Below, piece after piece: positions 1 through 64,000 of a stretch of DNA of 64,000 bases. The stretch covers positions 1-64,000 of the forward strand of contig NZ_JAMQOT010000002.1 in assembly GCF_029502005.1 (NCBI RefSeq), read 5' to 3'. Both the position numbers and the translations under genes were made by a program. Under the pieces are notes generated by a model. It saw only the letters and a program-made list of their open reading frames with translations, ran no database searches and was not told where the DNA came from. Numbering within the stretch: position 1 is the first letter of the stretch; every line of letters starts with the position of its first letter. Origin of the DNA: Natrinema salsiterrestre (GTDB lineage Archaea > Halobacteriota > Halobacteria > Halobacteriales > Natrialbaceae).

Positions 1-2
1 CG

Positions 3-119
3 TGGGTGGGCAGTCGGGTGAGCGTCAGAGAATGGCTTGAACAGTTCATACACTACTACAACACACAACGACCGCACCAATCACTTAACGAACAGACGCC
101 AGCGGAGGTGCTAAACTAG
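3..119 (+). mobile_element. C-terminal end of a DDE-type transposase (IS end, 5' part outside window)
   Basis: The frame starting at base 3 reads into a typical integrase-core transposase tail: REWLEQFIHYYNTQRPHQSL followed by NEQTPAEVLN and a TAG stop at 117-119. The YYN..RPHQSL...TPAEVL pattern is characteristic of the last part of rve/DDE transposases (IS3, IS6 and IS481-like families). The rest of the element lies left of the window. Immediately after the stop comes AACTAGACAGTGC (114-126), which recurs at 26756 and is probably the IS terminal repeat. The exact IS family cannot be set from 38 residues. Confidence 0.75.
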
Positions 120-120
120 A

Positions 121-1509
121 CAGTGCCTACTTGAGCATACCCACAACACAACTGAAGATGGATTAATCGAAGTAGTCGACCAGGTTGACGGAGAGACCTG
201 GGAATTGGAACCCGGATTGCTCAAACCATTCTTGAAAGGAAACGACGTACACCGATATGATCCATTAGAACCCCGGTACTGGGTCATTTTCCCCTATCAT
301 ATTGATGGTGAAGATGCTGAATTCGTTGAAGAAGAAGAACTTGAGCAACGGTATCCACGCACCTATGAATATCTTCGACAGCATGAGGATGACCTGAGAA
401 ATCGGGAAGGTGGTAAGATGGACCATGAGCGTTGGTACGACTACGTCTATCCAAAAAACCTCACAGATTTCCAAAAAGAGAAAATTATAACTCCAGAAAT
501 TAGTTATGGACCTAATTTCACGTATGATTCTGATGGGACATACCACACCACGAAGGTATATGGTCTATTAGTCAATGACTCAGTAGACTTCTCACCTGAG
601 TATTTGCTTTCCGTTCTGAATAGCCCCACTTTGTGGTTCTTCCTGAGCAATACCGGATATACTCTTCGAGGTGGCTATTTCACTTTTAAGACAAACTATC
701 TCAATCCGTTCTCTGTTCCACAGATTCCTACAGACTCAGATGCTGATTCTGTTGAAGAATGTCAAGAGTGGTACGAGAAATTTATCTCACAGTCAACTAC
801 TGAAGAGTGCCCCATCTTTACCGAGCAGTTCGACCTCCGTAGTGGGACGACTCATGACTTCCTCGGATTCTTAGCTGAAGAGATTATCCAACTCAAAGCG
901 CAACATGATCAGTTGAATCTGAACATATTGGACTACTTGGGCACATACTCGAACGGTCAACAATTAGGTGAGCTAGCAGAGTATCAGCCACCTCAAGGTG
1001 CAGCTGAGTCTATCATCGCTGAAACTTCAGAAACGAGAGATAGCCTCCGAGTTGGAAGCATAGATATTGTTGATTCAGGATCTAAGTTAGAAGTCAAGCT
1101 TACTGCTCGGTATAAACCAGATGACCCAGAGGATTTTGAAACCGACCAATGGGGGTATACTGAAACACAGTCCTACTCAGCAATGGAATTCATTGGCCTC
1201 TCCGAGGAGATGAAAGCGATTATCAAGGAATTTGTTCCTGTCGCAGTTGAGGAGGCAGGCGGTTTTGCTAACTTCCGAGAAACAGCAACCAAGACGAACT
1301 CACTGATTGACCGCCTAAAGAAAACCACACTTCCGGCTCAGGACGACGTTTCTGATGGTATTCAGCGGTACCTCTCGACGAAAAACCGAGCAGAGAACAT
1401 TCAATACCAGATTGAGAAAACCGATGACCTCATCAATCGGATTGTATACGCTCTCTACGGCTTCGAGGATGACGAGGTGGAGCGTATCGAATCAACACTA
1501 GAAGAATGA
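121..1509 (+). CDS. 5'-truncated adenine methyltransferase / type IIG-like specificity region (DISARM DrmMI or PglX-like), cut by an IS
   Basis: The longest start-to-stop frame begins at a TTG at 205, but the same frame is open back to about 115, directly against the transposase end, and reads GLIEVVDQVDGETWELEPGL before the TTG. That stretch and the following LLKPFLKGNDVHRY match the region just after the catalytic domain in Eco57I/PglX-type N6-adenine methyltransferases, where a target-recognition domain begins. The following residues (YWVIFPYH, NSPTLWFFLSNTGYTLRGGY, NPFSVPQIP) fit the TaqI-like specificity domain. The SAM-binding and NPPY catalytic motifs are absent, so the N-terminal half was probably lost to the IS insertion. 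Its stop overlaps the start of the SNF2 helicase gene by 4 bases. Inference: it was the modification subunit of a DISARM-like or BREX-like system and is now probably non-functional as a methyltransferase. Confidence 0.65.
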   Translation, partial: QCLLEHTHNTTEDGLIEVVDQVDGETWELEPGLLKPFLKGNDVHRYDPLEPRYWVIFPYHIDGEDAEFVEEEELEQRYPRTYEYLRQHEDDLRNREGGKMDHERWYDYVYPKNLTDFQKEKIITPEISYGPNFTYDSDGTYHTTKVYGLLVNDSVDFSPEYLLSVLNSPTLWFFLSNTGYTLRGGYFTFKTNYLNPFSVPQIPTDSDADSVEECQEWYEKFISQSTTEECPIFTEQFDLRSGTTHDFLGFLAEEIIQLKAQHDQLNLNILDYLGTYSNGQQLGELAEYQPPQGAAESIIAETSETRDSLRVGSIDIVDSGSKLEVKLTARYKPDDPEDFETDQWGYTETQSYSAMEFIGLSEEMKAIIKEFVPVAVEEAGGFANFRETATKTNSLIDRLKKTTLPAQDDVSDGIQRYLSTKNRAENIQYQIEKTDDLINRIVYALYGFEDDEVERIESTLEE

Positions 1510-4469
1510 CCGACTTTGAGGTCGGCGAATATGTCAAGTTCGCTGGTGGCCAAGGCGAAATCACGAAAATCGAAGAGAGACCGAATGGAGGCCAACTCCT
1601 CCACGTCTACACCACAGAGGGACAGCTTCGAAAACTTCCGAGTGGCCTACCTCATATCGAGAGGATTGACTCCATCGTTGACCGGCTCGCAGCGCGGCAG
1701 ATTGATTCGCCTATCCACTACGACCTTCGGAAGCGTGCGACTCGCCTTGACCTCGCATACCGGTACGATCGGTTCCTGTCGCTGACGAACAACCGCATCG
1801 AGATCGAACCGTATCAGGTTCAGGCTGCTTACGAAATCCTGAACTCCTACGACCACCGCTACCTCATCGGCGACGAGGTCGGTCTCGGGAAGACCATAGA
1901 GGCCGGTATCGTCATCGAGGAACTCATCGCTCGCGAACGCGCCGAGCGTGTACTCATCGTCGCACCGGCACCGCTGACCGTCCAGTGGCAAGAGGAGATG
2001 CGAGAGAAGTTTGACCGGAACTTCGTCATCTACGACCGCGAGACGGTCGAAACTCATCGACAGTCCCACCCGAACCAGAACGTCTGGAAGCAGGAAGACC
2101 TCATCATAACCTCGATCGACTTCGCGAAACAGACGACCGACGATCCTGATTCGGACAAAGTCTCTGTTCTCGATGCGCTCGATAACCTCGACGAGGAGTG
2201 GGACGTCGCCGTTTTCGACGAAGCTCACCACCTGACAGCTCGCCGCTCGAGTGACGACTCTATCGAGCGGACGCAACGCTACCTAGTGGGCGAGGCGGTC
2301 GCTGAGAACTCTGACTCCCTGTTGCTCCTCACAGGAACGCCACACAAGGGCAAGTCCGACCAGTTCTATTTCCTCGTCAGCCTGCTCGACCCGTACCGCT
2401 TCAGCCACGAGTCACAAATTAACCCCGACGCGCTGGAGGACTTGATGATACGGCGGTTGAAAGACGACATGTACGACACCGATGGGACGCGCATGTTCCC
2501 CGAGAAGAACATCGAGGCATTGGGTGTCGACATGTCCGAGGCTGAGCGAAAGCTCTACGAGGACGTCACTGAGTACATCCGCGAATACTACAACCTTGCA
2601 CAGCAAGAGGAGAACCAGGCTGCCGGCTTTACGATGGTCATCTACCAGAAGCGGCTGGTCTCTAGCGTCCATGCCATCAGAAAATCGCTGGAAAACCGCA
2701 TGCGGGCGATCCAGAACGATGGCATCGCCGAAGAACTTCCCGACGACGTACAGGAGCTTATCCCGCGCTACAGTACGGAACCCGAGACGCTAACCGAGGC
2801 CGAACGGTCACGTGTCGAAGAGGCCCTTGAGACGGTCACGATCACCCTGAATCGGTCGCAGATGCAGGAGGAACTGGACCGTGTTAAACAGCTCTGGCAG
2901 CAAGCCAAGAACATCGAGACCGACTCGAAGGCACAACTGCTTCGCCAGTTCGTCGACCGCATTCTGCGGGAAGACCCCGATGAGAAGATCCTCATCTTCA
3001 CTGAGTACACGGACACTCTCGAGTATCTGCGCGATCAGGTGTTCCCCGAACACGACATCGCGCAGGTGTACGGTGACCTCGATCAGGAGCGCCGTCGGCG
3101 AGAGATGGAGAAGTTCGAGGAAGAAGCGAATCTGATGCTGGCGACCGACGCGGCACAGGAGGGGCTCAACCTCCAGTTCGCCCACATCATGGTGAACTAC
3201 GACCTGCCGTGGAACCCGATTCGTATCGACCAGCGCATGGGTCGACTCCATCGCTACGGACAGGAACACACCGTCGAGATTCGCAATCTGTTCTTCAAAG
3301 ATACCCGCGAGAGCGAGATTCTCAACCTTCTCGTCGAGAAAACCAACCAGATCGAGTCTGACCTCGGAATGCGGTCGGACGTGATGGGTCGTGTTCTGGA
3401 GGATGTCGACCTCGACGAGACGATCATGTCTGCTATCGCTGAAGGTCGGCCAACAGACAAGGTGGTGGCAGACATTGAGTCGACCATCGAGGAACGCAAA
3501 GACGCCTTACAGACCGTTGAGAACGAGTTCCTCATTCGGGACCGGTTTGACCTCTCCAACGAGGACGAAGAGGTTCTCGATGTTATTGAACGTAGCCAGC
3601 ACGGGGAGGTGAGCGAAGACGACATCGAAGTTCTCGTTCGCGAGTTCTTCGATGAGTTCAGCGGTACAGTCAAGGGCGTTCGCCCCGGCCCCTCGCGTTC
3701 TGGTGGAGACGTCTACCAATTGGACGTTCCGGACGTACTCTCGGGTGACCGAGTTTCTGGGCAGTACGAACGTGCGACCTTTACCAAAGAGGTCGCGATG
3801 GACCAGGATGACGTCGACTTCATCGCGCTCGATCACCCGTTAGTCCAGTCGCTTATCGAGTTCTGTCTCAGCTCTGACCGCATCCAAGGCCAGCTCGCCG
3901 TCAAAGTCACTGGTGGAAGTGAGCCAGCACCGGGAATACTCTTTACTTACCGACTGGGTTACGTCTCAGGGGCTGGCGATGTCGTCACCGAGAAACTCGT
4001 TCCACTGTACGTTACCACGGACGGCGAGGTCTCCACCAGTGCTCCCGAGATAATCGATACGCTCCCTCCCGAAGAGACCTCCTCTAACCAAACTCTCGAC
4101 CGTTTGGCATCGATGGCTGAAGAACTCCACCAGGAGACACAGATGGAGGCCTGGACGCAGGTCGAGTCGTTCGCCGATGAAGCACGTGAGGAGCGCGAAC
4201 GCGAGATCGAGATCAAGCGCCAGCACGCAGAGCGGTACTTCGAGGAGGAAATCAATGAGTGGGAAGAGCGCCTCGAAACGTACCAGCAACGAGACGAAGA
4301 GGGAAAGGACATGTCCGCTCCGATCGGAAATGCGAAACGGAAGCTCGAATCGCTGCGACGTGAGCGGGACGAAGAGCTGGCTCGTCTTGAGGAAGAGAAA
4401 CACGTCACGCCAGAAGAGCCAGACTTAGTGTCGGCCGCGTTCGTCATTCCAGATGAAGAGGCTGAGTGA
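1506..4469 (+). CDS. drmD: SNF2-family DEAD/DEAH helicase, DrmD-like (DISARM-type defence)
   Basis: A 987-residue superfamily 2 ATPase. After a small N-terminal SH3-like segment (VGEYVKFAGGQGEITKIE) come the Walker A motif GDEVGLGKT (about residues 122-130), the DEAH box (FDEAHH, about 237-242), TGTPHKG motif III, and a helicase C domain ending in the arginine-finger motif DQRMGRLHRYGQ. The long C-terminal part (about 650-987) is acidic and coiled-coil rich. Size and architecture fit DrmD-like and RapA-like SNF2 proteins found beside adenine methyltransferases in class 1 DISARM systems. It overlaps the methyltransferase remnant by 4 bases and the TBP-like gene at its stop, so the three form one operon. 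No drmA, drmB or drmC is visible. It could also be a non-DISARM SNF2 helicase of a restriction locus. Confidence 0.7.
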   Translation: MTDFEVGEYVKFAGGQGEITKIEERPNGGQLLHVYTTEGQLRKLPSGLPHIERIDSIVDRLAARQIDSPIHYDLRKRATRLDLAYRYDRFLSLTNNRIEIEPYQVQAAYEILNSYDHRYLIGDEVGLGKTIEAGIVIEELIARERAERVLIVAPAPLTVQWQEEMREKFDRNFVIYDRETVETHRQSHPNQNVWKQEDLIITSIDFAKQTTDDPDSDKVSVLDALDNLDEEWDVAVFDEAHHLTARRSSDDSIERTQRYLVGEAVAENSDSLLLLTGTPHKGKSDQFYFLVSLLDPYRFSHESQINPDALEDLMIRRLKDDMYDTDGTRMFPEKNIEALGVDMSEAERKLYEDVTEYIREYYNLAQQEENQAAGFTMVIYQKRLVSSVHAIRKSLENRMRAIQNDGIAEELPDDVQELIPRYSTEPETLTEAERSRVEEALETVTITLNRSQMQEELDRVKQLWQQAKNIETDSKAQLLRQFVDRILREDPDEKILIFTEYTDTLEYLRDQVFPEHDIAQVYGDLDQERRRREMEKFEEEANLMLATDAAQEGLNLQFAHIMVNYDLPWNPIRIDQRMGRLHRYGQEHTVEIRNLFFKDTRESEILNLLVEKTNQIESDLGMRSDVMGRVLEDVDLDETIMSAIAEGRPTDKVVADIESTIEERKDALQTVENEFLIRDRFDLSNEDEEVLDVIERSQHGEVSEDDIEVLVREFFDEFSGTVKGVRPGPSRSGGDVYQLDVPDVLSGDRVSGQYERATFTKEVAMDQDDVDFIALDHPLVQSLIEFCLSSDRIQGQLAVKVTGGSEPAPGILFTYRLGYVSGAGDVVTEKLVPLYVTTDGEVSTSAPEIIDTLPPEETSSNQTLDRLASMAEELHQETQMEAWTQVESFADEAREEREREIEIKRQHAERYFEEEINEWEERLETYQQRDEEGKDMSAPIGNAKRKLESLRRERDEELARLEEEKHVTPEEPDLVSAAFVIPDEEAE

Positions 4470-5014
4470 TGGTCAGTATCGCCAATGTTGTCGGTTCGGG
4501 AAGTCTGAACGTTGAGTTAGACGTTGAGCAACTGGGTGCTGATTTGGATGTGCCGTATACTGAATACGACCCAGAGAACTATCATGGCCTCTACGTCCGT
4601 CTGGTGGAGGGCGGGCCATTGATCACGGTCTATCGCAGCGGGAAATACATCATCAGCGGATGTTCGACGTTCGAGGAACTGGAGGATACGAACGAAAAGT
4701 TCCTCGAGCACTTGATTGAGTTCGGTATCATCGATTCTGACCTTGATCCAGGATTCACCGTACAGAACGTCGTCTGTACGGCCGATCTGGGGCACAGTGT
4801 GAACCTCAACGCGCTCGCAATTGGTCTAGGGCTCGAGGCGGTCGAATATGAGCCAGAACAGTTTCCTGGGTTAGTTTACCGACCTCCCGAATTCCCTACC
4901 GTGCTGTTACTCTTTGCAAATGGGAAAGTCGTAGTCACAGGGTCTCCAGACATACAAACAGCAGAAGATGCGTTTTCTAATCTGGAGTCTCAAATAGACG
5001 ATCTACTCGAGTAA
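4469..5014 (+). CDS. TATA-binding-protein-like protein with two TBP repeats, in the helicase operon
   Basis: About 181 residues made of two imperfect TBP repeats. Repeat 1 begins IANVVGSGSLNVELDVEQLG and contains YRSGKYIISG. Repeat 2 begins VQNVVCTADLGHSVNLNALA and contains EYEPEQFPGLVYR and NGKVVVTG, very close to archaeal TBP. In repeat 2 the phenylalanines at the DNA-kinking positions are kept (FPGLVYR, LLLFANGK). In repeat 1 both are replaced (YHGLYVR, ITVYRSGK), so DNA bending may differ from canonical TBP. The ATG at 4469 shares its A with the helicase stop codon; a GTG at 4466 is the alternative start. Haloarchaea often carry several tbp genes, but one translationally coupled to a SNF2 ATPase is unusual. 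Inferred roles: a dedicated promoter factor, or a DNA-binding partner of the helicase. Confidence 0.8.
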   Translation: MVSIANVVGSGSLNVELDVEQLGADLDVPYTEYDPENYHGLYVRLVEGGPLITVYRSGKYIISGCSTFEELEDTNEKFLEHLIEFGIIDSDLDPGFTVQNVVCTADLGHSVNLNALAIGLGLEAVEYEPEQFPGLVYRPPEFPTVLLLFANGKVVVTGSPDIQTAEDAFSNLESQIDDLLE

Positions 5015-5033
5015 GTGCGGGAGGCTTATTAGA

Positions 5034-5696
5034 TTAGATGGTCCACTCTGGCCGATCTTTGACGAGAGCTAAGAACTTATCAAGTGTGTTCTCGCTGGTT
5101 GATTCCTCCGTATCATCTCGAAGGTCTTCTAAGCGCTCGTGGACGTCACCGACTGCCGAGTTGACTGCGAGACCTTGGTGATAGCTGAGCTGAGTTTGTC
5201 CTGTCGCGACTGCGACAGAGCTGTAGTTGAGGCCTGCTGCGATCGCAGCTGCATAGAGGACGGGTATAGAGAGCCCTTCGTTCGTCCCGAGATAGTATGG
5301 CCACGATGCGAGACCGATGTAGTATTTTGCTTCGACAAAGAGGGTCCCTGAAGGTTTGTATGTGACTCTGATGGTCGTGGCTGGCTCCGATGGATCGGGA
5401 TACGCTGCTCTTAGATACAGCGGTTCATTCGACTGAGGATCATATTCGTGGTTCGCAGCTGAGAGCCCCGAGAAATGCTCTCTAACTGTCTCTGAAACTG
5501 TGAACCAAGTCTCTCCTACAGGTGTTTCCGTTTCGCGTACGTCAGTTGGTGATTCAGTCGTAGTGATTTCCGTCGGTTCTGGAACGTCTTGAGGTAACTC
5601 GACCAGGGTCGAGTCAAGCGCCTCCAGTCCTGAATAGAACTCGTCGACCGGTGGAAGATCCGGTGCAGAGTTCTCGACATCTGCTTCCTGTGTCAT
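5034..5696 (-). CDS. Hypothetical protein, convergent with the TBP-like gene
   Basis: A 220-residue acidic protein; the ATG at 5694-5696 is preferred over an in-frame TTG one codon upstream. The N-terminal third (about residues 1-75) is Thr/Glu/Pro-rich and probably disordered. The rest contains short hydrophobic stretches around GLSIPVLYAAAIAAGLNYSS but no clear membrane segment or known motif. It ends 19 bases from the stop of the TBP-like gene, so the two are convergent and not in one operon. I do not recognise a family. The location beside a defence-type operon and the composition, typical of haloarchaeal accessory genes, are all that can be said. Confidence 0.6.
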   Translation of the reverse strand: MTQEADVENSAPDLPPVDEFYSGLEALDSTLVELPQDVPEPTEITTTESPTDVRETETPVGETWFTVSETVREHFSGLSAANHEYDPQSNEPLYLRAAYPDPSEPATTIRVTYKPSGTLFVEAKYYIGLASWPYYLGTNEGLSIPVLYAAAIAAGLNYSSVAVATGQTQLSYHQGLAVNSAVGDVHERLEDLRDDTEESTSENTLDKFLALVKDRPEWTI

Positions 5697-5930
5697 CAAA
5701 CGACGATATGGCCTATCAGTAGTTGGCTATTAGTTGGCTTAGATCAGGAGGTCTAGAAATGGGATAGAAGACCGTCTGCTCCTGTATTGAGTTTCGGACT
5801 AAGGAACCGACTTAGATTGTCTAAGACCTCTGATCAATACATCCTCAGATCAACGTTGTTGGTTGATTATCGGTTTGTGCATCCGAGCTTGCGCCTAATG
5901 TTCTTCAGTCCAAGGTGAGAATGGCAGAAT

Positions 5931-6350
5931 ATGACAGGAAAAGAGCGGGGACCAACCGATAGAGAGATTTGGGCGGCATTTGATCGCGTTGATGGATGCG
6001 TTCCAAAGACTGCGGAAGCGAAGACAGAAGCAGTAGTTCGTCAAATACTGGCCTTGTGTATCGAGCGAACGAGCCCCGCTGATCCCCGGAAAATCACGAC
6101 GGCTCAGGAGATCATGTGCAACTGTTCAGGAGTCTCCAATCCCGACACCGGACGAAAGTACATGCATCGGCTCACCGGACGAGTCGACGGCTGGGAGTGC
6201 ATCCCAGGGTTCAATCTACGCAGGAATCAGAAAGCGTACGACTGGCCCCACGGACGACTCGAACTCCTGTTCAACCGTGAAGCGTACTGTGAGGGACGTA
6301 CGTTACCTGGTGGCTATACGATTCGATACAAACACCTCAAGGACGTGTAG
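5931..6350 (+). CDS. Hypothetical protein of an accessory element, with a Cys-containing core
   Basis: A 139-residue soluble protein beginning MTGKERGPTDREIWAAFDRV. It has a predicted helical N-terminal half, a central CNCSG followed by NPDTGRKYMHRLTG, and a basic C-terminal part (FNLRRNQKAYDWPHGRLELL). The layout suggests a small nucleic-acid-binding protein, possibly a winged-helix type, but no family is identified. It is monocistronic, about 235 bases after the divergent hypothetical gene and about 80 bases before the end of the DUF7344-like gene on the other strand. It lies upstream of the putative origin region, so it may belong to the same plasmid-derived segment; that is inference only. 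Confidence 0.55.
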   Translation: MTGKERGPTDREIWAAFDRVDGCVPKTAEAKTEAVVRQILALCIERTSPADPRKITTAQEIMCNCSGVSNPDTGRKYMHRLTGRVDGWECIPGFNLRRNQKAYDWPHGRLELLFNREAYCEGRTLPGGYTIRYKHLKDV

Positions 6351-6428
6351 ACCTAGCATCAACTAATTAAACTCACTTGCCATCAAAGAGAGAATTCTCG
6401 CTCTTGCAGTTCTGAGACTGGAGTTTAG

Positions 6429-6779
6429 CTACTGAATGTTGGAACCAGGTAACAAGATCGCGAAAGCGTAGAACGTCCGTAGATTTGCTCCTGGATAGAC
6501 GACATTGCGGTCGTGGTCGAATCGGACAACATCTTGTCGGTGGAGAGGGTCAAGATGGCTTTGGATGAGCGAGACGTAGACTCGATGCTTCTCTTCTCCG
6601 GTGACCTGGCGCGGTTCTTTGCTGACCTCGATTGCTGCAACTCCCTCGGCCAGATCACCGACATCTACTGGTGGTTCGGGAGATTCCTCGAGCAGATAGC
6701 GGGCGACATTGACGCGTCGTTGACTACTGAGGATCATACCGAACGGCAGCTCGTAGTCGGTGCTCCCAGCGTCAGTCAT
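6429..6779 (-). CDS. DUF7344-type winged-helix protein
   Basis: A longer frame opens at 6920, but the ATG at 6779 is preferred: it is preceded by the strong Shine-Dalgarno GAAGGAGGAAG at the right distance, and the 116-residue product starts where family similarity starts. It contains LSSQRRVNVARYLLEE, VDVGDLAEGVAAIE and HRVYVSLIQSHLDPL, the pattern of the small haloarchaeal winged-helix family that starts with a recognition-like QRRR.VL..L helix. Such proteins are usually putative transcription regulators encoded beside response regulators or Bat-like genes. Two relatives lie at 11615 and 19691. The target is unknown. Confidence 0.65.
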   Translation of the reverse strand: MTDAGSTDYELPFGMILSSQRRVNVARYLLEESPEPPVDVGDLAEGVAAIEVSKEPRQVTGEEKHRVYVSLIQSHLDPLHRQDVVRFDHDRNVVYPGANLRTFYAFAILLPGSNIQ

Positions 6780-7414
6780 CGCTTCCTCCTTCAGGTAGTC
6801 TACTTGGAAGACTGTGCATCTGGAACCGAGCGAGACGTTTTTGTCTGATAGCTCGTAATTGCATACGCGGTTGCTCCAACACCGCACCTGGCCCGCGCCC
6901 AAACGCGGGCCGTTACTCATACCGGTACGGTGTATGAGATGTTGCGGACCGGACTAGGATAAGTAGTTGCATCTTGCCGTACTGGGATTTGCTTATCGTT
7001 GGTCTGACTTGACGATCGGAGTCTAACGAGTCATATGTACTCATCCCGGTTGCTATTACATCTATAGACACGATCCCTCTCTAGATTGGATCTCACGACT
7101 GGTCTAGGGATGCATCGGATACACTATCGGCTGACGACAGCGTTACTCTACATGACATTCAATCATCGACGAGATGAGTTTTCGACGACAGCAGGGAGAC
7201 TATCAATCAGACAGACGGTGAGTTCCCGCTCGAAGAGATCCACTACAAGATGCGAGGAAGAGGGAAAATTGTTGGATTCAACGAAGATGTTCTAGATACG
7301 TTTCTCGAAGAGACAACGTCCCGGTCACAGAAGTCGATCCTACTACTGTTGCTTCTCCACTTTGGTGAGACTGTTCGTCCCAGGTCGAAAGACCTAGGTC
7401 TGGCTCAAGCTTCG

Positions 7415-7446
7415 ACACACACACCCCGTGTTTCATCTGCAAGTCC
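7415..7446 (-). repeat. ORB-like origin repeat A
   Basis: On the minus strand this reads ACTTGCAGATGAAACACGGG followed by GTGTGTGTGT. It has the layout of haloarchaeal origin recognition boxes: a short dyad, then GAAACA-type bases and a G-rich tail. It is followed by a C/G-run (7451-7470) also present in degenerate form after repeat B, so the A and B units extend to about 75 bases. Confidence 0.65.
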
Positions 7447-7557
7447 TCTTGAGAGGGGGGGAACCCCCTCCGAATCAGCGGTCTTGAAATCATCAACTTA
7501 GTGGATCGATGTTTCTTTCGATCCACTGCACTCGCTGAGAAGGTGATGCGCTTGGAG

Positions 7558-7587
7558 ACACACACACCGTACTTCATCTGCAAGTCC
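7558..7587 (-). repeat. ORB-like origin repeat B
   Basis: A direct copy of repeat A, 143 bases further on, reading GACTTGCAGATGAAGTACGG then TGTGTGTGT on the minus strand. The flanking sequence (GGGGGCC run, then AATCAGTGACTTTGGAATCA) resembles that beside repeat A (AATCAGCGGTCTTGAAATCA), so the copied unit is longer than the box itself. Confidence 0.62.
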
Positions 7588-7699
7588 ACGTGAGAAGGGA
7601 GGCCCCCTTCGAAATCAGTGACTTTGGAATCATCCAATTAGCGTAGGACAGAGAATCATCTACCCTGATTCTATCGCAAGTTTCCAAGAGCAGGATTGC

Positions 7700-7800
7700 C
7701 TCGAGATATGATCTTTTACTCATCTCTTGCTGAGAGATCGCCCTATTAACTATAATAAAACTCTTTTGGTATAGGTTATTATTACTGCCATCAAAGAATC
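7700..7800. other. AT-rich candidate duplex-unwinding element
   Basis: The sequence between the inverted ORB-like pairs is rich in A/T, with CTATTAACTATAATAAAACT and GGTATAGGTTATTATTACTG. An AT-rich stretch between oppositely oriented ORBs is the layout of archaeal replication origins. The role is inferred from position and composition only. Confidence 0.5.
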
Positions 7801-7916
7801 TACTCAGCAGATCGTATACCCTCCTCCATCTATGAGAAACGAGCAATATAGGCGCTCTACAGGCAATTCTCTTTTTCAGGGACCGGCGAAAAGCTACCTG
7901 ACGGGCCTTCTCAGAT

Positions 7917-7950
7917 ACATTTGCAGATGAAACACGGGGTGTGTGTGTCT
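7917..7950 (+). repeat. ORB-like origin repeat C
   Basis: Plus-strand copy reading ACATTTGCAGATGAAACACG then GGGTGTGTGTGTCT. The core TTGCAGATGAAACACGGGGT is identical to repeat A over its full length, but in the opposite orientation. Confidence 0.65.
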
Positions 7951-8140
7951 GGAATCTCAGTCTGAGTCTTCGAGAGTTGTGTGTGGTGTGTAAACTCTCC
8001 ACTCGGTCGTCTTGTTAGTTCTCTCACGTCTACTCACAGAAGCACCCATCCCATCGATTATTCCGAAGGCAAAGTCTCACTGTAGAGTACGCCCAATACT
8101 GTGACCGGGCTCTATTTCTGGGGCCCTCCCTCTCTCAGAG

Positions 8141-8172
8141 GCATTTGCAGATGAAGCACGGTGTGTGTGTCC
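8141..8172 (+). repeat. ORB-like origin repeat D
   Basis: Plus-strand copy reading GCATTTGCAGATGAAGCACG then GTGTGTGTGTCC. As in repeat B, the GAAAC has become GAAGC/GAAGT, so the inner and outer members of each pair differ in the same way. Confidence 0.62.
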
Positions 8173-8505
8173 AACTCTGTATATTGACATTTTCCGCTTC
8201 TTAGTAGAGCTCACGTCAAAACAGTACCCTCAGGCCACTGCGATCACCCCATTTTTGGTTTGAAAGTTGGCTGGAAGTTTGTCAGGGAGTGCAGTCGACG
8301 ACGATCGTCTTGACTGCTTTCCGAATCCCGTTGTACAGTCAAGGGGGCAATCTGCTCGTTAGCTGCTGGATTTGTTAATTATAGACCGGTTTTGAGTTCC
8401 TCAGTTCTTTGCTGCAACAACGGCTTTCCGAGCTACGTTGCCCCTCTATTGGGTGATCTTCCCATATTCCTCCTTCAAAGTCGAGTATCTGGAGGGTGCT
8501 CAGGC

Positions 8506-8512
8506 TTATAAT
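8506..8512 (+). promoter_or_regulatory. TATA-like box for the gene at 8542
   Basis: TTATAAT lies 30 bases before the ATG at 8542, the spacing expected of a haloarchaeal promoter giving a transcript with a very short leader. Confidence 0.45.
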
Positions 8513-8541
8513 GAACCATCCTTGACTGCGTCACGGAACGA

Positions 8542-9210
8542 ATGAGCAACCAAGAGCAGTTAGACAAGCAGGCGCTGACCGAGCTTCGAGACATCGCTAA
8601 AAAGGTAGCAATGGGCAACGCTCCACCAAGCGACTTTCTTTCGCCAGCTTTCCACTACCTTGCACGGGCACCCATTCCGTCGGGTCACCTAGCCGTGAGA
8701 TCGTTAGGCCGAATTTCGTTTGGTCGAGACAACGCCCACAGACCGGGGATCATCCTGTTCGTTCCAGAACAGGACTTGAACAACAGCGACCGACTGCGTG
8801 AAGTCAACCGACAGGCTGCGTTAGGGGTCCCAACTCAGAAAGATTATCGCAGTATGACCGACGGGTCGTGGGATTCGCCCGACGCTGCTGCTACGTTCAT
8901 CTCGAATAATGTCTCTCTCGAGCTCGATGCCGCAGAGCAGGCTGATGTCGAGTACGAGGGGACGATCTATAACCAGCTACTCCCAGCGGTGATCTGTGCG
9001 CTCGAGTCTATAGACGATGCATATGTTCGATGGCGTGGTCCTGGATCGGAGGGTCGAGTGCAGATCGACGAGGCCCTCGAAGGCCAAAGTGGATTCGCAG
9101 TCTGGGTCCACCCGGACTGTCTGGGCCCAGACCTTCAACCAGAGGACATTGCGAGATTCTGCGACGCAGATGAGGGTCAACCATCCATAATGGAGGGAAT
9201 CGATCTGTGA
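8542..9210 (+). CDS. Hypothetical protein, first gene of a two-gene unit
   Basis: A 222-residue acidic protein beginning MSNQEQLDKQALTELRDIAK. The N-terminal 35 residues are helical. A central segment contains SLGRISFGRDNAHRPGIILF, and the C-terminal half is a mixed alpha/beta region ending in an acidic tail (QPEDIARFCDADEGQPSIME). No catalytic motif or membrane segment is visible and I do not recognise a family. A TATA-like box sits 30 bases upstream. The next gene starts inside its stop codon region (GTGA overlap), so the two are probably translated together. Position next to the putative origin suggests a plasmid or island maintenance gene; that is inference. Confidence 0.6.
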   Translation: MSNQEQLDKQALTELRDIAKKVAMGNAPPSDFLSPAFHYLARAPIPSGHLAVRSLGRISFGRDNAHRPGIILFVPEQDLNNSDRLREVNRQAALGVPTQKDYRSMTDGSWDSPDAAATFISNNVSLELDAAEQADVEYEGTIYNQLLPAVICALESIDDAYVRWRGPGSEGRVQIDEALEGQSGFAVWVHPDCLGPDLQPEDIARFCDADEGQPSIMEGIDL

Positions 9211-9590
9211 GTGCTGATCAACACGACTTACTCGAGTGGTTCCCGACCGCTGATAAGGACCGAACGAGCGTCAGCAATGTCGTAGGTGCGACTCCACTAG
9301 GGATGAGCGTCAGGAGGGAAGTCCGCTTCCGCGACTGGGTTGATCCTGTGCTGGTCCGCTGTGAACTCGAAATTCGTCCTACCCATGCTGGAGGACGTAT
9401 CGGGGTCGTTGAGTGGACGGTGATAGTCCTCGGTGAGGTCTCGACCGTTGCTCTCGAGAGAGCTGAGCGTCTCTACGAAGAGATCGACTACGATCCCACT
9501 GTCGATGATTTACGTGACCTCACGGCTGAGTTGATGTCGAAGCAAGCCCATCCGTTTGCAAAGGAAGGTTGGAGCAAAGTTCAGGACTAA
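9207..9590 (+). CDS. Hypothetical protein, second gene of the two-gene unit
   Basis: A 127-residue protein with a GTG start at 9207 that overlaps the previous stop by 4 bases. It contains a beta-rich middle (VSNVVGATPLGMSVRREVRF, then VRCELEIRPTH and RIGVVEWTVIVLGEV) and helical ends. This looks like a compact alpha/beta fold, but no family is recognised. The tight overlap argues that it works with the preceding product. It is followed after 100 bases by the operator-like dyad of the AbrB-type gene, so transcription probably stops between them. Confidence 0.55.
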   Translation: MSADQHDLLEWFPTADKDRTSVSNVVGATPLGMSVRREVRFRDWVDPVLVRCELEIRPTHAGGRIGVVEWTVIVLGEVSTVALERAERLYEEIDYDPTVDDLRDLTAELMSKQAHPFAKEGWSKVQD

Positions 9591-9698
9591 CTCACCACAG
9601 CTTTTGCTTTGCTCAGAACCGACTCTGTGAGTTGCGTCTGAGATGTAGTCAGAAAGGGAAGGCGTCCCACTACCCTGGGGTTCCGGGACATCGGTAAT

Positions 9699-9730
9699 TA
9701 GCACTAAGTGTAGTGCTACTCTTAGCACTA
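9699..9730 (+). promoter_or_regulatory. Operator-like dyad before the AbrB-type gene
   Basis: TAGCACTA (9699-9706) and its perfect inverse TAGTGCTA (9711-9718) are separated by 4 bases. A third copy of TAGCACTA (9723-9730) lies only 7 bases before the ATG at 9738. Repeated half-sites covering the start region are what an autorepressed AbrB/antitoxin-type operon would show. The link to the downstream AbrB protein is inferred. Confidence 0.55.
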
Positions 9731-9737
9731 ACTGCTA

Positions 9738-9926
9738 ATGCCCAAAACAACCGTCACAAAGACCTCCAGCACTATCACGAATTCCGACGGCGAAGAGAGA
9801 ACCGTCGAACAGTATCGCACAACCGTTCCGAAAGGAATTGCTGAAGCAATGGGACTCGAAGGGGAGCGAGTTGAGTGGGAAGTCAAAAGCGGAAACAAAC
9901 TCGAAATCACGATCCTTGATGACTGA
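9738..9926 (+). CDS. AbrB/SpoVT-type swapped-hairpin DNA-binding protein
   Basis: A 62-residue protein. The region YRTTVPKGIAEAMGLEGERV followed by EWEVKSGNKLEITIL is the standard AbrB/MazE/SpoVT swapped-hairpin barrel (hydrophobic start, TVPK turn, G-D/E-x-V-E-W strand). Such proteins are dimeric transcription regulators or antitoxins. No toxin gene follows. Instead the serine recombinase gene begins inside it, with an 8-base overlap, so the recombinase is likely to be controlled by this protein through the dyad at 9699-9730. The first 25 residues are Thr/Ser-rich and probably disordered. Confidence 0.8.
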   Translation: MPKTTVTKTSSTITNSDGEERTVEQYRTTVPKGIAEAMGLEGERVEWEVKSGNKLEITILDD

Positions 9927-10695
9927 CGATAGCACACACGCGCTCGCGTTCATCCGGCGGTCACAGGGCGACGAGGACGGTGCGAGCCTTCGCCTTCAGC
10001 GCGACCAGGTGCCTGAGCTTGCCGACGAACTCGCCGACAGCATCGATACTGTCGACCTCGGCGTTCACACCGGGTTCAGTATCCTCTCGCGCGACGAGGG
10101 TGACCCGCGCATCGACGCCAATGACGAGGTCCTCAAGGCGGTTGAACGCGTCCGCAACGGCGAGTACGAGTACGTCGTCTCGTGGGACGACAGCCGACTC
10201 GCCCGTGACGACTATTTCGCCGAGTGGCGTCGCGCCGCCGCCGAGGGTGGCGCCGAATTCGCTTTCGTCGCCGATGTCGAGGACGTCGACAGCATGGCCC
10301 ACGGCGTCCGCCGAACAGTCGAGACTGCGATCAAACGCGAGGAGATTCAGAAGGCGATCGCGGCTGTGCGCGACCGAGAGCAGCGGGAAATGTGGAATAC
10401 CCGTCCACCGGTCGGCGTTGAGTTCGACAGCGAGCGCGAATACTTAGTTCCGGGTGAGCAATTCGGCGACGTGATCGACGCACTCGAGATGCGCGCCGAT
10501 GGCGTCCCGTATCGAACGGTCGCCGACGAGACCGGACTCTCCCGCGGAGCGATCGGTCGATGGGTCGACAACGTTGAGATGCGTGCACGGTCATGTCGCG
10601 ACGACGAGACCGCGCGACAGCTCATTGAGGCGGCGAGCACTAACGACGAACCCGACGGACTCAATGCTTCCACCACCGGAGGTGAGGCAGCGTGA
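9919..10695 (+). CDS. Serine recombinase (resolvase family)
   Basis: A longer frame opens at 9838, but the ATG at 9919 places the catalytic motif ALAFIRRSQGDEDGASLRLQ at the protein start, with the nucleophile at about Ser15. The body has VVSWDDSRLARDDYFAEW, equivalent to the resolvase D.SR..R motif, and the long helix REEIQKAIAAVRDREQREMW. The C-terminal third carries a helix-turn-helix (GVPYRTVADETGLSRGAIGR, about residues 195-215). The total of 258 residues fits small resolvase/invertases, not large serine integrases. It overlaps the AbrB gene by 8 bases and the next small gene by 4. Possible roles are plasmid multimer resolution or element mobility. Confidence 0.85.
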   Translation: MTDDSTHALAFIRRSQGDEDGASLRLQRDQVPELADELADSIDTVDLGVHTGFSILSRDEGDPRIDANDEVLKAVERVRNGEYEYVVSWDDSRLARDDYFAEWRRAAAEGGAEFAFVADVEDVDSMAHGVRRTVETAIKREEIQKAIAAVRDREQREMWNTRPPVGVEFDSEREYLVPGEQFGDVIDALEMRADGVPYRTVADETGLSRGAIGRWVDNVEMRARSCRDDETARQLIEAASTNDEPDGLNASTTGGEAA

Positions 10696-10967
10696 CCTAC
10701 GACGAGACGCTTCCGAAGCTCATGTCAGTGATTGACCGGACCGAACTCGTTAGTGAGGATTCTCGACCGACGCTGTCGCAGGCACGGATAATCGCACCTG
10801 CCGGGAGTTCATCAACAGATGTTGCGGTAGTCCTTAATGCAGCTCGCGATGGTGAGAACCGGCAGCTGACCGTGCGGACTGACGCTGACGGGATGCGTGC
10901 GCTCGGAGAGTCGCTCATTGAGGCGGCTGACTCAGTCTCTCCCAATGACGGTCGTAGTGACGAGTAG
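10692..10967 (+). CDS. Small hypothetical protein coupled to the recombinase
   Basis: A 91-residue protein with a GTG start (10692) overlapping the recombinase stop by 4 bases. The C-terminal half has a pattern of two beta strands and a helix (VAVVLNAARDG, QLTVRTDADGMRALGESLIE) and ends in an acidic tail. No family is recognised. Translational coupling to the recombinase suggests an accessory factor of the same cassette. A recombination directionality or regulatory role is possible but not shown by the sequence. Confidence 0.5.
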   Translation: MTYDETLPKLMSVIDRTELVSEDSRPTLSQARIIAPAGSSSTDVAVVLNAARDGENRQLTVRTDADGMRALGESLIEAADSVSPNDGRSDE

Positions 10968-11085
10968 CGTCGCTCATCTCTTGACACAGCACACGAATCT
11001 GGCCTATCGAAACCCTCGAGCTGTGATGTGTTTTAACGGCCGTACGAATACTAAGAAAGGACGCAACTTGCTCATTAGCCATTCG

Positions 11086-11547
11086 TTAGACTGTGTCTCT
11101 AGAGGATTTTCGAACGATTGTGATTCCGTATCCACCCATGTTTTGGATGGCATCAAGGAATTCATCTGGATTGAGCGGCTTCTGGATATAAGAGTCCACG
11201 TTGATACCAGACGACTTCGCAATATCAACTTCCGAACCGGACCCAGTCATTCCAATCACTGGAATCGACGCTAATTCAGACCGGTTACTGAGGGTATCGA
11301 GAACGTCCTCGCTTTTTCTCCCAGGAAGTTTGGGATCCAGAAGAATGATGTCTGGTAGCGGAGCGTCCGTGTACCCCCCGTGTTGATGGATGAAATCGAG
11401 GGCTTCGTCGTCGTCGTAGACGACATGAATTTCGTTCGTAATGCCTGCGTCAGCGAACAATTCTTTCATGAGTCTCACGTCACCGTGATTTGCCTCAATT
11501 AACAGGATCTCTACGGCACGCCTCTCGGAAGGTTCTGGTGAAGTCAT
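11086..11547 (-). CDS. Response-regulator receiver-domain protein
   Basis: A stand-alone CheY-like receiver of 153 residues starting at the ATG at 11547 (a longer frame from 11805 has no receiver similarity upstream). The phosphoacceptor is Asp71 in IILLDPKLPG, with Thr101 in GMTGSG and Lys123 in QKPL. The usual acidic pair near the N-terminus is EA (Glu18-Ala19 in LLIEANHGDV) where EDN is typical, so metal binding may be altered. There is no output domain. It lies between the DUF7344-type gene (same strand) and the recombinase cassette. A kinase gene is nearby at 13770, but pairing is only a guess. Confidence 0.85.
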   Translation of the reverse strand: MTSPEPSERRAVEILLIEANHGDVRLMKELFADAGITNEIHVVYDDDEALDFIHQHGGYTDAPLPDIILLDPKLPGRKSEDVLDTLSNRSELASIPVIGMTGSGSEVDIAKSSGINVDSYIQKPLNPDEFLDAIQNMGGYGITIVRKSSRDTV

Positions 11548-11614
11548 ACCCGTTTGATTCGGCCCCCAGAGATTCGAGAACCGCCGATCTGTACACACTA
11601 TAAAACACGAACGA

Positions 11615-11947
11615 TCAGTAATCCTCAATGACCGTGGCGAAGTCGATAACGGATTGATCATCAGTGATGTCAGTGAATTCGACCATTTTACTGGTTGGTT
11701 CGTATCTGATGAGTCCTGCCTCGTCGAGCCTTGGAAGATGCTGATGGTGAAGCGTAAGAGCGATCTCGTCAGTTGTCTCGGAAGTTGCCTTCTCGCGTGC
11801 GGCAAGCCGAGAACTCAGGGTGTCGACGAAGACTCGGTCAGTCCGATCGTACCCTCTGAGAACTGCAATTAGATGGCGACGACGGGGATCGGCAAGAATC
11901 TCGAACAGCATATCTGGCTCGCAGGATGTGGGTAGGGCGTATTCCAT
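11615..11947 (-). CDS. DUF7344-type winged-helix regulator
   Basis: A 110-residue protein with LFEILADPRRRHLIAVLRGY, LSSRLAAREKATSE, LTLHHQHLPRLDEAGLIRYE. These are the recognisable parts of the haloarchaeal winged-helix family that ends with the hydrophobic LPRLDEAG.I.Y segment. It is followed 67 bases later on the same strand by the receiver-domain gene, suggesting a two-gene unit. As with its relatives, DNA binding is expected but the target is unknown. Confidence 0.75.
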   Translation of the reverse strand: MEYALPTSCEPDMLFEILADPRRRHLIAVLRGYDRTDRVFVDTLSSRLAAREKATSETTDEIALTLHHQHLPRLDEAGLIRYEPTSKMVEFTDITDDQSVIDFATVIEDY

Positions 11948-12030
11948 TCTGACTCTCGCCCTTATTAGGTATCCACCGGATATAGCTTAGTAGGGGAGAT
12001 AGACAGGGTGCTTAAATACTTAGCTTAGAA

Positions 12031-12678
12031 TCATCCTGTCAAGAGGGCGTTTTCGATGAGTTTGGAAGTCCCGCGGTGCAATCGCTCTGAAAACGCCTGC
12101 TGGGAGAGGCCAAAGCCATCAGCCAGTTCGGTCGCAGTCGCTTCTCGGGGTGCCTCGTAGTAGCCGCCTTCGTAGGCTGCAACGAGAGCATCACGTTGCT
12201 TCGTCGTCAGGTTGAACGCGCCACTGTGTGGCTCAGTTGGTGAAAACAATTGTTCCAAAACGACATCTCCATTAGTTCTGAAATGAGAGTGGAACTCCGC
12301 TAACCGCTCACGATCGGCAAACCGAACTTTCAATTGCCACTTCTCTCCTTGTCCAGTCGCCTCCAGAATCACTCCCTCGTGGTCGAGAACCGTGTCTACA
12401 GTGCGAGCGACCTCGAGGTTCCATGTCATTTTGTACAACCGCGAGTCAGGGAACCGATCAGTTACGTCGAACCGCTGGACTGATGGATCACTGGCTACCG
12501 CTGCGTCGAACTGATCAAACTCGGACTCTGGTCCCGAGACCCAGAGAAATGGCATAATCCACTTGCGGCTGTGAGCTACGAGTCGATCAAGTTCGACAGT
12601 CAGTGAGGGCGCTGCTTCGAGGGATTCGGCAAGGCCAAAAGTAGGGGCAGAAACCGTGAAGTCACCTACGACACTCAT
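12031..12678 (-). CDS. Bat-like HTH_10 transcription regulator
   Basis: About 215 residues from the ATG at 12678 (a longer frame adds 14 residues without similarity). The N-terminal 150 residues are the BAT/GAF-like sensor fold seen in bacterio-opsin activator relatives. The C-terminus is the HTH_10 domain: LTTKQRDALVAAYEGGYYEA, then PREATATELADGFGLSQQAF and SERLHRGTSKLI. No PAS or GAF cofactor site is visible. The protein is a likely DNA-binding activator. A paralogue lies at 18851. The short distance to HalOD1, Lrp and the histidine kinase suggests a shared regulatory island. Confidence 0.85.
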   Translation of the reverse strand: MSVVGDFTVSAPTFGLAESLEAAPSLTVELDRLVAHSRKWIMPFLWVSGPESEFDQFDAAVASDPSVQRFDVTDRFPDSRLYKMTWNLEVARTVDTVLDHEGVILEATGQGEKWQLKVRFADRERLAEFHSHFRTNGDVVLEQLFSPTEPHSGAFNLTTKQRDALVAAYEGGYYEAPREATATELADGFGLSQQAFSERLHRGTSKLIENALLTG

Positions 12679-12789
12679 TGCGGTCAGTAGAGGCGATGAG
12701 CGGATGAATCTTCCGCTCACCTTTCTTTCCGTAGAGTACCGCTTGACGCATATCAGTATACCCTATCCGTGGGCAACTCACTAAGAGAG

Positions 12790-13056
12790 CTAAAGGGGTT
12801 CTTCAACAGATGTTAGTTCATCGGCGAGCCTGACTGTTCCATCGCTGTTGACGACGACTGTGTGACCGGCGTACTCGAAGGTTATCTTCCCGTCTGAGCG
12901 AGGTGATCTATTTGTCTCTGTGAACAGCGAATCCAACGCATCAGGGTTGATCACTTCATAGAGAGGATCGAGAGCGAGAGGATCAACGTCCTCATTTTCA
13001 GCTATGGTTTCCACGATGGCTTGACTGAGTGGCTGGTGTGTTGCTGTTGAACTCAT
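12790..13056 (-). CDS. HalOD1 output-domain protein
   Basis: An 88-residue protein matching the halobacterial output domain 1 pattern: LSQAIVETIAENEDVDPLAL, then LYEVINPDALDSLF, and a beta hairpin ITFEYAGHTVVVNSDGTVRL. HalOD1 proteins are small, found only in haloarchaea, and believed to act as output modules of two-component pathways. Start at ATG 13056. Its neighbours are a Bat-like gene downstream and an Lrp-family gene upstream on the same strand, with gaps of about 110 bases on both sides, so it may be monocistronic. Confidence 0.85.
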   Translation of the reverse strand: MSSTATHQPLSQAIVETIAENEDVDPLALDPLYEVINPDALDSLFTETNRSPRSDGKITFEYAGHTVVVNSDGTVRLADELTSVEEPL

Positions 13057-13183
13057 TACCGAACCCAGGTCTCTGACGTTAATAAATGTGTCTGCTCGCT
13101 GTTATTTCGAAGAGTGTACTTGAATTAGAGTTCCAAAACCTCTATCGTCGGGTTATATACGGAGAAATTGGAACTAAAAGTAG

Positions 13184-13654
13184 TTAGTCCTCTGCGACCT
13201 CCTTACCGAAGTTATCAGCAGGCTTGTGGAGTTCGCGCTTGAGTAGTTCATTACGAACAATCTCAAGGCCCAACTCAGCCAACTCATTAAGCGTCTCTTC
13301 GATTTCCTTCCGTGTGGAGGTCGCAATTTCGAGCTCGATATTCTGATGATGGGTCAGCAGTTCCCGAACCGTGACAACCCCATGAATGTCGAGTGCCTGT
13401 TCTGCGAGCTGGCTACGTTTGTCCATCGGAGCTGTCGCGGTGAGGAGGAGGTGATGATCGAGCCCGGCTTTCTCGTAGTCGATCGTCGGCTGGTAGCCGG
13501 TGACGATGCCTTTTTCTTCGAGTTTGCTAATGCGGTTGCCGACAGTAGTTGAGGAGACGCCAACCTGCTCGCCAATGCCCGAGGTCGTATTGTTGCGGGC
13601 ATCTTGCTGGAGTAGATACAGGATACCTTGATCGGTAGGATCGAGGTCAACCAT
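13184..13654 (-). CDS. Lrp/AsnC family transcription regulator
   Basis: A 156-residue protein with an N-terminal AsnC helix-turn-helix (LDPTDQGILYLLQQDARNNT, then VSSTTVGNRISKLEEKGIV) and a C-terminal ligand/dimerisation domain (HHLLLTATAPMDKRSQLAEQ). The C-terminal part is shorter than classical Lrp and resembles the haloarchaeal TrmB/Lrp-like small regulators. It is divergent from the PAS histidine kinase gene, with 115 bases between their starts, so it may control its own and the kinase promoter. Confidence 0.85.
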   Translation of the reverse strand: MVDLDPTDQGILYLLQQDARNNTTSGIGEQVGVSSTTVGNRISKLEEKGIVTGYQPTIDYEKAGLDHHLLLTATAPMDKRSQLAEQALDIHGVVTVRELLTHHQNIELEIATSTRKEIEETLNELAELGLEIVRNELLKRELHKPADNFGKEVAED

Positions 13655-13769
13655 AGGTCTGTGAGCGTACGCGCTCCATCATCAACAAGACTGGGGCTCG
13701 CAACTTCGTCTCGCGTTAGCACCCCAAGATGCACTAATTGCATATACCCTCTGGCCATACCAACGTATA

Positions 13770-16256
13770 ATGGGAGACTCTGGGCCTGGGGACGGAATCA
13801 CCCAAGACGGCGTTATGAAACTTCTCCGGCAACAGGCGTCACCGCTATCGACTGAGGAAGTTTGTAAGTCGTTTGGATGTTCGTGTCAGGCCGCTCAACG
13901 GCACTTAGAAACACTTGCCGAGCGTGAACAAATCCAGCGCAAGCAAGTGAGTGAGTCGAACGCCGTCTGGTGGGTGACGGACAGGAATCTCCAGGGCGAC
14001 AACCAGAATGTGGATGAGAAGTTTAGTGCCTTCGTGAGTGCTGTCGAGGACTACGCTATCTTCGTGCTCCGCCCCGATGGCACGGTCGCAACGTGGAACG
14101 AAGGGGCCAAACGGATCAAGGGGTACGAAGAGGATGAGATCGTCGGCGACCACTTCTCGACATTCTACACTGACGAGGACGTTGTTGAGGGCGTACCCGA
14201 GCGAAACCTCGAAATTGCTGCAACCGAAGGGCGGGTAGATGACGACGGTTGGCGCGTTCGAAAGGACGGTTCGCGCTTCTGGGCAAACGTGACGATTACC
14301 GCTATCCGAGACGAAGACGGCGAACTCCAGGGGTTCACGAAGGTCACCCGTGACATGACTGAGCGCCGCGAGTACGAGCAACAACTCGAGACGCAAAACG
14401 AGCAACTCGAACGCCAGCGCGACGAACTCGAAGAAGAACTTGAGGACGTTTTCGAGCGGGTTGACGATGCGTTCTATGCCCTCGACGAGAAGTTTCGGTT
14501 CGAGTACGTCAACGAACGCGCAGAAGAGATCCTCGGCAAGTCTGCGGGCGAACTTCTCGGACAGGCTCCCTGGGAAGCGCTCGACGCTGATGAAGACGAC
14601 CCGCTCTTTGCGAAGTACGAGACGGCACTGGAGTCCCAAGAGTCACGATCCTTCGAACGGTGCTCGGAGCCGCTGGGAATTTGGGAGGAGGTCCGGGTCT
14701 ACCCCTCTGAGTCCGGCCTCTCGGTGTACTTCCGAGACATTACCGACCAGAAGGAACGCGAACGCGCGCTGCGCGAGAGCGAAGAACGATACCGATCACT
14801 CACAGATGATGTCCTCGATACCTCCGAGGTAGGGACGTTCATCCTTGATTCAGAGTTCGAGATCGTATGGGTCAATGAAGCGGTCGAGGAGTATTTTGAT
14901 CTCGATCGTGAGGCGATTCTCGGACGGGACAAGCGGGAGGTCATCGAGGACCACATCGCCGAACTATTCGAAAAACCGCAGGAGTTCGCCAACCGCGTGA
15001 CTGCGACATACGATGACAACACCTACACCGAACAGTTCGAGTGCCACATCGTAAAAAATGAAACCCGCGACGAACGGTGGTTGGAACACTGGAGCCAGCC
15101 GATCCAGTCCGGGCTTTACGCCGGTGGTCGGATTGAGCACTATACTAACATTACTCAACAAAAACAGAGAGAACGAGAACTTTCGTGGTTTAAGCGAGCG
15201 GTCGAAGCATCGGGTCACGCGATCTACATGACCGACGCCAATGGTGAGATTACGTATGTCAATTCAGCGTTCGAGGAAATAACCGGATATTCTGCTGAGG
15301 TGGCTATTGGCAAAACCCCCGAGATTCTCCAGTCTGGTGAACACGACGACACATATTACCAGACGCTTTGGGAGACGGTTCAGGATGGAGATGTCTGGGA
15401 AGAAGAGATTACTGATCGTCGGAAGAACGGCGAACGTTACTATGCCGAACAAACTATTGCCCCAGTCACCGGCGAGAACGGTGAAATTGATCGATTTGTT
15501 GCCGTCCAGAACGACATCACTGAGCGTAAACGACACGAACAACGGCTTGAAGAACTCATCGAACGGCTAGATGCGTCCAATGAGCGCTTAGAACAGTTCG
15601 CGTACGCTGTCTCTCACGACCTCCAGGAACCACTGCGGATGGTTTCCTCGTATCTTCAGCTCATCGAGCGCCGGTTTGAAGACGACCTCGACGAGGAGGC
15701 GTTGGAGTACCTCGATTTCGCAGTCGATGGGGCCGAGCGAATGACCGAGATGATCGATGATCTCCTGGCGTATTCCCGAATTGAAACCCAGGGGAGTCCA
15801 ACTGAACTTGTGGATCTGGATGCTGTCCTCGAAGATGCCCGAGCCGATCTTCAGTTTCGGATAGAAGAACACGACGCTGAAATTATGATCGAGGAGCTCC
15901 CAGAGGTCAAGGGTGACGAAAGCCAACTTCGCCAGCTCTTCCAGAACCTTCTGGATAACGCGATCGAGTACAGCGGCGAGGAACCGCCGCGAGTCCATAT
16001 CTCAGCGGCGCAAGAGGGGTCGACGTGGCAAATTTCTGTTCGAGATGAGGGTATCGGTATTGATCCAGGGGATCAAGAACGTATCTTCGAGATTTTCCAG
16101 CGACTCCATACACGAGAAGAGCATGAAGGCACAGGAGTCGGCCTCGCACTGTGTGAACGTATCGTTGACCATCATGGCGGCGAAATACAGGTGGAGTCGG
16201 AGGCGGGTGCAGGAACCACGTTCACAATTTCGCTACCGGCCGTCGATAGTACCTAA
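13770..16256 (+). CDS. Multi-PAS hybrid sensor histidine kinase with N-terminal HTH
   Basis: An 828-residue cytoplasmic sensor with no membrane segment. It starts with a winged-helix-like segment (LLRQQASPLSTEEVCKSFGC, about 17-60), unusual for this kinase type. Four PAS-type domains follow (about 85-195, 225-330, 345-465 and 470-590), the first of the VEDYAIFVLRPDGTVATWNE type. The HisKA dimerisation helix carries the phospho-accepting His616 (AVSHDLQEPLRM). The HATPase_c domain has the N box NLLDNAIEYSG (about 725-735), G1 DEGIGI and G2 GTGVGLAL. The PAS domains probably sense redox or ligand. The response partner may be the receiver at 11086, but that is inference. Confidence 0.92.
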   Translation: MGDSGPGDGITQDGVMKLLRQQASPLSTEEVCKSFGCSCQAAQRHLETLAEREQIQRKQVSESNAVWWVTDRNLQGDNQNVDEKFSAFVSAVEDYAIFVLRPDGTVATWNEGAKRIKGYEEDEIVGDHFSTFYTDEDVVEGVPERNLEIAATEGRVDDDGWRVRKDGSRFWANVTITAIRDEDGELQGFTKVTRDMTERREYEQQLETQNEQLERQRDELEEELEDVFERVDDAFYALDEKFRFEYVNERAEEILGKSAGELLGQAPWEALDADEDDPLFAKYETALESQESRSFERCSEPLGIWEEVRVYPSESGLSVYFRDITDQKERERALRESEERYRSLTDDVLDTSEVGTFILDSEFEIVWVNEAVEEYFDLDREAILGRDKREVIEDHIAELFEKPQEFANRVTATYDDNTYTEQFECHIVKNETRDERWLEHWSQPIQSGLYAGGRIEHYTNITQQKQRERELSWFKRAVEASGHAIYMTDANGEITYVNSAFEEITGYSAEVAIGKTPEILQSGEHDDTYYQTLWETVQDGDVWEEEITDRRKNGERYYAEQTIAPVTGENGEIDRFVAVQNDITERKRHEQRLEELIERLDASNERLEQFAYAVSHDLQEPLRMVSSYLQLIERRFEDDLDEEALEYLDFAVDGAERMTEMIDDLLAYSRIETQGSPTELVDLDAVLEDARADLQFRIEEHDAEIMIEELPEVKGDESQLRQLFQNLLDNAIEYSGEEPPRVHISAAQEGSTWQISVRDEGIGIDPGDQERIFEIFQRLHTREEHEGTGVGLALCERIVDHHGGEIQVESEAGAGTTFTISLPAVDST

Positions 16257-16308
16257 GTAGTCGGTATCTTTCACTATGAACTACTTCTGGATAACGTTAT
16301 TTTGTGGA

Positions 16309-16363
16309 CGATATGACTCCTGTAATTAGTACGATATAATGGTTCCTATAATTAGGGCGATAT
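16309..16363. repeat. Imperfect AT-rich tandem motif
   Basis: CGATAT occurs at 16309, 16332 and 16358. Between them are TCCTGTAATTAG (16318) and TCCTATAATTAG (16344). Spacing is 23-26 bases. It could be a regulator-binding array near the kinase gene end. Function unknown. Confidence 0.35.
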
Positions 16364-16522
16364 ATTTTCACACGGAACAGGGCAATAGACGTGCTGAAAA
16401 GCAGAGTTACATCGGAACCGCTGGGGTGTGGGTGGGTTTGATAGCGAACGTTGCAAACGTCCCGTTTCCAGACTAACACGAGCAGGAGTATTCTTGAAGA
16501 CCTCTGCGCTTGCCCACCATCA

Positions 16523-16612
16523 TTACCCTAAATCGTCAGCGATCGCCTCCAGTATCGTTTGCTCTTCCTCGATTGATCTCTTGACGAGCCTGAGACACGG
16601 CTCGCAGAACAT
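16523..16612 (-). CDS. Possible 29-residue CxxC micro-protein
   Basis: The frame reads MFCEPCLRLVKRSIEEEQTI then LEAIADDLG. It is preceded by the Shine-Dalgarno GGAGGGG and by an AT-rich ATATAAAA box about 25 bases further up, a plausible promoter arrangement. The CxxC followed by a charged helix resembles the many small zinc-finger proteins of haloarchaea, such as the one at 18398. It may be a real micro-protein or the C-terminal piece of a decayed one; conservation is not tested. Confidence 0.35.
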   Translation of the reverse strand: MFCEPCLRLVKRSIEEEQTILEAIADDLG

Positions 16613-16880
16613 CAGCTTCCCCTCCCAATTTTTATATTTCAGCGTCGGACCCTAGACGGGTACGTCGCCGCAAATAGACACTGTACTGACTCTCTGCTAT
16701 CTGTTTGACATGGCGTTGAATGGGTATTACTAGAAGGTCGCTGAGCCATAGGCGTATCCAAGTACCGCCACTCTGGTCGATGTTTGAGTCGCATCGCTAC
16801 CTCTCTTGCTGGGTCGATCTGTTCGCACACTGTAGGCCGAGGCTATAACAGCACGGAAGCCAACAACCCCCCGTACAAGG

Positions 16881-17789
16881 ATGCTCACAGAGGACCGCGG
16901 TGTTGGGATTACCGAGGCGCTTCATGGGTCAGCGCAGGACCCCATTCTCGTGCTTTTCGCACTGCTGACGCAACTCGGTGACGTGTGGTTCCTCTTTCTG
17001 GTGGGCGGTGTACTTTACGTTGCTGGGGATGAATTTCCACGGTGGGGGATCGACCGGCGGCGTGCTTTGTTCGTCCTTGGACTCCTGCTCACGTATGTTG
17101 CCCTCATCGGGGTACTCAAACAGTTCTTCTTGCTCCCTCGTCCGGTAGGAGCGGGTGAACCGCCCGTCGTTGAGTGGATACCATCGCTCTTCCAGCCAGC
17201 GTTCGCAAGTATTTCGACAGGGGACGGGCCGGGATTTCCGAGTGGTCACGCCTTCGGGACGACGATGGTATGGGGTGGATTCGCGCTTGTCGTCGTCGAG
17301 GACAAACTATCGCCTCTGTGGCTCGGAGTCGCGGGCGCTGTCGCCGGTATCGTCTCGCTCTCGCGGCTTGTTCTGGGAGTTCATTACCTCGTAGATGTTG
17401 TGGTCGGAGCTGTCCTTGGACTGGTAGTATTGGGAGTTCTCTACGTGATTACCGACCGTGGCACCGCTCCCGGTCGGGTGCTGCTTGTTGCCGCCGCCAT
17501 CGCGGCACTGGGGTTATTACAAGCGGTTTCTTTCGAGAGCGTGGCCGCACTCGGAAGCGCCGTTGGCGCATGGCTCGTCTGGCGTGGCATCGCTGATTCA
17601 ACGCCAGCCCACCCGTCGAACCGTTGGGAGGTCGGTGCTGGGTTCGCCGTCCTTGGACTCGCGGGCGGTCTCTTTGCACTCCTGTATGCTCTCGAACCGC
17701 CACTGCTGGTCACGTTTTCCGGTTCCGCTATCGCGGTCGGTGGTGCTGTTGTCGCCCCACTGGCCGGTGAGAAACTCCTTGATCGGTAA
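16881..17789 (+). CDS. PAP2-superfamily membrane phosphatase
   Basis: A 302-residue integral membrane protein with about eight hydrophobic segments. The three PAP2 signature motifs are present in order: KQFFLLPRP (about 75-83), PSGHAFGTT (about 114-122) and SRLVLGVHYLVDV (about 153-165). The conserved histidine acts as nucleophile and the second histidine as acid in this family. Likely substrates are lipid phosphates, such as undecaprenyl/dolichyl pyrophosphate or phosphatidic-acid-like ether lipids. Four more hydrophobic segments follow the catalytic core. The gene is monocistronic. A second PAP2 enzyme of a different subgroup lies at 54695. Confidence 0.88.
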   Translation: MLTEDRGVGITEALHGSAQDPILVLFALLTQLGDVWFLFLVGGVLYVAGDEFPRWGIDRRRALFVLGLLLTYVALIGVLKQFFLLPRPVGAGEPPVVEWIPSLFQPAFASISTGDGPGFPSGHAFGTTMVWGGFALVVVEDKLSPLWLGVAGAVAGIVSLSRLVLGVHYLVDVVVGAVLGLVVLGVLYVITDRGTAPGRVLLVAAAIAALGLLQAVSFESVAALGSAVGAWLVWRGIADSTPAHPSNRWEVGAGFAVLGLAGGLFALLYALEPPLLVTFSGSAIAVGGAVVAPLAGEKLLDR

Positions 17790-17946
17790 GGCTCTTGATT
17801 ACCTGACTGGGTGCCAATTAGGGAGGTTGAATCTGCGGATGGGCAATACGCACTTCTCTTTAGTGGATGGAGTAGCGCGTTTTCTCTGAAAATATCGCAA
17901 CGCCAGTCCGTATATCTAGAAGCAGTGGTTCACAGATACTCGGCAG

Positions 17947-18249
17947 CTATGCCAGGATCTCTGAGTCTTCGAGGTACTGTTGTTCCCAGTCGCGGCGAGC
18001 TTCGAGTTCTCGATGGCCGCGCTGGGTTTCAGCATAGTAGTTGGTCCGCCGATCGAGTTCGCCCTTTTCGACGAGGCCCTTGTTTACCAGATCATCGAGA
18101 TTCGGGTACAGTCTGCCATGGTGAATCTCCTGGTCGTAGTAATCCTCAAGTTCGGCTTTGATTGCAAGGCCGTGTGGCTGGTCCTGGCCGACGATCACAT
18201 ACAACAGGTCGCGCTGGAATCCGGTCAAGTCGTGCATGCCCTGGCTCAC
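17947..18249 (-). CDS. PadR-family winged-helix repressor
   Basis: A 100-residue protein with the PadR core: LTGFQRDLLYVIVGQDQPHG, then LAIKAELEDYYDQEIHHGRL and YPNLDDLVNKGLVEKGELD, ending RRTNYYAETQRG. The winged helix covers residues 10-75 and a short C-terminal helix mediates dimerisation in the family. Start ATG at 18249; an in-frame ATG four codons later is possible. No ligand can be predicted. It is convergent with the PAP2 gene side and divergent from the small zinc protein at 18398. Confidence 0.88.
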   Translation of the reverse strand: MSQGMHDLTGFQRDLLYVIVGQDQPHGLAIKAELEDYYDQEIHHGRLYPNLDDLVNKGLVEKGELDRRTNYYAETQRGHRELEARRDWEQQYLEDSEILA

Positions 18250-18397
18250 CTGTGTCGAGGTGGCAATACGATCACACTTAATAGCCGAGGGTAATTTGGT
18301 CGATTAGTGGAGAACTCGCTGGTGGTGCCGATGTGTACGGCAGTCTGACGGGCCACGGCCAGCAGATATGTATCGGTAGTGGGCCTGCCGCCGGGTA

Positions 18398-18541
18398 ATG
18401 CACCCCGAAGCGATCGAGCAATGCGCCTACTGCCACGCGCCAAACCCAGTTACATACTACGAAATCAATGATGGACCGGATGCAGTGCTCACTGCACGAA
18501 TTCCAATCTGCCAGGGGTGCCTCCACCAGACTGGTCGCTGA
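18398..18541 (+). CDS. Small CxxC/CxxC zinc-ribbon-like protein, 47 residues
   Basis: The frame reads MHPEAIEQCAYCHAPNPVTY, YEINDGPDAVLTARIPICQG and CLHQTGR, stopping at 18541. The two CxxC knuckles (CAYC and CQGC) about 30 residues apart form a typical one-zinc ribbon, as in many haloarchaeal micro-proteins. It is shorter than the usual gene-calling limit. It sits between the divergent PadR gene and the Bat-like gene. A role in transcription or RNA metabolism is typical of the class but not shown here. Confidence 0.6.
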   Translation: MHPEAIEQCAYCHAPNPVTYYEINDGPDAVLTARIPICQGCLHQTGR

Positions 18542-18850
18542 GCAGTCACAGAACTGGCTCCGTTGGTCTCTCTGTGGACGATGGATGGGGTCCTCGCCAC
18601 GTTCGAGATAGTGATACAGTCTTGCCTCCGTTCTAACCCATGGTATTGAACAACAAGGATTTATTCGTGTCTGGAACCACATACTCAGTACGGAACCAGA
18701 GCTGCACACTATGTGTCTGCACCCCGTCGTGAAGGGGCGTTTGAACTGGGATCTCCGGGCGAGCAGGCAGTCTCCTTGTTCTCCTCGCGTGGGCGTCACG
18801 CGGGACGCATCACAAAGCATCACGCGTTCCGCAACAGCGATCAGCCTCTC

Positions 18851-19606
18851 ATGTCTACGCCACACACCGACGGCCCCAACCGAGATGACCGTCCACCAAG
18901 CGACGAGCAACACACTACTGACGACGAGCCGATGGTAGTCTTCGAGTTTGCCGTCCCGACCGAAGAACTCGCCCTGGAGCAAGCCCTGACGGAGTACCCG
19001 GACGTGATCGTTGAGTACGAGCGGTTGGTCCCTACGAACGATACCCCCTTGCCGTATCTCTGGACGACCGACGGGCAAACACCGCAGTTCAAGCAGACTG
19101 TCGCCGCCGATCCAAAAGTCGATCACCTCAAGAAAGCCGCAACGTTCAACGAGGGGGCGCTGTACCAGATTGAGTGGACGAATGATGGAGAGCAGTTACT
19201 CCAGTGGATCTCCAGCACCCACGAGGACGTAGCGCTCCTTCAAGCAGAGGGGCATGACGACGAGTGGGTATTGAAACTGCGCTTTCCGTCGCGATCGGTC
19301 CTTTCTGAGTTCCGCGAGTTCGCTGACGAACAAGCGATTGACCTGCGCGTTATCCGCCTCTACGATCTTACCGACCCGAAGCTGGGCCAGTACAACATCA
19401 CGAAAAAGCAACGCGAGGCGCTCATTCAGGCTCTGGAGATGGGGCATTTCGAGATTCCGCGCGAAGCCACCCTCGAAGAAGTCGCCGCGTCCATCGACAT
19501 CTCCCAAAAAGCACTGTCAGAGCGCCTCCGCCGGGGCCAGACGAACCTCATCAGTAACTCGTTGACTGTCGGCCAACCAACAGGGGTCGGTGTTGGCGAA
19601 CAATAA
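18851..19606 (+). CDS. Bat-like HTH_10 transcription regulator (second copy)
   Basis: About 251 residues from the ATG at 18851; the frame opens at 18713 but the upstream part has no similarity. After a disordered, acidic N-terminal 25 residues comes the BAT sensor fold starting FEFAVPTEELALEQALTEYP. The C-terminal HTH_10 reads ITKKQREALIQALEMGHFEI, PREATLEEVAASIDISQKAL, SERLRRGQTNL. It is a paralogue of the regulator at 12031 (same domain order, similar HTH). The DUF7344-type gene follows 84 bases downstream with its own TATA-like box. Confidence 0.85.
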   Translation: MSTPHTDGPNRDDRPPSDEQHTTDDEPMVVFEFAVPTEELALEQALTEYPDVIVEYERLVPTNDTPLPYLWTTDGQTPQFKQTVAADPKVDHLKKAATFNEGALYQIEWTNDGEQLLQWISSTHEDVALLQAEGHDDEWVLKLRFPSRSVLSEFREFADEQAIDLRVIRLYDLTDPKLGQYNITKKQREALIQALEMGHFEIPREATLEEVAASIDISQKALSERLRRGQTNLISNSLTVGQPTGVGVGEQ

Positions 19607-19690
19607 CGGACGTCCATACCGAGAGAGTATATAAATCCCTCAAGTTATGGAGGTCGTGGGTTTTCCCTGTCACTCGATTAATCCTCACTA

Positions 19691-20020
19691 ATGACCCCCG
19701 ACAACCAGCAAGACCTTGACGACGTGTATCAGAGTGTGGCTAATCAGCGCCGTCGAACCGTCCTGACCTATCTCGAAGAAGCGTCGGATGACGCAGCCTC
19801 ACTCGACCAGCTTGTTGATCACGTGGTGGACCAAGAAACGCACTCACCAGGGCCGGATCGGGAATCAGTCCTCATTGATCTCTATCACTGCCAATTGCCC
19901 ATGCTCGACGAGGCGGGAGTAATCGATTTTGATAGCCAGACGGAAACGGTCCAGTATAGAGGACACAGAGAAGTCGAGCGGTTATTTTCCCCTCAAAAAC
20001 CAGATATTCATCAAAGATAG
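19691..20020 (+). CDS. DUF7344-type winged-helix regulator
   Basis: A 109-residue protein with DVYQSVANQRRRTVLTYLEE, then LDQLVDHVVDQETHSPGPDR, and LIDLYHCQLPMLDEAGVIDF. This is the same haloarchaeal winged-helix family as the proteins at 6429 and 11615. A TATA-like box GTATATAAATCC lies about 60 bases before the ATG. It follows the Bat-like gene on the same strand, as these families often do. The regulated genes are unknown. Confidence 0.75.
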   Translation: MTPDNQQDLDDVYQSVANQRRRTVLTYLEEASDDAASLDQLVDHVVDQETHSPGPDRESVLIDLYHCQLPMLDEAGVIDFDSQTETVQYRGHREVERLFSPQKPDIHQR

Positions 20021-20510
20021 AACAAGATTCAGTAAAAATGCGAAAAAACCACTCCGGATCACCCTGTAAGATGTTCTCCTAGCTGGTTCCCATGCCCATA
20101 CTATCAGGTTTGGTAAGTTCGCAGACGCGGTCGTCCAGCTGATTCAGTCTTATAACGCTGGAACCATCCCACCGCTGATTCCGTCGATATATCTCGTTCA
20201 AAGAAGCGGCTATACTACTTCTGTCCTACTTTTTTAGGCAAAAAATGCACTTTCGAGTGTCCTGTTACCACTGTACGGAGCACCCGAGGACAGGACCTGC
20301 ATTCGGTTCTCAGGTGGAGGGCCGCTTGGATTGGGACCCGGCAGTCTCCAAATGGAAAGGAACAGGCTACTACTCTGCGTCTAAACAAGACTAACATAGT
20401 AGAATAGCACGGGTTAGCCCTGATCCTCGTCATGCGCTCGTTTAAGCCACCGCTCAAGTCGGGCGACGGTGCGTCGGGCCATCCCGGTGCGGCGGACTGA
20501 GGCATCGTCC
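20021..20510. other. 490-base interval, no convincing gene
   Basis: A short minus-strand frame (20499-20434) reads MARRTVARLERWLKRAHDED and ends QG, but it has only 22 codons. A segment at about 20287-20352 resembles one at 18711-18776 upstream of the Bat-like gene (CTGCA..CCGT..., GGATTGGGAC / ACTGGGATCT, GGCAGTCTCC); it may be a duplicated promoter-region remnant. Otherwise nothing is recognised. Confidence 0.4.
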
Positions 20511-21080
20511 CTACGGTTCGTCTTCCGGCAGGAGTGCGACGTGGAGCTCCCCACGCAAGTACCGCACCCCGCGCCGCGTCAACCGGTACTTTCCCCGCTC
20601 AACCTTCTCGACGAGTCCGTGAGTGGCCAACCGACTCAGCCGGCGGTTCACCTCTTCACGGCTGCGATCGATGTTCAGCGCGACGACCGCGGGCGTGAGA
20701 ATGAGGCCCGAGGAGTGGAACACCTCTAGGATCGCGTCGTCCATCGGCGTCATCCAGCCCGCCGGCCGCCTGATCTGCGCCGGCTCGGAGAGCAACAACC
20801 GGGCCCACTCTTCGGTTCGGAGGTCGTTTCGAACCGGGTCGTAGAGGCCGAAGATGACAAGGAGTGCGGCCGCCCCGTGGACCCAGTGGACGAACGACGG
20901 GAACAGAAGCTCCGCGAGCGGACCACCGACGACGAACAGGACCAGTCCGCAGACGGTGATGAGCAGCAGCCGCCGGTATCCGGTCAACGACGAATCGAGG
21001 TGCAGAAAGTACAGCAGTTCGACACCCACGACGAGACTAATCGCAAGATCGTACGCGAGAAATGGCGTCAACGAGACCAT
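20511..21080 (-). CDS. Membrane protein with C-terminal winged helix (PhiH1-like)
   Basis: A 189-residue protein with three transmembrane segments in the first 80 residues (around LAISLVVGVELLYFLHL, LLLITVCGLVLFVVGGPLAE, HGAAALLVIFGLY) and a soluble C-terminal winged helix: MDDAILEVFHSSGLILTPAV, then IDRSREEVNRRLSRLATHGL and VEKVERGKYRLT. This is the haloarchaeal PhiH1-repressor-like DNA-binding domain. A membrane-anchored transcription regulator is implied. It lies one base after the stop of the small membrane gene at 21082, so the two form an operon and may sense a membrane signal together. Confidence 0.75.
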   Translation of the reverse strand: MVSLTPFLAYDLAISLVVGVELLYFLHLDSSLTGYRRLLLITVCGLVLFVVGGPLAELLFPSFVHWVHGAAALLVIFGLYDPVRNDLRTEEWARLLLSEPAQIRRPAGWMTPMDDAILEVFHSSGLILTPAVVALNIDRSREEVNRRLSRLATHGLVEKVERGKYRLTRRGVRYLRGELHVALLPEDEP

Positions 21081-21081
21081 G

Positions 21082-21426
21082 TCACTCTGGGGGATGTTCC
21101 TGCTGTACCGTCTGATGGCTGCGGATCGCCGTCAGAACGAGCACCGCGACGAGAGTGTACGCGCCGCTCCGGAGCACTTCGAGAAGTAGCCGATCAGGGC
21201 CGACCGCGAGCAGCACGACGTGATAGATCGTGATCGTCGCCATGAGCAGCGACACTAGGGCGATCACTCGCCCGAACGGTGACGCACTAAGGATCTCCCA
21301 CAAGAGGACGGCGAGTAGCCCCGCTCCCGTCCCGGTGACGATTGCGAAGGGGACGCTGAGCGCGTGGAGTAGTGAATCCGTCACGAGATCACGTTCGACC
21401 CACGCGATAGTTAACCCGGTGGGCAA
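21082..21426 (-). CDS. Small membrane protein, partner of the membrane-anchored regulator
   Basis: A 114-residue protein with about three hydrophobic segments (LSVPFAIVTGTGAGLLAVLL, VIALVSLLMATITIYHVVLL, SGAYTLVAVLVLTA). No catalytic residues or known family. Its stop lies one base before the start of the membrane-HTH gene, so the pair is probably co-transcribed and the products may interact in the membrane. The upstream gap toward the Cys-rich gene (21427-21634) is GC-rich and contains no other gene. Confidence 0.65.
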   Translation of the reverse strand: MPTGLTIAWVERDLVTDSLLHALSVPFAIVTGTGAGLLAVLLWEILSASPFGRVIALVSLLMATITIYHVVLLAVGPDRLLLEVLRSGAYTLVAVLVLTAIRSHQTVQQEHPPE

Positions 21427-21634
21427 GCAGGCCTGATCGCGGTTACCCGCAGAGCGGTCCGTTCGCCGGCGATCCTCCGCCCATCATCTCCGGGGTCTGA
21501 TCGCTTTAACGTGGCCCAAACGTTCCGGGAGGCCGGGTTCTCAGCGGTCGCGTCCCGTTCGCGGCTCTCTCACTAATTGTCCGCGTTCGCTTGCCGGCGT
21601 ATAACAAACCGAGCGCAAGCCGTCGGCTCACGCG

Positions 21635-21988
21635 ATGGCGCTGACTGAAATCGACCACGTGAGCGAGAACGAAGAGATGGAAGAGTGCATCGACAGCTGC
21701 TTCGAGTGCGTCCAAGCCTGCGAATGGTGCGCCGATGAGTGCGCCGACGAGGGCGAGGAGATGGCCAAGTGCGTTCGGCTCTGTCGGGACGTCGCGGACA
21801 TTGCGAGTCTACACGCCCGCTTCATGGTTCGTAACTCTAGTTACCACGAGGAGCTCGCTGAGATGAACGCCGACCTCTGCGAGGAGTGCGCCGACGAGTG
21901 CGAACGACACGACGCGAAGCACTGCCAGGTCTGTGTGGACGTGCTCCGCAAGTGCGCAGAGACCTGCCGGAACATGGCGTCGAGCTGA
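21635..21988 (+). CDS. Cys-rich four-helix-bundle copper-binding protein (Csp-like)
   Basis: A 117-residue protein with 15 cysteines in regular helical spacing (ECIDSCFECVQACEWCADEC, then KCVRLC, DLCEECADECERHDAKHC, QVCVDVLRKC, ETC). This is the DUF326 / copper storage protein pattern, where cysteines line the core of a four-helix bundle and bind many Cu(I) ions. No signal peptide is present, so it should be cytosolic. A copper P1B-ATPase gene lies about 6 kb to the right, making copper buffering a reasonable role. A TATA-like ATAACAAAC precedes it. Confidence 0.85.
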   Translation: MALTEIDHVSENEEMEECIDSCFECVQACEWCADECADEGEEMAKCVRLCRDVADIASLHARFMVRNSSYHEELAEMNADLCEECADECERHDAKHCQVCVDVLRKCAETCRNMASS

Positions 21989-22133
21989 TTCAGACCGTAC
22001 CCGACACGGGGCGACGACTTGTGGTGCGGTCGGCGCCGGCCGGCCGCTCGCGCGCCGCGATCCGACTCTGCGAAATCTAGTTTGAACGCAGGACGATCCC
22101 GACATCCCCTAGCTTGAACACCGGATTCGTGAT

Positions 22134-24095
22134 ATGCCACACGTGACGCCGCTCCCCGGCCGCTGGTCTCGTCGTCGACGAGACGACGCCGACGCTATGG
22201 CGACCGACCCAATCATGCCCTCACCGAACGTGCAGGACGCCGGTACCGAACAAGAAGAGCGCTCTGGGTACAGACCGATTGACGAGTACGGCGTCGTCGG
22301 CAACTTCGAAACCGTCGCACTGATTGGGCGCGATGGCTCGATCGACTGGTGTTGCTTCCCGCATATCGAGTCGACGAGTCTGTTCGCCTGCTTGCTCGAC
22401 GCCGAGCGTGGCGGCCGCTTCGCCATCAGTCCGACTGGCTCGTTCGAGACGAACCAGCGGTACCTCGATCGGACGAACGTCCTGCGGACACGCTTCGAGA
22501 CGGCCTCTGGCAGGGCGACCGTGACCGACTTCATGCCCGTACCAGGGGCGATAGACGGCGCCGAGAACGCCCACCGGGCGCTGTACCGAAAGGTCGACTG
22601 CGAGGCCGGTCCGGTTGAACTGGATATCCTGTTCGAGCCGCGATTCGACTACGCGCAGACCGAGCCGGATGTCGAGAGATCGAGCCACGGCGTCGTCGCC
22701 CGGGGGGACGGCGAGGCGGCGTTTCTCACGAGTCCGGTCGGGTTCGGCGTCGACAAGGGTTGCGCTGGCACCTCGCTGACGCTTGAGGCGGACGAGACGC
22801 GCTGGCTCGTTCTTGGATACGACCGCGAAATCCCGGTGCAACCAGACGAAAACCAGCGGATACTCGACGATGTCGTCGCGTACTGGCGAGACTGGGCCCA
22901 CGAGTGTCCAGACAGGGAGGCGTGTCCTGTCGCTGGGCTGCACCACGATCTGGCGGTCCGGTCGGCGCTAGCGCTCAAGCTATTGATCCACGACGACACG
23001 GGGGCGATCTGCGCCGCGCCGACGACCTCGCTGCCCGAGGACATCGGCGGCGTCAGGAACTGGGACTACCGGTACAACTGGATCCGCGACTCGGCCTTTA
23101 CCGTCCAGGCGCTCGCAGAACTGGGCCACGTCGAGGAGGCGAAGGAATACTTTGAGCTGTGTCTCTCGCACTGCTCGCGTGGCCCGCCGACTGACATCCA
23201 GCCTGTCTACGGGCTCCACGGCGACGACGACCTGCCCGAGCGGACGCTCGATCACCTCTCGGGCTATCAGGACTCGGCGCCGGTCCGGGTCGGCAACGCC
23301 GCCCACGAGCAGCGACAGCTCGACGTGTACGGCGAGCTGATCGTCGGCGTCCACGAGACGACGCGCTACGGCGCCGAGATCACCGACCGGGCCTGGGCGG
23401 CGATCCGCGACATCGTCGACTACGTTTGCGGGGCGTGGGAGGTACCTGACGTCGGGATCTGGGAGGTCCGCGACGATCCGCAGAACTTCGTCTACTCGAA
23501 GGTGATGTGCTGGGCAGCGATCGACCGGGCGCTTCGGATCGTCAACCAGACCGACTACGAGGGGCCGGTCGAGCGCTGGCACGACGCTCGGGCGGAGATT
23601 GAGGAGACCGTCCTCGAGAAGGGGTACAGCGACGATCTGGGGAGCTTCGTCCGCTCGTTCGAAGCCGACGATCAGCTCGACGCCGCGACGCTGCGCATCC
23701 CGATGGTCGACTTTCTCCCGCCCGACGACGAGCGGGTGCGGGGGACGATCGACGCCGTCCGCGACCGGCTGACGACCGACGAGGGGCTGGTCGACCGCTT
23801 CGAGGGCGACGACGGGCTCCCGGGCGAGGAGGGGGCGTTCGTCGTCTGCTCGTTCTGGCTGGTCAACGCGCTCGCGCTGGCCGGACGCGACGACGAGGCC
23901 CGCGACCTGTTCGAGGACGTTTGCGAGTTCGTCAGCCCGCTCGGCCTGCTCTCGGAGGAGATCGACCGCGAGACGGGCGAGCTGCTGGGGAACTACCCGC
24001 AGGCGTTCAGCCAGATTGGGCTGATCAACGGCGCGCTCGCGCTGGGGGATTCGGCAGCGCACGGCGCTTCACGATCGGGGGATAACGATGGCTGA
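22134..24095 (+). CDS. Glycoside hydrolase family 15 protein (glucoamylase/trehalase-like)
   Basis: A 653-residue cytoplasmic GH15 enzyme; an in-frame ATG at 22197 is the alternative start and would remove a basic stretch. The N-terminal beta-sandwich domain starts YRPIDEYGVVGNFETVALIG with GRDGSIDWCCFPHIES. The (alpha/alpha)6 barrel begins near GGVRNWDYRYNWIRDSAFTV, with the substrate-binding tryptophans. Bacterial and archaeal proteins of this type act as glucoamylases or trehalases on short alpha-glucans. The next gene overlaps it by 8 bases, and the SDR gene follows, so the three form an operon common in stress-related islands. GC content is higher than in flanking DNA. Confidence 0.85.
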   Translation: MPHVTPLPGRWSRRRRDDADAMATDPIMPSPNVQDAGTEQEERSGYRPIDEYGVVGNFETVALIGRDGSIDWCCFPHIESTSLFACLLDAERGGRFAISPTGSFETNQRYLDRTNVLRTRFETASGRATVTDFMPVPGAIDGAENAHRALYRKVDCEAGPVELDILFEPRFDYAQTEPDVERSSHGVVARGDGEAAFLTSPVGFGVDKGCAGTSLTLEADETRWLVLGYDREIPVQPDENQRILDDVVAYWRDWAHECPDREACPVAGLHHDLAVRSALALKLLIHDDTGAICAAPTTSLPEDIGGVRNWDYRYNWIRDSAFTVQALAELGHVEEAKEYFELCLSHCSRGPPTDIQPVYGLHGDDDLPERTLDHLSGYQDSAPVRVGNAAHEQRQLDVYGELIVGVHETTRYGAEITDRAWAAIRDIVDYVCGAWEVPDVGIWEVRDDPQNFVYSKVMCWAAIDRALRIVNQTDYEGPVERWHDARAEIEETVLEKGYSDDLGSFVRSFEADDQLDAATLRIPMVDFLPPDDERVRGTIDAVRDRLTTDEGLVDRFEGDDGLPGEEGAFVVCSFWLVNALALAGRDDEARDLFEDVCEFVSPLGLLSEEIDRETGELLGNYPQAFSQIGLINGALALGDSAAHGASRSGDNDG

Positions 24096-25461
24096 CAGCA
24101 CTCAGGATCAGGAAAGCGACGGACGGGAAGACGGCGGACAGGACGACGGGGGAGACATGCAAGAACCCGGCGAGATGATGCTGAACCACCCGCTGAAGGA
24201 GCTGTGGATCCAGTACGGCATCATCTCGCTGGGCATCTGGCTCGTGTTCGCCCCGACGGCCCACGGGTACGAGAGCGCGCTGATGACGTGGAGCGACGTC
24301 GTAACGGGGCTGGTGCTCGTCGCGCTGGGCGTCGTGACCGTCTGGCAGAAAAACCCGTGGGCGTCGTACGCCAGCGGCGGCGTCGGCGTCTGGCTGCTGC
24401 TGGCGCCGCTGGTGTTCCACGCGCCGACGGCGGCCGCCTACCTCAACGACACGCTCGTGGGCATCCTGGTGATCATGTTCTCGATCATCATCATGATGCG
24501 CATGCGGATGGACGGGGCCGCGGTGCCGGATGGCTGGTCGTACAACCCTTCGACGGCGGCCCAGCGGTTCCCGCTGATCGCGCTGGGCATGTTCGGCTTC
24601 TTCGCCTCGCAGTACATGGCGGCCTACCAGCTGGGCTACATCGACGCCGTGTGGGACCCCTTCTTCGGTGACGGCACCGAGCAGATTCTCGACTCGCAGG
24701 TGTCGGCGGCGTTCCCCGTCTCCGACGCCGGGCTGGGCGCCGTCGCGTACGCGATCGAGGCGCTGATGGGCTTTATGGGCGGCCGGAGCCGCTGGCGGAC
24801 GATGCCGTGGATGGTGACGTTTTTCGGCATCGTCGTGATCCCGCTGGGGTTCGTCCAGGTGCTGCTGGTAATCTTCCAGCCGGTGCTCGTCGGGACGTGG
24901 TGCACCCTCTGTCTGCTGTCGGCCTTTGGAATGTTGTGGATGATCTCGCTCACCTTCGACGAGGTCGTCGCGATGGTCCAGTTGCTCGACCGGCGCACCG
25001 ACGAGGGCGCGTCGCTGTGGCACGCCTTCTGGATGGGCGGGCACCTCTCCGAGGAAGACGCCGGGCTGGACGGGGACACCAGATCGGAGCGGAACCGGCC
25101 CGCGGGGATGTTCTGGGGCATCTCGATCCCGTGGTACCTGCTCGCCTCGATGGCGGTCGGCTTCTGGCTGATGCTCTCGCCGACGGTGTTCGGCACCGGC
25201 GGGCTGCTCGCCGACAGCAGTCACCTCGCGGGCGCGCTGATCGTCTCGACCGCCGTGATCGCGACGGCCGAGCCGGCGCGGGCGCTGCGGTTCGTCAACG
25301 TCCCGCTCGGCGCGTGGGCGGCGGTGGCGCCGTGGCTGTTCGGCGCGCCGACGCTGGCGACGTGGAGCGGCGTCGTCGCCGGCGTGCTGTTGGTCCTCCT
25401 GAGCGTTCCGAGAGGGCAGGTCAGGGATCAGTACGGGTTCTGGCAGGAGTACATCGTGTGA
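24088..25461 (+). CDS. SPW-repeat membrane protein with an inserted VKOR-like domain
   Basis: A 457-residue integral membrane protein. SPW-type segments flank both ends (first in the region WIQYGIISLGIWLVFAPTAH through about 135; last about 345-440 with the matching FVNVPLGAWAAVAPWLFGAP). Between them is a VKOR-like domain (about 180-300) with VSAAFPVSDAGLGAVAYAIE and the redox-type GTWCTLCLLSAFGM. The CxxC is present, but the first loop cysteine pair of classical VKOR is missing (the loop reads GTEQILDSQVSAAF). It probably works in disulphide or quinone redox chemistry of the membrane. It overlaps the GH15 gene by 8 bases. Confidence 0.78.
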   Translation: MADSTQDQESDGREDGGQDDGGDMQEPGEMMLNHPLKELWIQYGIISLGIWLVFAPTAHGYESALMTWSDVVTGLVLVALGVVTVWQKNPWASYASGGVGVWLLLAPLVFHAPTAAAYLNDTLVGILVIMFSIIIMMRMRMDGAAVPDGWSYNPSTAAQRFPLIALGMFGFFASQYMAAYQLGYIDAVWDPFFGDGTEQILDSQVSAAFPVSDAGLGAVAYAIEALMGFMGGRSRWRTMPWMVTFFGIVVIPLGFVQVLLVIFQPVLVGTWCTLCLLSAFGMLWMISLTFDEVVAMVQLLDRRTDEGASLWHAFWMGGHLSEEDAGLDGDTRSERNRPAGMFWGISIPWYLLASMAVGFWLMLSPTVFGTGGLLADSSHLAGALIVSTAVIATAEPARALRFVNVPLGAWAAVAPWLFGAPTLATWSGVVAGVLLVLLSVPRGQVRDQYGFWQEYIV

Positions 25462-25467
25462 GACACC

Positions 25468-26487
25468 ATGTCTGATACATCGGAAACGGACGATTCGGAG
25501 GTCGTCGTGGTCACGGGCGCGTCGGCTGGCGTCGGCCGGGCGACGGCGCGCGCGTTCGCCGAGCAGGGTGCGCAGGTCGGCCTCCTCGCGCGCGGGGAGG
25601 CCGGACTCGACGGCGCGTGCGAGGACGTCAAGGACGCCGGCGGCGAGGCGCTGGCGGTGCCGACCGACGTCGCCGACGCCGAGCAGGTCGAGGCCGCCGC
25701 CGACGCCGTCGAAGAGGAGTTCGGGCGGATCGACGTCTGGGTGAACGCCGCCATGACGTCGGTGTTCTCGCCCGCGACCGAGATGGACCACGAGGAGTAC
25801 CGGCGCGTGACCGAAGTGAGTTACCTCGGGTTCGTGTACGGCACCGAGGTCGCGCTCGATCGGATGGACGAAGGTGCGATCGTACAGGTCGGCTCGGCGC
25901 TCGCCTACCGCGGCATCCCGCTGCAGTCGGCGTACTGCGGCGCCAAACACGCGATCCAGGGATTTACGGAGTCGGTCCGCAGCGAGCTGATTCACCAGGA
26001 CAGCGACGTCCAGCTCACGATGGTCCAGATGCCGGCGCTCAACACGCCCCAGTTCGACTGGGTGAAAAGTCGCCTGCCGAAGGCGCCCCAGCCCGTGCCG
26101 CCGATCTACCAGCCCGAGGTCGCCGCCGAGGCGATCGTCTGGGCGGTCCGGAACGACCGCAGCGAGCTGTGGGTCGGCCGTTCGACGGTCAAGGCGATCC
26201 TCGGAAATCGCGTGATACCGCGCCGACTCGACCGGAAGCTGGCGTCCTCGGGGTGGAGTTCCCAGATGACCGACGAGCCGAGCGACCCCGACCGGGCGCA
26301 TAACCTCCGAGAGCCGGTCGACGACGAGACGGACTACGGCGCCCACGGCCGGTTCGACGACCGAGCGCGCGAGCGTAGCCTCCAGCTCTGGGCGTTCACC
26401 CATCCGGTGGAACTCGCGGCGGCGCTGATCACCGCCGGGATCGCGCTGTTCGCGGCCCTGACGTTCCGGGACCGCGACGAGGGGTGA
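25468..26487 (+). CDS. Short-chain dehydrogenase/reductase with a C-terminal membrane anchor
   Basis: A 339-residue SDR. The Rossmann core begins VVVTGASAGVGRATARAFAE (TGxxxGxG, cofactor binding), with WVNAAMTSVF (NAG-like), the catalytic serine in VGSALAYRG and the YxxxK motif as AYCGAKHA. About 100 residues beyond the SDR core end in a hydrophobic helix (ELAAALITAGIALFAALTF), suggesting membrane attachment. It starts 6 bases after the SPW/VKOR gene. Genes of this class are often found beside GH15 and SPW genes, but the substrate is unknown. Confidence 0.88.
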   Translation: MSDTSETDDSEVVVVTGASAGVGRATARAFAEQGAQVGLLARGEAGLDGACEDVKDAGGEALAVPTDVADAEQVEAAADAVEEEFGRIDVWVNAAMTSVFSPATEMDHEEYRRVTEVSYLGFVYGTEVALDRMDEGAIVQVGSALAYRGIPLQSAYCGAKHAIQGFTESVRSELIHQDSDVQLTMVQMPALNTPQFDWVKSRLPKAPQPVPPIYQPEVAAEAIVWAVRNDRSELWVGRSTVKAILGNRVIPRRLDRKLASSGWSSQMTDEPSDPDRAHNLREPVDDETDYGAHGRFDDRARERSLQLWAFTHPVELAAALITAGIALFAALTFRDRDEG

Positions 26488-26868
26488 ACACCTCCGGGAG
26501 TCGATCCTAGAAACATCCTCTGAAATGGATTCATCCGATTGGGAGTCACGGTCTAGATAAGAGAGACCGCAGGCCGGTAAACCAACCACAGTCACGGTGA
26601 AATTAGCGCGATTTTGATTAGACAAAAGCCAGATAGGCCATGAGCAACTGGTCTTCACCGATCTCACTACCACTCTCAGACGAACCGCAGAAAGATGTGC
26701 CGATCAGGAACGGCTAGAGAATGTCTGTACTACCAGTCTGATCAAGAATCACTTAACTAGACAGTGCTCTGGATACACTATTTGAGCCACCTAGAAACTC
26801 ATTAGTCAATTTGCATCTGAAAGAGGATCTCGGTAGAGTCTTCTCTGTGAAGTTCCGTCCACGCAGAG
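26488..26868. other. 380-base interval with a solo IS end
   Basis: No gene is seen. It contains the copy of the IS end motif at 26756 (see that entry). The frame leading to it (ARECLYYQSDQESLN then stop) is a degenerate echo of the transposase tail at 27-119 (REWLEQFIHYYN...SLN), so this is probably an IS remnant. Confidence 0.45.
26756..26768 (+). mobile_element. Solo copy of the IS terminal sequence
   Basis: AACTAGACAGTGC matches the 13 bases just after the transposase C-terminus at 114-126. In both places the TAG is the stop of a frame ending LN. It marks a degenerate or mostly deleted copy of the same IS. Confidence 0.45.
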
Positions 26869-27663
26869 CTACGATTCACCAGCTTGGACGTCAAATGACG
26901 TAGTGATCAACTCTCCATCGGGTTTTGCCTGTAGGAAGAGACGGTACCGATCAGCGGTCGGGAACCGAACAGCGAATCGAATAACACCGTCCTTTGGGTC
27001 CGTCTCTTCTGGGTGGACGTGGAGATAAGCAAGGTCCCCATCACGGAGCGCTACAAGGTGGCCGAGTGCGCCGAGGTACGGTTCAAGACGGACAATATCT
27101 CCGTCTTGGCGTACTTTGAACTCAAGACTGATGGACTCGCCAGCAGGTATCTGTTCTGGAGTGAGTTCGACGCTGTACTCTTCGAACGTGGCCTCACGCG
27201 TGGTTTGAGGCGGATCTTCGTACTGGGCTGATCCCGAGGACAATAAGTCCACACCGAGTGTCGTCGGCTGGCCGTCCACGAGGACGTCAACAAATGCCCG
27301 GTAAACACCGGGATCTGGAAGAACGACCTCTGCTGACCAAGTACCATCGTCGGCCAGTGTCGGGTGGAGATGCTGGAAGCGGGTGAGGTCTCGACGGACG
27401 AGAATCAGGTGAGCCAGCTGATCGTGCGTCTCTTCGAACTCGGTGACTGTGTCCCTGTTTTCAGTACGTATTTTATACGTAAACTCGTGGGCCTCTTCCG
27501 GCTCAATCCGTGTATCAGACGGCTCTACTTGGAGACCGTTGGTAGTGACAGTCAGTCCACCTAAATGGGCGTGGCTGCCCGCATCGGTGTACCCCAGTGG
27601 AGCTTTGTGGCCGTGGTCATTCATCTCTGGATCCGAATCGTGGTGGTCTTCAGCCATATGCAC
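26869..27663 (-). CDS. Copper-locus hypothetical protein with two Ig-like domains
   Basis: A 264-residue acidic, His-rich protein (N-terminus MHMAEDHHDSDPEMNDHGHK). Two beta-sandwich repeats are visible: about 50-140 with FTYKIRTENRDTVTEFEETH, LAHLILVRRDLTRFQHLHP; and about 165-258 with YSVELTPEQIPAGESISLEF, LGHLVALRDGDLAYLHVHP. The repeated L(A/G)HL..(V/L)R..L...H.HP pattern suggests metal-binding histidines; similar proteins lie in haloarchaeal copper and heavy-metal loci. No signal peptide or anchor is obvious. It precedes the CopB-type ATPase in the same orientation, with a 312-base gap. Confidence 0.65.
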   Translation of the reverse strand: MHMAEDHHDSDPEMNDHGHKAPLGYTDAGSHAHLGGLTVTTNGLQVEPSDTRIEPEEAHEFTYKIRTENRDTVTEFEETHDQLAHLILVRRDLTRFQHLHPTLADDGTWSAEVVLPDPGVYRAFVDVLVDGQPTTLGVDLLSSGSAQYEDPPQTTREATFEEYSVELTPEQIPAGESISLEFKVRQDGDIVRLEPYLGALGHLVALRDGDLAYLHVHPEETDPKDGVIRFAVRFPTADRYRLFLQAKPDGELITTSFDVQAGES

Positions 27664-27976
27664 CGTACGCTCGCCACAGAATACTATCTTACCAGTGTTG
27701 GATGGAGATGCTTCCTACAAATTTATGCCGGTAAATATTCTCGGCCGATCCAGAGGGCATAGTGCCATCTCGAAACCAGACTACATGTATGAAGAATCAC
27801 ACTCCTTCGGAACCATCTTAAGTCGGGGATTGACTCGGGGATGAGAGTCACGTCCTCGATGCCCCAGCCTCAGGATGTTCGAGTGGTACGTCTAGAACTT
27901 CAGCCCCGAAAGCAACTCGTTCGTCGATTCCAGTTGCCTATGACGATACTAAATAGAAAGGGATTCAATTCGGTTT
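27664..27976. other. Interval between the copper genes, nothing recognised
   Basis: About 310 AT-richer bases between the copper ATPase stop and the upstream side of the His-rich gene. TTTATGCCGGTAAATATTCT on the plus strand gives an AT-rich box about 55 bases before the start at 27663. No gene, hairpin or long repeat is seen. Confidence 0.35.
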
Positions 27977-30244
27977 TTAGTCCGCTGGTTCGGGTCGTCC
28001 CGACGGTGAGAGCCCCGTAAGACTCGGTACGGAGAGATCGACCCGGCGGAGTAACTGCGCGTTGATCGCCACGATGACCGTACTGAGTGACATTAGCAAG
28101 GCACCGACAGCCGGCGAGAGGAGGATCCCGATAGGCGCAAGCACGCCCGCGGCCAGTGGGATGGCAAAGACGTTGTAGCCCGCGGCCCAGACGATATTCT
28201 CCTGCATTTTCCGATAGCTGGCCTTGCTCAGTTTTACGAGTCGGACGACGTCCATCGGGTTGCTCTGCACGAGAATGACGTCCGCCGACTGGACGGCGAC
28301 GTCCGTCCCGCTTCCGATGGCGATGCCGACATCCGCGCGGGTGAGCGCAGGGGCGTCGTTTACACCGTCACCGACCATTCCGACGAGTTTGCCCTGGTCT
28401 TGCAGTTCCTGAACTTTCTTGTCCTTGTCCTCGGGGAGTACCTCGGCAAACACCGTGTCGATCCCCAGTTCGTCTGCGACGGCGTTTGCAACATCGCTCG
28501 AATCGCCGGTGAGCATCGCGACCTCGATGTCAAGGTCATGGAGCGCATCGACGGCGGCGTAGCTCTCTTCGCGGATCACGTCCGCCATGGCGAAGGCTGC
28601 GGTCAACTCCCCCTCGCGGACGAGATAGACGACCGTCTGTGCATTTTCGCCAGCTTCCTCGGCGAACGTCGCAAGCGCAGACGGAACGCCGGCATCGAGG
28701 TGGTCGAGAAGATTCGGCCCTCCGACGTAGACCTCTTCCCCTTCGACAGTGGCCCGGACGCCACGACCTTTCATCGCCTCGAAGTTAGACGCGTCCGGAG
28801 CGTCAATGCTACGCTTGTCAGCTGCTTCCCGGATAGCACGAGCGATCATGTGTTCGGAGTCGGACTCGACAGCAGCCGCTAGTTTGAGCGCCTCGTCCTC
28901 GTCAACAGCGCCGACGGTTTCAATCCCAACGACCCCGTGTTCCCCTTTGGTGAGCGTCCCCGTCTTGTCGAAGATGATTGAGTCCAGTTCACGGGCCTGC
29001 TCCATTGCAATGCGGTCGCGAACGAGCATCCCGTTTTGGGCCGCCAGGGAGGTGTTGATCGCAACGACGAGTGGAATTGCGAGCCCAAGAGCGTGTGGGC
29101 AAGCGATGACGAGAACGGTTACAACCCGTTCGATGACGGTCGCATTGAACGTCGTGGCGACAGTCCAAGCGACCGCAGTCACAGCGGCGGCTCCGACGGC
29201 GACGTAGAACAACCAGCCGGCCGCCCGATCGGCGAGGGCCTGCGTCCGGGATTTGCTTTGCTGTGCCTCCTCGACGAGCCGCATGATACCCGCGAGGGTC
29301 GTCTCCTCACCCGTCGCACCGACTTGAACGCGGAGACTTCCATCACCGTTGACCGTGCCACCAATGACTTCGTCGCCGGGTTCTTTCGAGACGGGTTTTG
29401 ATTCGCCGGTGATCATCGCCTCGTTTACGTCGGAATCACCTTCCTCGACAACGCCGTCGGCCGGGACGCTCGCCCCAGGCCGTACTAGAACCAGGTCACC
29501 CTCCTCGAGCTCGCTCACGGGAACGTTCTCGGTCTCACCGTCGTCGGTGATTCGTTCCGCAGTGTCCGGCATCAGTTTCGCCAGTTCGTCGAGGGCACTG
29601 GAGGCCCGGCGGACCGACCGCATCTCGATCCAGTGGCCCAGTAGCATGATGTCGATCAGCGTCACGAGCTCCCAGAAGAATGCTGACTGGGTGGGGAAGA
29701 CCACGCTCGCCAGGCTGTAGACGAACGCGACTGAGATGGCCATCGAAATGAGCGTCATCATCCCTGGTGAGCGGTCTCGCACTTCGGGGATGGCCATCTG
29801 GAGGAACGGGATGCCACCGTACGCGAAGACGATGACCGCAAAGACGGGGTTAATCCATTCGCTGCCAGGGAACGCTGGCACGAAGAATCCCAACCACTCC
29901 TGAAGCGTCGGGCTGTAGAGCAGGACGGGAATCGAAAGTAGCGTCGAGACAAAAAACCGACGGCGAAACATCTGTTCGTGCCCCTCGTGCATACCACCGT
30001 GGCCATCATGGCCCCCGCCATGCTCGTGGTCCCCCTCTCCGTGGTCCATGTGGTGTTCGTGCTTCTCCGCGATCGCCTGTTCGGCGTTACCGGCGTCTTC
30101 GGCCTCGTCCTCAAGCATCGACTGCTCTACTCGGGGGTCATCCGCCTCACCGGCGCTCTTGTCGTCAACTGTCTTTCGGTGTTCGTGGTGAGAATGTTCG
30201 TCAGATGCCCCCGCCTCATCGGACGAATGGTCGTGGTTATCCAT
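27977..30244 (-). CDS. copB: Copper/silver P1B-type ATPase (CopB-like, CPH motif)
   Basis: A 755-residue P-type ATPase. The first 95 residues are extremely His/Asp-rich ([26 protein letters not shown]), a cytosolic metal-binding tail of the CopB type instead of a ferredoxin-like MXCXXC domain. Key motifs: TGES (about 279-282), the metal-site CPH in [12 protein letters not shown] (about 382-384), the phosphorylation site DKTGTLTKG with Asp426, and the hinge [10 protein letters not shown] (about 625). The CPH motif marks subgroup P1B-3, Cu(I)/Cu(II)/Ag(I) exporters. It is preceded on the same strand by the K+-channel-like gene at 30308, with 63 bases between them. Expected role: copper detoxification. 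Confidence 0.92.
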
Positions 30245-30307
30245 CGGTAGCTAGTGGGCGAGAGTACGGGACCGAGGATGATGGATGTGTGGGCTTGCGG
30301 GGACTTC

Positions 30308-31309
30308 TTACTGGCTGTCGGTACTTGGCCAGTGTCGCGCGTCTGACTCGACGAGGCCTAACAGATGACGTCGTCGGTCAGTTATCTCCTCAAGCGAGGT
30401 AGTAAAGTCTTCATCTGTGACGGTAGGAATCCCATCGTCGCGTACGTGTTTGAGATCCGGGGCAGGTGGTGACTGTGAGGCTGGTTCTACGAATGCACTG
30501 CCGAGCGTATCAAGGTAATTCTGAACACTCGACCGAGCTTGTCTGATCGATGGCTCACTTGGACGGTGGTCTGCGGCGACACCAAACCTGAGAAGCGTAA
30601 GCGCTTCGTCTAACACCGTAATGTTCGTCGTCGGTGCCTGCGATGTCTGCGGCGTAAAGAAGTAGTGGAGGATTGGATACGCTTTGTGGTTCGATGTGAG
30701 CGTGTCGAGCTGGCTTGCAATTGTGTTTAACGGCACCTCCAGTCCCTGAAATGCATCTCCGTCCCAGCTCGTTTCGAGGATTTCAGCACTCTGTGCCCCG
30801 AGTCCATTGATGCTACTTGCGAGCGAGCGTTTCTGGGTGACGGCACTGAGAATATTGAGGATGTACGTGACGCTGAGTGTGACGAAGAGCATGCCACTGG
30901 CCGTCGTGAGCGCAGTCACGACCTGCCAGATACCGCCGTTCGGTGTGAAATCTCCGTTCCCCATCGTGAACACCGTGTATCCGACAAAGTAGAACCGCTC
31001 TGTCCAGGAAATCGGGCCAGTGTTCCGCGTGTCGATTAGACTGCCCTCGCCGCCTGCAAATAGGAATGTCCACCCGGCCCAGAGGAGTGCGATCCACATA
31101 GTGAGGCCAAGGATAAGAATCAGTGGCCCAGAAAATGAGAGCACGCGGGGGCGCTCTCCGGACACTATCTTGAGGGTTTTCCAGGTCCTAGACGCCAATC
31201 GGGAAGTAAGGGGACCGGCGCCACCCTCAACCCATAGCGTCGTCCAAAGGAGATCGACGACAGTTAACAGGAGTAAGAGTGCGCCGACAGCGAGGTATAT
31301 CGGATCCAT
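30308..31309 (-). CDS. Two-pore-helix ion-channel protein with a K+-channel-like filter
   Basis: About 333 residues from the ATG at 31309 (an upstream frame adds 16 non-similar residues). Hydrophobic segments flank a pore region with the sequence FVGYTVFTMGNGDFTPNG, where TMGNGDF resembles the potassium filter T(V/T)GYGD with Tyr replaced by Asn, so ion selectivity may differ. The cytosolic C-terminal half (about 200-333) has no RCK or cyclic-nucleotide domain. It reads in the same direction as the copper ATPase 63 bases downstream and may be part of one unit. Confidence 0.75.
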   Translation of the reverse strand: MDPIYLAVGALLLLLTVVDLLWTTLWVEGGAGPLTSRLASRTWKTLKIVSGERPRVLSFSGPLILILGLTMWIALLWAGWTFLFAGGEGSLIDTRNTGPISWTERFYFVGYTVFTMGNGDFTPNGGIWQVVTALTTASGMLFVTLSVTYILNILSAVTQKRSLASSINGLGAQSAEILETSWDGDAFQGLEVPLNTIASQLDTLTSNHKAYPILHYFFTPQTSQAPTTNITVLDEALTLLRFGVAADHRPSEPSIRQARSSVQNYLDTLGSAFVEPASQSPPAPDLKHVRDDGIPTVTDEDFTTSLEEITDRRRHLLGLVESDARHWPSTDSQ

Positions 31310-31666
31310 TCTACTGTCCCTGGGCGCAGCAGCCAGTGTACTGGTGTATACTATCAACGGTGGAATTACCGGAGAAACTGGTTCGATTGGGTGGGCGTGA
31401 ATTTTGGCTACTCACGCCTTTGGGTTAGTCTTCGAGACGGAAAGCCGTCTGTGGTACCTGTTTTAGATACGCTTCTTTGGGGTTAGCTATAGTATCGAAG
31501 GGATCCTCCTTTCATAGCCATCTTTCAGTTTGTTCGACTCGACACCGTGCTAAGCAGCGAATTCAAAGGTGAACTGGCTGGCAGAAAGGAGAATAGAAGA
31601 CACAACCGCATTGAATAGCGAATGCGTACTATTACTCGAGAGCCGAACTCACGGAGGGACTACAAT
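31310..31666. other. Upstream interval with no gene
   Basis: About 350 bases between the divergent channel gene and the SHOCT gene. A frame ending AGRKENRRHNRIE (stop at about 31618) looks like the tail of a decayed protein, perhaps a mobile-element fragment, but it is not identifiable. GGAGGG precedes the SHOCT ATG. Confidence 0.35.
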
Positions 31667-32038
31667 ATGCACACAGATACAGACGATACACGAATTGTCA
31701 CCATCCTCCTCGTTATCATCGGTGTGTTCGTCATCTTTCCGCTATTCTTCATGGGCTTTGGGATGATGGGATCCGGTCCGATGATGGGCGGGATGTGGGG
31801 TGGTGGAATGTGGGGCGAAGGGACGGTACGGAGCTGGATGTTCGTCGTCGGCATCGTTATGCAACTCCTGTTCCTAGCAGCCCTCGTCGCCGGTGGCTAC
31901 CTCATCTACCGAGCAATCACAGGGAGTTCAAGTGACTCGGACCAAGCGCTTGAGGAACTTCGACTCGCCTACGCTCGCGGTGAGCTAACCGACGAGGAAT
32001 ACGAACAGCGACGTGAGGCACTCGAACGAGATACCTAA
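31667..32038 (+). CDS. SHOCT-domain membrane protein, Met/Gly-rich
   Basis: A 123-residue protein. The ATG at 31667 is preceded by GGAGGG; the frame opens at 31622. The first transmembrane segment is IVTILLVIIGVFVIFPLFF, followed by a Met/Gly-rich loop (GFGMMGSGPMMGGMWGGGMW) that may bind copper, a second transmembrane segment, and a C-terminal SHOCT motif (ALEELRLAYARGELTDEEYE). SHOCT domains are short C-terminal oligomerisation-type motifs found in many envelope proteins. The Met-rich loop and nearby copper ATPase suggest a link to copper. It is 22 bases upstream of the next membrane gene. Confidence 0.8.
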   Translation: MHTDTDDTRIVTILLVIIGVFVIFPLFFMGFGMMGSGPMMGGMWGGGMWGEGTVRSWMFVVGIVMQLLFLAALVAGGYLIYRAITGSSSDSDQALEELRLAYARGELTDEEYEQRREALERDT

Positions 32039-32060
32039 TTACGTTCCGATACAGCTGAGA

Positions 32061-32699
32061 ATGACCGGATACTCCGACCATCACCAACAGACGGCGCGTC
32101 CGGTATTCCCCTCGTGGCTTGACCGATACACGACGCTGGGGCTGTATGGACTCTTCGTCGGGACGGGACTCTGTCTGGTGGCGCTACTCACGAATCCAGT
32201 TCCTGACCCCTCGTTTCCGTGGGCAACGCTTCCCGAATCATTACGGCTGCCGGTTGCACAGCCCCGAATTGAGCACTGGCCGGTGACTTACACTATCGGC
32301 ATCTGGCTGTGGGTCTTCTGTTTTCCCGCCCTCTTCCTTGCTGGATACCGGCGATACAACGACGTGAATCGTGGGGCAGCGGTGTGGCTCGTTGGATTGC
32401 CGACAGTCGCGATGCTAGGCTGGACAACATATTGCCGGTACTTCTGGCCGAAGCTCCATTCACCGACCTGGAACGCCCCAGCCTACACGTTCGTTTGCTG
32501 GCTGTACTGTTCGACCTACGACGTCTTTTGGAGCAACGTAGCGTACCTGATTGCGCTTCTCGGCATCGTAGCCACGATTCTGATATTCCAGCGAGCACGC
32601 GGAACCAAGCCTACACTCCTCGGGTTCGGCATACTAGCCCTCCCTCTGGGCCTTCCAGCCTTCTACGAGGGGTGCCGTCAAGCAAGAAGCGAGAGCTGA
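32061..32699 (+). CDS. Integral membrane protein of unknown function
   Basis: A 212-residue protein; the ATG at 32061 is preferred over one at 32013 that would overlap the SHOCT gene. It has about six hydrophobic segments, starting LGLYGLFVGTGLCLVALLTN, with a Trp/Tyr-rich middle (LGWTTYCRYFWPKLHSP). No family or catalytic motif is recognised. It is co-directional with the SHOCT gene, 22 bases apart, so both probably share a transcript and may work together in the membrane. Confidence 0.6.
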   Translation: MTGYSDHHQQTARPVFPSWLDRYTTLGLYGLFVGTGLCLVALLTNPVPDPSFPWATLPESLRLPVAQPRIEHWPVTYTIGIWLWVFCFPALFLAGYRRYNDVNRGAAVWLVGLPTVAMLGWTTYCRYFWPKLHSPTWNAPAYTFVCWLYCSTYDVFWSNVAYLIALLGIVATILIFQRARGTKPTLLGFGILALPLGLPAFYEGCRQARSES

Positions 32700-32879
32700 T
32701 TTCGGTCGTTCAGCCCTGGGATCGTGGTTCGATTCCCTCAAGGGATTCTGTCAGTACATCTCTGAGTTCACCGGCTTCGATATGCGAGTACCGCTCCCGG
32801 CCAATCTCCTCCGAATTGTCGAGATACATGAGGATAGAGTCCCTATGGTCTACTGCGCCGCCCAGACGCACTAGTCGGC

Positions 32880-33806
32880 TCAGTCGCTCGAAACGGGGCG
32901 CCGCTGCGAGGGGTGTCGCTGCTCGCCCCTTAGATACGCCGAGAGCGTTGTCAGGTTCGACTCGTCGTAGCCGAACGCGTCGACGTCGTTGTGGTCGGCG
33001 ACGTTCGTCATCTTCAGGGCGCGCGCCTGATCGACGCCGAGGGGAATCGAAGGAATCGGATCGACTGCGTGCAGCGCGATCGTCGCCACTCGCATCGGTA
33101 CCGGAAGGATCTCCACCGATTTCCCGTCGGCCTCGTAGAGCATCCGGGTGACCTCGCCGAACGAGAGCACCTCGGGACCGCCCAGTTCGTACACCTCGCC
33201 GTCGTAGGCGTCGTCCTCAATGCCGTCCGCGAAAATGTCGACGCAGTCGCCGATCCAGATCGGCTGAAACTGTGGCCGGTCTCCGCCGTTCGGCAGCACC
33301 GTCACGTACGGCGTGGTGTGGCGCCTGACGAACGTGAACGTCTCGCTGTCCTCGCCGAAGATGAACGACGGCCGGAAGACGATCCAGTCGAGCTCCGAGG
33401 AGCGGACGACTTTCTCGCCGAGTCCCTGGGTCCGCCAATAGGCGGTGTCGCCGTTCGGATCCGCCCCCAGAGAGCTCATCTCGACGAACTTCGAAACGCC
33501 GTGTTGTTCGGCGGCCTCGACGGCGTTGATCGACCCACCGATACAGACGCTGTCGTGGCTGGTCTCTCTGGGCGGTTGGTGCAACGGCGGTAGTGCCGCG
33601 AGGTTTACCGCGACATCTTGTCCCTTGAACGCGTCCTCGATCGAGTCGTAGTCGGTTACGTCGCCCTGCCGCAGATCCACTTCGTCCGGTAACACCGACG
33701 GGTCGGGCGTCCGCGAGAGCGAGGTGACATCGTGGCCGCGATCAAGGAGTTCAGAACAGAGGTGTCGGCCGACGAAGCCATCGCCGCCCGTTACGAGCAC
33801 ATTCAT
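32880..33806 (-). CDS. NAD(P)-dependent epimerase/dehydratase (NDUFA9-like atypical SDR)
   Basis: A 308-residue Rossmann protein starting MNVLVTGGDGFVGRHLCSEL, the TGGxGFxG nucleotide-binding motif, with NLAALPPLHQP (substrate loop), SSLGADPNGDTAYWRTQGLGE where the active-site YxxxK is replaced by W..T..LGEK, so it is an atypical SDR. It resembles the haloarchaeal complex I NDUFA9-subunit-like family, which bind NADPH but are often not catalytically typical. Start ATG at 33806. It is monocistronic, between the membrane gene at 32061 and the MaoC-like gene at 34013. Confidence 0.85.
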   Translation of the reverse strand: MNVLVTGGDGFVGRHLCSELLDRGHDVTSLSRTPDPSVLPDEVDLRQGDVTDYDSIEDAFKGQDVAVNLAALPPLHQPPRETSHDSVCIGGSINAVEAAEQHGVSKFVEMSSLGADPNGDTAYWRTQGLGEKVVRSSELDWIVFRPSFIFGEDSETFTFVRRHTTPYVTVLPNGGDRPQFQPIWIGDCVDIFADGIEDDAYDGEVYELGGPEVLSFGEVTRMLYEADGKSVEILPVPMRVATIALHAVDPIPSIPLGVDQARALKMTNVADHNDVDAFGYDESNLTTLSAYLRGEQRHPSQRRPVSSD

Positions 33807-34012
33807 GTGTAGCAGCTACACCGACCATGGGCGTAAAACACCGGTACGCCCATTGATGAGTCACCGGGACGCGCAGTAGATATTGCACGAGTGGGAACTA
33901 CCGAGAGATGAGAACCGGAACGCGACATTGCTTGGTGTGATCAGTATAGAGGGTCCGTGTATCACGGCGTAGTTTTTTTGCTCACATGCTGGTACGGATG
34001 GATAGAGTGTTC

Positions 34013-34405
34013 ATGTCGATGTCGATGCCACCAGAAGAAGGCGACGTTCACACCTACGAGCGGACGTTTACCACAGAGGACGTGCGCCAGTTCGGTGAGG
34101 TCTCGGGCGACCAACAGACGATTCACACTGAACCAGATGAAGATGGTCGCCTCGTCGTGCAGGGGTTGCTGACTGCGACGCTCCCGACGAAAATCGGTGG
34201 TGACTTGAGCTATATCGCCCGAACGATGGAATTCAATTTCCACCAACCAGTCTACACGGAAAACGCGATTAGGTGTGAGTGGACGAATGAATCCGTTGAG
34301 GAACGCGACGACCGCTACACGGTGACGAGTTCAGTTGTTTGTACCAACGAGGACGACGAGACAGTGATGGAGGCCTCCATCAATGGCCTCATCTGGAAGG
34401 AGTAG
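34013..34405 (+). CDS. MaoC-like hot-dog dehydratase
   Basis: About 130 residues; four in-frame ATGs (33986, 34013, 34019 and 34025) make the start uncertain. The core reads HTYERTFTTEDVRQFGEVSG, then DQQTIHTEPDEDGRLVVQGL and LTATLPTKIGGDLSYIARTM, the hot-dog fold with the MaoC hydratase signature (D..IH and the G.L following). Likely acts on enoyl-CoA thioesters in acyl-CoA metabolism. It is a short single-domain protein. No neighbour shares a pathway. Confidence 0.85.
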   Translation: MSMSMPPEEGDVHTYERTFTTEDVRQFGEVSGDQQTIHTEPDEDGRLVVQGLLTATLPTKIGGDLSYIARTMEFNFHQPVYTENAIRCEWTNESVEERDDRYTVTSSVVCTNEDDETVMEASINGLIWKE

Positions 34406-34670
34406 CCACGAACCGGGCAGCAGTGTTACCGAGGCCTCGCCATCCTACCTGATACACTCGCACGAGCTATCTAACAGCAAATTCGCTGAAGTCCGGTTGA
34501 AAACCATTCCTTGAGGACGATCCTATGACAGGGTCATGTTCTTGTAACTATCCCAATTCGAACTCAGCAATCGCTAACAGACGATCAGTTTAGAGACGCC
34601 AGTCGGCTATTGTGTCGGGGTCAGTGGAGGAAGGAAGAGGTATCCCAATCCCAGGTGGACCAATTCATCC

Positions 34671-35774
34671 CTAGTAGTTAACCTCTTCTTCGTCCTGCAT
34701 GATGCGCTCTATGAGCTCTTTACGAGCTTGCATCTTTTCTTCGTCGTCGTTCTTGTTGTAATACTTTTTTACTGTGCCCGGTTCGGCGTCGACGCGATCG
34801 CTCAGGACTCGCGGTGGGACTCCCTCACTACTGACGTGAGTAATGTACCCACGTCGGATGTCGTGTGGCGAGCGAGTCGATGGACAATCCGATGGCTTGT
34901 CCCGGTTCTCCGCTGTTTCACAGGAGCTGGGCTGCTTACCGTGAGGGCACGTTTCCCCGAGCTCACAGGGCCGTGTCCATTTGTAGACCATCCCGCGGAT
35001 GGTCGAAGGATTTGCTCGACCATGGGACGTCCCTATGAGCGGCATGCGACCGTAGTCGTCGGTGACCTTGGGATGATTGTACTGGAGATACTGTTCGATG
35101 GCTTCAGCGGTTTCCTCCGTAATGAAGACGCGCCGTTCAGAGTCGTCGCGGTTTTTCAAGTTCGTTCCTTCTTCAGGTCGGTTTCGAAGCTCGATGTGGG
35201 GCACCTCTGCATCGAGATGAACGTCAGGTACGTCGATCGAGTGAACGCTGCCGAGTCTCAGACCGCTATCCACGAACAGTCGCCAGACGACCTCCTCTGC
35301 TTTTCCACCTTCAGCTTTCGCGATGTGGCTCAGGATCTCCTCTGCACGATCATACTCGAGGATCTCATCACTCGTCTCATCTTCGTCTTCGATTTCCGGC
35401 ACGTACACGCGATCGGCCATTCCTGGCGTTACGTACTCCATCGACTCCATCGCGCGCATGAATACACGAATCGTCTTCATGTGCTCTTGGAGCGTCTTCG
35501 GAGCCAACACATCGACCTTTTCGGTAGCCTCGGTCCGTCGCCATTCGCGGTACTGTTCGATGTCGTGCCCGCGGAGATCGCTGACGTACTCGATTTCCTC
35601 GAGTTCGCAGTATTCTACGAGATGGTTCAGGCGCTTTCGATGAGTATCGACGGTTCCTTGCGTCGTATTACTCTCGGTTTTGCGCCGGGTGAGATACGCT
35701 TCGACGGCCTCGTCGACGGCGATCTGGATTGGCTCCTGAGGACTTGATGGCTGTCGCTTGTCCAACTTACTCAT
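34671..35774 (-). CDS. Tyrosine recombinase / integrase next to tRNA-Arg (SNJ2-type)
   Basis: A 367-residue tyrosine integrase with an N-terminal SAM-like core-binding domain (about 15-120). Catalytic residues: Arg173 (DSGLRLGS), His304 and Arg307 (SPHDIRRGY), nucleophile Tyr338 or Tyr339 (GTVKKYYNKND). The position of the second His/Trp is Asp329-Ala330 in VDAEPG, a departure seen in archaeal integrases. It is the last gene of an overlapping trio with 35767 and 36104, and lies about 1 kb from tRNA-Arg. This matches the three-gene operon described for integrases of the pleolipovirus SNJ2 group, where two small proteins assist the integrase. Confidence 0.9.
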   Translation of the reverse strand: MSKLDKRQPSSPQEPIQIAVDEAVEAYLTRRKTESNTTQGTVDTHRKRLNHLVEYCELEEIEYVSDLRGHDIEQYREWRRTEATEKVDVLAPKTLQEHMKTIRVFMRAMESMEYVTPGMADRVYVPEIEDEDETSDEILEYDRAEEILSHIAKAEGGKAEEVVWRLFVDSGLRLGSVHSIDVPDVHLDAEVPHIELRNRPEEGTNLKNRDDSERRVFITEETAEAIEQYLQYNHPKVTDDYGRMPLIGTSHGRANPSTIRGMVYKWTRPCELGETCPHGKQPSSCETAENRDKPSDCPSTRSPHDIRRGYITHVSSEGVPPRVLSDRVDAEPGTVKKYYNKNDDEEKMQARKELIERIMQDEEEVNY

Positions 35775-36111
35775 CTTCCGCCTCCACGTAGTCGACGAAC
35801 TTGTCGACCGTTTTCATGTGCTCGATGATGGTCGATTCAGCAAGCTCCTCGACTTTCAGAGGCGCTTCAGATCGACGCCAGGTACGATACTTGTCGAGGT
35901 CGTGGGATAGCAGCTCACGCGGCGTCTCGATACCCTGCTGTTCGCAATAATCGACAAGGTACCCGAGTCGTCGCTTCTCGACTTCCACCGTGCTTTCCAT
36001 GAGCTCGGACTCGTTCTTCTGGTGATCGAGGTAGCTATCTACAGCTTCTTCAATCGTCGAGTGGTCGCGGCTACCTCGTTCAAAGGCGTCGAGCCGCTCT
36101 TGTTCACTCAT
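35767..36111 (-). CDS. Stand-alone integrase core-binding domain (SNJ2 Orf2-like)
   Basis: About 114 residues from the ATG at 36111 (a GTG lies two codons earlier). The whole protein is a copy of the integrase SAM-like domain: ESTVEVEKRRLGYLVDYCEQ, then HDLDKYRTWRRSEAPLKVEE and STIIEHMKTVDKFVDYVEAE, aligned with the integrase's TVDTHRKRLNHLVEYCELEE, HDIEQYREWRRTEATEKVDV and TLQEHMKTIRVFMRAMESME. There is no catalytic domain, so it should bind the same att sites and act as an accessory factor. It overlaps the integrase gene by 8 bases and the 66-residue gene by 8. Confidence 0.75.
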   Translation of the reverse strand: MSEQERLDAFERGSRDHSTIEEAVDSYLDHQKNESELMESTVEVEKRRLGYLVDYCEQQGIETPRELLSHDLDKYRTWRRSEAPLKVEELAESTIIEHMKTVDKFVDYVEAEDE

Positions 36112-36304
36112 CGCCACTCACCTCTTCGTCCTGCCAAAGAGTCGAGGCTTGACGATCAGCAACGGCGTTCAACCTACTGTACGATCCCGAGCTGTGGTTA
36201 GTCTCGGTTCGGCTGTGGCGCCGGCCGCTCAACGCGATCTTTGGTTCCCGGGGAAACCGGGCATAGATCGCGCGTATTGAGGCCGTTCCTTTCTGATCTA
36301 CCAT
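36104..36304 (-). CDS. Small basic protein, first gene of the integrase operon (Orf3-like)
   Basis: A 66-residue protein (MVDQKGTASIRAIYARFPRE, then PKIALSGRRHSRTETNHSSG) with a net basic first half and an acidic tail. No domain is recognised. Its stop overlaps the ATG of the next gene by 8 bases, arguing for a real gene in the int operon, and it sits where SNJ2-type operons carry their third small gene. It could alternatively be a leader frame. It is the promoter-proximal gene, with an AT-rich upstream region. Confidence 0.45.
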   Translation of the reverse strand: MVDQKGTASIRAIYARFPREPKIALSGRRHSRTETNHSSGSYSRLNAVADRQASTLWQDEEVSGDE

Positions 36305-36775
36305 TGCACCTGATCCTCGTTAGTCACATTGACTTAAGGGTCAGCCTAAGAAACTTGATAAGAAATGTCCGGAATAGCTACATAGATGGATCTCACCAGT
36401 CTCTACTCTCTGAATTTTGGTCGGATGGTGAAACGCACCAATATTTGTTCGTGATGTGGTATTTCTCACGCACAGTGAGCGTGACTCACTGAGCGTTAGA
36501 CGAACACGGGGTTTGTCGCACGCTCAGTGAGAACGGCGCACGCTGCGTGCGACAGCGAACCAGTTAGAGTTGGCGCGCGCACCACCACTAGCTCGCGCGC
36601 AGGCCTGAGCCGATTCACGAACATTTAACACGGTTCTACACGTTTGAGATCCTGCGAACCGCATGACGGCGTCGACCCGCATCACGGAGCATGATGGAAT
36701 CTACCTCGGTCGACGGGGGGTTCTTTATAAGCAACCCTCCGCCGTCTGTGGAATCCTAACCATCACGAAAACGGA
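36305..36775. other. Interval between the integrase operon and tRNA-Arg, rich in palindromes
   Basis: No gene is accepted. It contains the 12-bp inverted repeat listed at 36485 and other short palindromes (TCACGC...GCGTGA, GCACGC..GCGTGC, GCGCGCGC). A 43-codon frame from 36663 runs into the tRNA and is rejected. The segment may hold the att site arm-binding region of the integrase. Confidence 0.4.
36485..36531. repeat. 12-bp perfect inverted repeat
   Basis: CTCACTGAGCGT (36485-36496) and ACGCTCAGTGAG (36520-36531) flank a 23-base loop. Related half-sites (CAGTGAGCGTGACTCACTGAG) lie beside it. It may be an integrase or Orf2 binding site, or a terminator-like structure. Confidence 0.45.
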
Positions 36776-36850
36776 TGGGCGCTGCAGGATTTGAACCCGC
36801 GGCAGCTTGGTCCGAAGCCAAGTACTCTGTCCAGGCTGAGCTAAGCGCCC
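36776..36850 (-). tRNA. tRNA-Arg (anticodon TCG)
   Basis: On the minus strand the sequence folds completely: acceptor GGGCGCT / AGCGCCC, D arm GCTC...GAGT, anticodon stem CTTGG / CCAAG with loop CTTCGGA (anticodon TCG), T arm GCGGG TTCAAAT CCTGC, discriminator A. No intron. It marks the right border of the low-GC accessory region. The integrase operon lies at its 3' side, the usual position for integration at a tRNA gene, with attachment in its 3' half. Confidence 0.95.
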
Positions 36851-36875
36851 GCGTCGCTACATTTCGGATGGCTCC

Positions 36876-36882
36876 GTATAAG
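36876..36882 (-). promoter_or_regulatory. TATA box of tRNA-Arg
   Basis: CTTATAC on the minus strand, 26-32 bases before the tRNA 5' end at 36850, with the usual archaeal spacing. Confidence 0.55.
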
Positions 36883-36993
36883 TCACTCGATTCGAGCCGG
36901 TTTCGGTAGACACCGACACCCACCAGGAGTTCTCACCCGGTGACAATCACCTGCGGGGGTCTTTGTTATATAGTTCCATCATCTAGACGTGTC

Positions 36994-37176
36994 ATGACTG
37001 ACCCCGAGACCTCCACTCCGGACGAGGCCCGATCCAGCACGACGCCCCTCGAGTTACTCTCCGAGGACGATCGGAGCTGGACCGCCGTGCCGGTGGATGC
37101 GAGCGGTGACGACCGGGTGAGCAAGTGGCTCGAGATCGAGGACGACGTCCTCTGTGATCTCGAGGAGTGGCGCTGA
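36994..37176 (+). CDS. Small conserved haloarchaeal protein (DUF7511-like)
   Basis: A 60-residue acidic protein from the ATG at 36994; the frame opens at 36940 but a TATA-like TTATATAG lies about 25 bases before the inner ATG, implying a leaderless message. It contains LELLSEDDRSWTAVPVDASG, then DDRVSKWLEIEDDVLCDLEE. The pattern W.A.P.DA.GD..V..WL....D....LE matches a widely distributed haloarchaeal small family. Function unknown. It sits between tRNA-Arg and ubiA, in the core segment. Confidence 0.7.
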   Translation: MTDPETSTPDEARSSTTPLELLSEDDRSWTAVPVDASGDDRVSKWLEIEDDVLCDLEEWR

Positions 37177-37300
37177 AACCGCGGCCGATGTGACAGTGAT
37201 GGCCTCGGTCCGTGCCTCGAGGCCCTGCGATTCTCAGTGATCCCCGCCCGATCGGCGGTGGATCGTACCGTTTAACCAGCCCGCATGAGCACTCCCGCGT

Positions 37301-38152
37301 ATGACAGCCGGGGAGACGGGTCGGGGGTTGCTCGAGTTGACGCGGCCGGTGAACGTGGTCGCGGCGAGCGTGCTGACGTTTATCGGTGCGTTCGTCGCGG
37401 GTGGCGTAACCGAGGAACCCGTCGCGGTCGCCGCAGCGGTCGGGGCCACGGCGCTGGCGGTCGGTGCGGGGAACGCGATCAACGACTACTTCGATCGGGA
37501 GATCGACCGGATCAACCGGCCCGAGCGGGCGATCCCCCGCGGGGCGGTGAGTCCGCGCGGTGCGCTGGCGTTCAGTATCGTCCTCTTCGCCGGTGCGGTC
37601 GTCCTGGCGCTCACGCTGCCCCCGCTGGCGATTGCCATCGCGACCGTCAATCTGCTGGCGCTGATCGCCTACACGGAGTTCTTCAAGGGACTCCCCGGGC
37701 TCGGCAACGCGCTCGTCGCCTATCTCGTCGGCAGCACGTTCCTCTTCGGGGCCGCGGCGGTCGAGGAGATCGGCCCTGCGGTCGTGCTCTTCGTCCTCGC
37801 GGCGGTCGCGACCCTGACGCGGGAGATCATCAAGGACGTCGAGGACATCGAGGGCGATCGCGAGGAGGGACTGAACACGCTCCCGATCGCGATCGGCGAA
37901 CGCCGGGCGCTTGTCGTCGCCGCCGTCCTGCTCGTGGTAGCCGTCCTCGCGAGCCCCGTTCCGTTCCTCCGGGGCTACTTCGGCGTCCCGTATCTGCTGG
38001 TCGTCGCCCCCGCCGACGCCGTCATGCTTTTCGCCGCCTACGAGAGCTTCGACGATCCGACCGCCAGTCAGTCGCGTCTCAAGTACGGGATGTTTCTCGC
38101 CGCGCTGGCGTTCATCGTCGGGCGCGGCGCGCTCGAGGTTCCGGGGCTCTGA
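37301..38152 (+). CDS. ubiA: UbiA-family geranylgeranylglycerol-phosphate geranylgeranyltransferase
   Basis: A 283-residue membrane prenyltransferase with about eight or nine transmembrane segments. The two Asp-rich motifs are NAINDYFDREIDRINRPERA (about 58-77) and IIKDVEDIEGDREEGLNTLP (about 176-195), which bind the prenyl diphosphate through Mg2+. Length and motifs fit the archaeal digeranylgeranylglyceryl phosphate synthase, which attaches the second geranylgeranyl chain in archaeal ether-lipid synthesis. Start ATG 37301, which leaves about 125 bases after the DUF7511-like gene. Confidence 0.9.
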   Translation: MTAGETGRGLLELTRPVNVVAASVLTFIGAFVAGGVTEEPVAVAAAVGATALAVGAGNAINDYFDREIDRINRPERAIPRGAVSPRGALAFSIVLFAGAVVLALTLPPLAIAIATVNLLALIAYTEFFKGLPGLGNALVAYLVGSTFLFGAAAVEEIGPAVVLFVLAAVATLTREIIKDVEDIEGDREEGLNTLPIAIGERRALVVAAVLLVVAVLASPVPFLRGYFGVPYLLVVAPADAVMLFAAYESFDDPTASQSRLKYGMFLAALAFIVGRGALEVPGL

Positions 38153-38314
38153 GACCTCGTTCGTCCGCCCCAGTTCGAGCACGACCGCCTATGCGTCGTC
38201 CTCCCGGTCGATCTCACTGTCCCGAGCGATCTCGCCGGGAATATATGCAGCCGGGTCACGCGGTCAAAGAAGTTAATCTATTCGACGGATAAAATTTGAT
38301 GAAAACGTTCAACA

Positions 38315-38326
38315 TTTATAATAAAA
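38315..38326 (+). promoter_or_regulatory. TATA box of the GH15 exoenzyme gene
   Basis: TTTATAATAAAA lies about 22-34 bases before the ATG at 38349, inside an AT-rich run (38271-38330) unlike the GC-rich flanks. The transcript should be leaderless or nearly so. Confidence 0.55.
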
Positions 38327-38348
38327 CGCGTCTGGCAGGTCCGGTCGG

Positions 38349-41300
38349 ATGCAACGACGAAAGTTCATGACGGGACTCACCGCCGCCGGCGGGCTGTCGC
38401 TCACCGGCGTTACGGAGGGTGCTCTCACGGCAGCGGAGTCGTCGTACTGGCCGCACGGACGAAGAAAGGGATTCGTCACGGCATACGACCACGACGTCGC
38501 GATGGCGGACCTCCCGCGGGTCTGGTACACGATCACGGCGGGGGCGATCACCGAGGTCAGGTTCCCGCGGCTCGATCTGGTCAACACGACCGCGATAGAG
38601 TTCGTCGTCACCGACGGCGACGGATACGCGGTTCGGACGTACGACGTCGACGGAACGGACGGCGGAACCGACGCGGACCCGGTCGACCGGCGGGCGACGA
38701 TGGTCGAGGACGACGCGCTCGTGTTCGAGCAGACGATCACGGACGACGTCACCCCCGACCGCGACTGGACGCTCACCGTCGAATACATCGCCGATCGATC
38801 CGGTGACGCCCTCCTCGCGGACGTCGCGTTCGACGCCGCGAGCGAGTACGACCTCTACGTGGCGGCGGACCTGGCCCTCGGTCACGGGACGAACGCCGAT
38901 CGAGCGAACGTCGCGGGATCGGGCGAGTCGAAGCGCATTGTCGCTACCGGCTCGAGCGACGGGTGGATCGCGAAACCGGACGGGAGCGCCTACGACGTCG
39001 CGACGGCGCTGACCGCAGCCGGCGGGTTCGACTGGGCGACCGCCGACACCGCCGGCGGCGAGATAGCGTCCCTGCTGTCGGGAACCGTCCCACGGACGAG
39101 TTCCAGCGCGAGCGGGAACGTTCAGGTCGCGGGCCGGCTGCTCTCGGGCGGCGGGGAGACGACGCTGGCGATGGGCTTCGCCCAGGACGGGGACACGGAG
39201 GCCGCGACCGCGGCGGCCCGGGACGCCCTCTCTCGAGGCTACGAGTCGGTACGGGAGGCGTACGTCTCCGGGTGGCAGTCCTATCTGGACGCCACCGAGA
39301 CGCCGGCGTCGGTCGCGAGCGATGCGGCCCTCCGCGCCCAGTACAACGCGAGTCTCATGTCGCTGAAGGCCGGCGAGAGCAAACACGAGCAGTTCCGCGG
39401 GGCGTCGGTCGCCGCGCCGACGATCCCGTGGGGGCAGATCGAGGCGGCGGACTCTGCCGCGCGGACGGGCTACGGTCACTGCTGGCCGCGAGACCTCTAC
39501 CACGTGTTCACGGCACTCGAGGCCGCCGGCGACGTGGAGGCCGCGACGCACGCGACGGAGTACCTCTTCGAGTACCAGCAGAAACCCGACGGCTCGGTCA
39601 AACAGAACACGACGTTCGACGGGACGGAGCGATGGGGAACCGTCCAGATGGACCAGGTCGCCTCCCCGCTCATCATGGCCTACCAGCTCCTCGAGCGCCA
39701 CGATATTGCCCCGAGCGACGGCGACGTCTCGTACGACTACCGAAACGTCAGGCTCGGTGCTGACTACGTGGCCGACAACGGACCGCGGACGCCACAGGAA
39801 CGGTGGGAGGAAAACGGCGGCTTTTCCCCGCAGAGCATAGCCGCCCAGATCGCCGGGCTGGTCTGTGCGGCCGAACTCGCCGACCACGAGGGCCGCGCCG
39901 CGGACGCTGACCGCTGGCGACGCGCGGCCGACGACTTCTCGAGCCGGCTCGAGTCGGTGACCGTCTCGGACGACGGCCCGTTCGGGGACCGGTACTTCGT
40001 CCGGGTGAGCCCGGACGACGACCCGGACGGCTCGAGCGTCACCCTCGCGAACGGCGGCGGGACCCATCCCGTAAACGAGGTCGTGGATCCGAGCTTCCTC
40101 GAGCTGGTTCGGTTCGGCGTCCGATCGGCGGACGATCCGGTCGTTCTGGAGAGTCTGCGCGTGGTCGACGATCGCATCCGGGTCGACACGCCGAACGGGC
40201 CGGGCTGGTACAGGTACAGTCACGACGGCTACGGACAGGAAGCCGACGGCAGTCCCTGGGACGGGACCGGTGTCGGTCGGCTGTGGCCGTTCCTCACCGG
40301 CGAGCGGGCGGAGTACGAACTCCTCGCGGACGGAACCGGCGACCTCTCGCCGACGGCACTCCTCGAGACGATGGCGAACTTCGCGAACGAGGGCCGAATG
40401 GTCTCCGAACAGGTCTGGGACCGGTCGGAGGCGACCGACTACGACTGGGCGTTCGGCGAGGGAACCGGCGCTGCGACGCCGCTCCTGTGGTGCTCGGCGC
40501 AGTTCGTCCGCCTCGCCCACTGCATCGACGCCGGTCGACCCGTGGAGACGCCGTCCGCGGTCACCGATCACTTCGACACGTCTCCGGGGGGCTGTCCGTC
40601 GCTCTCCGTGGACGCACCGGACGCCGTCGACGCCGACAGCGCGACGATCACCGGCACGACCGAGGCGGATTCGGTCCGGATCGAGACGTCCGCCGGCGAC
40701 GTCCTCGAGCCGACCGTCGGGGCCGACGGCTCCTTCTCCGCCGACGTCGCGCTTTCGATCGGTGACAACACCGTCACCGTCTCCGTCCCGGACGCGGACG
40801 GCGACGGCCGCTGCGAGGAATCGGTCACCGTCGAACGGCGCGAGCGCCTCCTCCACTGGAGTGACCCGGTGGGCGACGACGTCGGCCCCGGCGATTACAC
40901 CTATCCGACCGGGTCGGTCTTCGAGGACGGCGATTTCGACATCGTCGAGCTCGCGGTTCGGGATCGGGGCTCGAGCTACCGGTTCGCGGTCACGATGGCC
41001 ACCGAGCCGACGAATCCGTGGGAGTTCGACGCCGGGTTCGCCAAGCAGTACCTGCAGTTCTACGTCCGCGACCCGTCGGCCGCCGGCGGCTCGACCGATG
41101 CCGCACCCGGCGTCAACGCGACGCTTGCGAGCCCGTATCACGTCCGGATTCTCGCAGACGGCGAGAACGGCGTCCGCGTGCAGGACGCGACGGGCGACCG
41201 ACTCGCGACGGGACGGGCGACGGTCGAGGGCTCGGAGATCGGCATCGAGGTCCCGAAAGACGCGATCGGCGACCTCGCGTCGGCGTCGATCGCCGCGCTC

Positions 41301-42110
41301 GTGGTCGGCTACGACGGGACGAACTCCGATTACACCCGCGCAGTTCGACCCGAGCGGAGCGAGTGGGCCTTCGGCGGCGCGGCCAACGACAACGCGCCGC
41401 AGGTGCTCGACGTCATCACCCCACCGGACGTTTCGCAGTCGGCCGCACTGGCGTACACGAGCGAGTCTCGAGCGTCGATTCCGCTCCGACCAGTGTCAGA
41501 CGGGAGCGGCGACCCGGCGGCCTTCGACGTCTCGAGCCTCGAGCACCCCTCGTCGGCGACGATCGGTGACGAGATTACGGTCACTGCGACCGTGACGAAT
41601 ACCGGCGACGCCGGAGGGACCGCGACGATCGAGTTCGGCGTGGACGGAACGATCGCGGAGTCGACGGACGTGACGCTGTCGCCGTCCTCGAGTTCGTCCG
41701 TCTCGTTCGAGTACGACACGAGCGGGCTGAGCGCCGGGTCTCACACGATCACCGTCGGATCCGGCACCGACACCGCGTCCGGATCGATCGAGGTCTCCAC
41801 CGGGAACGGGTCGGCGAACGCGTTCGAGGTTCGGAACGTCGATAGCCCGTCGTCGGCCGCGGTGGGTGACCGGATCTACGCGAGTGCCGATATCGTGAAC
41901 ACCGGCGACGAACTGACGACGAAGACCGTGGAGTTCCTCGTCGACGGCACCCACCGGGACGAGATGGCAGTGGACCTGCACGAAAACTCCCAGCGGTGGA
42001 TCCAGTTCGATCTCGACACCGCGGGGATGGCGACGGGCGAGCACGCGGTGACGATCGCAACGCCGGACGATCGCGCGTCGAGAACCGTCACTCTCACCGA
42101 TAGTCCGTGA
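38349..42110 (+). CDS. Tat-exported GH15 glucodextranase/glucoamylase-like exoenzyme
   Basis: A 1253-residue secreted enzyme. The N-terminus MQRRKFMTGLTAAGGLSLTG is a twin-arginine signal. Domains in order: a glucodextranase N-type beta domain (about 35-300); the GH15 (alpha/alpha)6 barrel (about 310-730) with YGHCWPRDLYHVFTALEAAG and the WYRYSHDGYGQ...GVGRLWPFLTGER active-site region; an Ig-like insert (about 745-810); a glucodextranase C-type surface-binding module (about 818-1020, LHWSDPVGDDVGPGDYTYPT); and two CARDB-like repeats (about 1060-1150 and 1160-1250). It hydrolyses alpha-glucans outside the cell and may be cell-wall associated through the CARDB repeats. It is preceded by a clear TATA box. 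Confidence 0.92.
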   Translation: MQRRKFMTGLTAAGGLSLTGVTEGALTAAESSYWPHGRRKGFVTAYDHDVAMADLPRVWYTITAGAITEVRFPRLDLVNTTAIEFVVTDGDGYAVRTYDVDGTDGGTDADPVDRRATMVEDDALVFEQTITDDVTPDRDWTLTVEYIADRSGDALLADVAFDAASEYDLYVAADLALGHGTNADRANVAGSGESKRIVATGSSDGWIAKPDGSAYDVATALTAAGGFDWATADTAGGEIASLLSGTVPRTSSSASGNVQVAGRLLSGGGETTLAMGFAQDGDTEAATAAARDALSRGYESVREAYVSGWQSYLDATETPASVASDAALRAQYNASLMSLKAGESKHEQFRGASVAAPTIPWGQIEAADSAARTGYGHCWPRDLYHVFTALEAAGDVEAATHATEYLFEYQQKPDGSVKQNTTFDGTERWGTVQMDQVASPLIMAYQLLERHDIAPSDGDVSYDYRNVRLGADYVADNGPRTPQERWEENGGFSPQSIAAQIAGLVCAAELADHEGRAADADRWRRAADDFSSRLESVTVSDDGPFGDRYFVRVSPDDDPDGSSVTLANGGGTHPVNEVVDPSFLELVRFGVRSADDPVVLESLRVVDDRIRVDTPNGPGWYRYSHDGYGQEADGSPWDGTGVGRLWPFLTGERAEYELLADGTGDLSPTALLETMANFANEGRMVSEQVWDRSEATDYDWAFGEGTGAATPLLWCSAQFVRLAHCIDAGRPVETPSAVTDHFDTSPGGCPSLSVDAPDAVDADSATITGTTEADSVRIETSAGDVLEPTVGADGSFSADVALSIGDNTVTVSVPDADGDGRCEESVTVERRERLLHWSDPVGDDVGPGDYTYPTGSVFEDGDFDIVELAVRDRGSSYRFAVTMATEPTNPWEFDAGFAKQYLQFYVRDPSAAGGSTDAAPGVNATLASPYHVRILADGENGVRVQDATGDRLATGRATVEGSEIGIEVPKDAIGDLASASIAALVVGYDGTNSDYTRAVRPERSEWAFGGAANDNAPQVLDVITPPDVSQSAALAYTSESRASIPLRPVSDGSGDPAAFDVSSLEHPSSATIGDEITVTATVTNTGDAGGTATIEFGVDGTIAESTDVTLSPSSSSSVSFEYDTSGLSAGSHTITVGSGTDTASGSIEVSTGNGSANAFEVRNVDSPSSAAVGDRIYASADIVNTGDELTTKTVEFLVDGTHRDEMAVDLHENSQRWIQFDLDTAGMATGEHAVTIATPDDRASRTVTLTDSP

Positions 42111-42425
42111 CACTCCCTGCCGGCAGAGTGGGGAGATTTGTGTCCTCATCGTACATCTACCGAGAGTGTACCGATTCGTCCGTTCGAGAACCGACGCTGA
42201 ACGCGGTACCGACGATACGAGACTGTCGTACTCGCTCCTGCTGGAATGCCGAGTCGTGCACTACTGATAACCGACAGCAGTTCGTTTTGATCACGTCCGT
42301 AACCGAGTTTTGTAATCAAAAGTACTATAAACCGCTTCGCGTATTCTCATACAACACGCCGGACGCCGGAGTGGCCTGTGATACGACCAATAGAGTCGCC
42401 ACGGCGATGGATGTGAGTATCCCGT
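42111..42425. other. Interval with a promoter-like box
   Basis: About 315 bases without a gene. ACTATAAACC at about 42324 is a TATA-like box roughly 100 bases before the RecA-like gene, in an AT-rich patch (42275-42335). Nothing else is seen. Confidence 0.4.
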
Positions 42426-43058
42426 ATGTATGACCTCGCAGACGTCCTTCCGGACGCCGAACTCGATCCGGGGACGAACGTACTCGTCTCGGGTCCGCCC
42501 CTGACGGGAAAGCGACGGATCGCTTTCGATATTCTCGCCAGCGGTGCGAATCGCGGGGACGGTTCGATCGTCGTCACCACGAAAGACAGCGCGGACAAGG
42601 TCCTCGAGAGCTTCGACGAGCACGTCGCCGAGGGCGTCGAGCCGAACGTGGGCGTCGTCGACTGCGTGACCAAACAGCGCGGCATCGGGACGATCGACGA
42701 CGATCCGCGGATCAAGTACGCCTCGTCGCCGGTCGACATGACCGGGATCGGGATCAAGCTCTCGGAGTTCCTTCAGGAGTTCTACGAGACTCGCGGGCTC
42801 AGCGAGAACCGCGTCCTCCTGCACTCGGTCTCGACGCTCCTGATGTACTCCGACCTCCAGACCGTCTTCCGGTTCCTCCACGTCTTCACCGGCCGAATCC
42901 AGAGCGCCGACGCCCTGGGCGTCTACGTCATCGACTCGACGGCCCACGACGACCAGACGATGAACACGCTCAAACAGCTCTTTGACGCCGTCATCGAACT
43001 TGAGGAGTCCGTCGACGGCGAGGACCCCGAAATCCGAACGGCCGGGCTCTCGCCCTGA
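42426..43058 (+). CDS. RecA/KaiC-superfamily ATPase (RAD55-like)
   Basis: A 210-residue protein with a KaiC/RAD55-like fold. The Walker A-like loop is LVSGPPLTGKRRIAFDILAS, where the usual T/S after Lys is Arg, as in other haloarchaeal members that may not hydrolyse ATP well. A Walker B-like strand is ALGVYVIDSTAHDD. There is no second RecA domain or catalytic Glu. Such proteins are often signalling or HTH-associated ATPases in haloarchaea. It lies 94 bases before the CoA-binding protein gene. Function unknown. Confidence 0.8.
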   Translation: MYDLADVLPDAELDPGTNVLVSGPPLTGKRRIAFDILASGANRGDGSIVVTTKDSADKVLESFDEHVAEGVEPNVGVVDCVTKQRGIGTIDDDPRIKYASSPVDMTGIGIKLSEFLQEFYETRGLSENRVLLHSVSTLLMYSDLQTVFRFLHVFTGRIQSADALGVYVIDSTAHDDQTMNTLKQLFDAVIELEESVDGEDPEIRTAGLSP

Positions 43059-43151
43059 TCCGGCGCTGGTAGTCGCCGCTCTCGAGGCGACTACACGACC
43101 GACCGCGCCCCGACCCCGAGACGTTTACTTTTCGAGCACGTACGCTCGCAC

Positions 43152-43562
43152 ATGCCAGTCGAAACTACGGCAGAGCTCGAGGCGATCCTCGGCTACGAGA
43201 CGATCGCGGTCGTCGGCTGTTCGAGCACGCCCGGCAAGGCGGCCCACGACGTGCCGAAGTACCTGCTCGAGCACGGCTACGACGTGATTCCGGTCAACCC
43301 CTTCGCGGATGAGATCTTCGGCCGCGAGGTCTACGACTCCCTCGCCGACGTCGAGCTCCGCCTCGACGTCGTCTGTATCTTCCGCCCCAGCGACGAGGTG
43401 AGCGAGATCGTCGACGCGGCCCTCGAGCGCGACGACGTGAGAGTCATCTGGACCCAGCAGGGGATCCGCGACGACGAGGCGGCGGCCCGCGCGGAAGACG
43501 CGGGCCGAGACGTCGTTCAGGATAAGTGTATGAAGGTCCAACATCGACAGCTCGTCGCCTGA
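43152..43562 (+). CDS. CoA-binding domain protein
   Basis: A 136-residue Rossmann protein with the CoA-binding pattern of YccU/succinyl-CoA-synthetase-alpha N-domains: ETIAVVGCSSTPGKAAHDVP then KYLLEHGYDVIPVNPFADEI and VIWTQQGIRDDEAAARAEDA. It lacks the phosphohistidine domain, so it binds CoA but should not ligate. Role in acyl-CoA sensing or redox protection is typical of the family but not established. The next gene is convergent. Confidence 0.9.
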   Translation: MPVETTAELEAILGYETIAVVGCSSTPGKAAHDVPKYLLEHGYDVIPVNPFADEIFGREVYDSLADVELRLDVVCIFRPSDEVSEIVDAALERDDVRVIWTQQGIRDDEAAARAEDAGRDVVQDKCMKVQHRQLVA

Positions 43563-43612
43563 AAACGGGCTGCGACGACGGCTCCGAGGGAGAGTCGAGA
43601 CGCCGGCGGAGA

Positions 43613-44593
43613 CTACGACGCCCACTCCTCGAACGACCGGTAGATCCCCTTCGAGAGGTAGCGCTCGCTCGAGTCGGGGAAGATCGTCACGACCGTCTCG
43701 TGGGGGACGTCGAGCTCCCCGGCGGCGATTTCCCGGGCGACTCGTTTCGCGGCCACGCTCGCAGCGCCCGCGCTCGAGGCGACCAGATGGCCCTCCTCGC
43801 GAGCGAGGCGTTCGAGTTCCGCGTGGGCGTCGCGATCCGCGATGGCGTCGACGGCGTCGACCAGTTCCGGTTCGAACAGTTCGTTCGTCGCGGTGTCGTG
43901 GGTGCCGATCCCCTCGATCTTGTACTCGCCTTCGTCGCGATCCTCGCCGACGAGATCGCCGTAGACCGATCCCTCCGGTTCGACGGCGACGATGTGCGTG
44001 TCGGGGTCCCGCTCGAGGGCGTAGCGGGCGATTCCCATGAGCGTGCCGGCGGTTCCGCAGCCGGCGACGACCGCGCCGACGCGCCCGTCGAGCGCGTCGA
44101 AAATCTCGGGTGCGGTCGTCTCGTAGTGGGCCTCGGTGTTGAGCGGGTTCGAGAACTGCTGGGGGACGGCGGCGTCGTCGAGTTCCGCGGCGAGCTCGTG
44201 CGCGCGGTCGATCGCTCGCTCCATGCCCTCGTCCGTCGGCGTGTTGATGACCTCGCCGCCCAGCGCCGCCATCAACTGCTGTTTCTCCACGCTGAACCGC
44301 TCGGGGACGACGAAGACGGCGTCGAGGCCGAGCTGTTCGGCTGCGATCGCCAACCCGATTCCGGTGTTGCCCGCCGTCGGTTCGATAATCGTCCCGCCCG
44401 GCGGCAGGTCGCCGCGCTCGAGCATCCGCTCGAGCATGTAGCGGCCGATCCGATCCTTGATGCTCGCGCCGGGATTGAACGACTCGAGTTTGGCGTAGAC
44501 GGGGACCGCGTCGGGGCCGTCCTGGAGCCGAACGAGCGGCGTTCGACCGATCGTCTCCAGTACCGAATCCACCGGCTCCTCGTGCGTCGTCAT
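43613..44593 (-). CDS. cysK: Cysteine synthase / PLP-dependent beta-synthase family
   Basis: A 326-residue fold-type II PLP enzyme from the ATG at 44593 (an upstream frame has no similarity). PLP lysine at about Lys46 (NPGASIKDRIG), substrate loop EPTAGNTGIGLAIA, and the glycine-rich phosphate loop AGCGTAGTLMGIARY. Closest to O-acetylserine sulfhydrylase / cystathionine beta-synthase-like proteins, forming cysteine from an activated serine and sulfide. It lacks CBS domains. Neighbours do not show the sulfur pathway. Confidence 0.9.
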   Translation of the reverse strand: MTTHEEPVDSVLETIGRTPLVRLQDGPDAVPVYAKLESFNPGASIKDRIGRYMLERMLERGDLPPGGTIIEPTAGNTGIGLAIAAEQLGLDAVFVVPERFSVEKQQLMAALGGEVINTPTDEGMERAIDRAHELAAELDDAAVPQQFSNPLNTEAHYETTAPEIFDALDGRVGAVVAGCGTAGTLMGIARYALERDPDTHIVAVEPEGSVYGDLVGEDRDEGEYKIEGIGTHDTATNELFEPELVDAVDAIADRDAHAELERLAREEGHLVASSAGAASVAAKRVAREIAAGELDVPHETVVTIFPDSSERYLSKGIYRSFEEWAS

Positions 44594-44855
44594 CGTGCTG
44601 GCAAATGTTGCCTCCGTTGTTAGCCTTTGCCCTCCCGATCCCGTCCGAGCGGTGATACCAGTAGGCAAAGGCGTGTTTTCGGGTCGCTGCACTCACCGAG
44701 AGTGTGAGGTGGGGGGGTTGTAATACGCACTCGCGCTGATACTGACGGGGGAGATCGAGTGTTCCGCTCGGAGCACCAGCAGCCGTCGTGATCCACGGTA
44801 CGAACGCTCGCGGTGTGCTGCCCGAACGATCGTGGCTATCTGTAGAACCGATCCG

Positions 44856-45194
44856 TCACTCGGCGGTCGTCTCGCTCGCCTCGGCCGCCGGTTCGGATTC
44901 CGCCGTCGTCGTGTCTGCGTTCTCGGCGTCCGTCTCGTCCTCGAGTTCGGCCTCGTCGATCGCCGCCTCCGCCAGGATCTCTTCGCCGTCGATCCCCTGC
45001 TCGTCGGCGATCGCGAGCAGGAGCGCCCGCTGCTCGGTGAGCTGATGGTCCAGTCGCGTGACGGTCTCGTGGGTTTCGTCGGCCTTCTCTTCTAACCCCG
45101 TAACCCGCTGCTGGAGTTTCTTGACCTGCTTGTACATCGCCTCGGCCCGATCCGAGAGGGTCTGAATCTTCTTTGCAGTGCTGCCGAGTCCCAT
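44856..45194 (-). CDS. DUF5798-like coiled-coil protein
   Basis: A 112-residue protein from the ATG at 45194, starting MGLGSTAKKIQTLSDRAEAM. A heptad-rich coiled coil (about 15-75, KKLQQRVTGLEEKADETHET, RLDHQLTEQRALLLAIADEQ) is followed by a highly acidic, Ala/Glu/Thr-rich tail. This is a conserved haloarchaeal family with no known function. It is divergent from the Hsp20 gene, with about 145 bases between the starts, which hold an AT-rich promoter region. Confidence 0.8.
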   Translation of the reverse strand: MGLGSTAKKIQTLSDRAEAMYKQVKKLQQRVTGLEEKADETHETVTRLDHQLTEQRALLLAIADEQGIDGEEILAEAAIDEAELEDETDAENADTTTAESEPAAEASETTAE

Positions 45195-45339
45195 ACGCGA
45201 ACGATGTGTTGGCGTACTAATGGGCCTTTTCCTCCGCTGTGGTCGGTGGGGCCGGAAATAGTATGCCATGTCTTAACAAGATTCGACAAATTTATTACGA
45301 ACCGTGGACAATCATCTACTGAACTCGAGGTGAACAGCC

Positions 45340-45708
45340 ATGGTGCGAGCGAGTCCACCGAGCACATGGATGCAAGGCCTCGACCTGCCCTCCCAACTCT
45401 TCGGTGACGCTGGTGGCAGCGACTACGAGCTGTACGAAGAGGACGACGAGTTCGTCCTCACGATCGACATGCCGGGCTTCGAGACGGACGAGATCGACCT
45501 GGCGTGGGACGACGGCATTCTGAACGTCGCCGCCGAACACGCCGACGAGAGTCGCGGCCGGAAGAAAACCTACCACCGTCGGTTCCGCTTCCCGAAGCTG
45601 ATCGACGACGAAGAGATCGCCGCCGAGTACACGAACGGCGTCCTCGAAGTCCGGCTGCCGACGTCCGACTCGACCACGCAAGGAAAGGAGATCCCGCTCG
45701 AGGGCTGA
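45340..45708 (+). CDS. hsp20: Hsp20 / alpha-crystallin small heat-shock protein
   Basis: A 122-residue small heat-shock protein. The alpha-crystallin domain (about 32-110) includes YEEDDEFVLTIDMPGFETDE, LNVAAEH, and YTNGVLEVRLP, with the terminal extension GKEIPLE supplying the I-x-L-like oligomerisation motif. An in-frame ATG at 45370 would shorten it by 10 residues. TTTATTA (about 45292) lies 48 bases upstream. It precedes the Cdc48 gene; both serve protein quality control but have separate promoters. Confidence 0.92.
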   Translation: MVRASPPSTWMQGLDLPSQLFGDAGGSDYELYEEDDEFVLTIDMPGFETDEIDLAWDDGILNVAAEHADESRGRKKTYHRRFRFPKLIDDEEIAAEYTNGVLEVRLPTSDSTTQGKEIPLEG

Positions 45709-45914
45709 CCCTTCCTGACGCGGGGCTCCCGAATCCCAGCATCGACACCGGAGACGAACCGGTCCCCGGCGCTGCCGGGTGAACTACCTCCCCGTCGACC
45801 GTTCGACTCGCGCGCGTCGACCGGTCGGCTCCTGTCCTGAGTTCGTCGTTCGTGCGTTCGAACGCGTCGACGAACGGCATCGATCACGTCCACACGACGC
45901 ACTACACAGTAGCC

Positions 45915-48161
45915 ATGCGACTCCGAGTGAAACCGCTCAAACGGAAGGACGCAGGCAGCGGCCTGGCCGCGATCGACCGCGAGACGATGGCCGAGCTCGG
46001 GGTCTCGAGCGGCGAGTTCGTCGCGATCGAGGGCCCCGAGGGTCGCGTCGTCGCGCGCGTCTGGCCGGGACGGAGCGAGGATACGGGTCGGGGTATCGTC
46101 CGCATCGACGGCCAGCTCCGGCAGGCAGCCGGCGTTCGGATCGACGATCCAGTTAGCGTCGAAGCGGCCGACGTCGACCCGGCCGAGCGAGTCACGCTCG
46201 TGCTGCCCGAGAACGTTCGCATTCAGGGCGACGTCGGCTCGTACCTCACGGAGAAACTCTCCGAGCGAGCCGTCAGTTCGGGCGACACGTTCTCGCTGTC
46301 GCTCGGCTTCGGGCTTCTCTCGACACGCTCCGGTCGGCGGCTGCCGGTCACCGTCGTCGACACCGAACCGAGCGGCTCCGTCGTCGTCAGCGGCGAGACC
46401 GAGGTCGAAGTGACCGAACGCGGCGGCGACGAACTCTCGGTCGAAGCGACCGGCCCGCTCGAAGGCGAGGGCGAACCCGACGGCCAGCCGCCGGACGTCA
46501 CCTACGAGGACGTCGGCGGCTTAGACGACGAGCTCGAGCGGGTCCGCGAGATGATCGAGCTGCCGATGCGCCACCCCGAACTCTTCAGAGCGCTCGGTAT
46601 CGAGCCGCCGAAGGGCGTCCTGCTGCACGGGCCGCCCGGAACCGGCAAGACGCTGATCGCGCGGGCAGTCGCGAACGAGATCGACGCTCACTTCCAGACG
46701 ATCTCCGGGCCGGAGATCATGTCGAAGTACTACGGCGAGAGCGAGGAGCAGCTCCGCGACGTCTTCGAGGACGCCGCCGAGCACGAGCCGGCGATCGTCT
46801 TCATCGACGAACTCGACTCCATCGCGCCCAAGCGCGAGGACGTCCAGGGCGACGTCGAACGGCGCGTCGTCGCCCAGCTCCTCAGCCTGATGGACGGCCT
46901 CGAGCAGCGCGGCGAGATCACCGTCATCGGCACGACCAACCGGGTCGACGCGATCGACCCCGCGCTGCGCCGTCCCGGCCGGTTCGACCGCGAGATCGAG
47001 ATCGGCGTCCCCGACGCCGCGGGCCGCGAGGAGATCCTGCAGATCCACACCCGCGGCATGCCCCTGGCCGAGGACATCGATCTCGAGCGTTACGCCGAGA
47101 ACACGCACGGCTTCGTCGGCGCCGACCTCGAGAACCTCGCGAAGGAGGCCGCGATGACCGCGATGCGCCGAGTCCGACCCGAACTCGATCTCGAGGAAGA
47201 CGAGATCGACGCCGAGGCGCTCGAGGCAATCGAGATCACGGAGGGCGACTTCAAGAGCGCCCTCCGCGGGATCGAACCCTCCGCGATGCGCGAGGTCTTC
47301 GTCGAAGTCCCTGACGTGAACTGGGGCGACGTCGGCGGCCTCGAGTCGGCCAAGGAGCGCCTGCGCGAGACCGTCCAGTGGCCCATGGAGCACGCCGACG
47401 CCTACCGACGAGTGGCGCTCGAGCCCGCCAAGGGCGTCCTGCTGTACGGGCCGCCGGGCACCGGGAAGACGCTCCTCGCCAAGGCGGTGGCCAACGAGTC
47501 CCGGTCGAACTTCATCTCGGTCAAGGGGCCCGAACTCTTCGACAAGTACGTCGGCGAGTCCGAGAAGGGGGTCCGCGAAATCTTCAGCAAGGCCCGCGAG
47601 AACGCCCCGACGATCGTCTTCTTCGACGAGATCGACGCCATCGCGAGCGAGCGGGGCAGCGGCGTCGGGGACTCCAACGTCGGGGAGCGCGTCGTGTCCC
47701 AGCTCCTGACCGAACTCGACGGCCTCGAGGAACTCGAGGACGTGGTCGTCATCGCAGCCTCAAATCGCCCCGAACTGATCGACGAGGCGCTCCTCCGACC
47801 GGGCCGGCTCGACCGCCACGTCGCGGTCGGCGAGCCCGACGAGGACGCCCGTCGCGAGATCTTCGCGATCCATACCGCCGACCGGCCGCTGGCCGACGAG
47901 GTCGATCTCGACGAACTCGCGGCCCGAACGGACGGGTACACCGGCGCGGACGTCGAGGCGATCTGCCGCGAGGCCGCGACGATCGCCGTCCGCGAACACG
48001 TCCACGCCGAGGCGACCGGTGAGGAACGCGACGTCGAAGCGATCGAACTGACGAGCGAGCACTTCGAACGACCGCTCGAGGAGGTCTCGTCCGACGTCGG
48101 CAGCGACTTCGCGGCTGATGAGGTCGGTGATGTGCTCGAGGGTGCCGGCGGCGAAGCGTAG
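45915..48161 (+). CDS. cdc48: Cdc48/p97-type AAA ATPase
   Basis: A 748-residue double-AAA ATPase, starting at the ATG at 45915 where the N domain begins [20 protein letters not shown]. The double-psi barrel and N-terminal fold cover about 1-180. D1: Walker A GPPGTGKT (about 239-246), Walker B FIDELD (about 296-301). D2: Walker A GPPGTGKT (about 512-519), Walker B FFDEID (about 569-574), arginine fingers RRPGRFD and RPGRLD. It unfolds proteins and delivers them to the proteasome or other partners. The C-terminus EGAGGEA carries no HbYX-type tail. Confidence 0.95.
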
Positions 48162-48253
48162 CGACCCGCCGGCGGCGGTCGTCCAGTGACCGCGGCGTTC
48201 GACCCCGTGAGGCCGCCGGCTCCATCGTCAGTCCGTCTCGAGGGAGCCAGCTC

Positions 48254-49105
48254 TCAGGTGTCCGTCGCCGGCGTCACGGGGTAGCGACGCTTGTGCCGGG
48301 TTCGATCGCACCACTCGGCGAGTCGCTCGACGGTCGATGGATCGACGCCGGTCCGTTCGGCCGCGGTCGCCGTGTCGACGCCGCGGTCCACGCAGGCGCC
48401 GAGGATCCGATCGACGATTTCCGGTGGAACGCCGACCGCCGCCGCCGGCGATTCGCCCGGGTGAAGCGGCGACCCTGACGTCTCGACGGTCAACTCCTCG
48501 GGGAGACCGACGGCTCGAGCGAGCGCCTCGACTTCGGTTCGAAAGAGGCTGACGAAGGGGAGACAGTCGGCGCCCGTTTCACCGTGTTTCGTGAACGAGC
48601 CGAGGAGGAACTGCGTCCGATTGACCGTTCCCACGACGAGCGCGTTCGTCGTGTTCGCGACGTAGTACGTACACGCCATCCGAAGCCGCGACAGCGCGTT
48701 GTTCGTCGCGACCAGATCGTCCGCCGGCCCGTCGGACCCACCGACCGTCTCCTGAAACGCGGCCAGGACCGGCTGGAGTTGCAGGCGTCTGTGTTCGATA
48801 CCCAGCGACGTCGCGATCGCCTCCGCGTTTCGGGAGATCGCTTCGTGACTCAGGAACGCCGGCATCACGAGCCCCGTCACGCGGTCCCGCCCGACGGCCT
48901 CGACGGCGAACGTCGCCGCCAGCGCCGTCTCGACGCCGCCGTCGAGCCCGACGACGAGCCGGTCCGCACCGGCGTTGGCGACCCGTTCCTCGAGGAATCG
49001 GGGAAGCCGCTCCCGGAGCCGTGCCAGCGCGTCGTCGGTGGTCGCGAGTCCCTCCGGACCACGAGGGAGCTCCGCGAGGGACCCGTCGAAATCCGCCATC
49101 GTCAT
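48254..49105 (-). CDS. nadE: NadE-like NAD synthetase with altered PP-loop
   Basis: A 283-residue protein of the PP-loop ATP-pyrophosphatase family, clearly NadE in overall pattern (RLRMACTYYVANTTNALVVG, then the later GSFTKHGETGADCLPF block). The catalytic PP-loop SGGxDS is here LDGGVETA (about 54-61): the first Ser is Asp and the DS is ET. The GTGN..E block reads GTVNRTQFLLG, again with the acidic residue lost. These changes suggest reduced or changed activity, or a moonlighting paralogue; another nadE may exist elsewhere. ATG at 49105 or, two codons later, at 49099. Confidence 0.8.
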   Translation of the reverse strand: MTMADFDGSLAELPRGPEGLATTDDALARLRERLPRFLEERVANAGADRLVVGLDGGVETALAATFAVEAVGRDRVTGLVMPAFLSHEAISRNAEAIATSLGIEHRRLQLQPVLAAFQETVGGSDGPADDLVATNNALSRLRMACTYYVANTTNALVVGTVNRTQFLLGSFTKHGETGADCLPFVSLFRTEVEALARAVGLPEELTVETSGSPLHPGESPAAAVGVPPEIVDRILGACVDRGVDTATAAERTGVDPSTVERLAEWCDRTRHKRRYPVTPATDT

Positions 49106-49561
49106 CGGACTGGCGGGGCGCCGACCGCTCGATCGACGGTCCGCTGTCGGATACCGGAACGGTCACAACGGTCTCTCGACCGGGAGTCGAGAAATGGGCG
49201 GTCGACGGCCGTATCGCGGAGTCGGTGTCTCATCGTTCACTCTACGGAGTCCGGTCGAACGATATAATAGTTTTCGCTCGAATGATTACCCAATTGCAAA
49301 GGATTAGTGGACTACACTACGATATATATTCGAAAAAAGATTGCAATTCCCAAAATTCACCATCCCGAAGAAAGACGGTGGGGCCCGACGCCGGCCGAGT
49401 CGGTTCCGAGACGAAACCGTCTCGCGATGGCGAACGATCCTCGGCCCGATCGGTAGCCGGTGGGACTCGAGGTGACGAGATTCCATCCGGTCGAGCGATG
49501 CCCCGCCCTCGAGCGATTCGGCAGACGAAAGGTCCTTAAGCATAACCCGCGTAGGACGGGA
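49106..49561. other. Upstream region of the SRP RNA
   Basis: About 455 bases without a gene. It contains an AT-rich patch (49260-49365, including GATATATATTCG) and, just before the RNA, CTTAAGCAT at about 49536, a TATA-like box about 25 bases before the RNA start. Confidence 0.4.
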
Positions 49562-49866
49562 TGGACTAGGTCGGGCAGTTAGGCCCTGCTCACTACCCGC
49601 GCTATGGTCTTTAGCGGGGACCGAACGCCGCGGGCGTCCGGTCAGACCGGCCGGGGCCTCGGGAGCCAACAGAGAAGCCTCGTCCGTCGGGGACAGCGGT
49701 CCACGATGGCCGTCCGCAGGGACGACCCATCGTGGTTAGTCGGCGACAGCCCATCAGGCGCGGAAGCGAGCAGTGGACCGCCGAACACCTGTCGCTCGAC
49801 GGGTCGCGGGGTGGAGAAGGCAACCGAGATTCCCCCGTCCGGAACGCCGGGCAACTGCGGCCGTCC
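49562..49866 (+). ncRNA. ffs: Signal recognition particle RNA (7S RNA)
   Basis: A 305-base GC-rich RNA. It opens with GGACTAGGTCGGGCAGTTAG, and its 3' end AACTGCGGCC pairs back with GGTC..GCAGTT to close helix 5. The S-domain helix 8 contains the diagnostic asymmetric loop: CAGGCGCGGAAGCGAGCAG (about 49757-49775), the Srp54-binding GGAAG...GAGCAG signature. Length fits the archaeal (haloarchaeal) 7S RNA of about 300 bases. Ends are set by pairing and could be off by about 5 bases. A TATA-like box lies about 25 bases upstream. Confidence 0.9.
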
Positions 49867-49880
49867 GCATTCATACATAA

Positions 49881-50089
49881 CGAAATTTTGTTCTGCGCGA
49901 GCGGCGGCGCTACGCGCCTTGCTCGCTCGACAAAATTTCGATTAAAAGCACCGGAAGACGCGAAGCGTCTTCCGAGCCCTCGTTCATTCCGTTCACGAGG
50001 ACACTCCTCCTTCCGTTCCGTGACGCTCCGCGTCACTCCACATCAGTCGTCGGCCCGCTCGCTCACCCGGTCTCACGGCCTTCGGCCGT
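49881..50089. repeat. Run of perfect short hairpins after the SRP RNA
   Basis: In order: CGAAATTTTGT / ACAAAATTTCG (49881-49891 and 49930-49940); GGAAGACGC-GAA-GCGTCTTCC (49953-49973); GTGACGC-TCC-GCGTCAC (50020-50036); ACGGCC-TTC-GGCCGT (50075-50089). Most have 3-base loops, as in the intergenic palindromic sequences of many haloarchaea. The interval 49867-50292 otherwise holds no gene. Confidence 0.6.
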
Positions 50090-50292
50090 TCGACTTCTCG
50101 CGTCGCTACGCGCCGCGCACGGCTTCGCTCGCGGTCGTGACGGGTAATCGCCTACCCTTCCCCGGGTCACACGGCTCTCACTGTCGTTCGAGCCGTGCTC
50201 CCGGCCAGAGGTTGCGTGCCGGGTGGCTTCGGATCCATCCACAAAAGTCAGAAGAGAAACTATTACTGTCGGCGCCCGGAATTGGTTCTTCA

Positions 50293-51108
50293 ATGACATC
50301 TCGAGGGTCCGCTGCCGTTCTCACCGCACTCGTCGTCTGCGTCCTTCTGAGCGGCTGTGCAGTGTTCGAGCCGTCCGTAACCGATCCCGACCCGGATCGG
50401 TCCACCCCCGATCCGGAGGCGGTGTTCGAGGGGGCGTTCGTCCACGCCGAGGATCTCGAGGACGTGCAGGGCGAGCGAACGACCGAGGTAACGAACGGAA
50501 GCGAGACGATTACCGAAGTGGATCGGGTCCTCGAGCGACCTTACGTCGACTACCGGAGCGAGGTGCTCGAGTCTTCCGAGCCCGACCGGGTGGGGGATAT
50601 CTACGGCTCGAACGCCTCGGGGTCGTGGTGGTACGACGCGGCGTCGGGGACGGCGAGCTACTACGAGGCCGAAGAGCGGTTCGACAGCGACGACGTCCGC
50701 TCCGCGCGGGCCGACGAGGCCGAGCGACAACTCGAGCTGTACGACCTCGAGTATCGCGGCACCGAACGGATCGCGGACCGCGAGGCCCACGTCCTCGCGG
50801 TCGAGGCGAAAAACGAGACCGTCGAGCGGGGGGTTTCGGCGATCGTCGGCGATACCGAGTACGTCTACGCGATCGAGACGAGCGATCCGAGCGACGACCT
50901 CGAGGCCGTCGAGCAGACGCTGTGGGTCGATACGGAGTACGAGTACCCGCTCAAGGAGCGGGTCGTCTTCGAGGAGCCCGACGGCGAGCGCATCGTCATG
51001 ACCGAGCGCTTCGAGTCGGTTCGATTTAATACTGGAGTCGACGACGAGCGGTTCGCGTTCGATCCGCCGGCAAACGCGACGATCGAAAATTCGACTCCCA
51101 ACGACTAA
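50293..51108 (+). CDS. LolA-like outer-membrane-lipoprotein-sorting-type lipoprotein
   Basis: A 271-residue protein starting at ATG 50293 (the frame opens far upstream, through the SRP RNA, without coding character there). The signal VLTALVVCVLLSGCAVF contains the lipobox LSGC, so Cys21 is lipidated and the protein is anchored outside the membrane. The mature part is a LolA/DUF4367-like open beta barrel (VTNGSETITEVDRVLERPYV, YEYPLKERVVFEEPDGERIV). Probably carries a hydrophobic ligand or acts in the cell envelope. Convergent with the MscS gene. Confidence 0.8.
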   Translation: MTSRGSAAVLTALVVCVLLSGCAVFEPSVTDPDPDRSTPDPEAVFEGAFVHAEDLEDVQGERTTEVTNGSETITEVDRVLERPYVDYRSEVLESSEPDRVGDIYGSNASGSWWYDAASGTASYYEAEERFDSDDVRSARADEAERQLELYDLEYRGTERIADREAHVLAVEAKNETVERGVSAIVGDTEYVYAIETSDPSDDLEAVEQTLWVDTEYEYPLKERVVFEEPDGERIVMTERFESVRFNTGVDDERFAFDPPANATIENSTPND

Positions 51109-51136
51109 CTGTCCCGGTCGCTCCTGCGAGCCCCCG

Positions 51137-52060
51137 TTACTCGGCCGGCTGCACGACGCTTTGCCCGCTCTCGAGGTTGAGTCCGCCCTCGAGCGTGCGG
51201 ACGGGGTAGGGGATGTCGATCCCCTCCTCGTCGAAGCGACGTTTGACCGCGGTGACGTACTCCCCGCGGGTTCGAACGAAGTCGGCGCGGGAGGGGTTTG
51301 AGATCCAGAACCGCGACTGGAGGCCGACGTCGGAGTCGCCGAGCTCCGTGAGTCGGACGGAGGGCGCGGGATCGTCCATGATGTCGGTGTGGCGCTCGGC
51401 CTCGTCGACGATGATCTCGGTCGCTCGTTCGATGTCGTCGTCGTAGCCGATCCCGAAGACGAACTTCAGCCGGAGCTTGTTCGCGTCGACGGGGTTCTTG
51501 AGAACGCCGTCGGTGAGCGACGAGTTCGGCACGGTGAGCAGTTCGTTATCGAACGTTCGGACGCGGGTCACGCGGAGGCTGATGTCCTCGACGGTGCCCG
51601 AGTACGTGCCGTCGTCCCACTCGATCCAGTCGCCGATGCGGAACGGCTTGTCGGTGTAGATGAACACGCCCGCGACGAAGTTGGCGATCACGTCCTGCAT
51701 CGCGAATCCGATCGCGAGCGCGCCCGCCGCTGCGATGCCCGCCATCGACACGAGAAAGTTCCCGTAGCCGGCGAAGCCGAACGCGATGGCGAAGCCGATA
51801 AACGCGATGCCGAACCTCGAGAGCATCAACAGCGGGTTCTGTGCGTGTTTGTCCAGCTCGCGCCTGTTCATCGCCCGCGTGAGCAGTGGTAACACGAGGA
51901 GCCGGCCGAGCAGCCAGATCGCGACGAGCGCGACGGCGAATTTGATCGCCCCCTCGGCCGTTCCGGCCTGGGTCGCCGTGAGCCCGGCGTCGTCGAGCGC
52001 GTTGCCGATCGGTCCGAGTCCGGTGGCCTGTAACGGCGACGAACCAGCCCCGATCGTCAT
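51137..52060 (-). CDS. mscS: MscS-family mechanosensitive channel
   Basis: A 307-residue protein from the ATG at 52060. Three transmembrane helices at the N-terminus, with the pore-lining third (FLVSMAGIAAAGALAIGFAM), followed by the MscS beta domain (FIYTDKPFRIGDWIEWDDGT) and the alpha/beta C-domain. Its role is to release osmolytes upon hypo-osmotic shock. The upstream YhbY-like gene stops at 52057, overlapping the ATG by four bases, so the two are translationally coupled, an odd pairing of an RNA-binding protein and a channel. Confidence 0.92.
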   Translation of the reverse strand: MTIGAGSSPLQATGLGPIGNALDDAGLTATQAGTAEGAIKFAVALVAIWLLGRLLVLPLLTRAMNRRELDKHAQNPLLMLSRFGIAFIGFAIAFGFAGYGNFLVSMAGIAAAGALAIGFAMQDVIANFVAGVFIYTDKPFRIGDWIEWDDGTYSGTVEDISLRVTRVRTFDNELLTVPNSSLTDGVLKNPVDANKLRLKFVFGIGYDDDIERATEIIVDEAERHTDIMDDPAPSVRLTELGDSDVGLQSRFWISNPSRADFVRTRGEYVTAVKRRFDEEGIDIPYPVRTLEGGLNLESGQSVVQPAE

Positions 52061-52305
52061 CGGTGGACCACTGCCGTGTGGCCCCGCGTCTCGATCAGTT
52101 CCGCGTTGACGCGATCCGCGAGGTCGGCCGCCTTTTCCTCGGTCGAACTCCCCGCCCGCGACGCGCGGAGGAGCTTCACTTTCACGAGGTCCCGATCCGA
52201 GAGCTGGTCGTCGAGCTCGTCGACGACCGAGTCGATGCCGCTCTTGCCGACCCAGACCGTGACGTCGAGATCGTGGGCTCGTCGCTTGAGTTCCTGTGTA
52301 TCCAT
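52057..52305 (-). CDS. YhbY-type CRM RNA-binding protein
   Basis: An 82-residue protein from the ATG at 52305. The CRM fold is recognised from LKRRAHDLDVTVWVGKSGID, SVVDELDDQLSDRDLVKVKL and ADLADRVNAELIETRGHTAV, with the GxxG-type loop as VGKSGI. CRM proteins bind rRNA precursors during ribosome assembly. It overlaps the MscS start by 4 bases and follows the RNase P component 4 gene, 96 bases downstream; RNA-processing neighbours fit its role. Confidence 0.88.
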   Translation of the reverse strand: MDTQELKRRAHDLDVTVWVGKSGIDSVVDELDDQLSDRDLVKVKLLRASRAGSSTEEKAADLADRVNAELIETRGHTAVVHR

Positions 52306-52401
52306 GGCCCCGATTAACGAATCGAGCGGCTTCAATCTTCGCGATTCGGACGGGAACGACCGACACGGGTGTGCGACGGTGAACTGGGGGCGAAGCTGCG
52401 A

Positions 52402-52680
52402 TCACGACTCGTAGGGATACCTGGCGTGGGCACCGCAGTCACAGGTGATTACGACGTGACCGTCCCGTAATCTGACGCGTGCGTTCTTCCCCGGTCGAAG
52501 GTACGCGTCACACCGATCGCAACTGAATCGGCGAAACTCGCGCGGGAGCGTCAGTCGGTTTCGCTCCGCGACTCGCCGCGCGAGGCGGACGTAGTAGCGA
52601 GCCCGATCGTCAGCACCGTCGGCTGCCGCCGCTCGAGCGAGCTCGTGCAGGCGCTCGATCCGTTCGGCGGCGACGTCCAT
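52402..52680 (-). CDS. rnp4: Ribonuclease P protein component 4 (Rpp21)
   Basis: A 92-residue protein with a helical N-terminal half (MDVAAERIERLHELARAAAA, then RARYYVRLARRVAERNRLTL) and a zinc-binding C-terminal half: Cys54, Cys57 (CDRC) and Cys80, Cys82 (CDC). Motif order and the R-rich helix fit archaeal Rpp21/Rnp4, a subunit of RNase P that helps 5' maturation of tRNAs. It is the first gene of a run with yhbY-like and mscS. Confidence 0.9.
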   Translation of the reverse strand: MDVAAERIERLHELARAAAADGADDRARYYVRLARRVAERNRLTLPREFRRFSCDRCDAYLRPGKNARVRLRDGHVVITCDCGAHARYPYES

Positions 52681-52844
52681 ACGCCTCGTTTCGGCGGTCG
52701 ACCTATTGATGTTGCGTTCCGGCGACGGGGTCGCCGTCCCCGCGTTCGTCGGTCCCCGGTACGCTCGGGGGATTGGTGATCGAGACGGGTTTACTACCGT
52801 TTGAAAACACTTTTCACTCCGCTTGTGACTCGATCGTAGTACGC

Positions 52845-52857
52845 AATACTGTTATAT
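52845..52857 (+). promoter_or_regulatory. Promoter element of the first solute-binding-protein gene
   Basis: CAATACTGTTATA, ending 33 bases before the ATG at 52890. The same 13 bases stand at the same distance before the paralogous gene at 55714. The TTATA part is a TATA-type box; the CAATACTG part may be the BRE/activator site. Confidence 0.6.
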
Positions 52858-52889
52858 ATCAAATGAGTATTGGGTGTTAGGTAACCGGA

Positions 52890-54689
52890 ATGAATTGGAC
52901 CCCCTCCCCCGCTGACGATGGCGTCAGCAGACGCTCCTTCCTCGCTGCGACTGCGACCGGCGGTGCGGTCGCGACGAGCGGTTGCATCGACCGCGTCCAG
53001 AGCGTCGTCAACACGGTGGACGACGAACAGGTTTCGCTGTCGATCATGGCAATGCCTGCCGACTCGGATCGGCAGAACATCCGGATCGCCCGCCGGCTCG
53101 AAGCGAACCTCGAGCGAGTCGGCATCGACGTCTCGCTCGACGTGCGGGCGCGAGCGGAGCTGCTAGAGGCCGTGCTGATCGAGCACGATTTCGATTGCTA
53201 CGTCGGCCTTCACCCCGCCGACTACGATCCCGACTTCCTCTATGAAGCCCTCCACTCCACGTTCGCCGGCGAAGCCGGATGGCAGAACCCCTTCGGGTTC
53301 GCCAACATTTACTTCGACACCCTCCTGGAGAAACAGCGGCGAGCAGACGGCGAGAAACGCAAAGAACGGATCGGAACGGTTCTGAAGGGACTGGCACGCG
53401 AGAAACCCTTCGAGCCGATCTGCGTTCCCGACGAGTATCACGTCGCCGGACCCGATCGGTTCACCGGATGGGAAGACGGCCACCTCGCGACGCGCCACGG
53501 CTATCTCGGCCTCGAACCGGCCGAGGGAGTAGACGAACTCCGGGCGCTGGTAACCGGCAGCCGGATGACGGAGAACCTGAATCCGCTCTCGGCGACGCTT
53601 CGGAAGCGCGGGACGACGATCGATCTCCTGTACGACTCGCTCGGAACGGAACACGACGGCGAGATCCGGCCGTGGCTCGCGCAGTCGTGGGAGTGGACCG
53701 ACGAGCCGGCGGATTCCGACGCCGGCACGCAGGGCGAGGAGGCGACGCTGACCGCGAGGATCTCCCTGCGCGAGGACTGCGAATTCCACGACGGCGAACC
53801 GGTGACCGCCGACGACGTCGCCTTCACGTACCGGTTTCTCGAGGACACGTCGCTGGGACGAGCCGCCGTCAAATCGCCGGCACCGCGGTATCAGGGACAC
53901 GTCGACCTGATCGATGACGTGGCGATCGAGAACGAGTATCAGCTGACGATCACCGTCGTGGGCGGGCGAGAGACGGGCGAACGAGCGCTTACCGTTCCGA
54001 TCTTGCCCGAGCACGTGTGGCGCGAGCAGGTCGGCCAGCGGGCCTCAGACGGCGACTTCACCGCATCACAGGGCCGATGGGACGTCGTCGAGACGAACGA
54101 GGTGTCGCCTATCGGGAGCGGGCCGTTCCGGGTCGATAGTCGGACGGAAGACGAGTCGCTCGTCCTGGCGCGCTACCGGAACCACTTCACCCGCCGGGAC
54201 GACGTCGAACTCCCCGAAGCGACGGTCGACGAGTTGCGGTTCACCGTCGCCCCCGGAAGCGTCTCCTCGATCCGGCGGGTCGAGGAGGGCGATGCGGACG
54301 TGACGGCGTCGATGCTGAGCGCCCATTCGCTGCCGGCCATTCCCGATTCCTCGGATATTCGACGCCTGCAGTACCCTTCGCGGATGTTCTACCACCTCGG
54401 ATTCAACGTCCGGAACGCACCCTGTAGCAACCCACACTTCCGGAGAGCGGTCGCACAGTTACTGGACAAGGAAGCGATCGTGGCGGACGTGTTCCACGAG
54501 AACGCATCGCCCGTCGCGACACCGGTGACCGGCGAGTGGGTTCCGCAGGCCCTCGAGTGGGACGGGGAGGATCCGGAGACGCCGTTCGTCGGTTCCGACG
54601 GCACGCTCAACGTCGACGCTGCGAAAGCGGCGTTCGAACGAGCCGGGTTCCGATACGATGATAACGGGCGACTGCTTGGGGGGTACTAG
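52890..54689 (+). CDS. Tat-lipoprotein solute-binding protein, peptide/nickel (SBP_bac_5) type
   Basis: A 599-residue ABC-transporter solute-binding protein. The Tat lipoprotein signal is SRRSFLAATATGGAVATSGC, with lipobox Cys near residue 32. The SBP_bac_5 fold is visible in TENLNPLSATLRKRGTTIDL, LRTDCEFHDGEPVTADDVAF-like LREDCEFHDGEPVTADDVAF, and YHLGFNVRNAPCSNPHFRRA. The N-terminal 190 residues form an extra, less typical domain also present in the paralogue. No permease or ATPase gene lies beside it, so it is an orphan binding protein or works with a distant transporter. Promoter element identical to that of 55714. Confidence 0.9.
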   Translation: MNWTPSPADDGVSRRSFLAATATGGAVATSGCIDRVQSVVNTVDDEQVSLSIMAMPADSDRQNIRIARRLEANLERVGIDVSLDVRARAELLEAVLIEHDFDCYVGLHPADYDPDFLYEALHSTFAGEAGWQNPFGFANIYFDTLLEKQRRADGEKRKERIGTVLKGLAREKPFEPICVPDEYHVAGPDRFTGWEDGHLATRHGYLGLEPAEGVDELRALVTGSRMTENLNPLSATLRKRGTTIDLLYDSLGTEHDGEIRPWLAQSWEWTDEPADSDAGTQGEEATLTARISLREDCEFHDGEPVTADDVAFTYRFLEDTSLGRAAVKSPAPRYQGHVDLIDDVAIENEYQLTITVVGGRETGERALTVPILPEHVWREQVGQRASDGDFTASQGRWDVVETNEVSPIGSGPFRVDSRTEDESLVLARYRNHFTRRDDVELPEATVDELRFTVAPGSVSSIRRVEEGDADVTASMLSAHSLPAIPDSSDIRRLQYPSRMFYHLGFNVRNAPCSNPHFRRAVAQLLDKEAIVADVFHENASPVATPVTGEWVPQALEWDGEDPETPFVGSDGTLNVDAAKAAFERAGFRYDDNGRLLGGY

Positions 54690-54694
54690 GACCG

Positions 54695-55555
54695 ATGCTC
54701 GTTGAGGTGTTGATACAACTCGTCGTCGTAATCGGGATTCTCCTCCCGCTTTCGATAGCCGTCTTCGTCGGCCGCGAGCGCCTCGCACGAACGCGCTCGG
54801 AGTGGCGAACCCGGCTCAGAGCCGCCGGGCCGACCGTCGGGGTCTTGCTCTTGATCTTGCTGATCAATCGACTCGCCAGACAACGAGCACCGCGGCTCTC
54901 CCGGGAGATCGGGATCCATCTCACCTCCTGGTTTTACAATATCGAGGGGGAGTTTATCCTGATCTTCCAGTCGATCGCAACGCCCGAGCTGAACACGTAC
55001 TTCTCGTTGACATACATCTACGGCTATACGTTTCTCCTGATCTTTCCGGTGATCGCCTACTTCACGCTCTCCGACACGCGGATCTTTCGTCGACTGCTGA
55101 CGGCATACGCGCTCAACTACGCGATCGGGCTCGTACTGTACGTCTTCATAATCGCGTACGGTCCCCGGAACCTGATGCCGGCCGAAGTCACGGAAACCAT
55201 GCTGTTCGACATCAACCCGCAATACCGGTATATCACCCGCGAGGTCAACAGCAACACCAACGTCTTCCCGTCGCTTCACACGTCGCTTTCGGCGACCGTC
55301 GCGGCGTTCGCAGCGATAACCCGCTCGGAGTTTCCGCGGTGGTTCCCCGTCGCGGTCGTACTGGCAGCCAGCGTCGCGATCTCGACGATGTACCTCGGGA
55401 TCCACTGGGGGATCGACGTCGCGGCGGGATTACTGCTCGCAGCGCTTTGCGTCGAACTCTCGGATCGGCTCGTCGATCGCTGGTCACTCTCCGAGCTCTT
55501 CGAAGACCAGTTGCGACAGTACGAGGAGCGCTTACCGTGGGAACGGAGCGATTGA
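54695..55555 (+). CDS. PAP2-superfamily / Aur1-like membrane phosphatase
   Basis: A 286-residue membrane protein with about six transmembrane segments. The PAP2/inositolphosphotransferase motifs are NTNVFPSLHTSLSATVAAFA and ISTMYLGIHWGIDVAAGLLL, holding the catalytic histidines. In contrast to the PAP2 protein at 16881, the sequence is of the Aur1/Ipt1-like group, suggesting a lipid head-group phosphate or inositol-phosphate transfer. It starts 5 bases after the solute-binding protein stop, so both are probably co-transcribed. Confidence 0.85.
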   Translation: MLVEVLIQLVVVIGILLPLSIAVFVGRERLARTRSEWRTRLRAAGPTVGVLLLILLINRLARQRAPRLSREIGIHLTSWFYNIEGEFILIFQSIATPELNTYFSLTYIYGYTFLLIFPVIAYFTLSDTRIFRRLLTAYALNYAIGLVLYVFIIAYGPRNLMPAEVTETMLFDINPQYRYITREVNSNTNVFPSLHTSLSATVAAFAAITRSEFPRWFPVAVVLAASVAISTMYLGIHWGIDVAAGLLLAALCVELSDRLVDRWSLSELFEDQLRQYEERLPWERSD

Positions 55556-55668
55556 GCGCGGACACGTGCCGGTCGTAGTCGCTGGCGGATCATCGCCGGT
55601 CACGTCCCGGCTACGAACCGCTGCAGTGTCCGACGATTGACCCCCCGAAATCGGGATATCGGAGAGCA

Positions 55669-55681
55669 CAATACTGTTATA
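55669..55681 (+). promoter_or_regulatory. Promoter element of the second solute-binding-protein gene
   Basis: CAATACTGTTATA, ending 33 bases before the ATG at 55714, identical in sequence and spacing to the element at 52845. Confidence 0.6.
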
Positions 55682-55713
55682 GCGTGGGTCTTCAACTGTG
55701 ATAAACGAACGAA

Positions 55714-57492
55714 ATGAACAGGAGACGAACCGCCCAGAATCAGGACGGCCGCGACGGTGGCGGCGGGACCCGCAGTCGTCGGGCGATGCTGGCAGCAACG
55801 GCCGGACTGACGGTCTCGAGTAGCGGTTGTCTTCGCGGAGTCCGGAACATCGTCACGCCGGACAACATCGGACAGCTCTCCGTCTCGATTACCACGGTTC
55901 CGGCGGATTCCGCCAGACAGAACGTCCGGATCGCTCGTCATCTCGAGGAGCACTTCGAAGCCGTCGGCATCGACGTGTCGCTCGATATCAGGTCCGACAT
56001 CGACTTCCTGCGAACGGTCCTGTACGATCACGACTTCGACGTCTGCATCGGTCGTCACCCGGGCGGAACCGACCCGGATTTCCTCTACGAAGCGTTGTAC
56101 TCGCGATACGCCGACGAATCGGGATGGCAAAACCCGTTCGGATACGCCGATCAGGACCTGGATCAACTCCTCGAGAAGCAACGCCGCCTCAGTAGTGACG
56201 ACCGCAGTACCGTCATCACGGAGATACTCGAGTCGATCGCGACCGAACAGCCGTTCGTGCCGATCTGTGCCCCCGAGGAACACCGCGTCGTCAGGACCGA
56301 TCGGTTCGACGGCTGGGAGAACGGCCACCTCGCGACGCGACACGGCTATCTCGGTCTCGAGCCCGCCACGGGCGTCGAGGCGCTTCGGGTCAGTCACGCC
56401 GACGCCAGACCGACGGAGAATCTCAATCCGCTGGCAGCAGACTACCGCCGCGGGGGGACGATCACGAATCTGTTGTACGATTCGCTCGCGACGCAGAACG
56501 GCACCGACGAGATCCGGCCGTGGCTCGCCGAGTCGTGGGACTGGGACGGTCAAACCGTCGCTGTGTCCCTCCGGGAGGGATGTGAATTTCACGACGGCGA
56601 GCCGGTGACCGCCGAGGACGTCGCGTTTTCGTATCGACTGTTCAAGGATATCTCGCTCGGAGCCCTCGAAGCGCCCTCGCCCGCCCCCCGGTTTCGGGGA
56701 CAGGTCGATGCCGTCGAATCGATCGAGATCCGTGACGACCACCACCTCGAGTTCACGGTCGAGACGAACGAGACGGTCGGCGAACGTGCACTGCTCGTGC
56801 CGATACTCCCGGCCCACCGCTGGCGCGAACGGGCGGCCGAAGTCCTGGGAACGGGCGATGCGAGCATCGCGCAGGGGACGACGGAAACAGTCGTCACGAA
56901 CAACGTCCCGGCGATCGGAAGCGGCCCGTTCCAGTTCGTCAGTCGAACCGAGGGCGATCAGGTCGTCCTCGAGCGGTTCGAGGACCACTTCACGAGCCGG
57001 ACGGCAGTCGATCTCCCGGAACCGACGGTCGACGACTGTACGTTCTTCATCGATCCGGGTAGCGTTTCAGCGTCTCGGGCGGTCGCGGACGACGCTCGAG
57101 ACGTGACGAGTCTCCCCCTCGATGCCAACGCGATCGGCGGTGTCGAGGAATCCGGCAGCGTCGAACGGATCGAATCGGCGTCGTGGTCGTTTTATTTCCT
57201 CGGATTCAACGCGCGTCGCGCACCGTTCAACAATTATCGGTTCCGGCGCGTTATCGCCGGTCTGATCGACAAACAGTGGGTCTGCAACGAGATATTCCAC
57301 GGGTATGCACGACCCGTCGCGAGTCCCGTTATCGAAGAGTGGATCCCGGAGAGCCTGGAGTGGACCGGAAACGACCCCGAGGTGCCGTTTCTCGGCACGG
57401 ACGGTGAACTCGACGTCGACGCGGCACGGGCCGCGTTCGAAAACGCCGGGTTCAGATACGACGACCGGGGACGACTTCGAGTGAGGCACTGA
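55714..57492 (+). CDS. Tat-lipoprotein solute-binding protein, peptide/nickel type (paralogue)
   Basis: A 592-residue paralogue of the protein at 52890. Tat signal SRRAMLAATAGLTVSSSGC with the lipobox Cys near residue 39. The same two-part structure: an N-terminal domain beginning SVSITTVPADSARQNVRIAR and the SBP_bac_5 part with LNPLAADYRRGGTITNLLYD, VSLREGCEFHDGEPVTAEDV and FYFLGFNARRAPFNNYRFRR. The substrate-binding loops differ most between the copies, which suggests divergence after duplication, with different ligands. Here too no permease is adjacent. Confidence 0.9.
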   Translation: MNRRRTAQNQDGRDGGGGTRSRRAMLAATAGLTVSSSGCLRGVRNIVTPDNIGQLSVSITTVPADSARQNVRIARHLEEHFEAVGIDVSLDIRSDIDFLRTVLYDHDFDVCIGRHPGGTDPDFLYEALYSRYADESGWQNPFGYADQDLDQLLEKQRRLSSDDRSTVITEILESIATEQPFVPICAPEEHRVVRTDRFDGWENGHLATRHGYLGLEPATGVEALRVSHADARPTENLNPLAADYRRGGTITNLLYDSLATQNGTDEIRPWLAESWDWDGQTVAVSLREGCEFHDGEPVTAEDVAFSYRLFKDISLGALEAPSPAPRFRGQVDAVESIEIRDDHHLEFTVETNETVGERALLVPILPAHRWRERAAEVLGTGDASIAQGTTETVVTNNVPAIGSGPFQFVSRTEGDQVVLERFEDHFTSRTAVDLPEPTVDDCTFFIDPGSVSASRAVADDARDVTSLPLDANAIGGVEESGSVERIESASWSFYFLGFNARRAPFNNYRFRRVIAGLIDKQWVCNEIFHGYARPVASPVIEEWIPESLEWTGNDPEVPFLGTDGELDVDAARAAFENAGFRYDDRGRLRVRH

Positions 57493-57633
57493 GCGCTGTC
57501 GAGCAGCGGCGACGTCGCTGTCGGCGTCCCCGATCCAGTCGGGGTGGGTCGTAGTCATCGGAATCGCCCTGTCGGGACCGAAATGTCTCTCACGCTCGAC
57601 GAGTCGACGGCCGCAAAAACGAGAGGAAGACCG

Positions 57634-58026
57634 TTACTGGTCCTCGAGCGCGTCGGCGATGCGCTTCAGCGCACGGGTCTGGTCGCGCAGTTCGTCGCGC
57701 ATCTGTCGGACTTCGCGGACGAGTTCCTCGTTGCTTTCGTCCTGTCCGCCAGCGCCCGGGCCGCCGGGACCGGGACCGCCGGGGCCGCCGGGGCCGCCAC
57801 CGCCGCCCATCATGCCGCCCATCATCTGAGCGAACGGGTTGCCGCCCATGCCGCCGGGACCGCCGGGGCCGCCACCGCCACCGCCGAACGGGCTCTCGGG
57901 CGGTTCGCCCTCACCCTCGCCTTCTTCGGCTCGCTTCTCGCGGATTTCCTCGACTCGTTCGCGGAAGGATTTCTCCTCGGCTTCGTCGCCTGCGTCTCCA
58001 TCGGGAGATTCGTTTTCGTCCGTCAT
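57634..58026 (-). CDS. Gly-rich protein with a C-terminal coiled coil
   Basis: A 130-residue protein from the ATG at 58026. Charged N-terminal helix (EAEEKSFRERVEEIREKRAE), then a Gly/Pro/Met-rich low-complexity linker (GGMGGNPFAQMMGGMMGGGG), then a coiled-coil helix ELVREVRQMRDELRDQTRAL. The layout (helix, flexible Gly linker, helix) suggests an oligomerising adaptor. A conserved haloarchaeal protein of unknown function is likely. It is convergent with the solute-binding protein gene. Confidence 0.6.
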   Translation of the reverse strand: MTDENESPDGDAGDEAEEKSFRERVEEIREKRAEEGEGEGEPPESPFGGGGGGPGGPGGMGGNPFAQMMGGMMGGGGGPGGPGGPGPGGPGAGGQDESNEELVREVRQMRDELRDQTRALKRIADALEDQ

Positions 58027-58290
58027 ACCATCGGATTCTGTTCCGTCGGGGAAAAGGGTTGCCATGTTTCAGGTGGTCGCGTGGACTCCCCGTATCCGCC
58101 GGCCGCCGCACTGGCGAAAGCGACCAGTCTCGATCGACGGATTCGTCGCTTCGTTTCGGGACGCTGACACCCGACTATGTAGGCCGAACGATTGTTATCG
58201 CTGTCCCCGAAGGGAGAGTGATCGAGCCAGTATGGACGAGGGGAAACGACGGCGGCCTCGAACGGGATCGATTCGGGACCTCGAGGACGG

Positions 58291-58923
58291 ATGAGCCGGC
58301 TTCCGAGACGAGACGCGATCGCTCGAAGTGGGGTGACGCCGTCGATACCGGACGGAATCGGGGCCGTGACTGAAACGACGAATTCGGCGACCGCTCCGGA
58401 CGGAGGCCGAGAGTATGACTTCCCGAGCTGTGTCTATCAGCCGGATGGGGAGGGACGGTGGACGGTCACGATGCCGATCAATATGCACGTCACCGTTCCG
58501 GGCGATCGGGACGCAGTCGCTGCGATCGAAGCCGAGTTCGCCGGCCTCGAGAGCCTCCGCTGGACGCAGGTGTTCCCGGACACGGCGGTCAGGGCGTGGG
58601 ACAGCGACAGCCGGGCCCTCGTCGCCCCGGAGTACTCGGTTCGACGCCCGCGGTTCGGTGACGAGTGGACGCACGTCCACGCCTGGCGCGTCGATGCGGA
58701 CCGCGTCGCAGTTCACGCGCATCTCGACGTCCTCGACCGCGAGTTCGAGTATTACCACCGCGGTGATCACTACGACGCTGCCACGCGACGGGTTCGATCC
58801 CATTTCTCCGCGAGCGAGTGGCGGCGAAAAAGGCCGTACAGCATCGACTATCGTACCGGTGCCGAAACCCGAGCGGCGTGGGGTGAGACGGGCGATACGA
58901 AACTCGAGTACGTCGGGGACTGA
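58291..58923 (+). CDS. Hypothetical protein, DUF-like beta-rich
   Basis: A 210-residue frame; the true start may be a GTG at 58366. The body reads YDFPSCVYQPDGEGRWTVTM, PINMHVTVPGDRDAVAAIEA, RPRFGDEWTHVHAWRVDADR and VAVHAHLDVLDREFEYYHRG. Regular beta-strand pattern with several histidines; no membrane segment. I do not recognise a family. It is followed 39 bases later by the convergent phosphatase gene. Confidence 0.55.
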   Translation: MSRLPRRDAIARSGVTPSIPDGIGAVTETTNSATAPDGGREYDFPSCVYQPDGEGRWTVTMPINMHVTVPGDRDAVAAIEAEFAGLESLRWTQVFPDTAVRAWDSDSRALVAPEYSVRRPRFGDEWTHVHAWRVDADRVAVHAHLDVLDREFEYYHRGDHYDAATRRVRSHFSASEWRRKRPYSIDYRTGAETRAAWGETGDTKLEYVGD

Positions 58924-58962
58924 TCGACGACGGTTTCGATAGCAGATCCAGTCGAGACGCCC

Positions 58963-60249
58963 CTACTCGGGAATATCCGCGAGATCGATCGCCGCGAACG
59001 GGACGAGCATCTCCTCGGGGTGGAGTCCGCCGTGCATTCCGATTAGTTCGAGCTTCGCGGAATCGCTCCCGTACCAGACCCCCTGGTCGCGGTGACAGAC
59101 GACGAGATCGCCGAGCCGGCGGCGGAAGGTGTCGCTCTCCTCGCGGTCCCCGAAGAGATCACGTTCCCTGGCCTCCCGGGCGGTGAAGACGCGGGCCTCG
59201 AGATCGTCGATCAGTTCGGCTCGCACCGCATCGCGGACATCTGCACCGTCCTGCAGGTGGAGGTGGACGTTGCGCGGACTGCCGGCGTACCGGACCGGGT
59301 CACCGTTCGCGTGGCGCTGCAGGTTCTCCATCACGGGGGCCGACGACTCGAGGTCGACGGTTCGGTCGGTGTCGACGTGGCCGTGATCCGCGGTCACGAG
59401 GACGAGCGTCTCACCGGGACCGGCCGTCCCCCCATCGTCCGTCGGAAGTCCCGAAAGCGCCCGCTGAACCGTCTCGAGCGTCTCGTCGACGGTCGCGTGA
59501 TACCGGTCGCTGTCGGTCCCGGCGGCGTGGGCGGCGGCGTCCACGTGCGGGAGATACGCGTACAGGTAGGACGGATCGTCGGCGGCGGCGACGGCTTCTC
59601 GGAGCGCGCCCCGAAAGCCCTCGAGCTCGTATCCCGGTGACTCCGTCTCATCCCCGCCGTAGGAGTGGACGGCCGCGCCGTCGTAGGTCTCCGGGAAGGG
59701 AACGACGTGGCGGCAGTCGATCCCCGCCGCGGTGAGCGCCGGATAGATCGGGTCGCCCTCGAAGACGTCCTGCAGGTCGCGATCGACCGACTCGTCGCCG
59801 GCTTTGATTTCGCCGGTGAACGCCTCGTAGGAGGCGTCGTCGACCGGATCGTAGACGTCCCAGCCCAGGACGCCGTGAGACGCGGGTAGTCGGCCGGTGT
59901 GGAAGGTCGTGAGCGCCGCCGCCGTCTCCGAGGGGTAGGTCGCCGTCAGCGGCGAGACGCGTCCGTCGACCTCGAGACGGTCGAGCAACGGATGATCGTG
60001 GCGCTGCCAGCCGGCGAGTCCGAAACCGTCGATCAACACGACGATGACCCGGTCGTATTCGTCCTCGATGCCATCGAGGACGTCGTCCGGAAGGGGCCGA
60101 CCGACGGCCGGCGGTGACGGTCCGTCGACGTCGAGAACGGAGACGGCCGTATCGGGAACGCTGGCGAAACAGTAGCCGCCGTAATCCGGGAAGACGTAGC
60201 CGTCTTCGGACAGTCGGCTTCGGAGGCGCGACTCGAGGTCGGAACGCAT
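58963..60249 (-). CDS. Alkaline-phosphatase-superfamily phosphodiesterase (nucleotide pyrophosphatase-like)
   Basis: A 428-residue cytosolic protein from the ATG at 60249; the open frame runs further upstream into the MFS gene but without coding character. Metal ligands are apparent in VIVVLIDGFGLAGW (Asp74), the nucleophile region YPSETAAALTTFHTG (Thr/Ser), LPHVDAAAHAAG and VTADHGHVDT. These are the type I phosphodiesterase / nucleotide pyrophosphatase signatures. Probably cleaves a phosphodiester or sugar-phosphate; the substrate is unknown. The MFS gene ends 51 bases upstream on the same strand. Confidence 0.85.
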   Translation of the reverse strand: MRSDLESRLRSRLSEDGYVFPDYGGYCFASVPDTAVSVLDVDGPSPPAVGRPLPDDVLDGIEDEYDRVIVVLIDGFGLAGWQRHDHPLLDRLEVDGRVSPLTATYPSETAAALTTFHTGRLPASHGVLGWDVYDPVDDASYEAFTGEIKAGDESVDRDLQDVFEGDPIYPALTAAGIDCRHVVPFPETYDGAAVHSYGGDETESPGYELEGFRGALREAVAAADDPSYLYAYLPHVDAAAHAAGTDSDRYHATVDETLETVQRALSGLPTDDGGTAGPGETLVLVTADHGHVDTDRTVDLESSAPVMENLQRHANGDPVRYAGSPRNVHLHLQDGADVRDAVRAELIDDLEARVFTAREARERDLFGDREESDTFRRRLGDLVVCHRDQGVWYGSDSAKLELIGMHGGLHPEEMLVPFAAIDLADIPE

Positions 60250-60299
60250 ATCTCGGCCCACGGACGCGGTGGAAAAGTATCTCGGGGGCGGTCGATGCG

Positions 60300-61520
60300 T
60301 TACGAACCGGCGGTGCCGACGACCGTCGCCCACAGCGACACGACGGTGACGACGAAGGTCAGCAGAATGGCTACGGTGTAGCCTCCCGTGTACGAGATGC
60401 TCGCAGTTCCGAGCAGCGGCATGATCAACGCGCTGGTCCCGATCGCGATATTGAAAACGCCGACGACAGCGGTGTCCCTCTCGGGGTCGTACACGTTCAT
60501 GAGCAGTGGGACGTACAGCGTCGCACACCCGCCCAGACCGATGCCGATCAGGAAGATCGAGACCGCGAGCACCGACACCTGGGGCGCGAACAGCAGGCCG
60601 ATTCCGGCGGCCGAACACGTGAGTGACGCGAGAAACGCCCGTCTCGAGCCGACGATATCCGTGGCGTAGCCGCTTCCGACCCGCGAAATGATACTGACGC
60701 CGCCGATCAGTCCGAAGGCGGCGGACGCGTTCGCTTCGGTCAAGCCTCGGTGGGTGAACAGATCGATCGCGTACGCCGCGAGGAGCTGATACCAGGCGAA
60801 CGCGAGGCCGATACCGACGAACAGCAGCTGGAACGTTCGGGTTCCGGCCAGCTGGCCGACCCAGTCGATGACGGCTCTGGCCGACGCCGCCGACGTATCC
60901 GCCCATCGCGGTCGTCGACACGTGACGCCGGCGAGCGCGAACGCGAACGCGGTCACCGACATGACGACGAGAAAGCCTCGACGGACGCCGAACCGAGCGA
61001 TGACGGACTGCCAGATCGGTGGCAGCAAAAACAGTCCCAGTCCGTTGCCGACGAAAATGAGCCCGGTTGCAGCGCCGCGGCGCTCCTCGAACCAGCGCGG
61101 GACGATCGACGCGAGCAGGACGAACACCGTTCCGAGCGCGAGACCCAGAACCGCGAACACGAGCGTCAGTCCGAGATAGGACTCCGTCACGTACAGCGAC
61201 GGAGCGATCACTCCGGTGGCCCCCGCACACGCCAGAAGGACGGCTCGAGCGGGCAGGCGCGCGGCGAACACGCCGACCGCTCCGGACCCGATAAAGAAGG
61301 TAAACAGCATGACCGCGAAGACGGTCGACAGCGTCACTTGCGGAATCCCGAAGGCCTCGCTGAACGGGCGTCCGAAGACGCCGTACGAGAACGGCGTTCC
61401 GAAGGTGAACACCATCGCGATAGCGCCGACGAACGCAACGACCCAACTGCGGCGGCTGTCGGCCGTCTCTCCGTGACCAGTACTCACGTAACCGCGTCGA
61501 CCCCACGGCGTCGAAAACAT
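60300..61520 (-). CDS. MFS transporter, OFA/monocarboxylate-like
   Basis: About 406 residues with 12 transmembrane segments, starting at ATG 61520 or GTG 61487; the frame opens at 61598. The first helices read WVVAFVGAIAMVFTFGTPFS and YGVFGRPFSEAFGIPQVTLS, the OFA-type (oxalate/formate and monocarboxylate) beginning of MFS proteins. Central loop and second half are typical. Substrate is probably an organic anion. Same strand as the phosphodiesterase gene, with 51 bases between them. Confidence 0.88.
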   Translation of the reverse strand: MFSTPWGRRGYVSTGHGETADSRRSWVVAFVGAIAMVFTFGTPFSYGVFGRPFSEAFGIPQVTLSTVFAVMLFTFFIGSGAVGVFAARLPARAVLLACAGATGVIAPSLYVTESYLGLTLVFAVLGLALGTVFVLLASIVPRWFEERRGAATGLIFVGNGLGLFLLPPIWQSVIARFGVRRGFLVVMSVTAFAFALAGVTCRRPRWADTSAASARAVIDWVGQLAGTRTFQLLFVGIGLAFAWYQLLAAYAIDLFTHRGLTEANASAAFGLIGGVSIISRVGSGYATDIVGSRRAFLASLTCSAAGIGLLFAPQVSVLAVSIFLIGIGLGGCATLYVPLLMNVYDPERDTAVVGVFNIAIGTSALIMPLLGTASISYTGGYTVAILLTFVVTVVSLWATVVGTAGS

Positions 61521-61636
61521 TCTGATTCGCCACGGTCGGCCGTGGCGTCGGACGCTCGGTCGCACGGTGGTCGCTCGACCGAGTGAATATATCTCCATAA
61601 CTTACCGATAGCCATGACATAGAGTGTCTAAATATA

Positions 61637-61644
61637 TTTATATA
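61637..61644 (+). promoter_or_regulatory. TATA box of the DoxX gene
   Basis: TTTATATA in an AT-rich patch (61629-61650), 44 bases before the DoxX ATG at 61688; the MFS gene on the other strand probably uses the AATATATC box at about 61583. Confidence 0.5.
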
Positions 61645-61687
61645 CTATGTCGTCGTTCTAGGAAGTAGGAAGGTAGCTTCCCATATC

Positions 61688-62263
61688 ATGACTCCATCCA
61701 CGATCTCCCGAGACGCGCGCAACACGTTCGAAAGCACCATCGGCGGCTACACGGTCGGCGGCCGCGCCCACAGCCTCTCCGCCTGGTTCGTCCTCTCGCT
61801 CCGGCTCATGATGGGCTGGGCGTTCGCCTACTCCGGATTCACGAAGATCGCCGCGGCCGAACCGTTCAGCGCTGGCGGCTACCTCGGCAACGTCGCAGCG
61901 ACCAACGGAAACCCACTCGCCGACCTCTTCGGCTGGATGGCGACGACGCCGTGGTTCGTCGAGTTCGCGAACGTCGCCGTCCCGTGGGGCGAACTCCTGA
62001 TCGGCCTCGGGCTCCTCGCGGGCGCGCTGGTCCGCCTCGCGGCGTTCTTCGGCGCGCTCATGATGCTCATGTTCTACTTCGGGAACTGGGACATGGCCCA
62101 CGGGTTCATCAACGGCGACTTCGCGTACATGCTCGTGTTCCTCGCCGTCGCCGCCTTCGGTGCCGGCCGAATCCTCGGCCTCGACGCCTACATCGAGACC
62201 TACGACCTCGGCGGTCAGACGCTCCTCGAGCGCTACCCCCGCCTCGAGTACGTTCTCGGGTAG
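61688..62263 (+). CDS. doxX: DoxX-family membrane protein
   Basis: A 191-residue protein with four transmembrane helices. Motifs: LSLRLMMGWAFAYSGFTKIA, VPWGELLIGLGLLAGALVRL, FFGALMMLMFYFGNWDMAHG and NGDFAYMLVFLAVAAFGAGR. This is the DoxX/DoxD pattern (thiosulfate-quinone oxidoreductase small subunit and relatives). Length is a little greater than a minimal DoxX. A redox-linked membrane role is likely. It ends 376 bases before the thiolase stop, an interval filled by the tandem repeats. Confidence 0.9.
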   Translation: MTPSTISRDARNTFESTIGGYTVGGRAHSLSAWFVLSLRLMMGWAFAYSGFTKIAAAEPFSAGGYLGNVAATNGNPLADLFGWMATTPWFVEFANVAVPWGELLIGLGLLAGALVRLAAFFGALMMLMFYFGNWDMAHGFINGDFAYMLVFLAVAAFGAGRILGLDAYIETYDLGGQTLLERYPRLEYVLG

Positions 62264-62640
62264 ACGATCTTTTCTCACCTCCTGCCGTCGCTGTACTCGT
62301 TTTCACCCAGTGTTCGAGACTGACTTCCGTTCCCTCGCGAGCGAAATAGCCGTCACATCTCTCGCCGGGTCACCGAAAATAGCTGAATCGACCGTCTCAG
62401 GGCAGCTCGAACTCGATCGCCGCACCCTGACGCGACCACCTTTTGTCTCGGCCGCTTCGCTCACGTCGTTCGCGAGCGGCCTCGCAAAATCTGGACCAAA
62501 AGGGCTAGATTGACCGTCTCAGGGCAGCTCGAACTCGATCGCCGCACCCTGACGCGACCACCTTTTGTCTCGGCCGCTTCGCTCACGTCGTTCGCGAGCG
62601 GCCTCGCAAAATCTGGACCAAAAGGGTTAGATTGACCGTC
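62264..62640. other. Interval filled by the 122-bp tandem repeat
   Basis: The first 126 bases hold no recognised feature; the rest is the tandem repeat described at 62390. No gene is seen. Confidence 0.6.
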
Positions 62641-62674
62641 TCAGGGCAGCTCGAACTCGATCGCCGCACCCTGA
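62390..62674. repeat. Tandem 122-bp repeat carrying copies of the thiolase gene end
   Basis: Two complete copies (62390-62511, 62512-62633) and the first 41 bases of a third (62634-62674) that is the actual 3' end of the thiolase gene. They differ at one base (CTAG in the first, TTAG in the second). Each copy contains the last codons of the thiolase ([10 protein letters not shown] and stop on the minus strand) and a downstream region with a T-rich stretch and GGCCGCT...AGCGGCC hairpin. It arose by tandem duplication of the gene end with its terminator. Confidence 0.85.
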
Positions 62675-63783
62675 CCGAAGCCGACGCACTCCGTCGCGAT
62701 GCCGCGGTCGACGCCCTGACGATTCATCTCGTGGACCAGCGTCACCGGCAGTCGCGCGCCGGAACAGCCCAGCGGATGCCCGATCGCGATCGCGCCGCCG
62801 TTGACGTTGAGCTGATCGTCCGGAATGCCGAGTTCGCGCTGGGAGTACAGCGTCTGGCTGGCGAAGGCCTCGTTGATCTCGACGAGCCCGTAGTCGTCGA
62901 TCTCGCGACCAGCGCGCTCGAGTAAGCCTTCGGTCGCCGGGACCGGGCCGACGCCCATGATCGTCGGGTCGACGCCGGCGACGTAGCTGGTGCCGACCTC
63001 CGCGAGGACCTCGAGGTCGTTCTGGGAGGCGAAATCCCGACTCGTAAGCAGGACGCCGGCAGCGCCGTCGGCAATCTGCGAGGCGTTACCGGGCGTGACC
63101 GTGCCGTCCTCCTTGAACACGGTGGGAAGTTCCGCGAGTGATTCGGGAGTCGTGCCGGGACGCAGTCCCTCGTCCTCGTCGTGGACGCCGTCCTCGGTCT
63201 CGATCGGCACGATCTCGTCGTCGAACTTGCCTTCTTCGGTCGCCTCGACCGCGCGCTGCTGGCTCCGAGCGCCGTATTCGTCCTGCTCCTCCCGACTGAT
63301 GTCGAACTCCTCGGCGACCTTCTCGGCGGTCATCCCCATCTGGAGGTTCCGCATCCCGTACTCCTCGTCGAGCTTGGGGTACATGTCGCCGGCGTCACCG
63401 CCGCCCATCTTGACGCGGCTCATGCTCTCGACGCCGCCGGCGATGACCGCGTCGTGCCGGCCCGCGGCGATCGAGTCCGCGGCGCTGATGATCGCCTGCG
63501 CGGAGGAGGCACACTGGCGGTCGATCGTCGTCGCGGGCACCGACTCGCCCAGTTCCGAGAAGAGCGCGATCTGGCGCGCGATGTTCGTTCGCTGCTCCGA
63601 GCGCTGCTGTGCACAGCCCCACATCAGGTCGTCGACGTCGTCGCCCTCGACGCCCGTCTCGGCGAGCATCTCGTCGACCAGCGGAATCGAGAGATCCTCG
63701 CTGCGGATGTCCGCGAGGGCACCGTCTTCTCTCCCCTGTGCAGTTCTAACAGCGCTAACGATTACCGGCGTATTGTCTGCCAT
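62641..63783 (-). CDS. Acetyl-CoA C-acetyltransferase (thiolase)
   Basis: A 380-residue thiolase. Nucleophile Cys91 in [14 protein letters not shown]; catalytic His in the [12 protein letters not shown] motif (about 335-345); second active-site Cys in CVGFGQG (about 367-373). Length and motifs fit degradative and biosynthetic acetyl-CoA acetyltransferases. It joins two acetyl-CoA or cleaves acetoacetyl-CoA. No partner domain (scaffold or HMGS-type) is adjacent. Its last codons are duplicated twice downstream. Confidence 0.93.
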
Positions 63784-64000
63784 TGTATATCATAATTTTT
63801 CGAGGGCGTAAAAATCTACTTGCTCCGGAAGGTAACAGGGGAGATCGGCATCGATTGGAAACCGGCGGATACCAGCCACCGGGGCCGGCAGCTATCGGGG
63901 CCACTGAACGTCTCAGTACACCGAATCGAACGACGGCGTTGCGATCAGTGTGCGAATCGGTTCAGTGACTGCTCTATTCCCGCCGCTCGAGGTCCGCACC
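63784..64000. other. Right edge of the window, no complete gene
   Basis: About 215 bases upstream of the thiolase start. The first 25 bases are AT-rich (TATATCATAATTTTTCGAGG), a probable promoter region. No gene is identified in the rest. Confidence 0.4.

Follow-up and report, generated by a model that had tools for sequence, protein, structure and literature searches.

We found that a group of haloarchaeal TATA-binding proteins (TBPs) with altered DNA-kinking phenylalanines, the TbpC type, is genetically linked, nearly exclusively, to methyltransferase-based defence systems. The modified TBP is probably a private switch of DNA-methylating anti-virus systems and not the partner of one helicase. 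Our main reading, to which we give a probability of roughly 0.55, is that it is a dedicated initiation factor of haloarchaeal methyltransferase-based defence that controls its own locus. One such gene lies at the beginning of the window, that is, the whole stretch of 64,000 nucleotides analysed (64 kb from the start of contig C20 of Natrinema salsiterrestre), in the following arrangement:

18..119, + strand: IS remnant, the C-terminal end of an rve_3-type transposase (rve_3, 1.7e-9), which abuts and truncates the operon
121..1509, + strand: C-terminal remnant of a DrmMI/Eco57I-type adenine methyltransferase, with a TaqI-like specificity domain (TaqI_C, 2.7e-13)
1506..4469, + strand: SNF2/RapA-type ATPase of 987 aa, BrxHII/DrmD-like by Pfam and PADLOC matches
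4469..5014, + strand: TbpC-type TATA-binding-protein paralogue, 181 aa from ATG (alternative start GTG 4466)
4472..4720, + strand: TBP repeat 1, with Tyr at both DNA-kinking Phe positions
4754..4996, + strand: TBP repeat 2, which keeps both Phe and the TFB-contact motif EYEPEQFPG

As the sequence-only reading had stated, the SNF2 and TBP genes overlap at the stop and start codons and share an operon with the methyltransferase remnant, and the open reading frames (121-1509, 1506-4469 and 4469-5014) were confirmed. The methyltransferase remnant and the SNF2 gene overlap in the same manner. The first overlap comprises 4 nt (ATGA); the SNF2 stop and the TBP start share TGATG, a geometry retained in several orthologous loci, and the ATG at 4469 within it is the likely TBP start. 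The SNF2 protein matched SNF2-rel_dom (1.8e-20), Helicase_C (3.3e-26), ResIII, AAA_34 and, weakly, RapA_C in Pfam, and BrxHII (1e-172), HmaA (5e-129) and DrmD (7e-120) in PADLOC. A full-length methyltransferase orthologue at locus L070 matched DrmMI (PADLOC, 9.5e-104) and Eco57I (Pfam, 4.8e-33). The earlier assignment to a defence-type locus was supported.

The window methyltransferase is cut on its upstream side, at about position 120, by the transposase end, so that just the TaqI_C specificity region survives and the catalytic N-terminal portion is missing. The rest of the genome was searched for a matching N-terminal half and none was found, only a different relative of 1312 aa at C20:546532. 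Therefore, the system cannot methylate as encoded, and because the operon has also lost its promoter end, this copy is probably inactive. A second RM-linked locus in the same genome (contig G000:C5, L093:3923-8013) has two aberrant TBPs and an Eco57I-type enzyme of 980 aa, and the window also encodes, at 13770-16256, a large PAS-domain sensor histidine kinase of a sort usual in haloarchaea.

The window TBP has two PF00352 repeats (2.9e-41), and its AlphaFold model adopts the saddle-shaped TBP fold (pLDDT 90); the closest PDB entries were archaeal TBPs, such as 1mp9 (TM 0.86), and 1ais was also among the matches. Like archaeal TBPs in general, it carries the TFB-contact stirrup in repeat 2, as judged by the presence of EYEPEQFPG, but its kink positions read YYFF where canonical TBPs have four Phe. 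Thus, the earlier observation that repeat 2 keeps its phenylalanines held, whereas the aromatics of repeat 1 are not simply lost: both Phe have become Tyr, as in most of the clade (42 of 60 TbpC-type proteins at the first position and 51 of 60 at the second), and Tyr-Tyr for Phe-Phe is a conservative change. Among the same 60 proteins, each residue of the repeat-2 stirrup Y-E-P-E-Q was kept in 57-60, the two minor-groove Asn in 54 and 53, and the minor-groove Val in most. From solved TBP complexes, we take Y-E-P-E-Q to face TFB and the minor-groove residues to face DNA. In the TBPs of SNF2-type loci, dN/dS had a median of 0.13 in repeat 1 and 0.09 in repeat 2, values read with the caveat that synonymous sites were saturated in most pairs (close pairs gave 0.07-0.13), and both repeats are under purifying selection. 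Considering this constraint on the protein, the simplest reading of the sequences is that the TbpC-type protein still works with TFB.

A total of 172 distinct TBPs were collected from 125 genomes of the family, one genome-contig scan, plasmids and phages, and six-frame translations of their neighbourhoods were scanned with TBP profiles and with profiles of restriction-modification (RM) and BREX genes. An RM or BREX gene was found within 3 kb of 54 of the 62 TBPs that lack one or more kink Phe, but of only 1 of the 110 four-Phe TBPs (Fisher p = 8.8e-35); related TBPs are not independent events in these counts. On the tree, the linkage label needs at least 7 changes, compared with 31 when labels were shuffled. 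The sole linked four-Phe TBP (L236) clusters in that tree with the L100 TBP, which comes from a DISARM locus. As for the eight unlinked Phe-missing TBPs, two lie at contig ends (L083, L259), two have an N6_N4 methyltransferase outside the coverage of the detectors (L226, L230), one adjoins a BREX-5 pglZ (L127) and one has hsdM at 3.8 kb (L091_8997); only L247 and L253 are truly unlinked, and in the tree both cluster with TBPs that have all four Phe. Since the RM/BREX detectors had been built from genes of the same neighbourhoods, the test was repeated with independent Pfam methyltransferase matches, which occurred within 6 kb of 33 of the 150 TBPs listed (about 0.4% expected) and of 1 of the last 60 listed, nearly all of which were canonical. 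The earlier suggestion that this TBP is no plain general factor was supported.

The TbpC-type genes are encoded inside or beside the RM operon, often co-directional with overlapping neighbours and often final in the operon, with a start that overlaps the preceding stop. Two aberrant TBPs flank one RM system at L077, L080, L091, L093, L115, L122 and L233; at L077:2821-6858, one of them is without the C-terminal Phe pair and the other without the N-terminal pair.

These data make it very improbable that the TBPs are functionless, degenerate copies hitch-hiking on mobile elements. Such an explanation would fit the plasmid and virus locations and the published suggestion that TbpC is possibly non-functional (PMC4230888), but it sits poorly with a dN/dS of about 0.1 in both repeats, with a nearly invariant TFB motif and with the 54/62 versus 1/110 linkage, all the more as other four-Phe TBPs encoded on plasmids show no RM linkage.

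The partner systems were diverse. They include type I RM systems (hsdM/S/R), Eco57I-type single polypeptides, PglX of BREX-5 and of another BREX, DUF499/DUF1156 Hma-like genes with McrC, DISARM and the SNF2 type. In two haloviruses, a TbpC-type TBP accompanies an N4-cytosine methyltransferase and Eco29kI (Haloarcula virus HJTV-2, L291) or a type IIG enzyme (Halorubrum virus HRTV-9, L114). The element common to all TbpC-linked systems is a DNA methyltransferase. Both viruses are tailed, and their RM set and aberrant TBP occupy comparable places in the genome, close to an integrase and a tRNA-Thr gene. IMG/VR viral contigs L286-L290 encode TBPs that have, by eye, the repeat-2 motif and both repeat-1 Phe, and no RM gene was detected by profiles within about 7 kb of them.

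The TbpC-type proteins are separate from canonical TBPs in the tree, which is a quick tree with unsure long branches. Their subclades largely match the host system (for the SNF2 type, in 14 of 15 rows; BREX-5 is a further example), and those of type I and Eco57I-type hosts are mixed.

Since the TBPs lie in defence loci, retain the TFB motif and have altered repeat-1 kink residues, they might themselves be effectors or decoys whose modified saddle binds TFB and disturbs viral transcription initiation. We consider this unlikely: the genes are tied to many kinds of methyltransferase system with no stand-alone defence gene seen, two haloviruses bear the TBP alongside their own RM genes, and the Tyr-Tyr change is conservative. 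The methyltransferase as common denominator, and a TBP gene that often ends the operon and overlaps the stop before it, would also agree with a TBP that serves the methyltransferase or restriction complex as a subunit for DNA bending or recognition. This is slightly less probable still, because the partner architectures differ (HsdM, Eco57I, PglX, N4 methyltransferase, DUF1156), several partner methyltransferases have their own specificity domains or subunits, a subunit would not need to conserve the TFB-contact motif, and most related methyltransferases are found without a TBP. In fact, such a TBP accompanies only about 16% (about one in six) of the Eco57I methyltransferases and 5 of 29 HsdM, so RM systems in general do not depend on a TbpC-type TBP.

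The SNF2/TBP pair is not confined to the window. The methyltransferase-SNF2-TBP unit was seen in about 15 further haloarchaeal loci, including pNRC200 of Halobacterium NRC-1. SNF2 proteins of at least 82% identity occur in nine genomes of the same family (the window genome counted), with the TBP adjoining in 8 of the 9, and the unit is also present in five other plasmid or genome loci; this recurrence means that the pair is not a matter of chance. Intact orthologous loci (L070, L071, L072, L076, L110-L112) have the order small ORF of 63-70 aa, methyltransferase of about 1400 aa, SNF2 and TBP, and full-length methyltransferase homologues of about 1400 aa are found in L070, L071, L072 and L110-L112.

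The sequence-only reading had taken the SNF2 protein as a meaningful partner of the TBP, by analogy with Mot1, that is, as an ATPase that strips TBP from DNA or guards it, and had proposed counting how many TBPs sit beside SNF2 genes. The pair does recur in about 15 loci with its stop/start overlap, and the TBPs of the SNF2 type form a single subclade (98 in the quick tree). However, the majority of RM-linked clade members lack an adjacent SNF2 gene, and the same clade adjoins type I, Eco57I-type, N4-methyltransferase and BREX systems without SNF2. The SNF2 protein is BrxHII/DrmD/RapA-like with no additional Pfam domain, and no TBP-binding N-terminal HEAT-repeat region of the Mot1 kind was detected in it by Pfam. 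At L073, the SNF2 gene is present, the TBP is cleanly absent and the methyltransferase is frameshifted; at L106, the methyltransferase is intact, SNF2 is truncated and a TBP remnant of 32 residues is left. Both TBP-less loci seen among the SNF2-type loci are thus damaged in other genes too. At L075, an SNF2 protein 84% identical to that of the window is followed by a TBP from another subclade with the overlapping start retained, which shows that the TBP is exchangeable. An exclusive SNF2-TBP pair was therefore rejected as the main reading. As a DNA methyltransferase and not SNF2 is common to the host systems, we regard a Mot1-like pair as improbable.

Returning to the TBP as a dedicated initiation factor, we propose that the TbpC-type protein would bind DNA and TFB and control the expression of its own locus, its target promoters and the sign of regulation being inferred. 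A mobile RM or BREX cassette could in this way set its own expression after entry into a new host, or on demand, and the SNF2 ATPase would be a defence-system translocase that belongs to the methyltransferase rather than to the TBP. More specifically, we give about even odds to the idea that the private TBP, with its rebuilt N-terminal half saddle, forms system-specific TBP-TFB complexes that would make haloarchaeal and haloviral defence independent of the host TBPs. No dedicated TFB gene was found near the TBP in the window genome. Bacterial C (controller) proteins of RM systems are HTH regulators. The TbpC-type TBP may be their archaeal counterpart, the proposed likeness being that of a small dedicated regulator at an RM locus; unlike them, it is a paralogue of a general factor and would act through TFB.

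Some points weigh against a controller. The analysis identified no promoter bound by the TbpC-type TBP, and most Eco57I methyltransferases and HsdM do without such a TBP. Single-polypeptide enzymes less obviously need a timing controller. In Halobacterium, tbpC could be deleted with no apparent phenotype (PMC2121645), and PMC4230888 reports that strain PHH1 showed no detectable tbpC transcripts. On pNRC100/pNRC200 of NRC-1, however, the unit is present with its methyltransferase split by ISH27-2 (L109, NC_002608.1), which may explain the lack of an apparent phenotype; with the linked methyltransferase broken by an IS element, that lack says little.

The TbpC clade and its Phe pattern have already been published (PMC4230888), and that paper and the knock-out study (PMC2121645) consider TbpC either to be non-functional or to have some special role that is unknown. 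The clade has lost the N-terminal Phe pair and retained the C-terminal one, just as in the window TBP, which groups in the same SNF2-type subclade with Halobacterium VNG_RS11040 (L109). The latter is the only full-length TBP found on pNRC200 without the N-terminal Phe, and from this pattern we infer that it is TbpC; several homologues are publicly annotated as "TATA-box-binding protein C". The text of PMC4230888 contains no occurrence of restriction, methyltransferase or methylase, and we found no report in the open-licence literature linking a TBP to RM, BREX or antiviral defence. The clade was therefore known but unexplained, and its linkage to RM and BREX appears to be new, no published link having been found.

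TBP-family proteins within conflict or defence operons are otherwise known from TOTE and TALON, which include a TBP among their components (PMC12458937, citing Aravind, Iyer et al. 2022). TALON differs in being very rare and bacterial and in encoding a YprA helicase together with a TPR-CSD protein (PMC12458937), whereas the window encodes a full two-repeat archaeal TBP with the TFB motif next to methyltransferases. The locus had also been called DISARM-like. A two-gene kinship with DISARM class 1 and ARMADA did hold, namely a DrmMI-like methyltransferase (seen in full-length orthologues, the window having only a remnant) and a BrxHII/DrmD-like helicase; the SNF2 protein of DISARM loci that do contain DrmA, DrmB or DrmC is about 56% identical to that of the window, and the DISARM locus L100 also bears a divergent TBP of the TbpC-type clade. 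By gene content, however, DISARM membership was rejected: DrmA, DrmB and DrmC are absent from all 16 SNF2-type loci (in the window, the upstream side lies beyond the assembly), and the unit therefore shares ancestry with DISARM yet is not DISARM. In BREX type 5 of haloarchaea, the TbpC-type gene adjoins pglX or pglZ. Within the examined stretch of the window locus no brxB, brxC or pglZ was found, and the BREX combination of brxC and pglZ with pglX was undetected there and in the SNF2-type orthologues, while it is present at other TBP-carrying loci.

With this linkage TbpC, to which no function has been assigned since its first description, gains an almost exclusive genomic address, and the purpose of the many haloarchaeal TBPs becomes directly testable at RM and BREX loci. 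If the proposed mechanism is true, archaeal defence controls restriction through a private general transcription factor, which would constitute a class of defence regulator derived from such a factor and would bear on how these systems move into a new host without being lethal to it, as well as on archaeal promoter choice.

The promoters of the SNF2-type operons are overlain by a conserved 21-bp palindrome, TAGTCTAAGTAAAGACTATAT (12 loci). It was considered as a binding site of the TBP and rejected, because it tracks the first gene of 63-75 aa and, in a family-wide search and fetched loci, also precedes this gene in Hma-like operons that have no TBP close by; it is thus not evidence for TBP action and probably not the TBP's own signature. 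No element common across systems was found in the promoter comparison of the BREX and Eco57I-type groups, and no promoter bound by the TbpC-type TBP, or element specific to it, was identified in the promoter comparisons. The Hma-like operons that share this front end encode HmaC/DUF499, HmaB/DUF1156 and a PLD helicase, and the 20-21-bp palindrome with the first gene was seen in both kinds of operon (L313, L314, L321 (palindrome near 2.1 kb), L070-L073, L110-L112). The first-gene product (63-75 aa, MTRKxIGxNxGxSGRxNxSG) has no Pfam match and is AbrB-like by eye. The palindrome and the first gene are possibly an autoregulatory front end shared by two defence systems.
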